Shown one piece after another: positions 1-64,000 of a DNA stretch of 64,000 nucleotides; position 1 is the first letter of the stretch, and each line of letters opens with the position of its first letter. The notes beneath the pieces were generated by a model, which did not search any database, was not told the DNA's origin, and worked only from the letters and a program-made list of their open reading frames with translations. Location: assembly GCA_943736015.1 (NCBI GenBank), contig OX031064.1, positions 40,289,361-40,353,360 on the forward strand, written 5' to 3'. The DNA comes from Tridacna crocea. Lineage: Eukaryota > Mollusca > Bivalvia > Cardiida > Cardiidae. Made by a program: the position numbers and the translations under genes.

Positions 1-217
1 TTTTGATGGAATCAAATTCTGTGAACAATTTTTAAAGAGGACCTCCCAAGGAACATTCTTGCCAAGTTTGGTCCAAATCCACCCAACGGTTTAGGAGGAG
101 TTGATGTTCAAAGAATTGTTGACGACACACGACGGACGACGGATGACGCACGACGGACGACGGACACCGGGTGATCCTAAAAGCTCCCCTTGAGCACATT
201 GTGCTCAGGTGAGCTAA
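1..217 (-). mobile_element. Helentron-like element, 5' head, cut by window edge
   Basis: Read on the minus strand it begins AGCTCACCTGAGCAC, followed by a GAGCACA/TGTGCTC inverted pair, a run of CGTC/CGTCGT repeats (about 120-170) and the conserved head shared with the elements at 51429, 54743 and 57334. Only the head lies in the window. It sits in the intron just downstream of the SLC24-like exon. Confidence 0.7.
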
Positions 218-330
218 AAAGAGATAATGCTGGTTTTCAAAAGCTGTTTTCCACAAGGTTGTTTAAATGTAGGACTCTCTGGTAGGGGGTTAACCTGACA
301 AACAGGAAAACATCGCCCAACTACACTCAC

Positions 331-552
331 CTTCAGAAATGACCTCCAGGGATGGCACAAAATAATCATCACAGAGAACTCCAAAACCCAGAAACATGTA
401 AATAGTGACAAAGACATGTAAAATAAGGGCTCCTTTTTTTCGTTGTTCAGTAGTAAAAATGTCACGGGGAAATTGTTCCACTGCTCGTGGTGTGCAATTT
501 GGCATATTTTCTGACACAGCCAGTATCTTCCGGGGCCTGTACGTTTCAAATT
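331..552 (-). CDS. SLC24: SLC24/NCKX-type K+-dependent Na+/Ca2+ exchanger, single exon (partial gene)
   Basis: A 222-nt minus-strand exon. Its acceptor is a T-rich tract ending in ttttcag just above 552. Its donor is GTGAGT just below 331. The phases are 1 and 1. The translation contains NCTPRAVEQFPRDIF, then a hydrophobic segment, then LCDDYFVPSLEVISE. The last stretch is the hallmark start of the first exchanger repeat in NCKX proteins, which swap Na+ for Ca2+ plus K+ across membranes. The family normally has a cleaved signal peptide before this region and about 10 more membrane helices after it. The signal-peptide exon should lie at higher coordinates but I could not identify it; the remaining exons lie left of base 1. 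An alternative acceptor after ctgtgtcag would shorten the exon to start near 517. Family assignment rests on one exon. Confidence 0.82.
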
Positions 553-585
553 CTGAAAATTGAACAAAAAAAGTTTCAAATTGCT

Positions 586-813
586 GTAACTCTTTCCCAA
601 ACAAGCCCTGGTTTTTTCATGTCTGCAGTACAAGTATTCAGAAAACACTGTGGGAAAAGGAGAAATTGCTCGTAACGAGCAATTTCTCCTTTTCCCACAA
701 TGTTTTCTAGCCTATCAGAAAACTTTCTGCCATTCTCAACAAATTCAAAGTCGTCATCTACAAACACTTTCAGTTTGGGACAGTCTAAATTTTGTCATTT
801 GGGAAAGGGTTAA
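586..813 (+). mobile_element. TTAA-type palindromic MITE, 'CTCGTAACGAG' variant
   Basis: Ends resemble the family (CTCTTTCCCAAAC at left, TTTGGGAAAGGG then TTAA at right). The central palindrome runs from about 641 to 706 and has its own centre, GCTCGTAACGAGC, unlike most other copies. Confidence 0.75.
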
Positions 814-1573
814 ACTCTCTCAGACTACACCAAAAGCACTGGTAGATGATAAGATTTTACATATGTCCCAGGAAGGGGTTGTGGTTTGGAAGTTACAGGG
901 CATATATAAATTGACACTGACTTAAGCAATGTACTTTAGAATAAAGCTTAAAATCATAGAATTTTTTATCACATAACTCTCCATGTTTTCAATGTAATAC
1001 AGCCATTAAGAATTTTCTTGTCTCACACATCTGTGAGATAAGAAAATAGTGCTATATTTGCATGGTTAACACTCTGTAATTATGCGCTTCATTTCTAAAA
1101 CAATGCTGACCTAGGTTTCAGAAGGAAATTAGCAGTCAAAGTTCTTATCGTGATAAACTTGTTAATTTAATCACTGTTAGACTCAAACAAAAATCAATAT
1201 TTCGCAAGTTGCTTCGGAACTATTATCGTTCGTAATGTACAGGTCTGTCAAAGTAAACTTGTGCACTGGCTTCTGATGTAAATTTCACTACACATGATAC
1301 ATGTATGCCTGTGGTTTAACATATTTTGGACTATAACTCTAGTTATACAGTAATGTGATAAAAAGAATCTGTCACTCATTGGTTTTTGAGGTAAAAATTT
1401 ATTAAACTCGCCAAAGGCTTGCTAAATAACATTTTTGTAGACTCATCTAATAATCTTTTTATCTCAACAACCAACTCATGTCAGATCCTATATATCCTGT
1501 TTTGATACGATTGCACAGGTCATTTCATAAAAAAACATTTCAAAATTAACAGATAAAATAGTACAATGCCTAA
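814..1573. other. Gene-free stretch, nothing recognised
   Basis: AT-rich sequence of about 760 bp with no convincing exon, splice pair or repeat boundary on either strand. The signal-peptide exon of the SLC24-like gene could be here or further right, but I cannot point to it. Confidence 0.5.
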
Positions 1574-2798
1574 AGCCTGTCTCACACAGAACACGGTTGG
1601 GCACACGGTTCCAATACGGTATACTCGGTTATACACGGGTTGACTGGTACGAGTATTGAGCTCCAACCGTGTCTGGGGATGAGTTGGTACGATTTAGATT
1701 CGAATGTAGCACGAGTATGTACGAACAAAGTACGGATATACTCGGTCAAGCAAGGTTTGTCACGGTTTGAATACGATTTGCAAACGATTTTCATACGATT
1801 GTTGTACGGTTCCAAGTAAGGTCTAGTATGGTCTGTTACGGCCTAGTACAATTAAACACGACTTTTATTCGATTAACTGGACATTTACAGGGTTTACATA
1901 CGGTCCCACCGACTTTTGTTCGAGTTATGCTCGAATTATCACACATTCGTGTATGTTTTGATATAAATTGACTCGTTTTGATGGCTTGGCTTCATAAAGT
2001 TTCGAACTTTCAACAGAGAAGTTATGGCAGATGATAGAATAAGGGAATTAGAAATCATGATAAGACTGATAGACATTGAGATTATTTTGGCCAGAAGGCG
2101 TGAGGGGAGACAAGAACAAGCCAACAGAAGGAGAATCTTTCATGGTGGGGATTCTTTTGGGGACCTTCTTCTTCTTTGGAGGCATTATGTTGCAAGTACT
2201 CTGTTGTTTCAAGGTGGCAGCAGGTAGTTCTGTTTTCTGTTGTGTTCGAGTGCTGTATGATCATACACGAGCTTTGTACAGACGTAGAGACCGTGTCTGG
2301 TCGTACTTGACCATGTATAATTCGTACTTGAACCGTATTGGTCGTATGGCGATCGTATGAAACCGTATTGGTCGTATGGCGATCGTATAAAACCGTGTGT
2401 ACACTCGTGTGAATCGTACGGTGATCGTGTGACATTCGAGTGTTAATCCGGGTGTTGGATGTAGGACTTGGGAACGGTTTCACACGATTCCATACGATTT
2501 ATATACGATATTGACACGGTTGAGCTCACTCGTGGAGTGGACTTCATGTGCGGTTGTATATACGGTCTCGTACGGTCTCACACGGTCTCTCACGGTCTTG
2601 TACGATCGCTAATACGATCATACACGGACATGGCACCCGTGCCAGTTTTTTAAAAGTTTTAAAAATCATACACGACTTTCACGGATACACTCGAATGGCC
2701 CGTGTTTTACCCGGATAAGGCCACGGTTGGTTCGGTTGTATATACGGTTTACACGGGTGGCCAACTGTATAAGCCGTGTGTTCTGTGTGAGACAGGCT
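1574..2798. mobile_element. PIF/Harbinger-like non-autonomous element with TAA target duplication
   Basis: Flanked by TAA at 1571-1573 and 2799-2801. The terminal inverted repeats are perfect for 21 bp, starting AGCCTGTCTCACACAGAACA on each strand. The interior is built almost wholly from degenerate short motifs (tacggt, tacgatt, cacggt) on both strands. The 3-bp TWA target site is the rule for PIF/Harbinger elements; assignment is by that feature alone. A 67-codon ORF (2024-2227) rich in Arg and Leu lies inside, but no transposase motif is visible. Confidence 0.75.
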
Positions 2799-2968
2799 TA
2801 AAGGAAAACCCTGACTATGGAAGAACTAAAGAAATCATTTCGGTGTTTACCCACCACAAGAAAAATAATCACAGTATACACCTTTTTTTGAACCTTACAG
2901 AATATTAATATCTATGATGTTGTAAACATGTACATGTATTTGAGAAGGGAAAAATTTTCATCATTCAT

Positions 2969-3207
2969 TTAACCATTTACCACACAATGACAACTTCTGA
3001 TGACCCTGAGAAATAAGCCTTCTGAAAACATTGTGGGAAAAGGAGAAAATGCTGGTAACCAGCATTTTCTCCTTTGGCCACAATGTTTTCTATCCTATCG
3101 ATAAACAGTTGCACCATTTGAGCCATACTGAAAGGTCTGCAAAATCTGTCGTGTGCAAATGCTTTCAATTTGAAAAGGACTAAAATTTGGCATCTGGTAA
3201 AGGGTTA
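2969..3207 (+). mobile_element. TTAA-type palindromic MITE
   Basis: Starts TTAACCATTTACCACACAA. The central palindrome is at about 3024-3092, centre GGTAACC. The right end is mutated to TTAC. Confidence 0.8.
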
Positions 3208-3322
3208 CATGAATTACCCAGCTGCTCAATCTAAATGGGTGCAATACATGTACTGTCGTGGTTTTACATACCTGATGACAACAAAGAAAAACATGCTTTT
3301 CTCTGTCCTTTCAGTACTTTGA

Positions 3323-3524
3323 TTAACCCATTACCACACAACCCCTACTTTTGATGACCCTGAGAAAGAAGCCTTTAGAAAACACTGTGGAAAAAGGAGA
3401 AAGTGCTGGTAATCACAGTGTTTTGCTACCTTTCACAAAACAAATTTCAGATTTTGTTTTGTTGTGTGCAAATGCTTTCGATTTGGACAAAAGCCCAAAA
3501 TTTTGACGTTTGGTAACGATTTAA
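3323..3524 (+). mobile_element. TTAA-type palindromic MITE, palindrome half deleted
   Basis: TTAACCCATTACCACACAA at left and TTAA at 3521-3524. The second palindrome arm is mostly missing, so this copy cannot form the long hairpin. Confidence 0.75.
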
Positions 3525-3791
3525 ACCATAAAATATTAGGCTCTATTATTCAGCAACCAGTCTCAAGAAAATCTTTGTCTAATTCTCAAGGGGTTTTTTT
3601 TTACCCTCACACAAAATGTGCATTTAGTTAATTTTGTTTTCTGTCAAGGCCATTCTGACACAAAAGATAAATTCCTGCGACATAAAAACAGTGAAAAATA
3701 CCAAGCCTAGTTGAAAGTGACAGCTGAAACCTTGTAGAACATAGTTTACAGTGATTGATGGTCTACATTTAACTGAATAAATTTTTGATCA

Positions 3792-3992
3792 TTAACTCTT
3801 TACCACACGACAAAATTTCAGACTGGTTCAAATTGAAAGCATTTGCAGACAACAAAATAAAGGTGAATGAAAAATTGAAATTTGTTCTGGGAAGGGTAGA
3901 AAACACTAGCATTTTCTCCTTTTCCTACAGTGTTTTCAAAAGGCTTCTTTCTTAGGGGCATCAAAAGTAGGGATTGTGTGGTAATGGGTAAA
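3792..3992 (-). mobile_element. TTAA-type palindromic MITE, palindrome half deleted
   Basis: Starts TTAACTCTTTACCACACGAC and ends with a mutated GTAA after GTGTGGTAATGG. The first palindrome arm is reduced. Confidence 0.75.
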
Positions 3993-4028
3993 CTCTCTTC
4001 CTAAAATAAACCTATGTCTTATCCTTAA

Positions 4029-4240
4029 TTAACCCTTTTTACACACAATTCCGATTTTTAACCACCCTGCAGAAGAACGCTTTAAAAATCATTGTGCAAA
4101 AAAGAAATGCTAGTGACCAGCATTTTCTCCTTTTCCCACGTTTTCTATCCTATCAAAGACAGATACCATCATTTGAGCAACATATTTTTTGTTGTCTGCA
4201 AACCATTTCAAATTTGACCAGTCCGGAATTTTGTGGTATA
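4029..4240 (+). mobile_element. TTAA-type palindromic MITE, degraded
   Basis: Starts TTAACCC. The palindrome is recognisable but eroded at about 4080-4150. The right terminus is damaged where the next copy begins. Confidence 0.65.
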
Positions 4241-4248
4241 TTACAGCT

Positions 4249-4478
4249 TTAACTCTTTACTAAACGACAAAATTTTAGACTGGTCCAAATTGGAAGCATC
4301 TGCAGACGACAAAATTAAAAGTGACTGAAAATTTGAAATTTGTATTGGGAAGGTTAGAAAACATTGTGGGAAAAGGAGAAAATGCTGATTACCAGCATTT
4401 TCTCCTTTTCCCACAATGTTTACAGAAGGCTTTTTTCTCAGGGTTGTCAAAAGTCGGGATTGTGTGGTAAAGAGTTAA
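4249..4478 (-). mobile_element. TTAA-type palindromic MITE, intact
   Basis: TTAA at both ends (4249-4252, 4475-4478). The terminal inverted repeat is CTCTTTAC. The central palindrome is near perfect around 4356-4424. Confidence 0.85.
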
Positions 4479-4499
4479 TTATATTACAATCTTGAGTTT

Positions 4500-5073
4500 T
4501 AACTATCACGACAAAAAAAGTTTTGAAAACATTGTGGTAAAAGGAGGAAGTGCTGCTATGCAACATTGTCTTCTTTTCCCACAATGTCATCTTCTTTATC
4601 AAGGACAAATTCCATCATTTAACTCTTTACCACACAATCTAGATTTTTAACGATTTTTATACAAAGAAGCCTATAGAAAACATTGTGGGAAAATGAGAAA
4701 ATGCTGGTAACCAGATGAAGATGACAAACTAATGTATGTGCCTCAAATGTCTATCAAAATAATTAATCCTTTACCACACAATCCCTACTTTTGAGGACCC
4801 TGAGAAAGAAGCCGTTAGAAAACATTGTGGGAAAAGAAGAAACCAGCATTTTCTCCTTTTCCCACAATGTTTTCTTCTTTTGACAAAACAAATTCAAAAT
4901 TTTCAGTCACTTTTACTTTGTCATCTGCAAATGCTTTCGATCTGGACAAGCCTTAAATAGAATTATTGTCATTTGGTAAGCAGTTAATTGGTGGAATACA
5001 TTGTGGGAAAGGGATATAATGCTGATTACGAACAAGGGGCATTAAAACTTGGGATAGTGAGGTAAAGGGTTAA
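4500..5073. mobile_element. Cluster of degraded TTAA-type MITE copies
   Basis: Contains eroded palindrome remains at 4515-4590, a partial copy from TTAA at 4619, one fairly complete plus-oriented copy at 4763-4987, and a right-end remnant ending in TTAA at 5070-5073. Confidence 0.7.
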
Positions 5074-5261
5074 AGAAACAAAACAACATTAGTAATTTAG
5101 TAACAGTGATAACAAATATTAATGGAACACGATAACCGTGGCCCTTGTTTACAATAATTCAGACCATTCTATTTTCGTATACGGGAAGAACAGGTAAATT
5201 ATCCGATAATTTTAGTTTAAATGTAAATTGAAAAAGCTTAAAAGTTATCATTCTTACTAAG

Positions 5262-5334
5262 CGAGTAATGGTGTAGTGGATAACATATCTGCCTCTCAAG
5301 CCGGCGATCCTGGTTCGAGCCGTCAGACCTACCT
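5262..5334 (+). other. tRNA-like sequence (pseudogene or SINE head)
   Basis: Has a D-loop-like TGGTGTAGTGGATAACA, an anticodon-loop-like CTCTCAAG and a T-loop-like GGTTCGAGCC in the right order and spacing. The acceptor and T stems do not pair well. This is a decayed tRNA gene or the head of a tRNA-derived SINE, not a working tRNA. Confidence 0.5.
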
Positions 5335-5335
5335 T

Positions 5336-6225
5336 TTTTTTTTTTCAGGAAGCATGTTATATTTTTTTTCTATTTTCTCCTTACTTTTCTTTTTTTTCTC
5401 TCCATAATTTCTCTTCCTTGTTTGATTGTCGTTTATGTTTCATTTCTTTGTCCTTTCTTCTTCCTTCATTAGACGTGTAAATCTTTTTACATTGATGTTC
5501 TTTTTCTATTATCATTTTATTCTTATTCATTTTATTCTTTTTGTTTTAAAGCATATTTCTATATAACTGACACAACAATAAAATGATAAGTGCGAAACTC
5601 TCATCCCATGCTCTGGCGGTGTCGATACTCGAATAATTTTTACTAGCCGTATCGGTACCCTGAGCCTCTTTAATTTCAGTATTTGTTGCTTCCTCGTCGC
5701 TTACCGCAATTTTTCTCTGCTCACAGGTTTCATGAACTGCAATGTCTGTTTTTTAAAAAAATATTTATTCTGCTAAGACCGCACATCTACAGTAACTTTT
5801 CCACCCGGGTTGCTTTAGTTCTCAAGTGGTTCCGTTCCACTGGTGTTTCAATTTAAATCCTTGTGCCGTCAAACTTCCGAGATACCAAAGTTCCCAACCG
5901 TAGTGAATAGACATGTCTCTTCTGTCAAAGCCATGAAACAGGAAGAAAACTAGTAGCCAGAAATTTGTGGCATTAATCATCTTAGAAGTCTAAAGCACGA
6001 GGCTATTTCTAGCATCAATTCCTGTACAAGAAATGTCTTGGTTCATTTTTCCTTACTTTCAAAGGATCAATGTGCAATCTCGTGTTATGTCAATTAAATA
6101 TGAATGAAACTACTAATTAAAAGTAAAAACATTAACTATAATATCATAAAAAATTATGTTACATGGACTTAGCTTAAAAAAAAAATTGCTTCATTGAAAA
6201 AACTTTTATCTGTGACTCGAACTCG
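5336..6225. other. Gene-free stretch, T/C-rich then unremarkable
   Basis: 5336-5560 is very pyrimidine-rich on the plus strand. The rest shows no exon, repeat terminus or RNA gene that I can support. Confidence 0.5.
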
Positions 6226-6292
6226 ATCCGCTTGGGTTGTAGCAGGGTAAGTATGACCACTGTACCACAGCGTTAAATGCAGGCTCAAATTG
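6226..6292 (-). other. tRNA-like sequence on the minus strand
   Basis: The reverse strand reads GCTGTGGTACAGTGGTCATA (D-arm-like) and later GATCGAGTTCGAGTCAC (T-arm-like) with roughly tRNA spacing. Stems are imperfect, so it is probably a decayed tRNA or SINE head facing the one at 5262. Confidence 0.45.
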
Positions 6293-6942
6293 AAATTAAC
6301 CAATAAGTAACTGCTTCATCCCTGGTATTCCCTATTTAAATGTTTTGAACTAATCCAGTGTTTGTAAACAAAGGCCACAATTATCGCGTTTTGATAGTAC
6401 ATACTGTATTTTTCTAAATAGTAAATGACTTCAAAAAGTATCATATTTCAAGTTTCTGCTCTAGTTTATTAATGCATACTGGTAATTCATAAACATGTAT
6501 ATACAGCATTCTTATAATAGGCTGTAAGGCTGACCCTCCACGGCAGAGCAAAACTCAAGGAAAAAAGAAACAAAAGCATCTTTCAACAATAACAGACTTT
6601 TTATGACACAGTTTTGTTTTCTCTTTACAATTTGAGGGCCACTTTTTAGTTGGCACAATACCACGTACATGTAATCACAAATTAATTTTAATGACCTAAA
6701 AGAAGGCTTCTGAAAAAGCTTCTGTGGAAAAAAGAGAAAATGCCTGTTACCAGCATTTTCTCCTTTTCCTACGATGTTTAAGCGTTGCTCAGTGTAGAAG
6801 ATACAGATGTTTGAAGTCTTCTTTGCATTTTGTTATGTTTCTTTATCAGTTTGCAAGTTTCTATGGACATCCAAGGAAGATTGGATTTTAATGAGGTAAT
6901 TTGGTAAGAATGTTGTTGTTCATAGCTAAGAGGACTGAGGAG

Positions 6943-7167
6943 TTAACTCTTTACCAAATGACAAAAATTTTAGACTAGTCCAAATTGGAAGCATTTGCAG
7001 AGGCCAAAATAAGAGTGACTCAAAAATTGAACTATAGAAGAGTGGAAAACATTGTCGGAAAAGAAGGAAATGCTGGATACTAGCATTTTCTCCTTTTCCC
7101 ACAATGTTTTCAAAAGCCCTCTTCCTCTGACTCGTAAAAACCAGGGATTGTTTGGTAAAGAGTTTAA
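6943..7167 (-). mobile_element. TTAA-type palindromic MITE
   Basis: TTAA at 6943-6946 and 7164-7167, ends CTCTTTACCAAA / TTTGGTAAAGAG. The central palindrome is interrupted by a few changes. A decayed relic of the same palindrome lies at 6705-6780. Confidence 0.8.
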
Positions 7168-7348
7168 CTCTTCCAAGGCACTTTCAACATACAATAGATC
7201 CCTAGATGGCAGTAGATATGACGTGAATCAATGTTCTTTGCAAGTTAAATAGGAACGTTGAAGTTTTCTTCAACAAATTGATCAGCCATTTAGCTTACCT
7301 TCAGTCTGAAGGTCTGCTTCAGTGCTGTTTTTGTTAATGTTCCTCGCA

Positions 7349-7992
7349 GACACCTTCACATCAGCCCTCATTAAACATGTCTGGAATTAATACGATTTTA
7401 CCAGCATCTTTTCAAACGGCTCCATGTGACACAATTTCCAATGACAGCTAATAAAATGGGCATGGATCATTAGATAAATGATCAATCTTTAACATAACAC
7501 TTGGAAATTTAGCTTTTTTCCCCGACGTAAATAAATCCAGAGTAATTCGTAGACAACTAACATGGTGACTTCCATTACACAGGCTTGCACACTCAACAGA
7601 ATTTGAATTGTGTACATTCTGGTTCTCTAACCCTAATAATCATTTTTGCACAAGGTGCCTTTGTCAACAGCTACATTTGCAACTAAACCATCCTATAGCG
7701 TGTCAGAGATACTGTGATTTCTGCTGAGATATGCGCATTAATATTACCATGCTTTGATTTCTCGTGAAGTAGGCCAACGTTTATTTACCTTGAAAAGTAC
7801 AGATTTGCACAAAGGTATGATTTAGATATTAATTAATGTCAGTCTTTTTGTGAAGATTAATCATTTATCTAATGATCCATGCCCATTTTATCAGCTGTCA
7901 TCAGAAATTTTATCTCATAGAGCCGTTAGAAAAGATGCAGGTAAAATCATTTTAATTCCAGATACTTTTAATGAACGTTGCTCAAAGGTGTC
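7349..7992. mobile_element. Fold-back element with arms of about 145 bp
   Basis: The left arm (7349-7490) and right arm (7850-7992) are inverted copies. Both share, in opposite senses, GACACCTT, TCTGGAATTAA, a CATCTTTTC-AACGGCTC block and the stretch ATGGATCATTAGATAAATGA. The loop between them has no ORF. The ends are GACACCTT / AAGGTGTC. No target duplication is clear. Confidence 0.7.
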
Positions 7993-8036
7993 AAAGGTTG
8001 GGCGGTCGAAACCAGGGGTGGTTTTAACCGGTGGTT

Positions 8037-11000
8037 TTAACCGGCTGTTTTAACCGGTTAAATCCGCCCTGGTCAATACTCCCAAAGTGGTCAATAGTGG
8101 TCGATTGGATATTTGTAGTGGTCATTTGAAAATTTTATTTGGTCAGATGACTTTTAAGAAGACAACCTTTTTACACCTTTTAATGTGTTTTGACAACAAT
8201 TTTAAAGGTCTAGGTAGACACTTAAATATTACAGTCAAATCTGTGTACAGCAGCCAGTCAAGGGATGTGTCCAAATTGGCTGCTGTTACATAGATTGGCT
8301 GCTGTTCACAGTACTTGCTGTGGATTCATATAATTCCGTTGGTATGAAATAACGTAAGACGGGAATCGATCGATGACGAGTATGCAGGTATCATATCGAG
8401 TGTAAAGGGTGTAAAGTTTATGACACTTATCTGATAATCTTATCGCCGGTCTCGAGTCTATCAATTAAAACGTGTAATTATTTACAATTTACATCGTTAT
8501 TTAATCCTGTAGTCACAGTTTACAGTCAAATTTTAAACCATAAAAGATACGACAACGTTTTCAGAATCGTCTGCTTTGAAACTGCTCCTACTTCCGAAGC
8601 TACCCTTTCCCACATGTCTGAGTCACTTTAGAATAATATTTGCTGATATATTGTAACAGAAGGAAACAGATCTATTGTTTAGAGCTCGAGTCGTTTATTT
8701 TAACTGAAATGATGCGTTTTACCATGACGTCCTACAGTGTGTCCGAAATAAAAAGTGTAAACTCCGACAAATTTGCATCTATTTTTAGAACAAGCGTGAA
8801 GGGTAAAAATGGTAGTAGATCTAAGTTTCTGCTTCTAATCAATCTTGTGCGACTTCGAAAAGTTGCTTTTTAATAGGAGTTAAGTCATTGTTTAACTGGA
8901 TGAGATAGATCAAAGACCAGACTGCAAGTTCTCTTTAGTCTGACACCGTCCAACAACACGTTAAAATCCGCCATCTTGTTATCACCATATTTAATATTAG
9001 AATGACCAAAATATAAAACAAGCCATCTGTCAACGTGATTTTATGGCTGTCGCAGGTACACTCGCGTTTGCTGTAAAATTTTGATTTGGGGTAGATCTAT
9101 GACGTAACGTGTAAGTCATTCGAAGCATGAGGGTTGTAATACAGACGTTTGTTGTACACATTTACGACAATTTTACCCTGCGAAATCTACATGGTCGCAT
9201 TGCGTCTAGTAATGGCTGTTTCAAGAACACCTGGGTAGTTGTGTTGCATGTTTGTGTAGTCAGCAGAAAATTAGTTAGGCTGTTTGCAAAAAATCCTCGC
9301 AGCCGAAATGCAATAGTGAAAATAAACATGGATTAGTTGACTTGATGCGTGTAATTAATTTTTCAGCAGTATTTATGCTGTAGTCGCTGGGATAACAGAA
9401 AAAGAAAAAAAATGAAGGCAATGAAAAATCAATAACTACAGTAAAGTGTTAATTATCGATTTTCCATAGGCCTATCCGACAAATTATAGGTCATGTGTTG
9501 TGTCGGCTTACCTTTGTCTAGGTGTGATATACTGTTGATCCTGGCCAAATAATGTGACCGCTGGCTGCATTTCGCAATATCACGCTATACACAGTGCAAT
9601 TAAAGAAGAAAATCGCATGGGGGGATTCGAGTGGCCGTTGTCGATAGATCGGCCACTGTTCAGGTATGACCGCTATTTCAGATTTGACTGTACTTCAGAC
9701 TTAAATATATCCCTAAACAATTTTATTTGGTCAGATGACTTTTAAGAAGACAACCTTTTTACACCTTTTAACCTTTTAATGTGTTTTGACAACAATTTTA
9801 AAGGTCTAGGTAGACACTTAAATATACTTCAGACCTAAATATATCCCTAAACAATTTATTCCTAACTATTATTTGGTTAGTCAGTCACAGCCTTCTTCAT
9901 GTATACCTAAATATGCCTATAGATTAATGACAGGTGTATTTCACAATTGTTTACCAAAAAGTGACTCTTTTTTCTGCAACTATCAGGCCTCTGCCAACTC
10001 TCAGAAATTGGGGAGAAGTGACTTCTCCCTAGTCTGAGAATTGGGAGAAGTTTTTCAAAATGGGGAGAAGTGGTCAGACTTTGGGAAGAAGTTCGGACGG
10101 ATGTCAAAAAATAGATGTGGGCCAAAATATAGAGGGAATTCACAACATCGGAACAATATAACAAATTAATAAAATTGAAAATCATGTGAATCTAAATGGA
10201 ATAAAATTATTTTATGCTTTTTTATCTTTTTCATGATCAGTATACTTATTCCTTTTGGAAACTACTCAAAACATATTTATTCATAGTTTGCCTTGCAAAT
10301 ATACATTACAATATAAATGTAACATAGTAACCTATGAAATTGACAGCATTTGCAGCAGGCAAATACCGGTAGATAACCGATCAAAGGCTTTAACTAATGT
10401 TTAAAGATACATGTATATATATATAAAAAAAATATATATAGTCTGTCAAATGTAGAAAAGCTTACTTCCAGCATTTTCTCATATTGCCACGAAGTTTTCA
10501 ACTTTCTATTGGTAAGTAAGACCCAGTTTCAGAGTGCGAGAGACATCAAAAATACAGCCGTCTGATTGGCGTTTGTCTTTGATTAAAATCCGATATAAAT
10601 CGTAAATAAAACCATCGTTCAACAACTAGATCTAACACCTAATTTACTTTCAAAGCCTTGTAGATCTGCGGTTCGCAGCCCAATCAAGGAAATAATATAA
10701 AATCAACGGAATATTTATATCTATCTAGAATCAAAGATAATAACTATTTTTTTTTAATTTTATCTTTTAGCAAGTTAGCGTCATAGAATATGTTCGATTT
10801 CATCCAAACGCTGTTTCAGTGACGAGCTACCATTTTGAAGTTGAATCATGTGACTTCGCTAAAATTCGCCGAAAGCCTTGTAACGTAACTATATATTGGC
10901 GCCAAATTATAGTCACATGATTTAAAAATATTGCCACATGATCTCGATGATCTAAGTACGTCATCATATCTGTTCATTTGGAAAACTGCGAGTAATAACA

Positions 11001-11890
11001 AATTTTAAAGGATGGGGTAAATGGTGATAAGCAAGTAGGTACCGATTCCATCATTTTTAAAACTGGGATATTTCAGTCCATTTAAAACTTTGGAAATAAA
11101 AGTTGACGAAGATTGGCCTATATCCAGGGTAGGACTTTCACTTTCATATAGTTACTAAATTTAGCAAACCCTGTTCCAAAAATAGAGGTCCGACAAACAC
11201 CGATAGGCGGCGCTGATATTTGTCAACAATAGGGGATTATCCCATGGTGTCGTAAAGTTAATTAATAATGACTTGTCAATCAGACTCTCGGTATGTTGTA
11301 AACTAATTAAACTCTATGATTGGGCACTAACTGTAAATTGGGTACGACACACGCTGATTTGGTAGATTACACACAGGACGCTTTGTCAATATACACGAGG
11401 CGACTTCCCGATTTTTTCAGGCGACTTGGACTTCGCTTTACTTGGCTAAATGAGCGAAGTTTTTTTAAATCAGGCGACTTCATCGCCCAAGTCGCCCACT
11501 CGGCCAAGGCCTGACTATACAACAAAATTTCAAATTAACTATTTTTCATGCTACTTTTGAACTTTTATGTCCTTATAAACTATGGTAATTAATCTAATTC
11601 CTTAAAACCTAGGTGTATTTGTGGTGGGGGTGTGCATGTAATTTCAAAAAGGAAAGTTAATCCAATCATCCTCTTCAGTTGACTAGCAATAATGTCTGTT
11701 GAATTATCATCAATTTGACAAATAAAAAAGGACCCTATCGATAAAAAATATGATACTGATGATAATAAATAATATACCTTCAATACAGGATATAGAAGGA
11801 GAGCTTTTGAGAATAGTTTTATTAACAGGTCAAGTATGTAAGTCAGAAAGCGGGAGGAGTTGGCGGTACGGTTACTAAGAAAATGTTTAA
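8037..11890. repeat. Old dispersed repeat R, copy 1, split by two insertions
   Basis: Segments at 8060-8231, 9691-9985 and 11589-11850 align in order with copy 2 at 18841-20165 (shared: GTGGTCAATAGTGGTCGA-like start, GACACTTAAAT, GCCTTCTTCATGT, TATGATACTGATGATAATA). A Tc1-like element fills 8232-9690. About 1.6 kb without recognisable ends fills 9985-11588. About 100 bp (8130-8228) recur at 9719-9832. Confidence 0.6.
8232..9690. mobile_element. Tc1/mariner-like element, non-coding
   Basis: Flanked by TA at 8230-8231 and 9691-9692. Terminal inverted repeats are CAGTCAAATCTG / CAGATTTGACTG. TA target plus a CAGT start is typical of Tc1/mariner. No transposase is readable; ORFs inside are under 80 codons and show no DDE motif. 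It interrupts dispersed repeat R. Confidence 0.65.
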
Positions 11891-12059
11891 CATACCTGAC
11901 CGCTGATTCGTCCACACATGATCACTCGTCAAGCAATACACAGCAAAAGTTCCGACAAACAACAAGCCGAACTGTGCTAAGCGCACGTTATGTCTCTTTG
12001 AGAAATTCATGTTTTAAAAAGAGACTAGAGTATGTTTTTCTTCCGTTTGGTTAACATTA

Positions 12060-13340
12060 CTTTACTGCCTAAAAACTCCATACTTGTGTTAGCCTGTGAA
12101 GTTATTCATTCTTTCAATCAGTCAGCTCAAATAACATAAACAATACGGAACTGTTTGATTTGAACGATGATGTGGAGTCCAATATTATAAACAAATAGTG
12201 TTCTAATTGTTTCTTTTGATGTCCTAACTTCTTAGTGCTAAGTTATTCTTTAAGAACAACTCTTTCAGGGATAGATCTAGTTGACATTTGTTTTTAATAA
12301 TTCAACTGGCATTTCCACATAATGTGGCAATGCACAAAGTACCTGACTTTGTGTAACAACTGCTGCTAAATGTATCTACCAGGTAATTATGTTTATTCAG
12401 TATTACTCCATACATGTGTAGTATTGAAAGTAAATCCCTAGAACATGGTGAATCCTACACGATTGGGGAAGTGGGGTAGCTATAAAAGTCAAAAGGGAAA
12501 TGAACCTAGTGAAAATTGGTACCAAGCGTGGGTGTCGAACGGATCATAGAACTTGCTCGGTTTTATTCCTTCACCAGCTACACTAATGCCTAAATAATTT
12601 GATCATATTGGTATTACTTGTCACAACTCGGTCGAGTCCGTACCAACATCTAACCTCATCCATATAACGGTCGTTTCCATTTGAACTACAAATCACATGG
12701 TCTTGATACATGGCGTGCCACTGTCACTCGTTTAACATTGACATAAAAATCCTCGATGAAGTTAAATTAACATCTTTTCTGTCAGTGAAAACTTCAATCG
12801 AAGTTGACAAACCATGTCAAAAAATTAATGTACGAACTGTTTGCAAACTCAGCTTAAAAGATTTCGATAGAAAAATGAACCTGAAGTTTCCCTTTTAAGA
12901 AGAGTCTTACAATTCTTACAACCGTAAACTGGCGTATTTCTGGGTATGTACTGATCCATCAGATACAGCCAAGGGGTTTGATGGCTTCCATCACCCAGGG
13001 TATGCCGAATGATATTGGTATAGATCTACATGCAAATTATTATTTCAGACAGAGACCTAAATGAACGAGGATATTACTAACCCTCAGCAAGACGCGATCT
13101 ATAATTTGTAACAAATCAAAGGTTTGTTTTTAGCTTTTCCTCTTTCAATTGATCACAGTCGAAATAAAAATTGCAGCTTGGTCACAGCTTATCCTGTCTG
13201 CAAAAACGTTCTCTAAGCTGATAGGATTCTCAACAGTCATATTGGCCTTTTCATTTGTGATGTAAAGCAGTGGCTTCACAAGCAAATAGCAACCTAAATT
13301 CGATACAAGGGAGCAGACGAGTGTCAAATTATGGACAATT
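12060..13340. other. Gene-free stretch, nothing recognised
   Basis: About 1.3 kb of AT-rich sequence. Short ORFs (62 codons at 12710, 60 codons on the minus strand at 13145) have no recognisable features. No repeat termini seen. Confidence 0.5.
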
Positions 13341-13350
13341 CATTGCAAAC

Positions 13351-13407
13351 CACCCCCCACCCCCCCCCCCAAAAAAAAAAAAAACCACACACACACACAC
13401 ACACACA
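13351..13407. repeat. Poly-C / poly-A / (CA)n microsatellite
   Basis: A C-run, then 14 A, then about 11 CA units. Slippage-prone low-complexity DNA. Confidence 0.95.
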
Positions 13408-13695
13408 TTCAGTGCCAGTACTGGAGTAGTTTCCAGGAAGCACAATTGAGAGATGTTTGTATGAATTACACATACTTGTTTCTCAATCGATGCAAAATGA
13501 ATAAGTCATTCTCTGACAAGAAGGGGCTCAATGTATCTCCGCAATGCATGATACCAAAAAAGCAATGCATTATTAGAGATAATAATCCACATTATTCAAC
13601 AGCTGATTTAATCATTGGTTAGCATCGGCCAAGGGCATACAGTAAAGTTACCAATAGCAAAAAGTTTTGGCCCAGGTCAACCTGTGTGGACTGTG

Positions 13696-14030
13696 CATGT
13701 TGACCTAGGTCAATACTTTTACCAAATGCTTTAACTCATTACCAAAATTATAGGTTTGTCCAAAATGAAAGCATTTGCAGATGACAAAAGTGATTGAAAA
13801 TCTGAAATTTGTTTTTCGAAAGGTAGAAAACATTTTGGGAAAAGGAGAAAATGCTGGTTGCATGTTGACCTAGGTCAATACTTTTACCAAATGCTTTAAC
13901 TCATTACCAAACGAGAAAATTATAGGTTTGTCCAAAATGAAAGCATTTGCAGATGACAAAAGTGATTGAAAATTTGAAATTTGTTTTTCGAAAGGTAGAA
14001 AACATTTTGGGAAAAGGAGAAAATGCTGGT
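13696..14030. repeat. Tandem duplication of about 165 bp including a MITE half
   Basis: 13696-13860 and 13861-14030 both begin CATGTTGACCTAGGTCAATA and run to the first arm of the MITE palindrome. They differ by a short indel near 13911 and a few bases. The upstream unit therefore looks like a truncated MITE. Confidence 0.85.
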
Positions 14031-14119
14031 TACCAGCATTTTCTCCTTTTTCCACAAAGTTTTCTACATGCTTCTTTCTCAGGGTCGTCAAAAGTAGGGA
14101 TTGTGTGGTAATGGGTTAA
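13896..14119 (-). mobile_element. TTAA-type palindromic MITE, intact
   Basis: TTAA at 13896-13899 and 14116-14119, ends CTCATTACCAAACGA / GTGTGGTAATGGG, central palindrome complete with a GGTTACC centre. Confidence 0.85.
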
Positions 14120-15036
14120 AAAGCTCTTTTTACATAGCGTCGAAAGCATGTTTGAATGTTCAAGTTGGCATTCTTTTCCATAAACTCTTCATTTCTAATT
14201 TCCTTTTTAAAGTAAATAAAGGAACAAACATTATATATGAAAAAACAAATGATCACTTATATATTTCTTTCCATTAGATTCGCTGGATATCCTGCCTTCT
14301 ACTCAGGCTCCAACGCATGTTACGGGACCCAAGAAAAGTCCTTCATGATCCCTGTAATTGATGAATTAATATTTTCTTTTTTTATCTGATTTCATATCTT
14401 TCATATATTCTCATTGAAAGAATATAAAATATGTGCACAGACGAGAAACATTTATCGAAATTCAAGTGAGGTTTATTCGATTAAACCAATCAGAGATGAA
14501 TAAGTAAACAAGCGTTCCAAAATTACAGCTGGTATCCGTTTATTCCTAGGAAAATTGTCGTATACGATCGAGTACTCCATCGAATACAGGCTACCAGCAT
14601 AGGATGACAGCTGCTGAGACTGAATGGTATACAAAATCACGATTTTACTGATGTGTCATAATCAATGATGTTATTTAAAGCATTACCAGACTAGCAATAA
14701 CGGAAACAAAAATGACACTGTTCAAACTAGATCTATCAAGATAATGTTTGAAATACCAAAGTGACTATTTACCCGACCGTCGTGTACGCACCGAAGAAAA
14801 TTCATACACAGGAATTTGACATTCTATAACCAAAATAAATGATAAAATATGAAATCAAAGGACTGAAAGTCCTGAAAAGCGGATTTGTTGAACAATTTCA
14901 AGCTATTTGGTGTGATGTGAAAAATCTAAATACCCATCCTTTAAACTATTTTCTCCTGTTCCAATAGTGTTTTCAATTATATAAGTAAACATAAGTTCAT
15001 TTACAGGTATCATTTTCCTTTGTCTGCAGATGCATT
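14120..15036. other. Gene-free stretch, nothing recognised
   Basis: No exon, RNA gene or element boundary that I can support on either strand. Confidence 0.45.
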
Positions 15037-15140
15037 TAACTCTTTCCATATTATAGGCAACACCAGAAGCTTTGATGGACAGTGTGGGTTAAGATCAGAC
15101 TGCACAGAACATGCAGTCTGATCTCTGATCTCCACTGTTC
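15037..15140. repeat. Second hairpin family, 'AGATCAGACTGCACA' type
   Basis: Starts TTAACTCTTTCC and carries AGATCAGACTGCACA facing TGCAGTCTGATCT (about 15094-15125). Related hairpins occur at 20750, 26870 and, decayed, 30915. Confidence 0.65.
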
Positions 15141-15773
15141 CCTGCTTCATTGTAGATTCATGACCGAATTGTTTCTTGATCTTGCAGAAGAAATGTATTT
15201 TTAGCCTTTTAGACAATGCAGTTAATTTGTTCAGTAGTGAAAGCATTAGAATGCCTAAAACTTGTCATATGTGACAGTAATGAACAATGAAATGGCATAA
15301 ATTTGATAACCATATTTGATTAAAAAACAAGAAGTACCTCAACTTATGCATAGATGGTTGACGTAGACTAACCTGAACAAGCTTACAAAATTAACTCCCA
15401 TCTAAATGTGGATCTGGGGTCCTGCATGGCTCACTAGTAAAGTGTAGGACTTGTTACCTGATGGCCCAGCCTCTTTGGGTGCACAATGTTTTTTTTCTGC
15501 AAGAGTGTCCTTAGGCAAGACAATGCAGTGCCCTAGCTAAGTACATGTACTACTTAAAGCCAGACATACAGAAGTAAGCTAGCTGTAGCAGTCATATGAC
15601 TGAAATAATGTTGAAAGTGACAGTAAACATCATTCAATTAATCAAATGTGGATCTAACATTGGCCTGCATGGTTAACTTTCATCTAACATTTCTGTCAGC
15701 CTCACAAAATGTAGCTGTTAAGTTTTAGAAAATGTTGGTAGACCAACATGTTTTCAGTTTTCATTCTTACTTA

Positions 15774-16139
15774 GGTAAGACCTGTGTAATGGAAAACAGC
15801 TATTTCCACTAATATATCATCCTGCAAAATTAGCTATAGTTAAAAATAAGTATTATTGAACTACTTTCACTGATTCATTTTTTTTTTTTTCATTTTTTCC
15901 TTCTTTGAATTATCATTTGTAAATCTAAAACCACTATATTCTCAATTCAAGAGATAATAATTACCTCCCTTTTCAGAAAACTAACAAAAGTATAAAAAAA
16001 ATAATTTCAAGATAGGCTTAAATGGAATTTCTGATCCGTTAGAAATGTGCAAAAATATCATTTCTGCATAAATCCTTATTTATTCTTATTTATCATCCAA
16101 TTAGAATATTCACCGGAAATGCATTACACAGGTCTTACC
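15774..16139. mobile_element. TWA-type MITE (PIF/Harbinger-like)
   Basis: TTA at 15771-15773 and 16140-16142. Inverted termini are GGTAAGACCTGTGTAATG / CATTACACAGGTCTTACC. The interior aligns along its length with 61881-62223, a second copy with different outer bases but also TTA-flanked. No coding capacity. Confidence 0.8.
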
Positions 16140-16368
16140 TTAACCCATTACCACACAATCCCTACTTTTGACACCCCTGAGGAAGAAGCCTTTTGAAAAC
16201 ACTGTGGGAAAAGGAGAAAATGCTGGTGACCAGCATTTTCTCCTTTTCCCACAGTTTTTTCTACCCTTCCCAGAACAAATTTCAATTTTTCAGTTACCTT
16301 TATTTTGTCGTCTGCAAATGCTTTCATTTTGGACAAGTCTAAAATTTTCTCGTGTGGTAAAGAGTTAA
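16140..16368 (+). mobile_element. TTAA-type palindromic MITE, intact
   Basis: TTAACCCATTACCACACAAT at left, TTAA at 16365-16368. The palindrome uses the CACTGTG / CACAGTT variant. Its left TTAA overlaps the target site of the TWA MITE ending at 16139. Confidence 0.85.
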
Positions 16369-16591
16369 CTCTTTACAACACAATCCCAAGTTAACAACTG
16401 TGTGAAAGAAGCCCTTTGAAAACAGTGTTGGAAAGGGAGAATATGCTGGTAACCAGCATTTTCTCCTTTTCCCACAATGTTTTCTACCCTATTGAAAACA
16501 TATTCCATCATTTGAGCGACATTAGAATTGTCGTCTGCAAATGCTTTCAGTTTGGACATGTCAAAAATTTCATTGTGAGGTAAAGAGTTAA
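16365..16591 (+). mobile_element. TTAA-type palindromic MITE sharing a TTAA with its neighbour
   Basis: Begins in the TTAA that ends the previous copy and ends TTAA at 16588-16591. Palindrome present with a few mismatches. Confidence 0.85.
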
Positions 16592-17443
16592 GTCATTTTC
16601 ACCATCCCATTTCACCATTAAGGATACAAGGTAAGTGTGGCAATATTATCCCATTTTGAAGGATGCTCAGAAAAAAGAACTTTTGAAACAACTTATCCAA
16701 ATGGCTGAGCTGTTTTTTGTCTGAGACAATGCTTTAAATCAGATTGAAAATGTTAAGAGCTCAGCCTAGGGTTTGTAAACATGTGAGCTTATATAGATAC
16801 ACTAGACATAATGATTCTATCATTCTTTTCTATAGCATATTAAGCATTTCTAAATTCATCATTGTTCATCATTATGCAAGACTCTTTTAAAAGACTGAAA
16901 CTTCTGTACTCAGACATTAAGGTTTTGATTTTTACAGTAGCATTTTACAATTCTAGCCTAAGCACAACCATTTCTAAACTTTTATATGGTTGGTATAATC
17001 AAATAGACTGCAAACAATTCAAATCTAAAATAGTGAGCCAATGAGAATGGAATTTTACTATATCAGGCAGTCTGATCTTACTCTACCAGTACACCTGTTA
17101 AAAACTATTACAGACTGTCTTCATTCTGAGGTATAAAGCATGCATTGTTTTGAAACTAGCATGGTTTAGTAAAAAAAAAAAACAATACAGGACTCCTCTC
17201 TGGGTAAAAGAAATAGTGGTATTTTGTATGTAAGTTCTTACTGAAAGCACATTGTCCTTTCCATGACTCTTAACACATAGTAGCCTTTCAAGGTTCCTCT
17301 TAAAGGTGGGTATTTAGAATTTTCACATCACACCGAATCAAAAAATACATATATCACTTAAATTTATATGGAAAAACAATACAAATCATCGATTATTAAG
17401 AATCATGAACTTACAAAAAAAAATTGTTTTTGATGGTATTCCC
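16592..17443. other. Gene-free stretch, nothing recognised
   Basis: AT-rich; one 60-codon ORF at 16862 without features. Confidence 0.45.
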
Positions 17444-17669
17444 TTAACTCATTACCACACGAGAAAATTTTGGACTGGTCCAAATTGAAAGCATTTGCAG
17501 ACGACAAAATACAGGTGACTGAAAAATAGAAATTTGTTATGGAAAGGGTAGAAAACACTGGGGGAAAAGGAGAAAATGCTGGTTACCAGCATTTTCTCCT
17601 TTTCCCACAGTGTTTTCAGGCTTCTTTCTCAGGGACGTCAAAAGTAGGGATTGAGTGGTAATGGGTTAA
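17444..17669 (-). mobile_element. TTAA-type palindromic MITE, first of a head-to-tail pair
   Basis: TTAA at 17444 and 17666. The palindrome is complete except for a lost segment after the second arm. Confidence 0.85.
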
Positions 17670-17894
17670 CTCATTACCACACGAGACAATTTTTGACTGG
17701 TCCAAATTGAAAGCATTTGCAGACGACAAAATAAAGGTGACTGAAAAATAGAAATTTGTTCTGGAAAGGGTAGAAAACACTGTGGGAAAGGGAGAAAATG
17801 CTGGTTACCAGCATTTTCTCCTTTTCCCACAGTGTTTTCAAAAGGCTTCTTTCTGAGGGGCGTCAAAAGTAGGGATTGAGTGGTAATGGGTTAA
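17666..17894 (-). mobile_element. TTAA-type palindromic MITE, second of the pair
   Basis: Shares TTAA 17666-17669 with its neighbour and ends TTAA 17891-17894. Almost identical to the copy before it, with the CACTGTGGG / CCCACAGTG arm variant. Confidence 0.88.
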
Positions 17895-18840
17895 AAGGCT
17901 ACGTAGCCTCTTAAGCTATTTTTAGATTTCGCGCCAAAATTAGAAAAAAACATTGTGGGAATGTTAGGTGACTGGCAAGTGACTAATGACGCTTAAATTA
18001 CATAAAATAACAAACATGTAATTATTTTTCAAAAAATCTTCATCAAACGCTATGCTTGAAGCTTCGTCTGCGTATTTACGGTATGTAAATAAGCAAGTTG
18101 CTCATGTAAAAATAGAATGTGTTTCCCGTCGGTATCGACCCGGGCCAGAGTAAATCTGTAATTTTCCTTGTTGTCAGATGGTTTTCGACTACTGGGGTTT
18201 TATGAATGAAAATTGTAAGACTTTGGGAGTATAAGGATATATTTTATTGTATTTTTGTAAAATAATAGTTGCAAAATCTGAAGGGCCACCTTTAATTACA
18301 ACACAACTTCAAACTATTAATTTAAAAATGAACTACAAAATCAAACTAGTAACAATAATTTGATTGTTCAGGTAGAATAATTTCTTCTTTTGTTTCATAA
18401 GAAAGTTCTTGGTTTCATTCCTGAACTCAAAAATGTTTTGTAATAGTCTGAGAGGTGAAAACTAAGTGATGTGTTGAGTAATTTCTAAGATTTAGACCAT
18501 GTGCAATTCATGAATATTGAATGTACCTTTCTTCTTTAAATAAATGAAAATTTACCTTGTATCTTCATAAAGAAACAAGTCAAGAAAAGTAATGATTGTA
18601 CAAAAGAAAGTAAGGTCAACTCATGCAGTGCCACAAAATATCAACTTGAAACCTTCAAGAACAATTTGATGGGGACTATTTTCTAGTTATCAGTAACTAT
18701 TAGTGTCAACACTGTTTCAGTCTTACAGTGACAACAATTCATCCATTTCTGTACCTTTTGGGTTTTATTAGGGCTAGGCTGGTTCTCTGCAGTGTCTTGT
18801 CTATGGGCATTCTACAAAACCCTAGCATCTAGAAGAGGAT
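17895..18840. other. Gene-free stretch, nothing recognised
   Basis: No coding or repeat boundary that I can support. Confidence 0.45.
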
Positions 18841-20165
18841 AGAACCTTTGATAATCCATAAGTGGTCAAAACTGGTAAATAGTGGTCGACTTGTAGAGGT
18901 CAATTGGAAATCTAAATGGTCAGATGAGTTTTAAAACGGCAGTTAGGCTAATTTGTGGATGATTTGTTGTGTGGATTTTTTCCCTCAGATAAGCTGATTT
19001 CATCAATGTGGAAGAGAGGGGTGGAAAAACTGTTTTGTCCCTGCCAAGGATACTCATCAGCTGGCTTTTGCCACTTTTCCAAACTGTGTAGAAGTTCCTA
19101 ATAAGATCTTTAAGTTTCATGTTTGACACCTTAGTAATTGCTTGATGATAAGATATTATCATGACTACTTACAAGTCATTATTTCATGCTTTAGGAATAA
19201 AGCCTGGAGTCAAGGATAATACCCCAAAATAGGGACACAAAGTTTGTCCCTTTGGTAATTTAACTCTTTACTAAATGACAAAATTGTAGGCTGTTCCAGA
19301 TTGAAAGCATTCGCAGATGACAGAATAAATGTGACTGAAAAATTAAAATTTGGTTTGGGATGGATACAAAAAAACATTGTGGGAAAAGCAGAAAACACAT
19401 TTTCTCCTTTTCCCACAATGTTTTCAAAAAGCTTCTTACTCAGGGTCATTAAAAGTCGGGATTGTGTGGTAAAGAGTTTAGCCACACCCAACTGAGGTAG
19501 AAAGGGCCAACTTTCAAACCTTTAACTGTTTTGATGGCACTTTATAGATGTAGGAAGACACTTAAATGTACTTAAAAGACATGGATGTATCCCAAACTTT
19601 TGTTTATTTAATCAGTTAATGCCTTCTTCATGTGTACCACAAAATTCCTATACATTTACATGTATATTAATAAAAAACCTGCATATTTCACGTTTGCCTA
19701 TGAATGACTGCTTTTCTGCAATTTAACATGAGAGGTGGAGGGAGGGAGAGAGGGAGAGTGTGTGTGTAGAAACATTATCTAACCTATAAGAAATGATAAT
19801 CAACAAAAATTGTTTGCTTAAAAAAATGACCTCTATGCAGGTTCAATAAAGAGAGTCATTCTGACAACCTCTTCAGTTGACCAGCAATACTGTCTTTTGA
19901 ATTATGATCAAATAAAAAAGTGCCTTATTAATAAAAACTATGATACTGATGATAATATAATAATAAACCTTCATGTACAGGATATATAAGAGGACAGCTT
20001 TTAATATTAATTTAGAAACCAGACAGGTATACATGTAAGCCAGTGATTTAATCAACTGAATCAACCTCCCCAATCAACCACAGCAATTGACCATTTGTGA
20101 CCAGTATTGACTGTTTATAACTGGTTAAAGCTGCCAGGCTGGTCAATACTCATATTGACCTGCTC
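18841..20165. repeat. Old dispersed repeat R, copy 2
   Basis: Aligns in order with the three segments of copy 1 (8037-11890). Starts near GTGGTCAAAACTGG and ends near GGTCAATACTCATATTGACC. A MITE is nested at 19260. A minus-strand ORF (18920-19162) reads GRDKTVFPPLSSTLMKSAYL but is not recognised; it may be a relic of coding sequence. Confidence 0.6.
19260..19480 (-). mobile_element. TTAA-type palindromic MITE
   Basis: Left TTAACTCTTTACTAAATGAC, right GTGTGGTAAAGAGTTTA. The palindrome has a shortened centre. Nested in dispersed repeat R. Confidence 0.8.
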
Positions 20166-20338
20166 TTTGCCAACCTTGCACACTATATATTAACTAAATC
20201 ATTGCAAATATGTGCAAAAAATACCTGTTGCAGCATTATGAGCTACTTGAAATTAATATTTATACACTGGTATAACTGTTATTTATTACATCTAATGCAT
20301 TTTTGAGTGAATCCATTTTCATGGTCTAAAGAAAAGAC

Positions 20339-20534
20339 TTAACGCCAAAAGAATTTGCAGACAACAATATTAGATTTGGAAAAAAATGGCAGAAAGTTCT
20401 CAAAAAGGGGTTGAAAACACTGTGGGAAAAGGAGAAATTGCTCGTTACAAGCAATTTTTCCTTTTCCCACAGTGTTTTCAAAAGACTTTTACTGCAGACA
20501 CGTAAAAACCAGGGCTTGTTTAGGAAAGGGTTAA
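20339..20534 (-). mobile_element. TTAA-type palindromic MITE, 'GCTCGTTACAAGC' variant
   Basis: TTAA at 20339-20342 and 20531-20534. Same subfamily as 586-813: arms read GAGAAATTGCTCG / GCAATTTTTCC. Confidence 0.78.
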
Positions 20535-20749
20535 AATCATCACACATCATCGGGCAGAAAATAGTACTTTTTTTTAAGTATGTGAATCCAAGCCCTTGGT
20601 ACAACTGAAGGTACTTTTACAGCCAGAATGGATGAAGATCCAACTTAGTGTGACATATTGCCATGCAGAGTAAAAAATGACTTTAACATAACTAAATTAA
20701 AACTTTCAAGTTAATTCTTTTGGGAAAAATACTTTCTTACAAGGCAGTA

Positions 20750-20850
20750 TGGATCAAAGATCAGACCACTTTTGTGCAATCTGATCATAATCAACACTGT
20801 CTGCAAAAGGTCCTTGAGTAGCACTTATCAGCCTAAGGGTTAATGGCACT
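20750..20850. repeat. Second hairpin family, degraded copy
   Basis: AGATCAGACCACTTTTGTGCAATCTGATCA, followed by AACACTGTCTGC and a trailing GGGTTAA, aligns with 26870-26985. Confidence 0.55.
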
Positions 20851-22020
20851 GGTCACTCTATAAAAGTTTAAAAACTATATAGACATACTTTCACGCTAAG
20901 GTTTGAATTGCATAAAACACAGTCCATGTCTTAAATGTGGGCTGAGCTGCAGTTCATGATAAGAATTTAAATAAGTAAAAATAATTATATAACTTGCTCT
21001 GTAAATGCACTTCTAATTCACAGGATCAGAAATATATCAAAGATGTCAAATTTATGTGTCTAAAAGAAAGACGTATAGATGCATTTCTGTACATCCTTTG
21101 TCATAAATTATCTACTGACTCGGCATTTTTTTTTTTTTGCCGAAATGTCACAAAATAAAATTCAAGGTATCAGAGGGACTAAAAATGGAGTTTTACATCT
21201 TGAAGACAAATTGGAAGCCTATCTGAGTCCTTTAGGATTCACGTTAGTGGATGTCTAGTTCACTGAGAAGGACACGATTTTCTATCAAAAAGCTTCAGTT
21301 AAATTCGTGTCACGGGTTCGTACTTGATCGGGGCCGTTTGTAAATAAAATATTTCTTACCGTCGATGACAAGAGAGAAATATTGGTTCCAAGCTTTTATG
21401 CTACAGGATGCATATAAATCAAACATTTTTTTTTTTATACACTGCACGATCTCCATACTATCAAAAGTTCTGCAAAAATGTTTCAAACAATTCGGAAATT
21501 CATCGAGAGCGTCATACGAGTGGCGGTAACTAGGTTAGGTCGACTTTATGGGTTCTGTATATTCGTTATCGACAGGGCTTTAAATTATTTATGGCCAAAT
21601 TCTGGCTGGCTCTCTGAACAGTGAACAATTTTTTAAACAAGACATGGTTGAAAATGTGATTTTATCGGGGAAAAATTGCTTAATTTCCATGTTTATAGGG
21701 CAGCAGACGATACAAGTTGTGAATGAAAGTTCTTGAATGAAAACGAGGGCAGTGTAAATAATGTTCATACGCTACATTTTGAAAAATACAAAAAAAACTT
21801 TGTTTTAGTATTTAAAGTTATTGAGATTGACAATTGTTTAGTTTTGGTGAAATTTCGATAAAGAAATCAACCTTAATTTGTATGTTTTGTTCAAGGTCAG
21901 AATTGATCTGATTTGTAGATCTGCGTTATTAGCCTATAAATCAGCCATGCAAAACTGAAAGTAAGCGCGCGTGCGTTGTTACGGATGATGTATTTGGTTC
22001 CGGTCAAAACGATCACAGTA
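20851..22020. other. Gene-free stretch, nothing recognised
   Basis: AT-rich with short poly-T runs (21126, 21426). No exon or element end that I can support. Confidence 0.45.
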
Positions 22021-22046
22021 AGCGGATTTGCTATAGCAAATCCGCT
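22021..22046. repeat. Perfect 26-bp palindrome
   Basis: AGCGGATTTGC, TATA, GCAAATCCGCT. No flanking element boundaries identified. Confidence 0.9.
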
Positions 22047-22876
22047 AAAAAGAAGTCTAGTCTACATGTATATAGATATATATTGAAACCTGGAAAAAAA
22101 TTCTGGTTTTCACATGCACCAATTCAGCTTTTGGCACAAGATCAAGGATGAAAGATGTTGTTACCATGGAATATGCATGATTCAAGCAAAATTTATTGCT
22201 TATTATATGCATTCATGGTAAGCAATACCACAGAATATAATCCATAAACTAAAACTGTCAAAAACTGGTTAGTCTTTTATAACTTAAACCATAGGATTTG
22301 TTTTTGAAAGAGTAGAAAACATTGAGGGAACATGAAAAAAACTGCAAGCATTTTCTCATTTTCTTACGATGTTTTCAAGAGCCTTAATTTTGATTAGGGT
22401 CATTAGAATTTTTGTTATATTGTGCAGCAATGCATTAGATTAATGATCCAGAGGTATCAGTACAGTCCTAAACAGCAACACTAGATTTTGCATGGGAGTG
22501 CACGAAGAAAATTAGCACTTCAGAACCCCAACCTATTCTTGGTGAAGCCCAGGAAACAATTTAATTTCCTTCAATCGTTGATCCTTCATGTTGTTTGTAA
22601 AATATGAGCCATGCTCTGTGAAAGGGGGGGTTTATGCATTTGCTGAAAGTATAGACCCATGTCAGCCTATGCAATCAGCACAGACTGACCTTAGTCGAAC
22701 TTCTTTGCTACCTGTAAAGTTTCTTTATAAATCAAAGGAGAGCACTACCTCCTGATTTGTTCTGTTGGTTGATAGCCTGAATGATTTTAATGAATCCTTC
22801 AAGTTTATTAGGTGACTACTTACTTAGTGTAATGCTTCAAAAAGATGTCTTAAACCTCCTTTTGCAAGACAATGAC

Positions 22877-23103
22877 TTAACTTTATGCCAAATGACTAAA
22901 TTTTAGATTTGTCCAAATTGAAAGCATTTGCAGGCAACAAAATAATGTGACTCAAAAAGTGAAATTTGTTTTCAGCAGGAAGAAACATTTGTGGTAAAAG
23001 GAGAAAATGCTGGTTAGGAGCATTCTTTCCTTTTCCCACAATGTTTTCAACAGGCTTCTATCGTAGGGTTGTAAAAACCAGGAATTGTTTGGTAAAGGGT
23101 CAA
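22877..23103 (-). mobile_element. TTAA-type palindromic MITE just upstream of the zinc-finger exon
   Basis: TTAACTTTATGCCAAATGAC at left, TTTGGTAAAGGGTCAA at right. Ends 82 bp before the first coding exon of the zinc-finger gene. A decayed relic of the family lies at 22300-22400. Confidence 0.78.
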
Positions 23104-23185
23104 AGTGTCGTGTGTCTTGGTTATGTGTGTGGTTAATAATATACATGTACAGTTGTACACTATCTCATATTTTATGTTTGTACAG

Positions 23186-25171
23186 AGAATCAACTACAAT
23201 AAAATAATCATAATGGAGACAAATTGCTTACTCGAGCTACAGATGGAGGAGGGAGGTGAAATTTTGAGTGAGGGCAATCTAAAGTCTGATATCCGTGAAG
23301 GTGCTGCAGGCATTGTAAATGATGTGGACAGTCTGTTATTGGATACATCTGGAGAAAACACAGGGACTACAACTTACAGCACAACAGGAATCGACTTTGA
23401 ATTTGTCAACCCAGAATTAGGGTCAGGTCCAACTTACCCTCTGGATCACTCCTCTGTATTTGACATTTCTGAACCCGTAATTGAAGAAAAGTCTGAGTTA
23501 TTTCGTGATTCAGGTGTATTTGATGATTGCATTACAAAACAAAGTGAGTTGGAAAAGCAGCAGAATGCTAACTGTGATCTTCAGACTGGCAAAAAATTGA
23601 TAATGGATCTTGGGTTGAGACTGCAGATAATTCCACTAAATAACTTGAAGTTAGTTTCAACAATTCAAACCTCAGAAGGTGTGCATTTTGTTGCTTTGCC
23701 AGGCAATTCTAGCATTAGTCAAAACTCTGTGCCAGATCAACCAATGATACAAGATATTGTTCAGCATCTTAATTCTACGAATAGCGTTTCTGTGAATAAC
23801 GTGAGAGTTCATGAGTCGAGAGAAATAGGAAATGTGAAAAATGACTCGTCAAAGACAAAAGATGTTGCTAAATTTGTAGAATTAAAAAAATCTGATAGCA
23901 GATTATCCAGCATTCCCCAACAGAAGAGCTCAGGATTAAGAGATATCAAAAGATCTTTAGATACTATTGGTACTCTGATAGATCAACACAGTAAATCTGG
24001 AACACAAATAAAAAAGTATATACCAAATGAAACTTTAGGAAAGAAAGAGTCATTTTTACCACATTCAAAATTGATTAAACATACTTCTAAATCTACAGTT
24101 ATGTCAAATATCGGGAAGAAAGGACATTATTTTGAGGCAATACATGAAGTTGACCAGAAGTTGGCAAAATGTCAGGAGTCTTTTAGAGCATTTCCTAAAG
24201 AAAGCAAAATAATTATTGATTTAAGGAAACTGATGCCAAAGAAAAACCCAAGAAGAATGATATCGTTACTGAACAGTCCTAAAACATACAGATTGCGCAC
24301 AAACGGGGCAGTCAATATGAACCTGAAAAAATATTCAGATCCAGCCTCAAACATACCTTCATGTAAAATCACAAGCAATACAGCATTAACTTCTGCAAAC
24401 ATGCCCAAAATGTCATCAAAACCATATTTCAGTAAAAAGTGTACTGTTGTGTCAGCATCTAATAAAAACAAGATGATGCATGCTAGACAAAAAAAACGTA
24501 GAAAGTCCGGTAAGCCTGAGGACAACCAAGACATAGAATATGGAGATGCTGTGAGAGATATCAATGAACAAAAGAAAAATATGATGGGAAAAAACAGTAA
24601 ACACAACTGTAAAGTTTGTCAAGCAAAGTTCATTAGAACTGGAAATTACAGAAATCATCTCAACCTCCATAAAAGTTATATTCAACTATCAAAAGATAAA
24701 GTTCAAACAGCTGCAAAGACTATGGATGTATTGAATAGTGGCACAACAACTGATTTTGCTGTTGAAGATACTAGTAGAATCTCTAAATTTTCTATTGACA
24801 AAGAGATTATGCTCTCTACCAATGAGAAGAAAGCATTTACGAGTGTTGATCAATCTTCCTCAGATAATAGAAAAAGGTGTCAGAACTTACATGATGTTGC
24901 ATTTAATGCAGATAAACTTGATAAAGAATTTACCAGCGGCAACAGTCAAGAAAACCATCACGGTGTTGAGTCAACTGTAAACTATACATGTAATGAAATA
25001 GAGAAGTGTGATCTCATAGATCTCAACAAGTCTGAGAATGTATCTGATGATAAAAATCCTGACGAAGAGGAAAAAATCAATGATGTATCACAAAGTGACC
25101 TACGGTGTCATATTTGTCAACTCACACTATCAAGCGTAGGAAACTTGACCCGTCACAAACTGACTCACATG
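23186..25171 (+). CDS. Zinc-finger gene, exon with start codon
   Basis: The acceptor tttatgtttgtacag precedes 23186; 27 nt of leader lie before ATG 23213. The donor GTATGT begins at 25172. It codes residues 1-653, including the disordered N-terminal part and fingers 1 and 2. The open frame runs on to 25207 only by read-through into the intron. Confidence 0.88.
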
Positions 25172-28100
25172 GTATGTTTGTATGTTGTGAGTAGTCCAGA
25201 CAGATAGGGGTTAAAAACCTTGTTGTTTGGTTAACCCTTTACCAAAAAATCTCTGGTATTTACAACCCTGAGATAGAAGCCTTTTGAAAACATTGTGGGG
25301 AAAGGAGAAAATGCTGGTAACCAGCATTTTCTCCTTTTCCCACAATGTTTTCTACCCTGCTGGAAAAAATTACCAATTTTTGAGTTATTTTTCTTTTGTC
25401 GACTGCAAGTGCTTTCAGTTTGGACAAGTCTACAATTTTGTCATCTGGTAAAGAGTCAAGAAATAATTTTGTTTCCATTGTGGTTTATCTTTCAATAAAT
25501 CACAGTTGTGAGTTATGAGGCACAATATATAATCCATGAGTGTGATAGCCTGGTGGTTTATTCATTGTGCCTCATAACTCACAACATGGTTTATTGAACA
25601 ATCGAAAGAAGATTATTTTGATTCTAATATTCTTTATGAAAAGAAAACAAGTTCATCCTTAGAGTAAAACACAGATGAAGATTATGTTTCATAGAATAAT
25701 TTTTTTTTTTCTTTAAACAGAATGATGTCACTCTGGATGGAATGTTGCAAATTTGTCCACGCCTTCCTTGCACTGTGTTTATTATAAACTTTATAGAGCT
25801 GAATTAGTGTGTCATATAAGTATAAAGAATTATTTCTACCAAATGACAAAATTATAGCGCTGTCTAAACAGATGAATTGTTGTTCAAACCATGAAAGTTC
25901 TTTTTCAGAAAACAATTTGGTTGCAGTCATTTTCTCCTTTTCCCACAAATGTTTTTGATCCTTCTACCTAAAGAATTCACAAAAAGTCAGAATTTTGTGT
26001 TGGAGAGTTAACTCCAACCATGCAATTCCAACTTTTAACAACCCTGAGAGAGAAGCCTTCTTGAAACAGTGTGGGAGAAGGAGAAAATGCTCCTTTTCCC
26101 ACAATGTTTTGTGCCCTTCTCAAAAATAATTTCTCTTTTTTATTCACATTTATTTTGTTGTCTGCAAATGCGTTAGATTTGGTCTGGTCCAAAATTTTGT
26201 TGTTTGATAAAGAATTAAACAACAATGCTGACTGAAAGATTAAGTTTACATGCCTGAAGTTTTCCTTTTACAACACAAAATTTAGACTTGCCCATCATTG
26301 AAAGCATTTCACATGCCACAGTTGTGACTCAAGTGATGTAATTCGCCTTTAAAAGGGTTGAAAATCATATTGGAAGGGCAGAAAATGTTATTTACCAGTG
26401 TTTTCTCCATTTTCCAGGCTATCTGTTTGCTACAATGTATTTCTTTTAAGAGTGTTTTCTTCTGAAATTTTCTGTTGTCCACATTTTGTGAAAGTTTTTC
26501 CGAAAATCTGATCACCAGCATTGTCACATACAATTTTCTCTTAAAAGTTGTTTAAATGCAGAATTGTATAGGTATGTGGTATGGGATTAAGGTATCAAGG
26601 ATTAATATTAATATTTGTTACAGAACAAGACAGGAAGGTATGGATGCGCAGTTTGCAACAAAACCTTTCATCAGCAGTGTGACTTAAAGAGACATGAAAC
26701 CGTTCACTCCGGAAATTTCCCTTATGATTGCAAGGTTTGCTCTAAAGGTACTGTATAGTTGTGAAAATATGAACCCCTTTCCTGCTAAGTAACTAAAATG
26801 AAATTTTCGATTCCATAGTAAAAACTCAAATGTTGCTATTTCAAATTTATGTTTTAAGGAATTATATCTCACTATTGGACAGTGTAAATCCAAGATCAGA
26901 CTGCACATTCTGTGCAGTCTGATCTTGATCTACACTGTCCACAAAAGATATGTGAGTCACACTTAGCAGCCCAGGGATTAACTGTATAATCGAGTCTTAC
27001 CCTGTGAGAAACGGGATTGATGCATATACAATGTATACAAAAATGTACACTATCAACCCAGGTCAGCTTACATAGTCCAGGCAGGCTGACCTGGGTCAAA
27101 ACCTTTAGCTATTATTCAATTTTCTACATATCAGAGGACCAGTTTATTTCATGAATTGGTCAGTTATTAGACAAAATTTGCACTTATGGATACATGATTA
27201 TGTCATAACTTGCATGGTATCATGCCTCGGGGAAATGATTTAACTCGTTACCAAATGACAATAATTTAGACTGGTCAGAACTGAAAGCATTTGCAGATGA
27301 CAAAATAAAAGTGACTGAAAATTTGAAACTTGTTTTGTGAAGGGTAGAAAACATTGTGGGAAAAGGAGAAAATGCTGGTTACCAGCATTATCTCCTGTTC
27401 CCACAATGTTTTCTAAAGGCTTCTTTCTCAGGGTCGTCAAAAGAAGGGATTGTTTGGTAATGGGTTAAACTCCTTTTGCTAGAGCTTGACTTATATAATT
27501 ATGGTTGAATTTAAAACCCAATGTCATCTTTTGTTTTTCTCTCTTTTTTATCCCCCGCTGAAAGGCGGCGGGGGATATGGTAATAGTCTCCATACATCCT
27601 TTGGTCATTCTGTCATTCCGCTTTTTGTCTGGAGCATATCTCCAAAAGTATTTGAGATATCAACTTCAAACTTCACAAGTGGATAGATCTCATTAAGGAG
27701 GTGTGAAGTGTACAAGAACCATTACTCTATCTTCAGTATTTTTGGAGTTATTGCCCTTTGTACATTTTTTCTGGAATTTTTGTCCGGAGTATATCTCCAA
27801 AAGTATGACAGCTAGGAACTCGAAACTTCACACATATATAGAACTCATTGAGGAGGTGTGCAGTGCGAAAGATTCATTACTCTGTCTTCAGTATTTTTGG
27901 AGTTATTGCCCTTTGTACATTTTTACTTTGAATTCTTGTCCGGAGCATATCTCCAAAAGTATAAAAGCTAGGAACTTGAAACTTCTCACATATATAGAAC
28001 TCATTGAGGAGGCGTGCAGTGCAAAAGATCCATTACTCTGTCTTCAGTAATTTGGAGTTATTGCCCTTTGTAAATTTTAAATTTGGATTTTTGTTCGGAG

Positions 28101-31100
28101 CATATCTCCAAAAGTATTTTAGATATCAACTTCAAACTTCACAAGTGGATAGATCTCATTAAGGAGGCATGCAGTGTACAAGAACCATTACTCTATCTTC
28201 AGTATTTTTGGAGTTATTGCCCTTTGTACATTTTTTTTCTGGAATTTTTGTCTGGAGCATATCTCCAAAAGTATGAAAGCTAGGAACTTGAAACTTCACA
28301 CACATATAGAACTCATTGAGGAGGTGTGCAGTATGAAAGATCCATTACCCTGTCTTCAGTATTTTTGGAGTTATTGCCCTTTGCACATTTTTACTTTGAA
28401 TTTTTGTCCGGATTATATCTCCAAAAGTATAAAAGCTAGGAACTTGAAACTTCACACATATATAGAACTCATTGAGAAGAAGTGCAGTGCACAACAACCA
28501 TAACTCTGTCTTCAGTATTTTTGGAGTTATTGCCCTTTGTACATTTTTTTCTGGAATTTTTGTCCGGAGCATATCTCCAAAAGTATAAAAGCTAGGAACT
28601 TGAAACATCACACGCATATAGAATTAATTAAGGAGAAGTGCAGTGCTAAAGAACCATTACTTTATCTTACGTAATTGTTGAGTTATTGCTCTTTGTAAAT
28701 TTTCACTTTGGAATTTTGTCCGGAGCATATCTCCAAAAGTACACAGGCTAGAAACTTCAAACTGTATATACTTATAGAATTCATTAAGGAGAAGTGCACT
28801 TCACAAAAACCAAAACTCTGTCTTCTGTAATATTTGAGTTATTGCCCTTTGTTAATTTTTATTTTGGATTTCTGTCTGGCATATATCTCCAAAAGTATAA
28901 AAGCTAGGAACTTGAAACTTCACACACATATAGAACTAATTTAGGAGAAGTGCAGTGCACAAGAACCATAACCCTATCTTCAGTATTTTTGGAGTTATTG
29001 CCCTTTGTAAATTTTAACTTTGGATTTTTGTTCACACATTTTCATTTAGATTCACACGCTTTTTTGGACTGATTCCACTTTGATCAATTTTTCCTGTTCT
29101 GGGACAAGTGCTAGTTTTTTGCCCTTGTTTTTGTAATAAGGTGTCATGGAAAAGGGGGGTTTCATGTTATATTTCATTCCATTTCTTGTGAAGGCAGCTC
29201 CTTTTACATTTCTTGACGGAATTGAATAGAATTTTGACAGAATATTTCTTGTCATGTGACCTATTGCATATTGTCAACGATTTGTAGCTGCGTCATGAAA
29301 AAAGGGGGCTTCATGTTTTATTTCATTTTATTTCTTGTGAATGCAACTCATCCCATATTTCTTGACAGATTTGAATGGAATTTTCACATTATCATTTGAC
29401 CTAATACAACGACTCCCACATATCTTGGCAGATTTAGATGGAATTTTCACATGATCATGTGACCTACGGCATATTGTCAAGGTTTTGGGATTTGTAGCTG
29501 CATCATGGAATAATGGGGCTTCATGTTATAATTTCATTTTTCACCAGAATCTCTTCAATTACTGGACATATCTCAATAGATTTGGATGAGATTTTCACAC
29601 ATCATGAGACCTAGTACATGTTGTCAGGGTTTTGTGATTTATCACTGTATCATGGAAAAAGGGGACTTCATGTCAAATTTAATTTTTTATCAGTGTATCT
29701 CCAACTTTTGCACATATTTTCATAGAACTTCATATTTTGATTGCTTGATCAAAGCCAGTGACCAATGAGTCAATTGTGCATTCGTCTCTCCATGCATCAG
29801 TCTGTTCGTAAACCTTTTAGATCACAAGTAATACCATATATCCATTCAGCTACCCAGGCAGGTGCTACAAATTTCAATACTTTAGTCTCTAGCTACCTGC
29901 TTGAAATGGCAGCAGTGTGGCGGCTTATATTGTGAGAAGGATATCTTCTAAAGTCCTTGACAAAAATTGATGAAACTTCATGCAGGTTTTCCATTGGATA
30001 GTAGATACTTTTTTTTTTTTTCTCCCACATAATATATATGAAATCCTGAAATGGGTACTTAATATATAATCCTGTTATGGCACTCTTTTATATTTTTTTA
30101 TGTAATGAAATCCTGTGCCATGGAACAAGGGAGCTTAATGTATAATTTCATCATGGACCAGTAACAAAAAGGCCATATGTACATGCAAAACACAATACCT
30201 CTTATACATTTGTATCAAAAAAGGTCTTTTTCGGTGGGAGATATCATTTCAACGAAATTGCTTGTTTGTTTTGCTTCTTTCCCCACACAGTTTATTAACC
30301 CTTTACCAAACGACAATATTTTAGACTGGTCCAAATTGAAAGCATTTGCAGACGACAAAATAAAAGTGACTGAAAATTTGAAATTTGTTTTGTGAAGTGT
30401 AGAAAACATTGTTGGAAAAGGAGAAAATGCTGGTTACCAGCATTTTCTCCTTTTTCAACAATGTTTTCTAAAGGCTTCTTTTTTAGAGGTGTCAAAAGTA
30501 GAGATTGTGTGGAAATGGGTTAAATCATTTAAACTAGAGTTCAGGCTTTGCATAATTCCTTTACATAATAACTCTTAACCCTTTACCCCATAAGGCATTT
30601 CTATGGTATCTCTAATAGACCCTAAATAACAGCAAGGATGAAATTGTTTTTATGTGCGTATGACACCTTTTGATAGCATAGAAAACATTCTGGCAAAAGG
30701 TGAAATTGCTTGTCACGAACAATTTCACCTTTTGCCACGTTTTCCAAGTGCTCCTACAAGCAATGCATAGAAATGAGTATCTATGGAGTAAGAGGTTAAA
30801 GCACTGAGATAAAAACACTGGGCAATCCACTGAATCCAGAAATAATACCAGATTAAATACAATTCAAGGTTAAAAAAAATTCATGATAGTAATTCAGCAG
30901 AGAAGAGACTGTAGATTTCAAAGATCAGAATGTGCCCTTCATTCAGTCTGGTTTTGATTTTGATTTACACTGGCCACAAAAACAGCTATGATTGTAAAAA
31001 GCCATAAACAATTCATGTAAATGTTTTCTCCTGTTATTCGCTAAACTGCCCTAGATCTCAATCTCTCTCTTTGGCAGGTTTTCTTCGTAAGGACGACTTG

Positions 31101-34100
31101 TCCATTCATGAACATTTCCATACCAGAGAGAAGAAGCACAGTTGTGATAAATGCTCCAAGTCATATTTCCAGTCTGGTATGTTCTAAAAGACTTAACTCT
31201 TTACCACACAATTCTGACTTTAAATAACCATAATTAAAACAGTTTTGGTAAAAGGAGAAAATGCTGGTTACTAGCATTTTTTCCTTCTCCTGCAATAATT
31301 TATATACGCCCGTCGAAGACAGGACGTATTATGGGATCAACCACGGGTGGGTGGGCGTCCCGGCTGGCAGGCGGCGTCCAGTTCTATGTCCTGAGCATAT
31401 CTCCAAAACTATACTGGCTAGGGTTAGGAAATTTCATGGGTGGATTCATCTCATCGAGGGGGAGTGCAGTGCACAGGAATCATAACTCTTGCTTGCTTAT
31501 TTTTTGAGTTAGTGCCCTTTGTCGTTTTTCATACTTGAATTTTGTCCGGAGCATATCTCCAAAACTATACTAGCTAGGGTTAGGGAATTTCATGGGTGGA
31601 TAGATCTCATGGAGGGGAAGTGCAGTGCACAGGAATCATAACTCTTGCTTGCTTAATTTTTGAATTAGTGCCCTTTGTCGTTTTTCATATTTGAATTTTG
31701 TTCGGAGCATATCTCCAGATCTATACTAGCTAGGGTTATGAAATTTCATGGGTGGATAGATCTCATCAAGGCTGTGTGCAGTGCACAGGAACCATAACTC
31801 TTGCTTGCTTAATTTTTGAGTTAGTGCCCTTTGTTGTTTTTCATACTTGAATTTTGTCTGGAGCATATCTCCAGATCTATACTAGCTAGGGTTATGAAAT
31901 TTCATGGGTGGATAGATCTCATCAAGGGGGAGTGCAGTGCACAGGAGTCATAACTTTTGCTCGCTTAATTTTTGAGTTGGTGCCCTCTGTCGTTTTTCAT
32001 ACTTGAATTTTGTCTGGTGCATGCCCCAGCTTTACAACTTCGGGTAAGACGGGCGTATCTTGCGACAATTTGCCTCTCTTGTTTACCCTATCATAGACTT
32101 TAAACTACATTTTAGCATCATTATAAGCCTGCAAAACAAATATTTTGGGGGGGTATTCTGGAATCAGCCTGTCTGTGTGTCTGTCTGTCTGTGTACAAAA
32201 TACCATCAAAGCGCTGTTGGGTGTATAAAGTCACATTCAGTGACAGCACTAGTTTTACATGATATCCTCATCTACTTTCAATTTGGTCCAGACCAAAACT
32301 TTTATGTTTGTTAAAGAGTAAAACACTCGTTCTGGTCATAAATCCGACATCCTATGGCAGGTTTTCTTAGTAACATAGATATTTTCCATATCAAAATAGA
32401 GAATGATTGATTGATTAATATAACTGAATGGTTGTGTATGCCACTTGCAGCATTATTTTAGTACATCATGTGTGTCATGGGTTTTACCATTACTGAACTG
32501 GGGCTCTAAAGTATCTTGCCCAAGGAAACTCCCATAAAAGACATCATGCTTCCAGTGAAGCTTGAACCATGGATATTCAGGTCAGAATTCCCTCACTTTA
32601 CCTTCAAGCAATGTAGGGCCCTCTGATCTGGAGAAAGGTTCACCAGTGTGATCATTTTTATAGGTCATATTTACAGCCTGGTATGGTCAACTTGGCTTCA
32701 CAATTTCATGCAATTTGTTCATTATTTGATTGTCATAGGCAAGTTCATTTTAATAGACAAGACGCATTTGCTTGTCAATATCAGTGGGAAGAGACAAATC
32801 GTTTTACTTGTGGTCTAGTCCGGCATGGAAACGTTGAATATCATCCAAAGCATGCAATAGCGTCTATAGAAGATGTTTTTGCATTTTTTGAAAGAGGATA
32901 CATAGTACATTACAAAACCAAGTGATGCCAGTCTGGCATCCTTGGGCAACTTGCTAGAAACAAGATGGCGTCCAAAATGGCGGCTAAAATGATTTTTACA
33001 TAAAATGGACGCATATTACACTCATATCGTTTCTAAATTTCTCTCAGATGGTCTTGAAAATGTGAAATTAAAGTATATACATCCTTGAACATGATATTAC
33101 AACATCATCTATTTGATGTATCCCAAAGGGACATAATCATATTGAAAAAGAACACTTTTAGTACACCTTAAATTTCTCAACTGAACTTCTGCATCCAAAG
33201 AGCAAAATGTATCTTACAGTTGTTATGAATTGATTTTATCGCTTAGTCTGCTCATTACAACATATGATGTCCCCACGACATGCACAGAACACTGTACACG
33301 ACATTCCAGAACTCTTGCATCCGCAGCGCATGGATGAACATGGCGTCTGGCTTTCACACGAACATTTAATCATCTTAAGAATTTCTGGGGGTGCTATCTC
33401 AACACCAGCAGGCACCATAACAGGTATCAGCGTTTTTTCTTCTTCACATGCTCTCCAGCCGTGCTCAAGCGGATCTAGAGCTGGTGGATCTGGGTCAATG
33501 GCATGCTTCCACACACATGCTTGATAGTGTGCCCTCTTTGCATTTTCACAGAAAGATTCAGTCGTTGGGGGTAACGAGGGAAGCTTTGGTGCTGATGCAA
33601 GGGACTTTGCTGCTCTTTTTGCCCAAACCCTTATTCTAGCTTCTGACATATCTCTGACTGGGTCAATGTTGTAACACGATGCCACAAAACTGGTCGCTTC
33701 TCTTATAACATCCTCAAGGTCTGCATTTACATCACCAACCGAACTGACCGAATATTTCTGAGACTTCAGTACTTTTAATGCAGTTCCTTTGCCTACACCT
33801 TTACACATGGCAACAGTGTCACATCCAGATAGGGCATGAACCGCAGGGAGGTCTGGTATAATGTTTTTGTTTGCTTCTACTGTGGCATTTATATCAACAA
33901 TGGCTCTGTTTTGAAGTGCAGATTCCATTATTACTGGCACTTTCACTTGTTGATCATTGAAATGATACAGGGCCAGTACAAACACATCTGTATCATCAGA
34001 GATTATCGTTACACCATTTGAAGATTCCTTTAAAATATTGGCGGTTTGCTGGATTATAATATTGTCTGCTTCTTCATGACTTGTTCGTATGTCGTGTCGT

Positions 34101-37100
34101 AGTATATTAGCAGAGTCTCCTTCTGTTACTTCTATGGGTGAATCTTCCTCTCCAGTGATCACAAGTCTATGTCTACCACCTGTGGTTGTCTCTTGAAATG
34201 TAATGTTTGAGGATAGATCATCACAAATAATAGCTATTAGTTGCTTCTTATTATCTTGCATGTTTAGTATGTCCTCTTGATTCGGCAGTTTCATTGTATT
34301 CGACAGTTTATATACTTTTGCCTTTTTCATAGACCTTCCACGGTCAGCTCTTGTTGAACTCTTGATACTGAAGTCTCGGTATCTGTCGAAAACAAGATAC
34401 ACATCAAAATCTTTCAGTTTTCTTTCTACATACTTCCTGAACTTCTCTACAAAGTCTTTTACTAGTCCATTTTTTGGCCAGCTGATGGTGTAAAGTATTG
34501 CATAGCCGTCAATAACAACGCTTCCTGTTCGCCCAGATGACTGTCTGGCAGAGCATTCTTTTTTCAAACTTTGCTTCAACAGTGCTTTGTTGTTTGCAAT
34601 TCTGGGCTCCCCTGTTGCTTTAAACATGGATGTTGGCACTTGAGCTAATTCATAAGACAAAATATTGTCTAATACAATTTCTCTACCACTAGCTTGTATT
34701 CCTATCACTCTGCTGTATATTAACTCTGTATCAAATGATCTTTCTTCTCCTATGGTAACAGCTTTCTTGGACTCAGCTTGAGTTTTTACCAATCGCTTTA
34801 TTGTAGCACTGAATGAGCCAGGCCACCCTCTTTCGAATTCTTCCATCTGTTGTTTGCCTATTGATAAACTATCGTCAACGTTCACATTTAAGGGTGCCTT
34901 CTGGCCAGTCACAACATTTACAAGTTCTTTTGGATGTTCTTCTGGTTTGAAGGGGTGGATACATTCAGCTAACTTTTGCCGTAAAGATTCTCTGTCTTTC
35001 TTGTCGGCAGTAATTCTGCTCTTCATCTCTTCTTTATGTTTAGTGGTATCGTTTGGGGCTTCATCATTGATGAACTCTTCCAGGTCATTTTCCAGTTGAC
35101 TGCAGGTGTGTAAACTCAGAGCCCATACTTTCAGTGCTTCTGGCTTCAGTGTAATTCCTATGATGCCACGTTTGCCATGCCCAAAGCGCATAAATGTAGT
35201 CTCTATATACATGTCACTCCAAATTCCATTAAATACACCTGGGCAATGGCGCATGACATGTTCTCCTTTCATAAATTGTTCAAGCACTTCCAATGGAAGA
35301 CGTTCCATTTCTCTAAGATAGTACAGGGCATAGCGTGCATAATTCACATGTCCTGCTGCGAAGAAGTACGGTATCAATTCTTTGACAGCGTAAAGATGCA
35401 AACACCAATCACCTTCTCTCTCTGCTGGCACATACATCATCATAAGCATTACACCTTTCACAAGAATATCTGCCCATAATTTCGCTGTTCTGCTTTTGGA
35501 GGCGACACCACGAAGCATGTCTGTAATTGAAATCGTTCCATCCTTGTCTTCTTCAATGAGTGGACGAAGAACTTCTTCTGCCAGCATTCTCAAGGCTCGT
35601 ACATTTTGCGGGAACTTTTTCCCACTGAGCATTTTATTGACTCCGCCAAATGTTGACTCCAGGATTTCAGATAGTCCACTATTAGCCATTAGCGTTCCTA
35701 TAGAACCAACAAAACTCATAAGAGTGTGCATACCACCTAAGCGTAATATGACATTACCAAACTGCTCGGGATAGGCCCAGATAATGTTTACAGAAACTCT
35801 GTACAGCTGTAGATCACAAGTAAATACACAGTACCCTTGGCCACACTGTTGAGCTTGAATCTGCGACTGTCTCATAGCAGTCATCATAGTGTCAGGATCA
35901 GAGGGTGTCATGTCTATCAGTGGTAGGTAAACAGCTTTCACCTTAGGCTGCATAGCCTGACCTTGTCTCCTGCATTCTCTTGTATTATAGCCATTGTACT
36001 CGGGACAGTCCTCAACACTTACAACATCTCTAAGGAACAGAGCATCATTTGCTGCAGCACGCTTCTTTGAAATGGCTATTGTTGCTAACATTTTTAAAAA
36101 GAGTGGACATTTCTTGCATCTTTCTTCTGGCATTTCTGGCTGCTTAGGCCCATGGTAATTTGCCAATTCATTGCTATCTAGTCTTCTTATAACTAATGAC
36201 TCATTCGATGTAGTACTTGAATCTGCCTTTTCAGTCTGTGTTTGGAGGACAGCAAGGGAATGTGTAGAAAGTTTCCCATTTTGAGACGAAATGTCGGCAT
36301 CAAAGTTATCAGCAATTGTTTGCACTAATCCCTTTGAAGCATCAGAAATGCCTTGGAGTGTTGAGGATGAGGTAGCCTCAACTGCCGCTGATTTCTTAAA
36401 TCTTAAAAGTTCATTATAGTTACATGTCACCCCAAGTTTGTGCATTATTGTCAGAAGCTTCTTTGAATTGCGCATCAATACGCCCAGCGTTGTTTGCAGC
36501 ATCGTAGGATAGCTGGTTATAATGCTTGTAACGATCGACCCAATGAGATATGCATGTGGTGAATGATCAAGCTTTGGGGATAGCTTCGATAAGAAAGACA
36601 AAAGAGTCTCACTCACCGATTCTTGAATTATACTTTCCGTCAATCTAGATTTGTACTCTTTCTTACATATGTTAATCAACTGAACTTCATCAAGAACTCT
36701 TTTTGCCAATTTCTCAATTGCAAAATCAATCGCACCATCCTCCTTATCAGGCACCAGCTTAAGCAGATCTGGGGCATCACTTCTGAACACAACAATGCTG
36801 GCTACTCCATTCGCAGACAAAATCAGTAGATCATCACCAAAATATTCTCTTAGTGCTTGCATTAGGGATCTACGTGAAAGTTTCCCATTAGCGTCTTTGG
36901 AATATATGTCATGCAGTTCTACTGAATTCCATATCTTAGATTTATCTTCTCTCATAACATTCACTAGATATTGAAAGTCTAGATCAACAGGATCATTGTC
37001 AGGTGATGTTTTTGTAGTGGTTCTTGCAGCTGCACCTACACTGCGAGGGCTCATGAAGTCTGACTTACAATCTACATGGTACCTTGCATCTGCAGCATGA

Positions 37101-40100
37101 AGATCACTCAAAGCTCCTTGTACACGAATACGTACTTTTTCTGCTTTTGCGTCACCCCGTTCCTGGCATTTTCCCAGTATGGCCTTTTTAAAATCATCTG
37201 TTTCACCAAGTGTCCGACACTGGTATGCTGGCCTCCATCTATTGGGGTGTTTAGGATCTTTTTCACACTCACATGTTTCACCACAAAACATGCAATGAAC
37301 CCGAAAATCAAATGATGGTGTGCTTGATCTTTGTTTTCGTTTAGATGGAGATGGGATTTCAGCAGTATCAGACTGCTTTCTTCTGTTTACACATCTTTTG
37401 AGATGCTGTTTTGAACAATATGTTGATACACAGTTTCTGTGTACAGAAATCTTTGGATTGTCACTCGTCTTCAATATTTCTTCTAGTGTTATATGGAGTT
37501 CATCATTATAAAGTTTGCTGTATTCAATAATAGTTTGAATACGTGATGCACCAGATTCTGATAGTTTGTCAGTAGGATGGCATCTACATGCATCAACGCT
37601 CTGTAAAATACACCCTTCTATTTTGTCAAAGTCTACTCGTATGAACATTCAGGAAAACAATGATTTGGATTTGTAGCGTTGTGTTTATTTGTCGCGCTTA
37701 CACAGTGAAATTGGAAGTTGATAACAGATGTAAAATCTTTTAATTTCTTACATGTTCATTCCAGAAATTCAACGTAAATTCTCTTTAATACCACACAATC
37801 CCTACTTTTGACGCCCCTGAGAAAGAAGCCTTTAGAAAACATTGGGGGAAAAGGAGAAAATGCTGGTAACCAGCATTTTCTCCTTTTACCGCAATGTTTT
37901 CTACCCTTCACAAAACAAATTTTAAATTTTCAGTCACTTTCATTTTGTCGCCTGCAAATGCTTTCAATTTGGACCAGGTTAAAATTTTGTCATTTGGTAA
38001 TGGGTTAAATCCAAATTTTTGTTAGCCATTTTGGGTTTAGTTAGCTATTTTGTTTCTTTTTTTTTTTGTTGAGTTTCAGTTCATTTGTTGAGGCATATAG
38101 TTTTCTACTGTAGCAATGGATCTACTGAAATCAATGGTATAGTTAACTGCAATTTTCATTTCATTTTTGCTTTTACTCCAAGACATTTTACCCGCTTTTA
38201 GCTGCTATCTTGGATTTTGGCGGCCATTTTTATTTTTTTTAAATTTGCTTTTATTGTATATTGATGAAAAATCTTAGCTAAGCTTTTTCTCAAGTTTAAA
38301 TGCCATCTTTTAAACATTTTATAAATATATATAAGAAGATCTATGACAAAAACCCTTATTTTGTCGGCCATCTTGGATTTTGGCGGCCATCTTGAATTGC
38401 CCAATGATGCCAATCTGGCATCATCCAGATTTCAAATCAGGATACCAATACCTACTTATTTCAGCAAAAATATTTTCTATAGACGCTATTGCACGGTCAT
38501 CTTGGATTCATGCCGGACTATTCCTAGTCATGTATTATATATTATATAAGAATTAATTTATCATAAGTCCTCTCACTAATTCAATTTATGCCATTATGCC
38601 ATGAGGCTGCATTGCCTTGCTTTCCTGATTTTGTTAGTTTGTCATTCTCTGATTTTTATCTGGATCCGTATTCACTAATCATTTTACAACAGTCTTTGTC
38701 TTATTGTTAGCTCCACTGGCCGAAGGCCAGCGAGCTATTGTCATGGCGTTGTGTCCGTCGTCCGTCCGTCCGTCTGTTCGTCCGTGCGTGCGTCCGTAAA
38801 CTTTTTCTTTAAAAAACTTCTCCTCAGAAACTATTGACTGGATTTTTACCAAATTTCACAGGAATGTTCCTTAGGTGGTCTTCTTTCAAATTCCTTCAAA
38901 TAATTCTGTTCCATGAATAATTCTGGTTGCCATGGCAACCAAAGTAAAAAATCTTCTCCTGCCAAACCTCTAATTGGATATCAATATTATTTTGCAGGAA
39001 TGTTCCTTAGGTAGAGGTCTACAGAATTCCTTTAAAAAAAAAGGATCCGTAAAAAAGCATGGCTTTTATGGGAGACTCATTTTCCTTGTATGGTATAAAG
39101 TACAATCTTTAAAAAATTTCTTCTCTCAAACTATTTGTTGATTTCATTGTTGTATTGCAGGTTAGTTTCTATGGTGGTAAGTCTTTACCATACAATCCTG
39201 ACTTTTAACGTCCCTAAAGAAGAAGGCTTTGGAAAACACTCTTGGAAAAGGAGAAAATGCTGTAATCAGCATTTTCTCCTTTTCTCTCAGTGTTTTCATC
39301 AAAGAGAGAAATCATCATTTTATCAATGTTTAATTTGATTTCTGCAAATGCTTTCGGTTTGGTCACATCCCAAATTATGTCGTTTGGTAGAGTTAAAAAT
39401 GGTTGCTTTACATAATCTGTAATCCTTTTCATATAAAACAAGAGAAGCTCTGCACTGTTATTAGTTCTGGTAAAGGTTTATTGACCTACTGGTGACCTAG
39501 TACAAAGAGGGACAGGGCTTTACTCTTGTGATAAGGCATTTTGTTATCCAATCAAACTGATCCTGCAACTTCAATAAAACAATTGCCACAATGCATATTT
39601 TTTTCTATATTTTGATGTTACCCGAGCCAAAATGGTTTGTAACAAGACCCTCTTTAACTATAACCAGATGACAAAATTTTTATAACTGGTCATAATTGAA
39701 AGATGTTGCAGACAACATAATAAATCTTCAAATTGGTAAAACTTTTATCAAAAAGATGTTGCAGACAACATAATAAATCTTCAGATTAGTAAAACTTTTA
39801 TCAAAAAGGGTAGATATTATTGTGTAAAACTAAGAAAATGTAGGTTACTATTATTTTCTTCTTTTCTCACAATGTTTTTCATAACTTTTTAGCTCACCTT
39901 AGCACAAAGTGCTAAAGGTGAGCTATTGCGATCGCCCAATGTCCGGCATCCGTCAACAATTTCTTTAAATATCTTCTCCTCCTAAACCACTGGGCCAATC
40001 TTTCATGAAACTTGGCAGGAATGTTCTTTGGGTGAAGCTCTACCAAACTTGTTCAAAGAATTTAATTCCACCCATAACTCTGGTTGCCATGGCAACAAAA

Positions 40101-43100
40101 CGAAAAAAAAAACGAAATCTTTGAAAATCTTCTCCTCTGAAACCTGAAGGGGTAGAGCTTTGATATTTGGTATGTAGCATCTCCTAGTGGACCTCTACCA
40201 AGTTTGTTCAAATTATGCCCCTGAGGTCAAAACTGGCCCCACACCAGGGGTCACAAGTTTGAGCATAGGAACAAAGAAGGAAAACTTAAAAAATCTTCTC
40301 TGATGAAACTTGAAGGCGTAGAGCTTTGATATTTAGTATGTGACATCTCCTAGTGGACCTCTACCAAGTTTGTTCAAATTATGCCCCTCGGATCAAAACT
40401 GGCCCCACCCCGTGGGTCACAAAGTTGAGCATAGGAACAAAGAAGGAAAACTTTAAAAATCTTCTCCTCTGAAACTTGAAAGCGTAGAGCTTTGATATTT
40501 AATATGTGGCATCTCCTAGTGGACTTCTACCAAGTTTGTTCAAATTATGTCCCTGGGGTCAAAACTGGCCCCACCACGGGGATCACAAATTTGAGCATAG
40601 GAACAAAGAAGGAAAACTTTGAAATTCTTTTCCTCAGAAACTAGAAAGCATAGAGCTTTGATATTTGGTCTGTTGTATCTCCTGGTGGACCTCTACCAAG
40701 TTTATTCAAGTAATGTCCCTGGGGTCAAATCTGGCCCCACCCCGGGGGTCACTAGTTTGAGCATAGGAACAAAGAAGGAAAACTTAAAATTTCTTCTTCT
40801 CTGAAACTAGATGGCATAGAGCTTTGATATTTGGTATGTGGCATCTCCTAGTGGACCTCTACAAAGTTTGTTCAAATCATGCTCGTGGGGTCAAAACTGG
40901 CCCTGCCCCAAGGGTCACAAGTTCGAACATAGGAACAATGAAAGAAAATTTTAAGATTCTTCTTCTCTATAACTAGAAGGCATAGAGCTATGATATTTGG
41001 CATGTAGCAATTGCTAGTGGATCTCTACCAAGTTTGTTCATATTGTGCCCTTGGGGTCAAAATTGGCCCGGCCTCGGGAGGTCACAGGTTCGAACATAGC
41101 AACAAAGAAGGAAAACTTTAGAAGTCTTCTCTGAAACTTGAAGGTGTAGAGCTTTGATATTTGGTATGCAGAATCTTCTAGTGGCCCTCTACCAAGTTTG
41201 GTCATATGATGTCCCTGGCATTTAAACTGGCCTTGCCCCGGAGGTCACAGGTTAGAACATAGGAACAAAGAAGGAAAATTTTAAATTTCTTTTTCTCTTA
41301 AACGGGAAGGTGTAGAGCCTTGATACTTGGTATGTAGCATCTTTGACTTGACCTCTATCAAGTTTGTTCCAAGGATGCTGCTTTGGTTAAAACTGACCCA
41401 GCCCCGGGGACCACAAGTTCGAACATAGGACAAAAAAGGAAAATGTAATACCCCCATTCCACTAGGCCGCGATCTACGGCGCTCTATGCGCTCATACAGA
41501 GCGCCGTAGGTCGCCTCAGATCGCTGCCAAATTTGTGATTATGAGGACACTCCCGCTCAGATAACAACCAGATGACGCTCCGCTGGCGATAAAGTAACGA
41601 CCATTGAGATCCGATAGCGATTGAACTGTACATAGTCACTATCGTAGCCTCGCTAGGAGTTGCGACCTTATACGACCCGTTGTCGCTCCGTTAGCGACTC
41701 GAGGCTTTGACCCTCTCCAAATGCAAAATGGTGATATGATGACTTTGTAGGATTAAGGTCCCTCTGTGCTCGAGGCATAATTATATGGTATGGACCATCA
41801 GAGAAAAAGAATCGGCTACAAGGAAATCGGGTTCAAGCCCCGAGCCCTTCTTCGACTATACCTCCTTGGTTCCTTAACCTGCCCGGTGTAAAGCACAGAC
41901 ACACGCAAGGCTATCTCTGGGTTCCATACCAGTTTGCCTTCAGTTGAGTGGGAAACACAACATGTCTCAGAAAGGTCAGGCGAGGTATCGAACCTCGGGC
42001 CTCAGCACTACCGGACTGAGAGACAGACTCTCTTTTTATATAGTCCTCCAAAAGCGAGATCGGAGCGCCATAATATCGCCACTTGATCGTAACGGAGCGC
42101 TATCCTATCACCACTTGATCGTAACAGAGCGCTATCCTATCACCATTTGATCGTATGGGAGCGCGATCAAATCGCCAATTGATCGCAACAGAACGCTACT
42201 GCATCTCTAATGGTCGCTATCAGATCACATAGGAGCGCAATGACCGGCATACTGGAGGAACATTTGCGCTCTTGAGCGATCCGATAGCGCTCCATTTACG
42301 ATGTTTACGTTCAAGTTGCGTTTCGATTGCGATTTAAGCGATTAAGTAGCGATGTGACGGCGTTCTGTCCAGAGCGCCACGGATCTTTGTGCAAGGGAGT
42401 AGACTGGTGGCGATCTAGGCGATCCACTAAAGATCTGTTAGCGTTCTTGGCGTTTTGGGCGCTCTGCATGGCGATCTACGGCGCACCGTGAGAGCGCCGT
42501 GGATCGCGGCCTAGTGGAATGGGGGTATAAAATTCTTCTTTGAAACTGGATGGTGTAGAGCTTTATGATATTTGATTGCCCTATGTCGGGCGTCTGTCGC
42601 CGGTCAACAATTTCTTTAAACATCTTCTTCTCCTAACCCACTGGGCCAATCTTGATGCAACTTGGCAGGGATGTTCCTTGGGTGAAGCGTTACCAAAGTT
42701 GCTCAAAGAATTTAATTTCACTCATAAGCTATAGTCTAAGGTGAGCGTTCCAGGGCCAATGGCCCTCTTGTTTTCTTTAGTGACCTAAAATGCAGGAATG
42801 AATGGTAATTGTTAAAAACTTCTCTTCACCTTTACAGAAAAATCAGGCCTGTGGAGCGATACAGGCGCTCAATCGCCTCGCCAAACCGCTAATTGGATAG
42901 CATTATTATTTTGCAGGAATGTTTCTTAGATAGAGGTCTACAGAATTCCATGAAAAAAAAAAGATCTGTCAAAAAACATGGCTTTTATGGGAGACTCATT
43001 TTCTTTTTATGGTATAAAGTAAAATCTTTGAAAAATTTCTTCTCTCAAGCTATTCGTTGGGTTTCATTGTTGTATTGCAAGTTAGTTCCTATGGTGGTAA

Positions 43101-44602
43101 GTCTTTGCCATACAATCCTGACTTTTAACGACCCTAAAGAAGAAGTCTTTGGAAAACACTCTTGGAAAAGGAGAAAATGCTGTAATCAGCATTTTCTCCT
43201 TTTCCGTCAGTGTTTTCTACTCTATCAAAGAGAGAAATCATTATTTCATCAATGTTTAATTTGTTGTCTGCAAATGCTTTCAGTTTGTTCATGTCCCAAA
43301 TTTTGTCGTTTAGTAAAGAGTTAATGATGGTTGCTTTACATAATCTGTAATCCTTTTCATATAAAACAAGAGAAGCTCTGCAATTTATCAGTTTTGGTAA
43401 AGGTTTGTTGACCTACTGGTGACCTAGTACAAAGTGGGAGAGCTTTACTGTTGTGATAAGGCATTTGTTATCCAATCAAACTGATCCTGCAACTTCAATA
43501 AAACAATTGCTACAATACATATTTTCTATATTTTGATGTTTCCTCCCCCAGAATAGTTTGTAACAAGACCCTCTTTAACTATAACCATAAAACAAAATTT
43601 TTATAACTGGTCATAATTGAAAGATGTTGCAGACAACATAATAAATCTTCAAATTAGTAAAACTTTATCAAAAATGGTAGAAATCATTGTGTAAAACTAG
43701 GAAAATGCAGGTTACTATTATTTTCTTCTTTTCTCACAATGTTTATCATAGCTTTTTTTCTTCAGTAACCTAAAAACTTCCCTTCACTGTTGCAGAAAAA
43801 TCAGGCCTGTGGAGCGATACAGGTGCTCAAGCGCCTCTAGTTCCACAAAGTTTTCTACCCTTCACAAAACAAATTTCAAATTTTCAGCCACTTTTATTTT
43901 GTCATCTGCAAATGCTTTCGATTTGGACAAGCCTAAAATATTGTTGTTTGGTAATGAGTTAAGTTTGCTTTTTTCTGTCGTCTAACTCTTTTACATAGAG
44001 AAATTCAATTGGACTAATCCAAATTCAGACTCTTTCCAAACAACAGGTCTGGTTAGATAATGGGACTGATTTTGAAACTAAAAGGGTTGAAAACAATATT
44101 GGGAAATATAAAAAGTTTGATTTTCTGACTTTACACTTACAAGTACATGTATGTTTTAACAGTTGTTTGCTGGAAATCTATTTCAGAATCTAATGAATAA
44201 ACTCTTTAGCAAATTTTGGACTTGTCCAAATTGCAATAATTAGCAGACGGCAAATTGAATGTTACCCAAACCTAAAACTTGCCTTTGGAAGGGTAGAAAA
44301 CACTGTGGGTTAGGAGAAAATGCTGGTTACAAGCATACTATCCTTTTCTACAATGTTCCAAAGGCCTTTTTCGTCAAGGTCGTTAAAATACATCTGTGTG
44401 GTAAAGAGGTAAAAGTTGATGATAAGTTCACAAGAGTGATGTTTTAAAACAAGGAAGTTTTTTTTTTTTCTTTTCAGGTGATTTGAAAAGACATATACGA
44501 CAGGTACACAAGGACTTGTGTAATTTTTCCTGTGTGTATTGTTTTAAGAAATACACTACCCAGAGATCTTTGTTTACACATGTTCGCAGTAAACATATGT
44601 AA
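23186..44602 (+). CDS. C2H2 zinc-finger protein, four coding exons, 768 aa
   Basis: Exons are 23186-25171 (ATG at 23213), 26624-26747, 31078-31176 and 44478-44602 (stop TAA). Introns are GT-AG with phases 0, 1 and 1, so the reading frame is continuous. The start is METNCLLELQ; the longer upstream frame is discarded because a splice acceptor (tttgtacag) sits at 23185. Residues 1-460 are polar and low in order, with a nuclear-localisation-like RQKKRRK at 425-431. Six fingers follow: C466-H486, C632-H652, C661-H681, C689-H709, C717-H738 and C746-H767. The third to fifth are joined by short linkers, two ending in (F/K)xY/H as in DNA-binding arrays. This suggests a nuclear DNA-binding regulator; the target is unknown. 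No orthologue recognised. The 13.3-kb last intron holds a complete antisense transposon. 5' UTR exons probably lie upstream but cannot be placed. Confidence 0.9.
25231..25460 (+). mobile_element. TTAA-type palindromic MITE in intron 1 of the zinc-finger gene
   Basis: TTAACCCTTTACC at left; the right end AAGAGTCAA is mutated. Full-length central palindrome, centre GGTAACC. Starts 60 bp after the splice donor. Confidence 0.85.
25489..25600. repeat. Short hairpin element with arms of about 36 bp
   Basis: GTTGTGAGTTATGAGGCACA at about 25505 is perfectly inverted at 25564-25585, and similarity continues outward through TTCAATAAA / TTTATTGAA. The loop is about 36 bp. Confidence 0.8.
26008..26218 (+). 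mobile_element. TTAA-type palindromic MITE, palindrome shortened
   Basis: TTAA at 26008-26011 and 26215-26218. The centre of the hairpin is lost. Decayed relatives flank it at 25835-26007 and 26280-26580. Confidence 0.72.
26624..26747 (+). CDS. Zinc-finger gene, second coding exon
   Basis: Acceptor ttgttacag, donor GTACTG. Codes finger 3 (YGCAVCNKTF...HETVH) and the first half of finger 4 (YDCKVCSK), ending in phase 1. Confidence 0.9.
26870..26985. repeat. Second hairpin family, best copy
   Basis: AAGATCAGACTGCACA, TTC, TGTGCAGTCTGATCTT at 26892-26926 is a perfect 16-bp stem. Outer arms are GGACAGTGTA / TACACTGTCC. Confidence 0.8.
27057..27099. repeat. Hairpin ACCCAGGTCAGC / GCTGACCTGGGT
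   Basis: A 12-bp inverted pair around a short loop. A similar hairpin (CCAGGTCAAC...GTTGACCTAGG) lies at 13671-13712. Confidence 0.65.
27240..27468 (-). mobile_element. TTAA-type palindromic MITE, intact
   Basis: TTAACTCGTTACCAAATGAC ... TTTGGTAATGGGTTAA, palindrome nearly perfect. Confidence 0.85.
27551..30165 (+). mobile_element. Tandem-core element H1: nine 156-bp units plus a second repeat block
   Basis: Opens with a hairpin (CCCCCGC...GCGGGGG at 27552-27574). The motif GTCCGGAGCATATCTCCAAA recurs about every 156 bp at 27629, 27781, 27938, 28093, 28249, 28405, 28561, 28719 and 28873. A second block at 29140-30160 repeats TCATGGAAAAAGGGGxCTTCATGT several times at irregular spacing. The 3' end is not sharply defined. 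Open frames at 27703-28503 are by-products of the repeat (156 is divisible by 3) and are not genes. It lies in intron 2 of the zinc-finger gene. Confidence 0.75.
30295..30523 (-). mobile_element. TTAA-type palindromic MITE, intact
   Basis: TTAACCCTTTACCAAACGAC ... TGTGGAAATGGGTTAA. The palindrome carries matching changes in both arms (GTTGGAAAAGG / CCTTTTTCAAC). Confidence 0.87.
30576..30799. mobile_element. TTAA MITE, divergent subfamily
   Basis: TTAACCCTTTACCCCATA at left, TATGGAGTAAGAGGTTAA at right. The central hairpin is a different but related sequence (GGTGAAATTGCTTG / GAACAATTTCACC). Confidence 0.75.
31078..31176 (+). CDS. Zinc-finger gene, third coding exon
   Basis: Acceptor after a CT-rich tract (ctctctctttggcag), donor GTATGT. 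Completes finger 4 (FLRKDDLSIHEHFH) and begins finger 5 (HSCDKCSKSYFQS), phase 1 at both ends. Confidence 0.9.
31195..31305 (+). mobile_element. Truncated TTAA MITE ending at its palindrome
   Basis: TTAACTCTTTACCACACAA at left; the sequence stops just past the palindrome, where element H2 begins. Confidence 0.7.
31306..32083 (+). mobile_element. Tandem-core element H2 (156-bp units)
   Basis: ACGCCCGTC at 31306 is inverted at 32048-32056. Units starting near GxCxGGAGCATATCTCC recur at about 31391, 31542, 31699, 31855 and 32011. The unit is related to that of H1. The tail is TCTTGCGACAATTTGCC followed by CTCTTGTTT, shared with the element ending at 46968. Confidence 0.78.
32629..32680 (+). pseudogene. 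Relic duplicate of zinc-finger exon 3
   Basis: Aligns without gaps to the end of the 31078-31176 exon: WRKVHQCDHFYRSYLQP against the real HSCDKCSKSYFQS, followed by GTATGG where the real exon has the donor GTATGT, in the same phase. The second cysteine is changed (TTT), a stop lies just upstream at 32614-32616, and no fitting acceptor is present. It is 1.45 kb downstream of the real exon and 135 bp outside the transposon edge. Confidence 0.6.
33236..37648 (-). CDS. 1470-aa transposon-borne protein: Cys-rich N-terminus, PIN/FEN-like core, CXC domain
   Basis: One intact intronless frame, ATG at 37648. Residues 1-200 hold Cys/His clusters (HRNCVSTYCSKQH near 70-82; CMFCGETCEC at 119-128; YHVDCKSDF at 190-198) resembling zinc-binding modules. 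Around 603-640 and 740-830 are CVFTCDLQLYRVSVNIIWAY, LRLGGMH and WSDMYIETTF, which could be remnants of an RNase H-like fold. This is a guess. Residues 1043-1300 resemble a PIN/FEN-type nuclease: VVIDGYAILY (D1047), YLVFDRYRD (D1088), HEEADNII (E1192, E1193, D1195), ISDDTDVF (D1218, D1219, D1221), SGCDTV (D1277) and the helix-hairpin-like GVGKGTALKVL. Residues 1429-1464 fit a tesmin/TSO1 CXC zinc motif (CxC-x5-C-x4-CxC-x6-C-x3-CxC-x5-CC), which in known proteins binds DNA. Flanking inverted repeats suggest a transposase or accessory nuclease. Family name not known to me. Confidence 0.9.
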   Translation of the reverse strand: MFIRVDFDKIEGCILQSVDACRCHPTDKLSESGASRIQTIIEYSKLYNDELHITLEEILKTSDNPKISVHRNCVSTYCSKQHLKRCVNRRKQSDTAEIPSPSKRKQRSSTPSFDFRVHCMFCGETCECEKDPKHPNRWRPAYQCRTLGETDDFKKAILGKCQERGDAKAEKVRIRVQGALSDLHAADARYHVDCKSDFMSPRSVGAAARTTTKTSPDNDPVDLDFQYLVNVMREDKSKIWNSVELHDIYSKDANGKLSRRSLMQALREYFGDDLLILSANGVASIVVFRSDAPDLLKLVPDKEDGAIDFAIEKLAKRVLDEVQLINICKKEYKSRLTESIIQESVSETLLSFLSKLSPKLDHSPHAYLIGSIVTSIITSYPTMLQTTLGVLMRNSKKLLTIMHKLGVTCNYNELLRFKKSAAVEATSSSTLQGISDASKGLVQTIADNFDADISSQNGKLSTHSLAVLQTQTEKADSSTTSNESLVIRRLDSNELANYHGPKQPEMPEERCKKCPLFLKMLATIAISKKRAAANDALFLRDVVSVEDCPEYNGYNTRECRRQGQAMQPKVKAVYLPLIDMTPSDPDTMMTAMRQSQIQAQQCGQGYCVFTCDLQLYRVSVNIIWAYPEQFGNVILRLGGMHTLMSFVGSIGTLMANSGLSEILESTFGGVNKMLSGKKFPQNVRALRMLAEEVLRPLIEEDKDGTISITDMLRGVASKSRTAKLWADILVKGVMLMMMYVPAEREGDWCLHLYAVKELIPYFFAAGHVNYARYALYYLREMERLPLEVLEQFMKGEHVMRHCPGVFNGIWSDMYIETTFMRFGHGKRGIIGITLKPEALKVWALSLHTCSQLENDLEEFINDEAPNDTTKHKEEMKSRITADKKDRESLRQKLAECIHPFKPEEHPKELVNVVTGQKAPLNVNVDDSLSIGKQQMEEFERGWPGSFSATIKRLVKTQAESKKAVTIGEERSFDTELIYSRVIGIQASGREIVLDNILSYELAQVPTSMFKATGEPRIANNKALLKQSLKKECSARQSSGRTGSVVIDGYAILYTISWPKNGLVKDFVEKFRKYVERKLKDFDVYLVFDRYRDFSIKSSTRADRGRSMKKAKVYKLSNTMKLPNQEDILNMQDNKKQLIAIICDDLSSNITFQETTTGGRHRLVITGEEDSPIEVTEGDSANILRHDIRTSHEEADNIIIQQTANILKESSNGVTIISDDTDVFVLALYHFNDQQVKVPVIMESALQNRAIVDINATVEANKNIIPDLPAVHALSGCDTVAMCKGVGKGTALKVLKSQKYSVSSVGDVNADLEDVIREATSFVASCYNIDPVRDMSEARIRVWAKRAAKSLASAPKLPSLPPTTESFCENAKRAHYQACVWKHAIDPDPPALDPLEHGWRACEEEKTLIPVMVPAGVEIAPPEILKMIKCSCESQTPCSSMRCGCKSSGMSCTVFCACRGDIICCNEQTKR
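37786..38008 (+). mobile_element. TTAA-type palindromic MITE nested in the large transposon
   Basis: The left end is slightly eroded (CTCTTTAATACCACACAATC); right TTTGGTAATGGGTTAA. Palindrome with one asymmetric change. Lies upstream of the CXC gene start. Confidence 0.82.
39177..39396 (+). mobile_element. TTAA MITE carried inside G1, first unit
   Basis: Left end mutated (GTAAGTCTTTACCATACAAT); TTAA at 39393-39396. Nearly the same as 43097-43324, so it was duplicated with the host unit. Confidence 0.78.
41449..42527. mobile_element. PIF/Harbinger-like element with 37-bp inverted repeats, TAA target
   Basis: TAA at 41446-41448 and 42528-42530. Termini begin TACCCCCATTCCACTAGGCC on each strand and match over 36 of 37 bp. 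The interior is GC-rich and packed with GCGATC / GAGCGC words, including several units around 42060-42200 of the form ATCGTAACGGAGCGCTATCC. It also holds two tRNA-like T-arms. No ORF of note. Confidence 0.82.
41827..42045. other. tRNA-like stem-loops inside the Harbinger-like element
   Basis: 41827-41843 (+) TCGGG-TTCAAGC-CCCGA is a perfect T-arm. 41981-41997 read on the minus strand gives CGAGG-TTCGATA-CCTCG, preceded by a CTCAG...CTGAG stem in anticodon-arm position. D-arms and acceptor stems are not convincing, so these are remnants or captured tRNA pieces. Confidence 0.45.
43097..43324 (+). mobile_element. TTAA MITE carried inside G1, second unit
   Basis: Duplicate of 39177-39396; TTAA at 43321-43324. 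Confidence 0.78.
43850..44412. mobile_element. MITE remnants between G1 and the last zinc-finger exon
   Basis: 43850-43964 is the right half of a MITE, joined directly to the CTAG end of G1. 44199-44412 is a degraded minus-oriented copy with a reduced palindrome. Confidence 0.65.
44478..44602 (+). CDS. Zinc-finger gene, last coding exon
   Basis: The acceptor is a long T-run ending ttttcag. Completes finger 5 (GDLKRHIRQVH) and codes finger 6 (FSCVYCFKKY...HVRSKH), then M and stop TAA at 44600-44602. Confidence 0.9.
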
Positions 44603-44714
44603 CACAGTGTGTTGCGATATTAGACATAATTTTATGTCAGTCTGTGAGTAACATTCAAAGAACAGTATGAGCATCCAAGTGTATTATTTTTGCCACAGCA
44701 AGCTGCTTTTTTTT

Positions 44715-45968
44715 AGCTCCACTGGCCAAAGGCCAGCGGGCTTATGTCATGGCCCGGTGTCCGTCGTGCGACCGTCCGTGCGTGTATTGACTTCTATTTC
44801 AAACATCTCTGTAACTACTCATCCAACTTTGATGAAACTTCACAGAAATTATGCCGTCATGTTCCTCTTCAGATTTCTTGTAAGAATTTTATTCCTTAAA
44901 AATCTCTGGGTGCCATGGCAACAAAACTGAAAAATATTGAAAACTTTAAAAAATCTTCTCTGAAATCTTCTTCTCTAAGGCGTAGGGCTACCAAATTTTA
45001 CATGAAGCTTTATCTAGTGGGCATCTACCAAGTTCCTTCAAATAATAGCCTTGAGGTCAAAATTGGCCCCCGCCCCGGGGGTCACAACTTTTATATGGGT
45101 GTATTTAGGGAAAACTTTAAGATCGTTCTGGTGCCTAGCCATAGGGCTTAGAGCTACCAAATTTTGCATGTATCTTTATCAAGTCATTGTCTACTAAGTG
45201 TTCCCAAATGATAGCCCAGGGATCAAATTTGACCCCACCCCGGGGGTCACAAGTTTTATATGGGCTTCTATTGGGAAAACTTTAAAATCCATCTGGTACC
45301 TAGCCATCAATTTTGCATCTAGCTTTATCAAGTGGTTGTCTACTAAAGGTGCTCAAATTATGGTCCTGGGGCAAAATTTGGCCCCGTCCTGGGGGTCCTA
45401 AGTTTTACATGGGCTTGTATTGGAATTTTTTAAAAATCTGCTTGTACCTAGCCACAAGGCCTAGGGCTACCAAATTTTGTATGTAGCTTTATCTAGTGGG
45501 CCTCTACCAGGAGGGCCCAAATTCTAGCCTTGGGTTCAAGTTTGTCCCCACACCAGGGGTCAAGTTTTACATGAGCTTTTGTGGTGAAAACTTTCTAAGT
45601 CATCATGTTACTAACCATAATAAAGACTAGGGCTACTAAATTTAGCCCTGTCTCATGGGTTTCATTTTTTACAGGGCCTTTTATTGAAAAAACTTTGAAA
45701 ATCTTCTTGTTTATAACCACACATTCTAGACCTGTATTATTTGGTATGGAGCTTTATATTGTTGACCTTCACCAGGATTCAAATAATTACAGCTTTGCAG
45801 TCAAAATTGGCTTTGCCCGGGGCTCACAACTTTCTCATAGGATTAGATAAAAAACTTTTTGTATGTCCTCAAGTTTGAAACAGTTGGTCAAATATTGTAA
45901 TGTTTGGCTTGTAGTGGTTTTACTTATTAGCCAATGGAGCAATACAGGGCCATCATGGCCCTCTGGTT
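44715..45968 (+). mobile_element. Helitron-like element G3
   Basis: Head AGCTCCACTGGCCAAAGGCC (hairpin), CGTCCGTGCG repeats, then degenerate units with AAATTTTGCATGTAGCTTTATC and GGCCCCGCCCCGGGGGTCAC motifs, related to those of G2. Tail GAGCAATACAGGGCCATCATGGCCCTCTGGTT. Starts about 110 bp after the zinc-finger stop codon, so it may lie in that gene's 3' UTR. Confidence 0.72.
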
Positions 45969-45981
45969 TAATCTCTGACAG

Positions 45982-46106
45982 AGCTCAACTCTTTACCAAA
46001 CAACAATTTTAGAATGGTCCAAATTGAAAGCATTTGCAGACGACAGAATGTGACTCAAAAATTGAAGTGTAGAAAACGTGGTTAAAGGAGAAAATGTTGG
46101 TTACTA
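45982..46106 (-). mobile_element. Truncated TTAA MITE ending at its palindrome
   Basis: Left half with CTCTTTACCAAACAAC, ATTGAAAGCATTTGCAGACG and the first palindrome arm, then replaced by element H3. Confidence 0.68.
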
Positions 46107-46968
46107 GTGTCCCCTTCTTTGTCCGGAGCATAACTTTGTCATCTCTGGTCCGATTGACTTTAAACTTGGCATTGTGTTTGTTGCAATAATATGGAGTGCA
46201 GTGCAAAAGAACTGTAACTCTACCTTGCGTTGTCTTTGAGTTATTTTCCTTTGATCGTCTCTTAACAGCATTTTCTGTTTGTCCGGAGCATAACTTTGTC
46301 ATCTCTGGTCTGATTGATTGAAACTTGGCAATTGTGTTTGTTGCAATAATACAGAATGCAGTGCAAAAGAACTATAACTCTACATTGTTCTGTCTTCGAG
46401 TTATTTCCCTTTGGTATTTATTTAAACAGCATTTTCTGTCTATCCGCAGCATAACTTTATGATCTGAAGTCCGATTAACTTTAAACTTGGCAATTGTGTT
46501 TGTTGCAATAATATGGAGTGCAGTGCAAAAGAACTGTAACTCTACCACATGCTGTTTTTGAGTTATTTCCCTTTGATCATCATTTTAACAGCATTTTCTG
46601 CTTGTCCGGTGCATAACTTTGTTATCTTTGGTCCGATTGACTTAAAACTTGGCATTTGTGTTTGTTGCAATGATACGGAGTGCAGTGTGAAAGAACCATA
46701 ACTATACTTCATGCTGTCTTTGAGTTATCTCCCTTTGATCATCATTTTTACAGCATTTTCTGCTTGTCTGGAATGTAACTGTCATTTTCAGTCTAAACAT
46801 CTTCATATTTGGTATGCATGATTGTTGAAAAATTATGGAGTGCAGTGCATTAGAATCATAATCTGCTGTACTGCTATTTTCCTCTACCTGCCCTTTACAA
46901 TTAGTATTCCCTCTTGACAACTGGCGGTGTGACGGGAGTATCTTGCGACAATTTGCCGCTCTTGTTTC
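46107..46968 (+). mobile_element. Tandem-core element H3 (units of about 160 bp)
   Basis: GTCCGGAGCATAAC-like starts at about 46121, 46281, 46440, 46604 and 46765. Each unit contains GxAGTGCAGTG and TTTGAGTTATTxCCTTTGAT, related to the H1/H2 unit. Tail GACGGGAGTATCTTGCGACA then CTCTTGTTT, as in H2. The 5' head is missing. Confidence 0.72.
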
Positions 46969-46970
46969 TG

Positions 46971-48294
46971 GTTTTATTAACTAATGGCCTCATTGTGTAA
47001 AGATGACAACAAGCTCTTTACCTTACAACAAAACTATAGACTAGTTTAATTTGAAAGTAAATATGTCAAGATAAAAAATCCCTTTGAAAAAAGTGTTAGA
47101 AAAGGAAAAAATGCTGGCAATGTTCTCAATGTTTATAAAGGCAATCCAATCATTGTGATTCATTCAAATTGTAGCATGCAATGCTTCAATTTGGGCTTGT
47201 CTCAAAATGTTGTCTTCTGGCATAGAGTGATCTCATAAAGTGCTCCGCTTTTCGTAGCTCTGGTTTGAGTGACAATGGTACAAAGTGCTTTTAATGCCTT
47301 TTAAAAGTTTGTATGGCAGCATGTGAAAAGTGGCATTCAGATAGTTGCTTAAAGTGTCACCTGGGATCAGCCTACACACTTATCTTAAACGATACATTCC
47401 ATTTTAATATAATTTTCTGTTTTGCGCAAGTCTACAACATGACAAAAATCCAATGTAGTCGGAAAGTGTCATCTTGGAGGCTGACCTGAGACAACAATTT
47501 ACCCAAATGTCAGAATGCCCCTTTTGTATATGTTGTTGGTCATATAGAATCTAACATGAGTTGGTATTTCAGACTAAATTTTATTAAACAAATAATATAA
47601 AAATGTTATTTAGCAAGGTTGTTGCAAACTTAACAAGAGTTACTGGTCACAAGGGTCAAAGAAATTAACTGCCAAAGTCAACAAAATTTAAGGTACATAA
47701 CTGTCTCAAGAATTATCGCTCTTGTTGTGTTAAAACGTTGGCCTACACAATATACATGTATATGAAAATTACCAAAGGGCCTTTTCGCTGCTTTGACAGG
47801 TACATTTATATACACCACAGATCTAAAATAGTGCCAAAGAAACTTTTGTTTGGAGTCTAATGATGATAGAATTAGCCTCTTGGCTTCAATATCAAAATAT
47901 GACAATTTATTTTACAAACAAATCTGATTCTGTTTTAGTTTGTGATGACATATTTTTTACAAAATATTTCTTTATCGGAAATATGTGCAAGATAAGAAAA
48001 TTTGTAATGATTATATTACACTTAAAATACAATGCAGTTATCTTAAAAATGACGATTCAAATATAACCAAATTCTGATCAATCAAATCATCAATCGTTAT
48101 TTATATGTGCTCTGTTTTACCATTATACTGTAAGTATTTTTAACAGTAAGTTTAAATACAAAGCTAAAACTAAGCTAATACTACTAAATATACAAAAGAA
48201 AGTGTCCATAGCAGTCTTGTGAATCTCCCTCACTCACATTTATCTGTCGAGCTGAATTAAATTTACACACCTTCTGGAGAAAAAAATACTTGGG
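46971..48294. other. Between the two convergent genes
   Basis: 46990-47230 is a decayed MITE. The remainder probably contains the 3' UTR of the SLC23-like gene; an AATAAA on the minus strand lies at 47580-47585, about 710 bp after its stop, but it is not the only candidate. Confidence 0.4.
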
Positions 48295-48452
48295 TTACTG
48301 TTTGCTAAAGACTGGAAGGCGTTTCAAACAGGGATGATGATGGACACCCCATGGCAACTCATAGATTTCGCTTCCCTCCAGATACATATCATGGGCTTTG
48401 AGTTTTTCTTCTTGAGTTTTCCATGCTGATATCCCACGTTCATCTTGTGTGC
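48295..48452 (-). CDS. SLC23: SLC23-like gene, last coding exon
   Basis: Acceptor caataacataccag. Codes (G)TQDERGISAWKTQEEK and the hydrophilic tail ending CLKRLPVFSKQ, stop TAA at 48297-48295. Confidence 0.88.
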
Positions 48453-51400
48453 CTGGTATGTTATTGAAACAAGAGAAAAATGATTTACAACTAACATTTA
48501 ACCACATAACAAAATATTGGTCTAGTACAAATTGAAAGCATTTAAAGCTATTTTTTCCCTTTTTCTGCATTGTTTCTACAAGCCCCTTTCACCAGATTCA
48601 ATAAGAAAAAGAATTATTGGCTCACCTGTACATGAAGTGCTCATGGTGAGCTATTGTGATCGTGCTGTGTCCGTCGTCAACTTTTTACCATGTGTACGCT
48701 CTAGAGGCCACAATTTCGGTCCGATACTCATGAAAGTTGGTCAGGATGTTTGCCTCGATGAAATCTCAGAAGAGTTTGAAAATGGGTATTGTGGGGTCAA
48801 AAACTATGTCAGTAGGTCAAATCTTAGAAAAACCTTGTGTACGCTCTAGAGGCCACATTTTCAGTCAGATACTCGTGAAAGTTGGTCAGGATGTTTGTCT
48901 TATTAATATCTTGGACAGGTTCGAAAATGAGTCATGTGGAGTCAAAAACTAGGTCACTAGGTCAAATTTTAGAAAAACCTTGTGCCCGCTCGAGAGGCCA
49001 CATTTTCAGTCGGATACTCATGAAAGTTGGTCAGGATGTTTGCCTGGATGATATCTCGGACGAGTTTGAAATGGGTCATGTGGGGTCAAAAACTACGTCA
49101 CTAGGTCAAATCTTAGAAAAACCTTGTGTACGCTCTAGAGGCCACATTTTCAGTCCAAAACTCTTGAAAGTTGGTCAGAATGTTTGTCTTGATGATATCT
49201 CGGACAATTATGAAAATGGGTCATGTTGGGTCAAAAACTAGGTCACTAGGTCTAATTTTAGAAAAACCTTGTGTACACTCTACAGGCCACATTTTCAGTC
49301 CGATACTCATGAAAGTTGGTCAGGATGTTTGCCTGGATGATATTTTGGACGAGTGTGAAAAAAGGTCATGTGGGGTCAAAAACTAGGTCACTTGGTCAAA
49401 TCTTTGAAAAACCTTGTGTACGCTCTAGAGGCCACATTGTCAGTCCAAAAGTCTTGAAAGTTGGTCAGAATGTTTGTTTTGGTGATATCTCTGACAAGTC
49501 CGAAAATGGCTCATGTCGGGTCAAAAACTAGGTCACTAGGTCAAATTTTAGAAAAACCTTGTGTACGCTCTATAGGTCACATTTTCAGTCCGATACTCAT
49601 AAAAGTTGGTCAGGATGTTTGCCTCGATGAAATCTAGGAAGAGTTTGAAAATGGGTCATGTGGGATCAGAAACTAGGTCACTTGATCAAAATTTTAGAAA
49701 ACCTTGTGTAAGCTCTAAAGGCCACATTTTCAGTCAGATACTCATGAAAATTGGTCAGGAAATTTTCCTGGATGATATCTCGGACAAGATCGAAAATCGG
49801 TCATGTGGGGTCTAAAACTAGGTCACTAGGTCAAATTTTAGAAAAATCTTGTGTATGCTCTAGAGGCCACATTTTCAGTCCAAAACTCTTGAAAGTTGGT
49901 CAAAATGTTTGTCTTGATGATATCTCGGACACGTTCGAAAATGGGTCATGTTGGGTCAAAAACTAGGTCACTATGTCAAATCTTAGAAAAACCTTATGTA
50001 CGCTCTAGAGGTCACATTTTCAGTCCAAAACTCATAAAAGTTGGTCAGAATATTTGCCTTTATGATATTGGGTCATGTGGAGTCAAAAACTAGGTCACCA
50101 GGTCAAATGTTAGAAAAAACTTTTGTAGGCTGTAGAGACGACATTTTCAGTCCAAAACTCTTGTAAATTGATCAGAATGTTTCCCTTGATGATATATTAG
50201 ACGAATTTGAAAATGGGTCATTGGGGGTAAAAAACTAGGTCACCAGGTCAAAGCTTTGAAAAACGTTGTATATGCTATGGATGCCACATTTTCAGTCCAA
50301 CATTCTTGAAAATTAGTCAGAATGTTTGCATTTATAATATCTTGGATGAGTTAGAAAATAGGTCATGTTGGGTCAACAACTGGGTCAATAGGTCAAATGT
50401 TATAAACACCTTTTGTATGCTCTGGAGGACACATTTTCAGTCTGATACTCCTAAAACTTGTTCATAATATTTGTCCTGGTGATACCTTGGATGAGTTTGA
50501 AAATGGGTCATGTGGAGTCAAAAACTAGGTCAATGGGTCAAATATTAGAAAAACCTTGTGTACACTGTAGAGGCTACATTTTCTGCCTGATACTCTTCTG
50601 ACTTGGTCAGAATGTTTGTTTTGGTGATGTCTCAAAAGAGTTTGATAATGGGTAAGTGTCGGGTCCAAAACTAGGTCACTTGTGAAATCTTAGAAAAACC
50701 TTTTGTACGCTGTAGAGGCCACATTTTCAGTCCAATACTCATGAAACTTGGTCAGAATGTTTGTCTTATTGATATCTCAAAAGTTTTTGATGATGGGTAA
50801 TGTCTGATAAAAAACTTGGTCACTGGGAAACTAGATGGTTCATGTTTGGTCAATAGACTCAGGTGAGCGATTTCAGGGCCATCATGGCCCTCTTGTTTTT
50901 ATAGGTCCCTTTCACCAGGTTCATTAAGACCAAGGATTGTTTGATTGAAAAGTAAATTCTGTGTGCTGGATATTTATTTTGTATTATTATTTTTTTCAAC
51001 TCTGTTTCAGTTAAATTGCTGTAGCTATTCATGCTTTCCTGGAGTTTCTTATAACAATACTTTGCTACAGGTTGTTCTCAAGCAACTCCCTGCTTTTCAG
51101 TATAAAGATGTAACCTTTGTAGAACAGTGATCAGCAATGAAAGAAAAATGAATTCTGTTGCAATGACTATCATTAGTCCTCAGAAAGAAATTGTTAAAGC
51201 TGAGGGATTACTCCTATGATTCTGTGGTTTCAAGCCCTGTATGCTACTGATGATCTACCAACGAGTTACTGGGCTGTGTGTTACATGACGTGATGAAATC
51301 AAAGCATTCAAAATGCTGGAGTGGTATTTGTCACAGAAGCCATTGTGTGGAATAAATAATTTGAAAGGAAAAGGAAATATTCAAATATTTGCTCAATAAT

Positions 51401-54400
51401 CAACCGCTCAAATAAATGAATGCCTTTTAGCTCACCTGAGCACAACATGCTCAAGGGGAGCTTTTAGGATCACCCTGTGTCTGTTGTCAACAATTCTTTA
51501 AACATCAACTCCTCCTAAATCGCTGGGCCAATTTGGACCAAACTTGGCTGGATTGTTCCTTGGGAGGTCTCTTTTAAACACCATTCACAGAATTTGATTC
51601 CGTCAAAAACTCTGGTTGCCATGTAAGAAATTCTTTAAAAATCTTCTTCTCTAAAACCGCTGGCTAGGTTTTGAAATGTTTACACAAGGATGTTCCTTGG
51701 GTGAACCTTTTCAAAAATTGTTCGCGAAATTTTTATCCTTCAAGAAATATGGCTCTGGTGAATGGGGGCTACTTGCACTATACAGAAATGAAGCAATTCT
51801 TTAAATATCTTCTCTGATAAAACCGCAGGTTTGATTTTGAAATATTTTCACTGATATGTTCCTTTGGTGACCCTTTTCAAAAATTGTTCGTGAAATATTG
51901 ATCCGTCAAAAAATGTGGCTCTGGTGAATGGGGGCTACTTGCGCTATACAGAAATGAAGGAATTCTTAAAAAATATTCTTCTCTGAAACCGCTGGTCAGA
52001 TTTTGGGAATAATTTCACATAGTTGTTCCATCGGTGACCCTTTTCAAAAATTGTCCGCGAAATTTTGATTGGTCAAGAAACATGGCTCTGGTAAATGGGG
52101 GCTACTTGCATTATAGGGAAATGAAGAAATTCTTGAAAAAACTTCTTCTCTGAAACTGCTGGTCAGATTTTAAAATAATTTCACAGAGATGTTCCGTCGG
52201 TGACCCTTTTCAAAAAGTGTTCGTGAAATTTTGATCCGTCAAGAAACATGGCTCTGGTGAATGGGGGCTACTTGCACTATAGGGAAATGATGAAATTCTT
52301 AAAAATTCTTCTTCTCTGAAACTTCTGGTCAGATTTTGAAATAATTTCTAAGGGATATTCCTTCGGTGACCCTTTTCAAACAGTTTTCGCGAAATTTTGA
52401 TCGGTCAAGAAACATGGCTCTGGTGAATGGGGGCTACTTGCACTATAGGGAAATGAAGAAATTCTTTAAACATTCTTCTTCTCTGAAACGGCTGAACAGA
52501 TTTTGAAATGATTTCACAGAGATGTTCCTTGGGTGACCCTTTTTAGCTCACCTGAGCACAACGTGCTCAAGGGGAGCTTTTAGGATCACCCGGTGTCCGT
52601 CGTCCGTCGTGCGTCGTGCGTCGTCCGTCGTCCGTCGTGCGTCGTCAACAATTCTTTAAACATCAACTCCTCCTAAACCGCTGGGCCAATTTGGACCAAA
52701 CTTGGCAGGAATGTTCCTTGGGAGGTCCTCTTTAAAAATTGATCACAGAATTTGATTCCATCAAAAACTCTGGTTGCCATGGCAACGAAATGGAATTTTT
52801 TAGCAAATTCTTTAAAAATCTTCTCCTCTGAAACCGCTGGTCGGATTTTGAAATAATTTCACAGATATGTTCCTTGGGTGACCTTTTTCAAAAATTGTTC
52901 GTGAAATTTTGATTCGTCAAAAAATGTGGCTCTGGTGAATGGGGGCTTCTTGCACTATACAGAAATGAAGGAATTCTTTAAAAATCTTCTCCTCTGAAAC
53001 CGCTGGTCGGATTTTGAAATAATTTCAGAGGTATGTTCCTTGGGTGACCCTTTTCAATTTGATCCGTCAAAAAATGTGGCTCTGGTGAATGGGGGCTTCT
53101 TGCATTATACAAAAATGAAGGAATTCTTAAAAATTTTTCTTCTCTGAAACCGCTGGTCAGATTTTGAAATAATTTCACAGAGTTGTTCCTTGGGTGACCC
53201 TTTTAAGAAATTGTTCGCGAAATTTTGATTGGTCAAGAAACATGGCTCTGGTGAATGGGGGCTTCTTGCACTATACAGAAATGAAGAAATTCTTAAAAAT
53301 TCTTCTTCTCTGAAACAGCTGGTTAGATTTTGAAATAATTTCACAGACTTGTTCCTTGGGTTACCTTTTTCAAAAATTGTTCGCGAAATTTTGATTGGTC
53401 AAGAAACATGGCTCTGGTGAATGGGGGCTACTTGCACTATATAGAAATGAAGAAATTCTTGAAAATTCTTCTTCTCTGAAATGGCTGGACAGATTTTGAA
53501 ATAATTTCACAGAGATGTTCCTTGGGTGACCGTTTTCTAAAATTGTTCGCAAAATTTTGATTGGCCAAGAAACATGGCTCTAGTGAATGGGGGCTACTTG
53601 CACTTTATGGAAATGAAGAAATTCTTGAAAATTCTTCTTCTCTGAAACCCGTGGTCAGATTTTAAAATAATCTGACAGAGATGTTCCTTGGGTGACCCTT
53701 TCCAAAAGCTGTACATATAATTTTGATCCATCAAGAAACATGGCTCTTGTGAATGGGGGCTACTTGCACCATATGGACATGATGAAATTCTTTAAAATTC
53801 TCTTTCTCTGAAACCCCTGGTCAGATTTTGAAATTATTTCAGAGAGATGTTCCTTGGGTGACCCTTTTCAAAACTTGTTCGTAAATTTTGATCCATCAAG
53901 AAACATGGCTCTCGGGGATGGGGGCTACTTGCTCTTATACAGAAATGAAGAATTCTTAAAAATTCTTCTTTTTGAAAGTGATGGTCAGATTTCGAAATGA
54001 CTTTTACAGGTGACCTTTTGAAAATTGCTGGGCAAAATTATAAATTTGGTTCCAATGTTTCAATACCTCAAAAAAAAAATAAAATAGACTATGGTCATCT
54101 CAAAAATTCAGGTGAGCGATCCAGGGCCATCTTGGCCCTCTTGTTTTAAAAATTTTTCACGAAATTTTGATCTCTCAAGAAACATGCCTCTGGTGAACTG
54201 GGGCTACTTGCACTATATGGAAATGAAGAAATTCTTGAAAATTCTTTTTCTCTGAAACCCCTAGTCAGATTTCAAAATAATTTGACAGATGGATGTTCCT
54301 TGGGTGACCCTTTTCAAAAACTGTACATATAATTTTGATCCATCAAGAAACATGGCTCTTGTGAACGGGGGCTACTTGCACTATACGGACATGATGAAAT

Positions 54401-57400
54401 TCTTGAAAATTCTCTTTCTCTGAAACCCCTGGTCAGATTTTAAAAGAAATTTTTCGAAATGTTCCTTGGGTGACCCTTTTCAAAATTTGTTCGTAAATTT
54501 TGATCCATCAAGAAACATGGCTTTGGTGGATGGGGGCTACTTGCTCTTATACAGAAATGAAGAATTCTTCGAAATTTTTCATCTTGAAACTGATATCGAA
54601 ATGACTTTTACAGGTGACCTTTTGAAAATTGATTGGCAAAATTATAAATTTGGTTCCAATGTTTCAATACTTTAAAAAAAAAAGGCTACGGTCATCTCAA
54701 AAATTCAGGTGAGCGATCCAGGGCCATCTCGGCCCTCTTGTTAGCTCACCTGAGCACAACATGCTCAAGGGGAGCTTTTAGGGTTACTGGGTGTCCGTCG
54801 TGCGTCGTCAACAATTCTTTAAACATCAACTCCTCCTAAACCGCTGGGCCAATTTGGACCAAACTTGGCAGGAATGTTCCTTGGGAGGTCCTCTTCAAAA
54901 AATTTTTCACAGAATTTGATTCCGTCCCGTTGAAACTCTGGTTGCCATGGCAACGAAATGAAATTTTTTAGCAAATTCTTTAAAAATCTTCTCCTCTGAA
55001 ACCGCTAGTCGGATTTTGAAATAATTTCACAGATATGTTCCTTGGGTGACCTTTTTCAAAAATTGTTCGTGAAATTTTGATCCGTCAAAAATTGTGGCTC
55101 TGGTGAATGGGGGCTACTTGCACTATACAGAAATCAAGGAATTCTTTGAAAATCTTCTCCTCTGAAACTGCCGGTCGGATTTTGAAATAATTTCACAGAT
55201 ATGTTCTTTTGGTGACCCTTTTCAAAACCTGTTCGTGAAATATTGATCAATCAAAAAGTGTGGCTCTGGTGAATGGGGGCTACTTGCACTATACAGAAAT
55301 GAAGGAATTCTTAAAAAATCTTCTTCTCTGAAACCGCTGGTCAGATTTTGAAATAATTTCACAGAATTGTTCCTTGGGTGACCCTTTTCAAAAATTGTTC
55401 GTGAAATTTTGATCCGCCAAGAAACATGGCTCTGGTGAATGAGGGCTACTTGCACTATTGGGAAATGAGGAAATTCTTAAAAATTTGTCTTCTCTGAAAC
55501 CGCTGGTCAGATTTTGAAATAATTTCTCAGGGATGTCCCTTGGGTGACCGTTTTCAAAAATTGTTCACAAAATTTTGATCCGTCAAGAAACATGGCTCTG
55601 GTGAATGGGGGCTACTTGCACTATAGGGTAATGAAGAAATTCTTAAAAGTTCTTCTTCTCTGAAACGGCTGGACAGAATTTGAAATGATTTCACAGAGAT
55701 GATCCTTGGGTGACCCTTCTCAAAAACTGTTCACAAAATTTTGATCTGTCAAGAAACATGGCTCTGGTGAATAGGGGCTACTTGCACTATAGGGAAATGA
55801 AGAAATTCTTGAAAATTCTTTTTCTCTGAAACCGCTTGTCAGATTTTAAAATAATTTGACAGAGATGTTCCTTTTGTGATCCTTGCTCTTGTGAATGGGA
55901 GCTACTTGCACTATATGGACATGATGAAATTCTTGAAAATTCTCTTTCTCTGAAACCCCTGGTCAGATTTTAAAAGAAATTTTCCGAAATGTTCCTTGGG
56001 TGACCCTTTTCAAAACTTGTTCGTAAATTTTGATCCATCAAGAAACATGGCTGTTGTGGATGGGGGATACTTGCTCTTATACAGAAATGAAGAATTCTTA
56101 AAAATTCTTCTTTTTGAAACTGATGGTCAGATTTTGAAATGAATTTTACAGGTGACCTTTTGAAAATTGCTTAGCAAAATTATAAATTTGCTTCCAATGT
56201 TTCAATACCTCAAAAAAAAAAAAATGGGCAACGGTCATCTCAAAAATTCAGGTGAGCGATCCAGGGCCATCTTGGCCCTCTTGTTTCTTTAGTGACCTAA
56301 AATGCAGGAATGAATGGTAATTGTTAAAAACTTCTCTTCACGGTTACAGAAAAATCAGGCCTGTAGAGCGATACAGGCGCTCAAGCGCCTCTAGTTAAAA
56401 TTCAATATTGAACTCACAGTGGTATAGTCTTCGAAAAATACCACAAAAACTGAACCATGTGTAAAATATTGATAGTTTGTGCTTGTATACAAGGCGCATT
56501 TACCTGGAACAGTGTTGTCTAAGAAACAAGCCAGAAATCCACCAAAAAAGTTGGGGTTGCCCAGAAACAGTAGTATGAGTTGATCAACCACGCTGTTTCC
56601 TAAAAAGAAAAATGATGAATCTGATTGAGTCTCAAGGCGCCAAGCTCTCCTATTATCGATTTGCAGACAGATCAAGACAGACTGGGAAAGATGTAGAAAC
56701 AAGAGGACCATGATGATCCTATATCGCTCACATGAGTAATAACCAGTAAAGGTCTACATTGAAGATGTATACCAAATGTCAATGTTCAAAGCCAAATACA
56801 TTGTAATTCTGACGGTATGTAACTGTGCAAAATACATTTTCTTCTTTTCCGAATAAGCTTTCACTACCCTTCTTATTCAGGGCCATTGAAAGTCAGGATT
56901 GTATGGTAAGCGATTAAATTAACTTGAAAGGCCAGGTATTAATATCCTGGTCAAAATGGTGGTCAAATGACAGATTAAAACATCATTGGCTCATTGGTAA
57001 GACACACATTAGACTTGTCTCGGTAACTTTTGATCAAATTTCAAAGGATGTTGGCTGAGACAGTAATCGAGCCAGCGCAAACCGGGAACCCTAGACTAAC
57101 AGCTCACAACATTACTGACTGATCTATCAGGGCTCAACATGCCCAGTATTTGAAAGGTAACCCCTTTTTCTGTGACACATCTTACAGAAGAAAATTGTAT
57201 CAAAAGACTATCCTAAGTAAAATGTGTTTGAAGTTTTATGAATGCCAAGGACTTTAGAAGATATCCGTCAAGGTGGATGGATGAGCAAACTGTAATTGGT
57301 CCAGAATGAAATTATACAATTAGTCCCCTTTTTAGCTCACCTGAGCACAACGTACTTAAAGGGAGCTTTTAGGATCACCCGGTGTCCGTCGTGCGTCGTA

Positions 57401-60400
57401 CGTGGAGCGTCGTCCGTCATGCGTCCTGCGTCGTCAACAATTCTTTAAACATCAACTCCTCCTAAACAGCTAGGCCAATTTGGACCAAACTTGGCTGGAA
57501 TGTTCCTTGGGAGGTCCTCTTTAAAACTTAATCACAGAATTTGATTCCGTCAAAAACTCTGATTGCCATGGCAACGAAATGGAATTTTTTAGGAAATTCT
57601 ATAAAAATCTTCTTCTCTGAAACCGCTGGCCAGATTTTGAAATAATTTCACACAGATGTTCCTTGGGTGACCCTTTTCAAAAAGTGTTGGCGAAATTTAG
57701 ATCCGTCAAAAAAACATGGCTCTGGTGAATGGGGGCTTCGTGCACTTTACAGAAATGAAGAAATTCTTAAAAATTCTTCTTCTCTGAAACCTCTGGTCAG
57801 ATTTTAAAATAATTACACAGAGATGTTCCTTGGATGACCCTTTTCAAAAATTGTTCGCGAAATTTTGATCCGTCAAGAAACATGGCTCTGGTGAATGGGG
57901 GTTTCTTGCACTATACAGACATGAAGAAATTCTTAAAAATTCTTCTTCTCTGAAACCACTGGTCAGATTTTGAAATAATTTCACAGAGAGGTTCCTTGGG
58001 TGACCCTTTTCAAAAATTGTTCGTGAAATTTTGATAGGTCACGAAACATGGCTCTGGTGAATGGGGGATACTTGCGCTATAGGGAAATGAAGAAATTTTT
58101 AAAAATTCTTCTTCTCTCGAACGGCTGGTCAGATTTTGAAATAATTCCACAGAGATGTTCCTTGGGTGACCCTTTTCAAATATTGTTTGTGAAATTTTGA
58201 TTCATCAAGAAACATGGCTCTTTTGAATGGGGGCTACTTGCACCATAGGGCAATGAAGAAATTATTAAGAATTCTTCTTCTCTGAAACGGCTGGTCAGAT
58301 TTTAGAAAATTTTCACAGAGATATTCCTTGGGTGACCCTTTTCAAAAATTGTTTGTGAAAGTTTGACTCGAAAAGAAACATTGCTCTGGTGAATAGGGGC
58401 TACTTGCACTGTACAGAAATTAAAAATTCTTCTTTTTTGGCACTGCTGGCCAGATTTTGAAAGGATTTTTACAGGTGCCTTTTAAAAATTGCTTGGCAAA
58501 ATAATGATTTTGTTTCCAGTGTTTCAATACCTCAAAAAAAAATTGGCTATGGTCCTCTCAAAAATTCAGGTGAGCGATCCAGGGCCATCTTGGCCCTCTT
58601 GTTAGCTCACCTGAGCGGAACATGCTCATGGGGAGCTTTTAGGATCACCCGATGTCCGTTGTGCGTCGTCCGTCGTCAACAATTCTTTAAACATCAACTC
58701 CTCCTAAACCGCTGGACTAATTTGGACCAAACTTGGCAAGAATGTCCCTTGGGAGGTCCTCTTTAAAAAGTGTTCACAGAATTTGATTTCGTCAAAAACT
58801 CTGGTTGCCATGGCAATCAAATGGAATTTATTAGCAAATTCTTTAAAAATCTTCTTCTCTGAAACCGCTGGCCAGATTTTGAAATTTTTTCACAGAGATG
58901 TTCCTTGGGTGATCCTTTTCAAAAGTTGTTCGTGAAATTTTGATTCAAGAAACTTGGCTTTGGTGAATGGGGGCTACCTGCACTATACAGAAATGAAGAA
59001 ATTCTTAAAAATTCTTCTTCTCTTAAACCACTGGTCAGATTTTGAAATAATTTCACAGAGATGTTCCTTGGGTGACCCTTTTCAAAAATTGTTGGCGAAA
59101 TTTTGATCGGTCAAGAAACATGGCTCTGGTGAATGGGGGCTACTGCACTGTGAGCCTGGTTTGTTCAGGATATAGCGCTATATAAATGCACATTATTATT
59201 ATTATTATTATTATTACTTACACTATAGGGAAATGAAGAAATTTTTGAAAATTTTTCTTCTCTGGAACAGCAGATCAGATTTTGACATAATTTCACAGAG
59301 ATCGGCTGATCCTTTTCAAAAATTGTTCGTGAAATTCTGATTCGTCAAGAAACATGGCTCTGGTGAATGGGGGCTACTTGCACTGTGCGGACATGAAGAA
59401 ATTCTTGAAAATTCTTCTTCTCTGAAACTGATGGTTAGATTTTAAAATAATTTCATAGCAATGTTCCTTGAATGACGCTTTTCAAATACTGTTCGCAAAA
59501 TTTTGACAGGTCAAGAAACATGGCTCTGGTGAATGGGGGGCTACTTGCACTGTACGGACATGAAGAAATTCTTGAAAATTCTTCTTCTCTGAAACGGCTG
59601 GTCAGATTTAAAATCAATTTCATAGAAATGTTCCTTGAATGACTCTTTTCAAAATTTGTTCACGAAATTTTGATAGGTCAAGAAACATGGCTCTGGTGAA
59701 TTGGGGCTACGTGCACTATACAGAAATTAAGAAACAGGTGACATTTTAATTCCTTGGCAAAATAATGATTTTGTTTCCAGTGTTTCAATACCTCGAAAAA
59801 AAGGGCTATGGTCCTCTCAAAAATTCAGGTGAGCGATCCAGGGCCATCCTGGCCCTCTTGTTTGATAACATGTCGTTTCGTCAAATAAGATTAAATAACT
59901 ATTGTCTGTCGCTTAACAAGATGAAGTTTAATTACATTTTGTCCTGTAGTGAAAGAGGTATTGGTCCATAGAGAAAATTTACTCCAAGCCCTTTTTTTCA
60001 ATGACATGACATTTAATGAAAAAAGGCAAAATTTGTAATTGGCAGACTATCATAAGGAAAACACGTCCAAAGTTTCCATATTCTTTCAGAACAGGAATTT
60101 CAAAGTTTTCCTTCTTTGTTCCCATGTTCAAACTTGTGACCACCTGGGAAGGATCATCGTACATGTACATGTATATATGAACAAACTTGGTAGAGGTCCA
60201 CTAGAAGATGTTACATATGAAATATCAAAGCTCTACGATTTCCAGTTTCGAAGAAAAACTTTTTAAAGTTTTCTTTCTTTGTTCCTATGTTTGGAACTTC
60301 CAGTTTTGACCCCAAGGGCATCATATGAACAATCTTGGTAGAGGTCCACTAGGAGAAGCTACATACCTAATATCAAAGCTCTGCACCTTCTAGTTTCAGA

Positions 60401-63400
60401 GAAAAAGAATTTTTCATTCTTTGTTACTATGTTTAAAACTTGTGACCCCCGAGGCGGGGCCAGTTTTGACCCCATATGAATATTCTTGGTCGAGGTTCAC
60501 TAGGAGATGCTACAAACCAAATATCAAAGCTCTGCACCGTCTAGTTTCAGACAAGAAAATTTTTAAAGTTTTCCTTCTTTGTTCCGATGTTTCAAACTTG
60601 TGATCCCTGGGACGGGGCCAGTTTTGGCCCAAGGGACATCATATGAACAGTCTTGGTAGAGGTCTATTAGGAGATGCTACATACCAAATATCAAACCTCT
60701 ACACCGTCTAGTTTCAGAGAAGAAGAATTTTAAAGTTTTCCTTCTTTGTTCCTATGTTTCAAACTTGTGATCTCTGGGGCGGGGCCAGCTTTGGCCCCAG
60801 GGACATCATATGAACAATCATGGTAGAGGTCCACTAGGAGATGCAACATACCAAATATAAAAGCTCTAAGCCTTACTAGTTTCAGAGAAGAAGATTTTCA
60901 AAGGTTTTACTATTTTTAGCTCACCTGAGCACAACGTGCTCAAGGGAAGCTTTTAGGGGCACGTCGTGCGTCGTCCGTAGTGCGTCGTCCGTCGTCAATA
61001 ATTCTTTAAACATCAACTCCTCCTAAACCACTGGGCCAATTTGGACCAAACGTGGCTGGGAGGTAAATTGTTCACAGAATTTGATTCCTTCAAAAACTCT
61101 GCTTGTCATGGCAACGAAATGGAATTTTCGCTGGTCAGATTTTAAAATAATTTCACAGAGATGTTCCTTGGGTGACCCTTTTCAAAAATTGTTCGTGAAA
61201 TTTTGATACGTCAAGAAACATGGCTCTGGTGAATGGGGGCTTCTTGCACTATACAGAAATAAAGAAATAAAGGTGACCCTTTTCAAAAGGTGTTCATGAA
61301 AGTTTGATTCGTCAATAAATATGGCTCTGGTGAATGGGGGCTACTTGCACTATATGACCATGAAGAAATTTTTTAAAATTCTTCTCTGAAACTGTTGATC
61401 AGGTTCTGAAATAATTTCACAGAAATGTATCTTAGTTGACCCTTTTCAAAAAGTGCTCGAATTATTTTGATCCATCCAGAAACATGGCTCTGATGGCTGT
61501 GGGCTATTTACACTATACAGACATGAAGAAATTCTTAAAAATTCTTCTTCTCTGAAATGATTGTTTAAATTGTGAAAAAATAGGCTATGTTCCTTTGAAA
61601 AATTCAGGTGAGCGAACCAGGGCCATCTTGGCCCTCTTGTTTTTCCTTTTGGTTGCTATGGCAACCAGAGTTATGGGTGGAATTTAGTCTTTTGAACAAC
61701 TTTGGTAGAACTTTACCCCAGGAACATCCCTGCCAAGTTTCGTTAAGATCGGCTCAGTAGTTTAAGAGGAGAAGATGTTTAAAGAAATTGTGGACGACGG
61801 ACATTTGGCGATCACAAAAACTCACAATGAGCACTTCGTGCTCAGTTGAGCTAAAAATGCAGGATCGTTTTGTAGTGTTAACGTAGTAGAGCCCTATTAG
61901 AAAACAGCTATTTCCACAATGATATTATCCTACAAAATTTGCTATGATTAAAAAAGAGTTATTTTACTGCTTTAACCATGCCACTTTTCCATTTTTGTCT
62001 TTTCTAGAATTATCATTTATAAATCTAAAACCACTATAGTTTCATTACCTCCCTTTCCTGGAAAACTAACAAAAGTATCTACAAATATTTTGAAGATAGG
62101 CATAAAGAAATTTCTGGTCCGTTATAAATTTGGAAAAGTAGTATGCCTGTATAAATCCGTATTTATCAACTATCAAGAAAACTTTATGCAATGCAGCACT
62201 AGAGGTATTAGGGGTCTACTACCTTAAACCAGTCTAACAAAAGCGCAATTGTACATTTACAAGCAGTACCTGTTTGAACCTTTTCGCTGTTTGCTTTAAT
62301 CCAATCGGGAACCATAATCCCAACAAAAATTGCCATACCAATGATTGTTAGGTTGCGTGTAGAGTTGAGGTCCAATACCTGTAGATTTGTCAAGTTAAAT
62401 CCTACAAAAGCCCCGACGATTGTGATCAGACTTCCCCCAAGTACAGGATACGGAATGCTTACAAATATGGCACACAGTTTTGCAAGTATGCTCAAGCCCA
62501 TATAGATAAGGGCAAGCCCTACGAACACTTGTCTGCTTGCAACCTGTATGACAAAAAAGAAGGGGTTTGGGCGTTATAAAGAGAATCGTATATGTATCTT
62601 TACAACTCAACGTCTTAATGAGCTGAAGAAATGAGGCCCAAGAAAACGCCTAGGGAAAAGAAGAAAATGCCGGTATCCAGTATTTTCTCCTTTTCCCACG
62701 ATGTTGTTTATCTTAACCCATTACCACACAATCCCTACTTTTGACGCCCCTGAGAAAAACCCTTTAGAAAACCTTGTGGGAAAAGGAGAAAATGCTGGTA
62801 ACCAGCATTTTCTCCTTTTCCCACAATGTTTTCTACCCTTCACAAAACAAAATTCAAATTTTCAGTCACTTTTGTTTTGTCGTCTGCAATTGCTTTCAAT
62901 TTCAGCCGGTCTAAATTGTTGTCGTTTGGTAATGAGTTAAAACAACAAATTTCATCATTTGAGCCATATCTTATTTGTCGTCTGTAACTGCTTTTAACTT
63001 GGACAAGTCTAATATATTTTTGTCTGTAAAGAGATCTACAAAGAAATGACCTGGACGACCTACTCGTCCTTTTTCATGTCCTATTGTTTAGTAAACGTAA
63101 AGTAACTTTAAATTTGGGATGCTGGGAAGTCCATCCATCAATCAAATCGCCGGTTATGACTTTCCTGTTTTGAAAACGTTTCCAACTTGATGTTGGTAAA
63201 CACTGTTGCGCAAAATTCTTGTCAAATCTGTTCACTGACGTTGGACATAAATGCGCTTTAAGTTTTAATCTGTCATTACAAAACTTTAATATATGCAAAA
63301 ACTGTTGGAAATTTTGTACAGATTGAGAAATTAACGCTGAATTTGCTGATTTCCACACTATGTTCTTATAATAAGGAGTAAACTGCAGAATAGGAACAGA

Positions 63401-63717
63401 CTTGGTCGTGTATTTATCTTTTCAATATAATCATGCAACTTGAAAAACAAATCAACACCCAACCTTTGTCATCCCAATAGCTCCGATGTTTCCCCCGTAG
63501 GTAGTTGTTCCATGCCCTGTGCCCATTATTCCTGCAAGTATGGTGCAGAAACCTTCTATTGCGATACCCCTATTAACAGCATGTTTCGGTGGCGGAGGAA
63601 CACGACAGGTGCTCGCTGTGGCAAAGTAGTCGCCCAAGGAATCCAAGATTGAAGTGATTGTAGCGATAAGAAATCCAACCAGACAGTTCATACTAAAGGT
63701 TGGCCAGCCAAACTGAC
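48295..63717 (-). CDS. SLC23: SLC23-type nucleobase/ascorbate transporter, last four coding exons (260 aa)
   Basis: Exons in gene order: 63717-63464, 62543-62270, 56599-56504 and 48452-48295 (stop TAA). All introns are GT-AG and the phases fit (2 nt in, 0, 1, 1). SLC23/NAT proteins are plasma-membrane, Na+-coupled carriers of ascorbate or nucleobases with 14 membrane helices. Visible family features are DSLGDYFATA, PPPPKHAVNRGIAIEG, GTGHGTTTYGGNIGAIGMTK, SIPYPVLGG, NLQVLDLNSTRNL, the DQLILLFLGNPNFFGGFLAC helix, and FLDNTVPGTQDERG before the cytoplasmic tail. In the signature N-x-G-x4-T the residue before N, usually Q, E or P, is G here. The substrate cannot be told. The N-terminal half is beyond the right edge. 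Introns of 5.7 and 8.1 kb are filled with Helentron-like elements. Confidence 0.9.
48619..50897 (+). mobile_element. Helentron-like element G4 with about fifteen 145-bp units
   Basis: Head GGCTCACCTGTACATGAAGT with inverted CTCATGGTGAGC. The GxACGCTCTAGAGGCCACAT motif and the following GAAAGTTGGTCAGGATGTTT recur at a strict 145-bp period from 48690 to about 50100, then degrade. Tail CAGGTGAGCG, AGGGCCATCATGGCCCT hairpin, CTCTTGTT. Because 145 is not a multiple of 3, the many 65-119-codon frames here are repeat artefacts. It lies in the last SLC23 intron. Confidence 0.82.
50898..51428. other. Gene-free intron sequence
   Basis: Intron of the SLC23-like gene. Only a weak MITE-like scrap at 50905-50960 and a 61-codon plus-strand ORF without features. 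Confidence 0.45.
51429..54742 (+). mobile_element. Helentron-like element K1 (166-bp units), interrupted by K2
   Basis: Head AGCTCACCTGAGCACAACAT. Units marked by GGCTCTGGTGAATGGGGGCT recur at 51761, 51928, 52094, 52260 and 52426 (166-167 bp). The unit is cut at 52544 by K2 and resumes at 54146 within the same unit. Tail TTCAGGTGAGCGATCCAGGG, hairpin, CTCTTGTT. Confidence 0.83.
52545..54145 (+). mobile_element. Helentron-like element K2 nested in K1
   Basis: Head AGCTCACCTGAGCACAACGT, CGTCGTGCGTCGTCC repeats (52601-52650), eight or so 166-bp units, tail TTCAGGTGAGCGATCCAGGG, GGGCCATCTTGGCCC hairpin, CTCTTGTT. The flanks rejoin as CCCTTTT / AAAAATTTTTC, matching uninterrupted units of K1 apart from one base. 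Confidence 0.83.
54743..56285 (+). mobile_element. Helentron-like element K3, joined head-to-tail to K1
   Basis: Begins directly at the end of K1 (CTTGTT then AGCTCACC). Has the same head, 166-bp units and tail as K2. Confidence 0.83.
56286..56395 (+). mobile_element. Helitron 3' tail with hairpin and CTAG
   Basis: Starts CTTTAGTGACCTAAAATGCA, same as 42774-42880 in G1, and ends in the perfect GAGGCGCTTGAGCGCC-type hairpin and CTCTAG before T. No head of this element lies in the window between K3 and here, so it is a truncated copy invaded by K3. Confidence 0.72.
56504..56599 (-). CDS. SLC23: SLC23-like gene, 96-nt exon
   Basis: Acceptor catttttctttttag, donor GTAAAT. Codes GNSVVDQLILLFLGNPNFF and GGFLACFLDNTVP, the last membrane helix, ending in phase 1. 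It is an island between two Helentron-like elements. Confidence 0.9.
56700..57331. other. Intron sequence with a decayed MITE end
   Basis: 56860-56925 resembles a MITE right half (TCAGGATTGTATGGTAAGCG). The rest is unrecognised. Confidence 0.45.
57334..58603 (+). mobile_element. Helentron-like element K4
   Basis: Head AGCTCACCTGAGCACAACGT, CGTCGTGCGTCGTACG-like repeats, seven 166-bp units, tail CAGGTGAGCGATCCAGGGCC and CTCTTGTT. Confidence 0.83.
58604..59862 (+). mobile_element. Helentron-like element K5, joined head-to-tail to K4
   Basis: AGCTCACCTGAGCGGAACAT follows CTTGTT of K4 with nothing between. Same units and tail. An extra segment with GCGCTATATAAATGCACATT and (ATT)n sits at about 59150-59217. 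Confidence 0.82.
59150..59217 (+). repeat. (ATT)n with GCGCTATATAAATGC, retroelement tail
   Basis: AGCGCTATATAAATGCACAT followed by eight ATT units. Such a tail is common at the 3' end of SINE/LINE families in marine animals; the body is missing here. Confidence 0.55.
60050..61852 (-). mobile_element. G2-like element on the minus strand, interrupted by K6
   Basis: The minus-strand head ends at 61852 (AGCTCAACTGAGCACGAAGT). Its 165-bp units (TTCCTTCTTTGTTCCTATGTT on the plus strand) recur at 60108, 60270, 60415, 60575 and 60735. K6 sits inside. The far end is not clear below 60050. Confidence 0.7.
60918..61642 (+). mobile_element. Helentron-like element K6, short, nested
   Basis: Head AGCTCACCTGAGCACAACGT, only about three units, tail TTCAGGTGAGCGAACCAGGG, GGCCATCTTGGCC hairpin, CTCTTGTT. 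Inserted in the minus-strand G2-like element. Confidence 0.8.
61881..62223. mobile_element. TWA-type MITE, second copy
   Basis: TTA at 61878-61880 and 62224-62226. Ends GTAGTAGAGCCCTATTAG / GTATTAGGGGTCTACTAC. Interior (AACAGCTATTTCCAC, CTAAAACCACTATA, AAAACTAACAAAAGTAT) aligns with 15774-16139. Its low-coordinate side lies just past the SLC23 exon donor. Confidence 0.75.
62270..62543 (-). CDS. SLC23: SLC23-like gene, second exon in window
   Basis: Acceptor tttttgtcatacag, donor GTACTG. Codes VASRQVFVGLALIYMGL, three hydrophobic segments, NLQVLDLNSTRNL and ends NSEKVQT plus one base. Confidence 0.9.
62713..62940 (+). mobile_element. TTAA-type palindromic MITE, near-consensus copy
   Basis: TTAACCCATTACCACACAAT ... 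TTTGGTAATGAGTTAA. The central palindrome is almost perfect. A second palindrome scrap lies just before it at 62645-62705. In an SLC23 intron. Confidence 0.87.
63464..63717 (-). CDS. SLC23: SLC23-like gene, exon with the NAT signature
   Basis: Acceptor attcttttgaag at the high end, donor GTTGGG at the low end. Codes from (G)QFGWPTFSMN through GDYFATA and GTGHGTTTYGGNIGAIGMTK. Confidence 0.88.
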
Positions 63718-64000
63718 CTTCAAAAGAATTAAAATACTATGAGAATGCTAACAGCAGTTTGATCTGTCCTAAATTAAATGTAACCACTAGAAAACAATGT
63801 ATGGTTTATAACAAGGACCTCGTATTAATTGATAATATTAATAAAGCTGAATTGCTATGAAAAGTGACGTAAATCTCCGTTCAAACAATCTCTGAAACTC
63901 CTCAGTCTTTGTTTTTTTCTTGATCCATATAAGTAAATATATGTATTGTTGATAATTTTCATCAAGAAATGCTATGTTGTCATTAAGTTGTCGTGATTTC

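Follow-up and report, generated by a model that had tools for sequence, protein, structure and literature searches.

The window analysed here, a 64,000-nucleotide stretch of contig OX031064.1 of the bivalve Tridacna crocea, contains a DNA transposon with a single intact gene inside (Table 1). The element has imperfect inverted ends: it starts with TAGTCCGGCATG at 32816 and finishes with CATGCCGGACTA at 38520. Inside these ends, three pairs of subterminal arms (i.e. 30, 27 and 18 nt long) are 93%, 89% and 89% complementary, respectively. The inverted blocks that the first-pass annotation had noticed around a 1470-codon frame are in place. Repeats that resemble the hairpin repeat lying within the element are also present elsewhere in the window.

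Table 1. Coordinates of the element, its terminal structures and the parts of its gene, in positions of the window.
Feature	Position	Strand	Details
Complete transposon, 5705 bp	32816..38520	.	Ends recur as at least 35 pairs; boundaries from the 3-bp duplications of other copies and related empty sites
Left flanking triplet GTC	32813..32815	+	Expected target duplication, one base off the right triplet
Left terminal and subterminal inverted repeat blocks	32816..32978	+	TAGTCCGGCATG 32816-32827; 32853-32882; 32923-32949; 32961-32978
Single intact gene, 1470-aa transposase-nuclease	33236..37648	-	Begins with ATG, free of internal stops
C-terminal Cys-rich CXC tail, residues 1429-1463	33260..33364	-	From the alignment
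XPG/FEN-like nuclease, residues 1030-1345	33614..34561	-	D1047, D1088, E1192-D1195, D1219/D1221, D1277
Candidate DDE transposase core, residues 430-860	35069..36361	-	D447/D450, D612, E816; from conservation and a weak DUF6589 match
N-terminal Cys/His-rich part	37049..37444	-	VHRNC from residue 69, HCMFC from 118, YHVDC
Hairpin repeat, upstream of the gene	37789..38004	.	Inserted later within the element; absent in copy C15
Right terminal and subterminal inverted repeat blocks	38377..38520	-	38377-38394; 38397-38423; 38464-38493; CATGCCGGACTA 38509-38520
Right flanking triplet TTC	38521..38523	+	

Ends, genomic copies and target duplications

The inverted ends reach a strong local alignment score of 63, whereas 500 random placements in the window average 19. 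The window is rich in repeats, however, and two of these placements score above the ends (64 and 81), so that the inverted repeat by itself would be insufficient evidence of an element. The inverted ends are nevertheless more than chance, because they recur genome-wide as at least 35 oriented pairs and are accompanied by 3-bp duplications in 17 of the 21 copies examined. Both observations bear out the earlier reading of this locus as a transposon.

A search of the 1.05-Gb host genome with the two termini, which had been proposed as a check, found other copies: at least 40 matches to the left 385 bp and at least 41 to the right 324 bp, both being lower bounds as only the best candidates were scored. 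Pairing of ends that share a contig and a strand and lie less than 11 kb apart yields at least 35 properly oriented copies, including that of the window, with a median span of 3480 bp. We fetched 20 of the 34 others and examined them together with the window element.

The target duplication could be defined as 3 bp. In a first count, with the element set as TAGTCC...GGACTA, identical triplets flank 16 of 20 copies and a 4-bp match occurs in none, while 10,000 re-pairings of the flanks give a mean of 1.7 identical triplets and a maximum of 8. Copy L062 was left out of this count on account of its variant right end; a recount that includes it gives identical 3-bp flanks in 17/21 copies. The four copies without an exact triplet are that of the window (GTC/TTC), L055, L061 and L067.

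We also joined the flanks of all 21 copies with one triplet kept and searched the joined sequences against the DNA fetched. Matches across the joint were found for six copies. For four of them (i.e. L052, L053, L056 and L068) the best match runs gapless through the joint with a single triplet position; the match of L060, which lies within a hairpin repeat, is gapped near the joint, and that of L049 aligns well on the left side only. In these cases the element has inserted into another repeat, and relatives of that repeat without the interruption give the pre-insertion site; the related empty sites confirm the element boundaries for the four copies with gapless matches.

The protein and its relatives

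A protein search of the genome with the window protein found at least 45 matching stretches; among the best 32 of 155 candidates, the window gene is the only intact close one and thus the only intact copy of its family. A second genome search, with a distant relative as query, found 51 stretches, and our search found no relatives in viral contigs and phage records. The distant relative L069 has an intact 1461-codon frame, and L070, whose frame is broken, is 98.6% identical to L069 over 6857 bp. Both start with TAGTCCAGTCAATCTA and carry its complement at the other end, with lengths of 6831 and 6809 bp, and they sit at different sites with flanking triplets TTA/TTA and ATA/ATA, respectively. 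The relatives that share TAGTCC termini are only ∼25–28% identical in protein sequence to the window protein. The TAGTCC ends and 3-bp flanks of L069 and L070 therefore mean that termini and duplication length are common to these distant relatives. The position of intact L069 between its own TAGTCC inverted repeats also upholds the earlier proposal that the gene belongs to the element. A closer relative, L071, is broken and 56% identical over part of its length; it has subterminal blocks in common with the window element at one end, while no other end was located.

Codon-position differences follow a pattern typical of purifying selection between lineages. Between the window gene and L071 (278–279 DNA-aligned codons), the proportion of differences is 0.545 at third positions vs 0.259 at first and 0.179 at second positions. 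Between L073 and L072, the corresponding values are 0.518, 0.194 and 0.123.

We then focused on the parts of the protein, with six aligned sequences that are not all of full length. The N-terminal Cys/His-rich part is likely zinc-binding. Further downstream, D447, D450 and D612 are conserved in all five sequences that cover them and E816 in all six, and the same region contains two further invariant acids (i.e. E661 and D812). If the protein has a DDE triad, D447/D450, D612 and E816 are, by conservation, its most likely members. A profile of this candidate core (A3) has no match among solved structures. Scans of the whole proteins against Pfam and NCBIfam gave no match at the curated cut-off, and the only Pfam match seen in more than one member is DUF6589 (PF20231), a family of unknown function. 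This match is weak, below the cut-off, and lies near profile positions 268–361 in two of the five A3 members; our literature search found no paper that names DUF6589.

For residues 1030–1345, a five-sequence profile has EXO1 chains as the top five of its 11 solved-structure matches (best E = 0.0016). The match consists of two collinear segments over FD..K..rR and GCD, with i-Evalues of 24 and 1.1, neither of which is significant alone, and a whole-protein profile finds EXO1 only at E = 0.3. The likeness to EXO1-type FEN/XPG nucleases is thus collinear, low in similarity and only moderately significant; unlike in EXO1, the XPG part is fused to a transposase-like protein. The acids of this region are mostly conserved among members. 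Exceptions are E1192 and E1193, replaced by G and D in L069, and D1221, which is V in L046. The acids outside the FD and GCD motifs presumably correspond to catalytic residues of the FEN family. For the XPG region of the window protein itself, Pfam ranks pyruvate kinase first (E = 0.0031), surely by chance, and Pox_G5 next (E = 0.0066). Single homologues add two matches below the cut-off, i.e. NYN (PIN-like) in L069 only (E = 0.00021) and Tesmin/TSO1 CXC in L046 only (E = 0.0029). Together with the alignment and the EXO1 profile match, they support the CXC-like and PIN/FEN-like parts that had been recognized in the first-pass annotation.

Classification, rival explanations and proposed mechanism

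Academ and AcademX elements are said to go back to Kapitonov and Jurka in 2010 and Kojima in 2020. Academ elements carry a zinc finger of the Cys8 type together with an XPG nuclease. The window protein has a CXC tail, which is missing in its relatives L072 and L073. We take the AcademX nuclease to be of XPG type, where the published passage has just the word 'nuclease'.

According to that passage, target duplications are 3 or 4 bp in AcademX and 9 or 10 bp in AcademH, a difference tied to the nuclease or the helicase (PMC10045372). The present family resembles AcademX, as far as this passage describes it, in its 3-bp duplication (17/21 copies, and also L069 and L070) and in a nuclease encoded together with the transposase, seen here as the moderate EXO1 profile match and the conserved acids. 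AcademH belongs to the same superfamily, but neither its helicase nor its long duplications are seen here; a Pfam scan of the window protein, followed up to E = 10, yields no helicase. Academ is listed in PMC9587614 among the Repbase superfamilies that have a DDD/E transposase, 20 in number; the window protein has the conserved acids D447/D450–D612–E816, without a fold or named-family match. The element also has terminal inverted repeats, as Academ elements do. Its length of 5705 bp is close to the mean of 5565 bp for curated bivalve Academ elements (n = 100), a supporting and not a defining likeness, and Academ is described as expanded in bivalves (PMC10294476 for both).

Taken together, the inverted ends, the 3-bp duplications, a DDE-like core and an XPG-like nuclease lead us to assign the element, with high confidence, as an autonomous cut-and-paste transposon of the AcademX lineage in the Academ superfamily, by features and not by alignment with Academ sequences. 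No new superfamily is defined; the features place the element in a named one, to which it adds a new member. The first-pass annotation knew of no named superfamily with such a combination, a view that gives way to the fit with the Academ/AcademX features described in PMC10045372 and PMC10294476.

Three other explanations were weighed against this assignment. The PIN/FEN nuclease might itself be the transposase of a new superfamily, in line with the conservation of most XPG acids among members and with searches that detected neither a known DDE family nor a DDE fold. This is very unlikely, given that the upstream acids, conserved in every covering sequence, could form a DDE triad, while some XPG acids vary (in L069 at E1192/E1193 and in L046 at D1221). 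A staggered 3-bp target duplication is moreover compatible with DDE integration. A published lineage that combines a nuclease with 3–4 bp duplications also exists, as described in the passage of PMC10045372.

Another named superfamily with Cys-rich parts or an accessory nuclease (e.g. Zisupton/KDZ or Kolobok) would accommodate the Cys-rich CXC tail, and accessory nucleases are on record for Kolobok lineages, but those named in the Kolobok passages of PMC9587614 are DEDDh, lambda-exonuclease-like and His-Me finger nucleases, not XPG. The duplication of the present family is 3 bp long and varies in sequence. By contrast, Kolobok duplicates TTAA and Zisupton 8 bp, and we consider an affiliation of this kind improbable. 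As for a host gene flanked by repeats through chance, two observations could be cited in its favour: apart from the window gene, the best 32 of 155 candidates include no intact member of the family, and the window copy lacks an exact triplet. This explanation has a negligible probability and is already contradicted by the repeated ends and the duplications. Other copies with the same ends exist, in at least 35 pairs and with 3-bp duplications and empty sites, and homologue L069 lies within its own TAGTCC inverted repeats and has a near-identical copy elsewhere.

Under the AcademX assignment, the 1470-aa protein would use its zinc-binding and CXC parts to bind the TAGTCC termini and the subterminal blocks; cleavage of the ends, their joining to the target and the 3-bp stagger would fall to the DDE core (D447 or D450, D612 and E816); and the fused XPG/FEN nuclease might trim flaps or cut the second strand at excision or integration. 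Residue conservation points to the candidate DDE core as the likelier catalyst, with the XPG domain in a putative auxiliary role. The earlier proposal that the gene encodes the element's own transposase or nuclease is retained in that the gene is the element's own; the PIN/FEN part is the less likely catalyst. With exact ends and duplications, related empty sites and a gene that is intact, the AcademX-like element is well defined and useful as a substrate on which to test what the fused XPG nuclease does when Academ elements transpose.

Gene-less copies and age of the family

All 20 other fetched copies lack the gene and contain an unrelated repeat in its place. A tblastn search with the 1470-aa protein gave only five matches at chance level in these copies (E of 2 or more), and their longest stop-to-stop frame is 156 codons. 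That the 14 other, unfetched paired copies also lack the gene is suggested by the genome search alone (best 32 of 155 candidates). The fetched copies have a common left block of 411–414 bp that ends ∼8 nt past the stop of the gene. Their right block is longest in L049, L051, L054 and L068, where it starts ∼8 nt inside the start of the gene, and shorter in the remaining ones.

The unrelated repeat between the shared blocks is ∼2.4 kb long. Of four copies tested, three (L049, L054 and L068) show inverted ends belonging to this repeat, and L058 does not. With 1341 bp of the inner repeat as query, a genome search returned 55 matches, of which the first 40 include some within 31 of the 35 paired copies and eight outside all of them; L056 also carries the repeat, although it was scored negative in that count. 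The possibility that the 3.3-kb copies are plain internal deletions of the window element was rejected in view of this unrelated repeat inside 31/35 paired copies and L056.

The gene-less copies were presumably moved in trans by this gene or by lost kin. A more specific scenario would have one full-length survivor feed its enzyme to a family of ends-only copies, at least 20 and probably more than 30 of them. Here another mobile repeat would replace the gene to within ∼8 nt of its stop and start in the best-preserved copies, the shared non-coding ends would form the full set needed for movement and the XPG domain would be needed for the 3-bp stagger; we regard this scenario as a whole as rather doubtful.

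The left 412 bp of the window element differ by 1.9–4.4% from those of the 20 fetched copies, which differ from one another by a mean of 3.9% (190 pairs). This divergence of ∼4% among copies supports the recent activity suggested in the first-pass annotation, whereas the finding of a sole intact family copy (among the best 32 of 155 candidates) and the hairpin repeat inserted upstream of its gene speak against it. The decayed C15 copy has kept codons 1 to ∼430 and has an internal deletion. Its differences from the window gene have no third-position bias, with 19, 29 and 28 differences of 440 at codon positions 1, 2 and 3, respectively.

Inner repeat of the gene-less copies

In the 20 other genomic copies of the window element's family that were examined (L049–L068), all of which lack the gene, its position is occupied by an unrelated repeat of ~2.4 kb. 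On one side, the boundary of this inner repeat and the gene's stop are ~8 nt apart; on the other, its boundary and the gene's start are likewise ~8 nt apart in four copies. Inverted ends close to ATGTAGCCGGGTACAGGTATTTAGTGATATATC are present on it in three of the four copies tested. L060 has a single right end and two left ends, the latter separated by ~3.7 kb, as if part of the copy had been duplicated in tandem.

Second family

The distant relatives L069 and L070 form a second family with ends TAGTCCAGTCAATCTA, whose copies are near-identical and occupy different sites. L069 contains an intact 1461-codon gene. This second family looks younger than the family of the window element.

Other repeats in the window

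Repeats similar to the hairpin inserted in the element occur many times across the window, and the gene-less copies L052 and L060 are located in or beside such a repeat. The window's tandem arrays have units near 156, 145 and 166 bp.

Coordinates of features in the window and of copies elsewhere in the genome
Feature	Position	Remark
700-codon frame	23105-25207	C2H2 zinc finger matches weak, below cut-off
Hairpin repeat insertion	37789-38004	within the window element, upstream of its gene
Long tandem arrays	27622-29031, 31387-32022, 48687-50824, several stretches between 51625 and 59734	
L060	G000:C10:42941491-42948771	gene-less copy
L069	G000:C9:55174300-55181900	
L070	G000:C4:26450000-26457600
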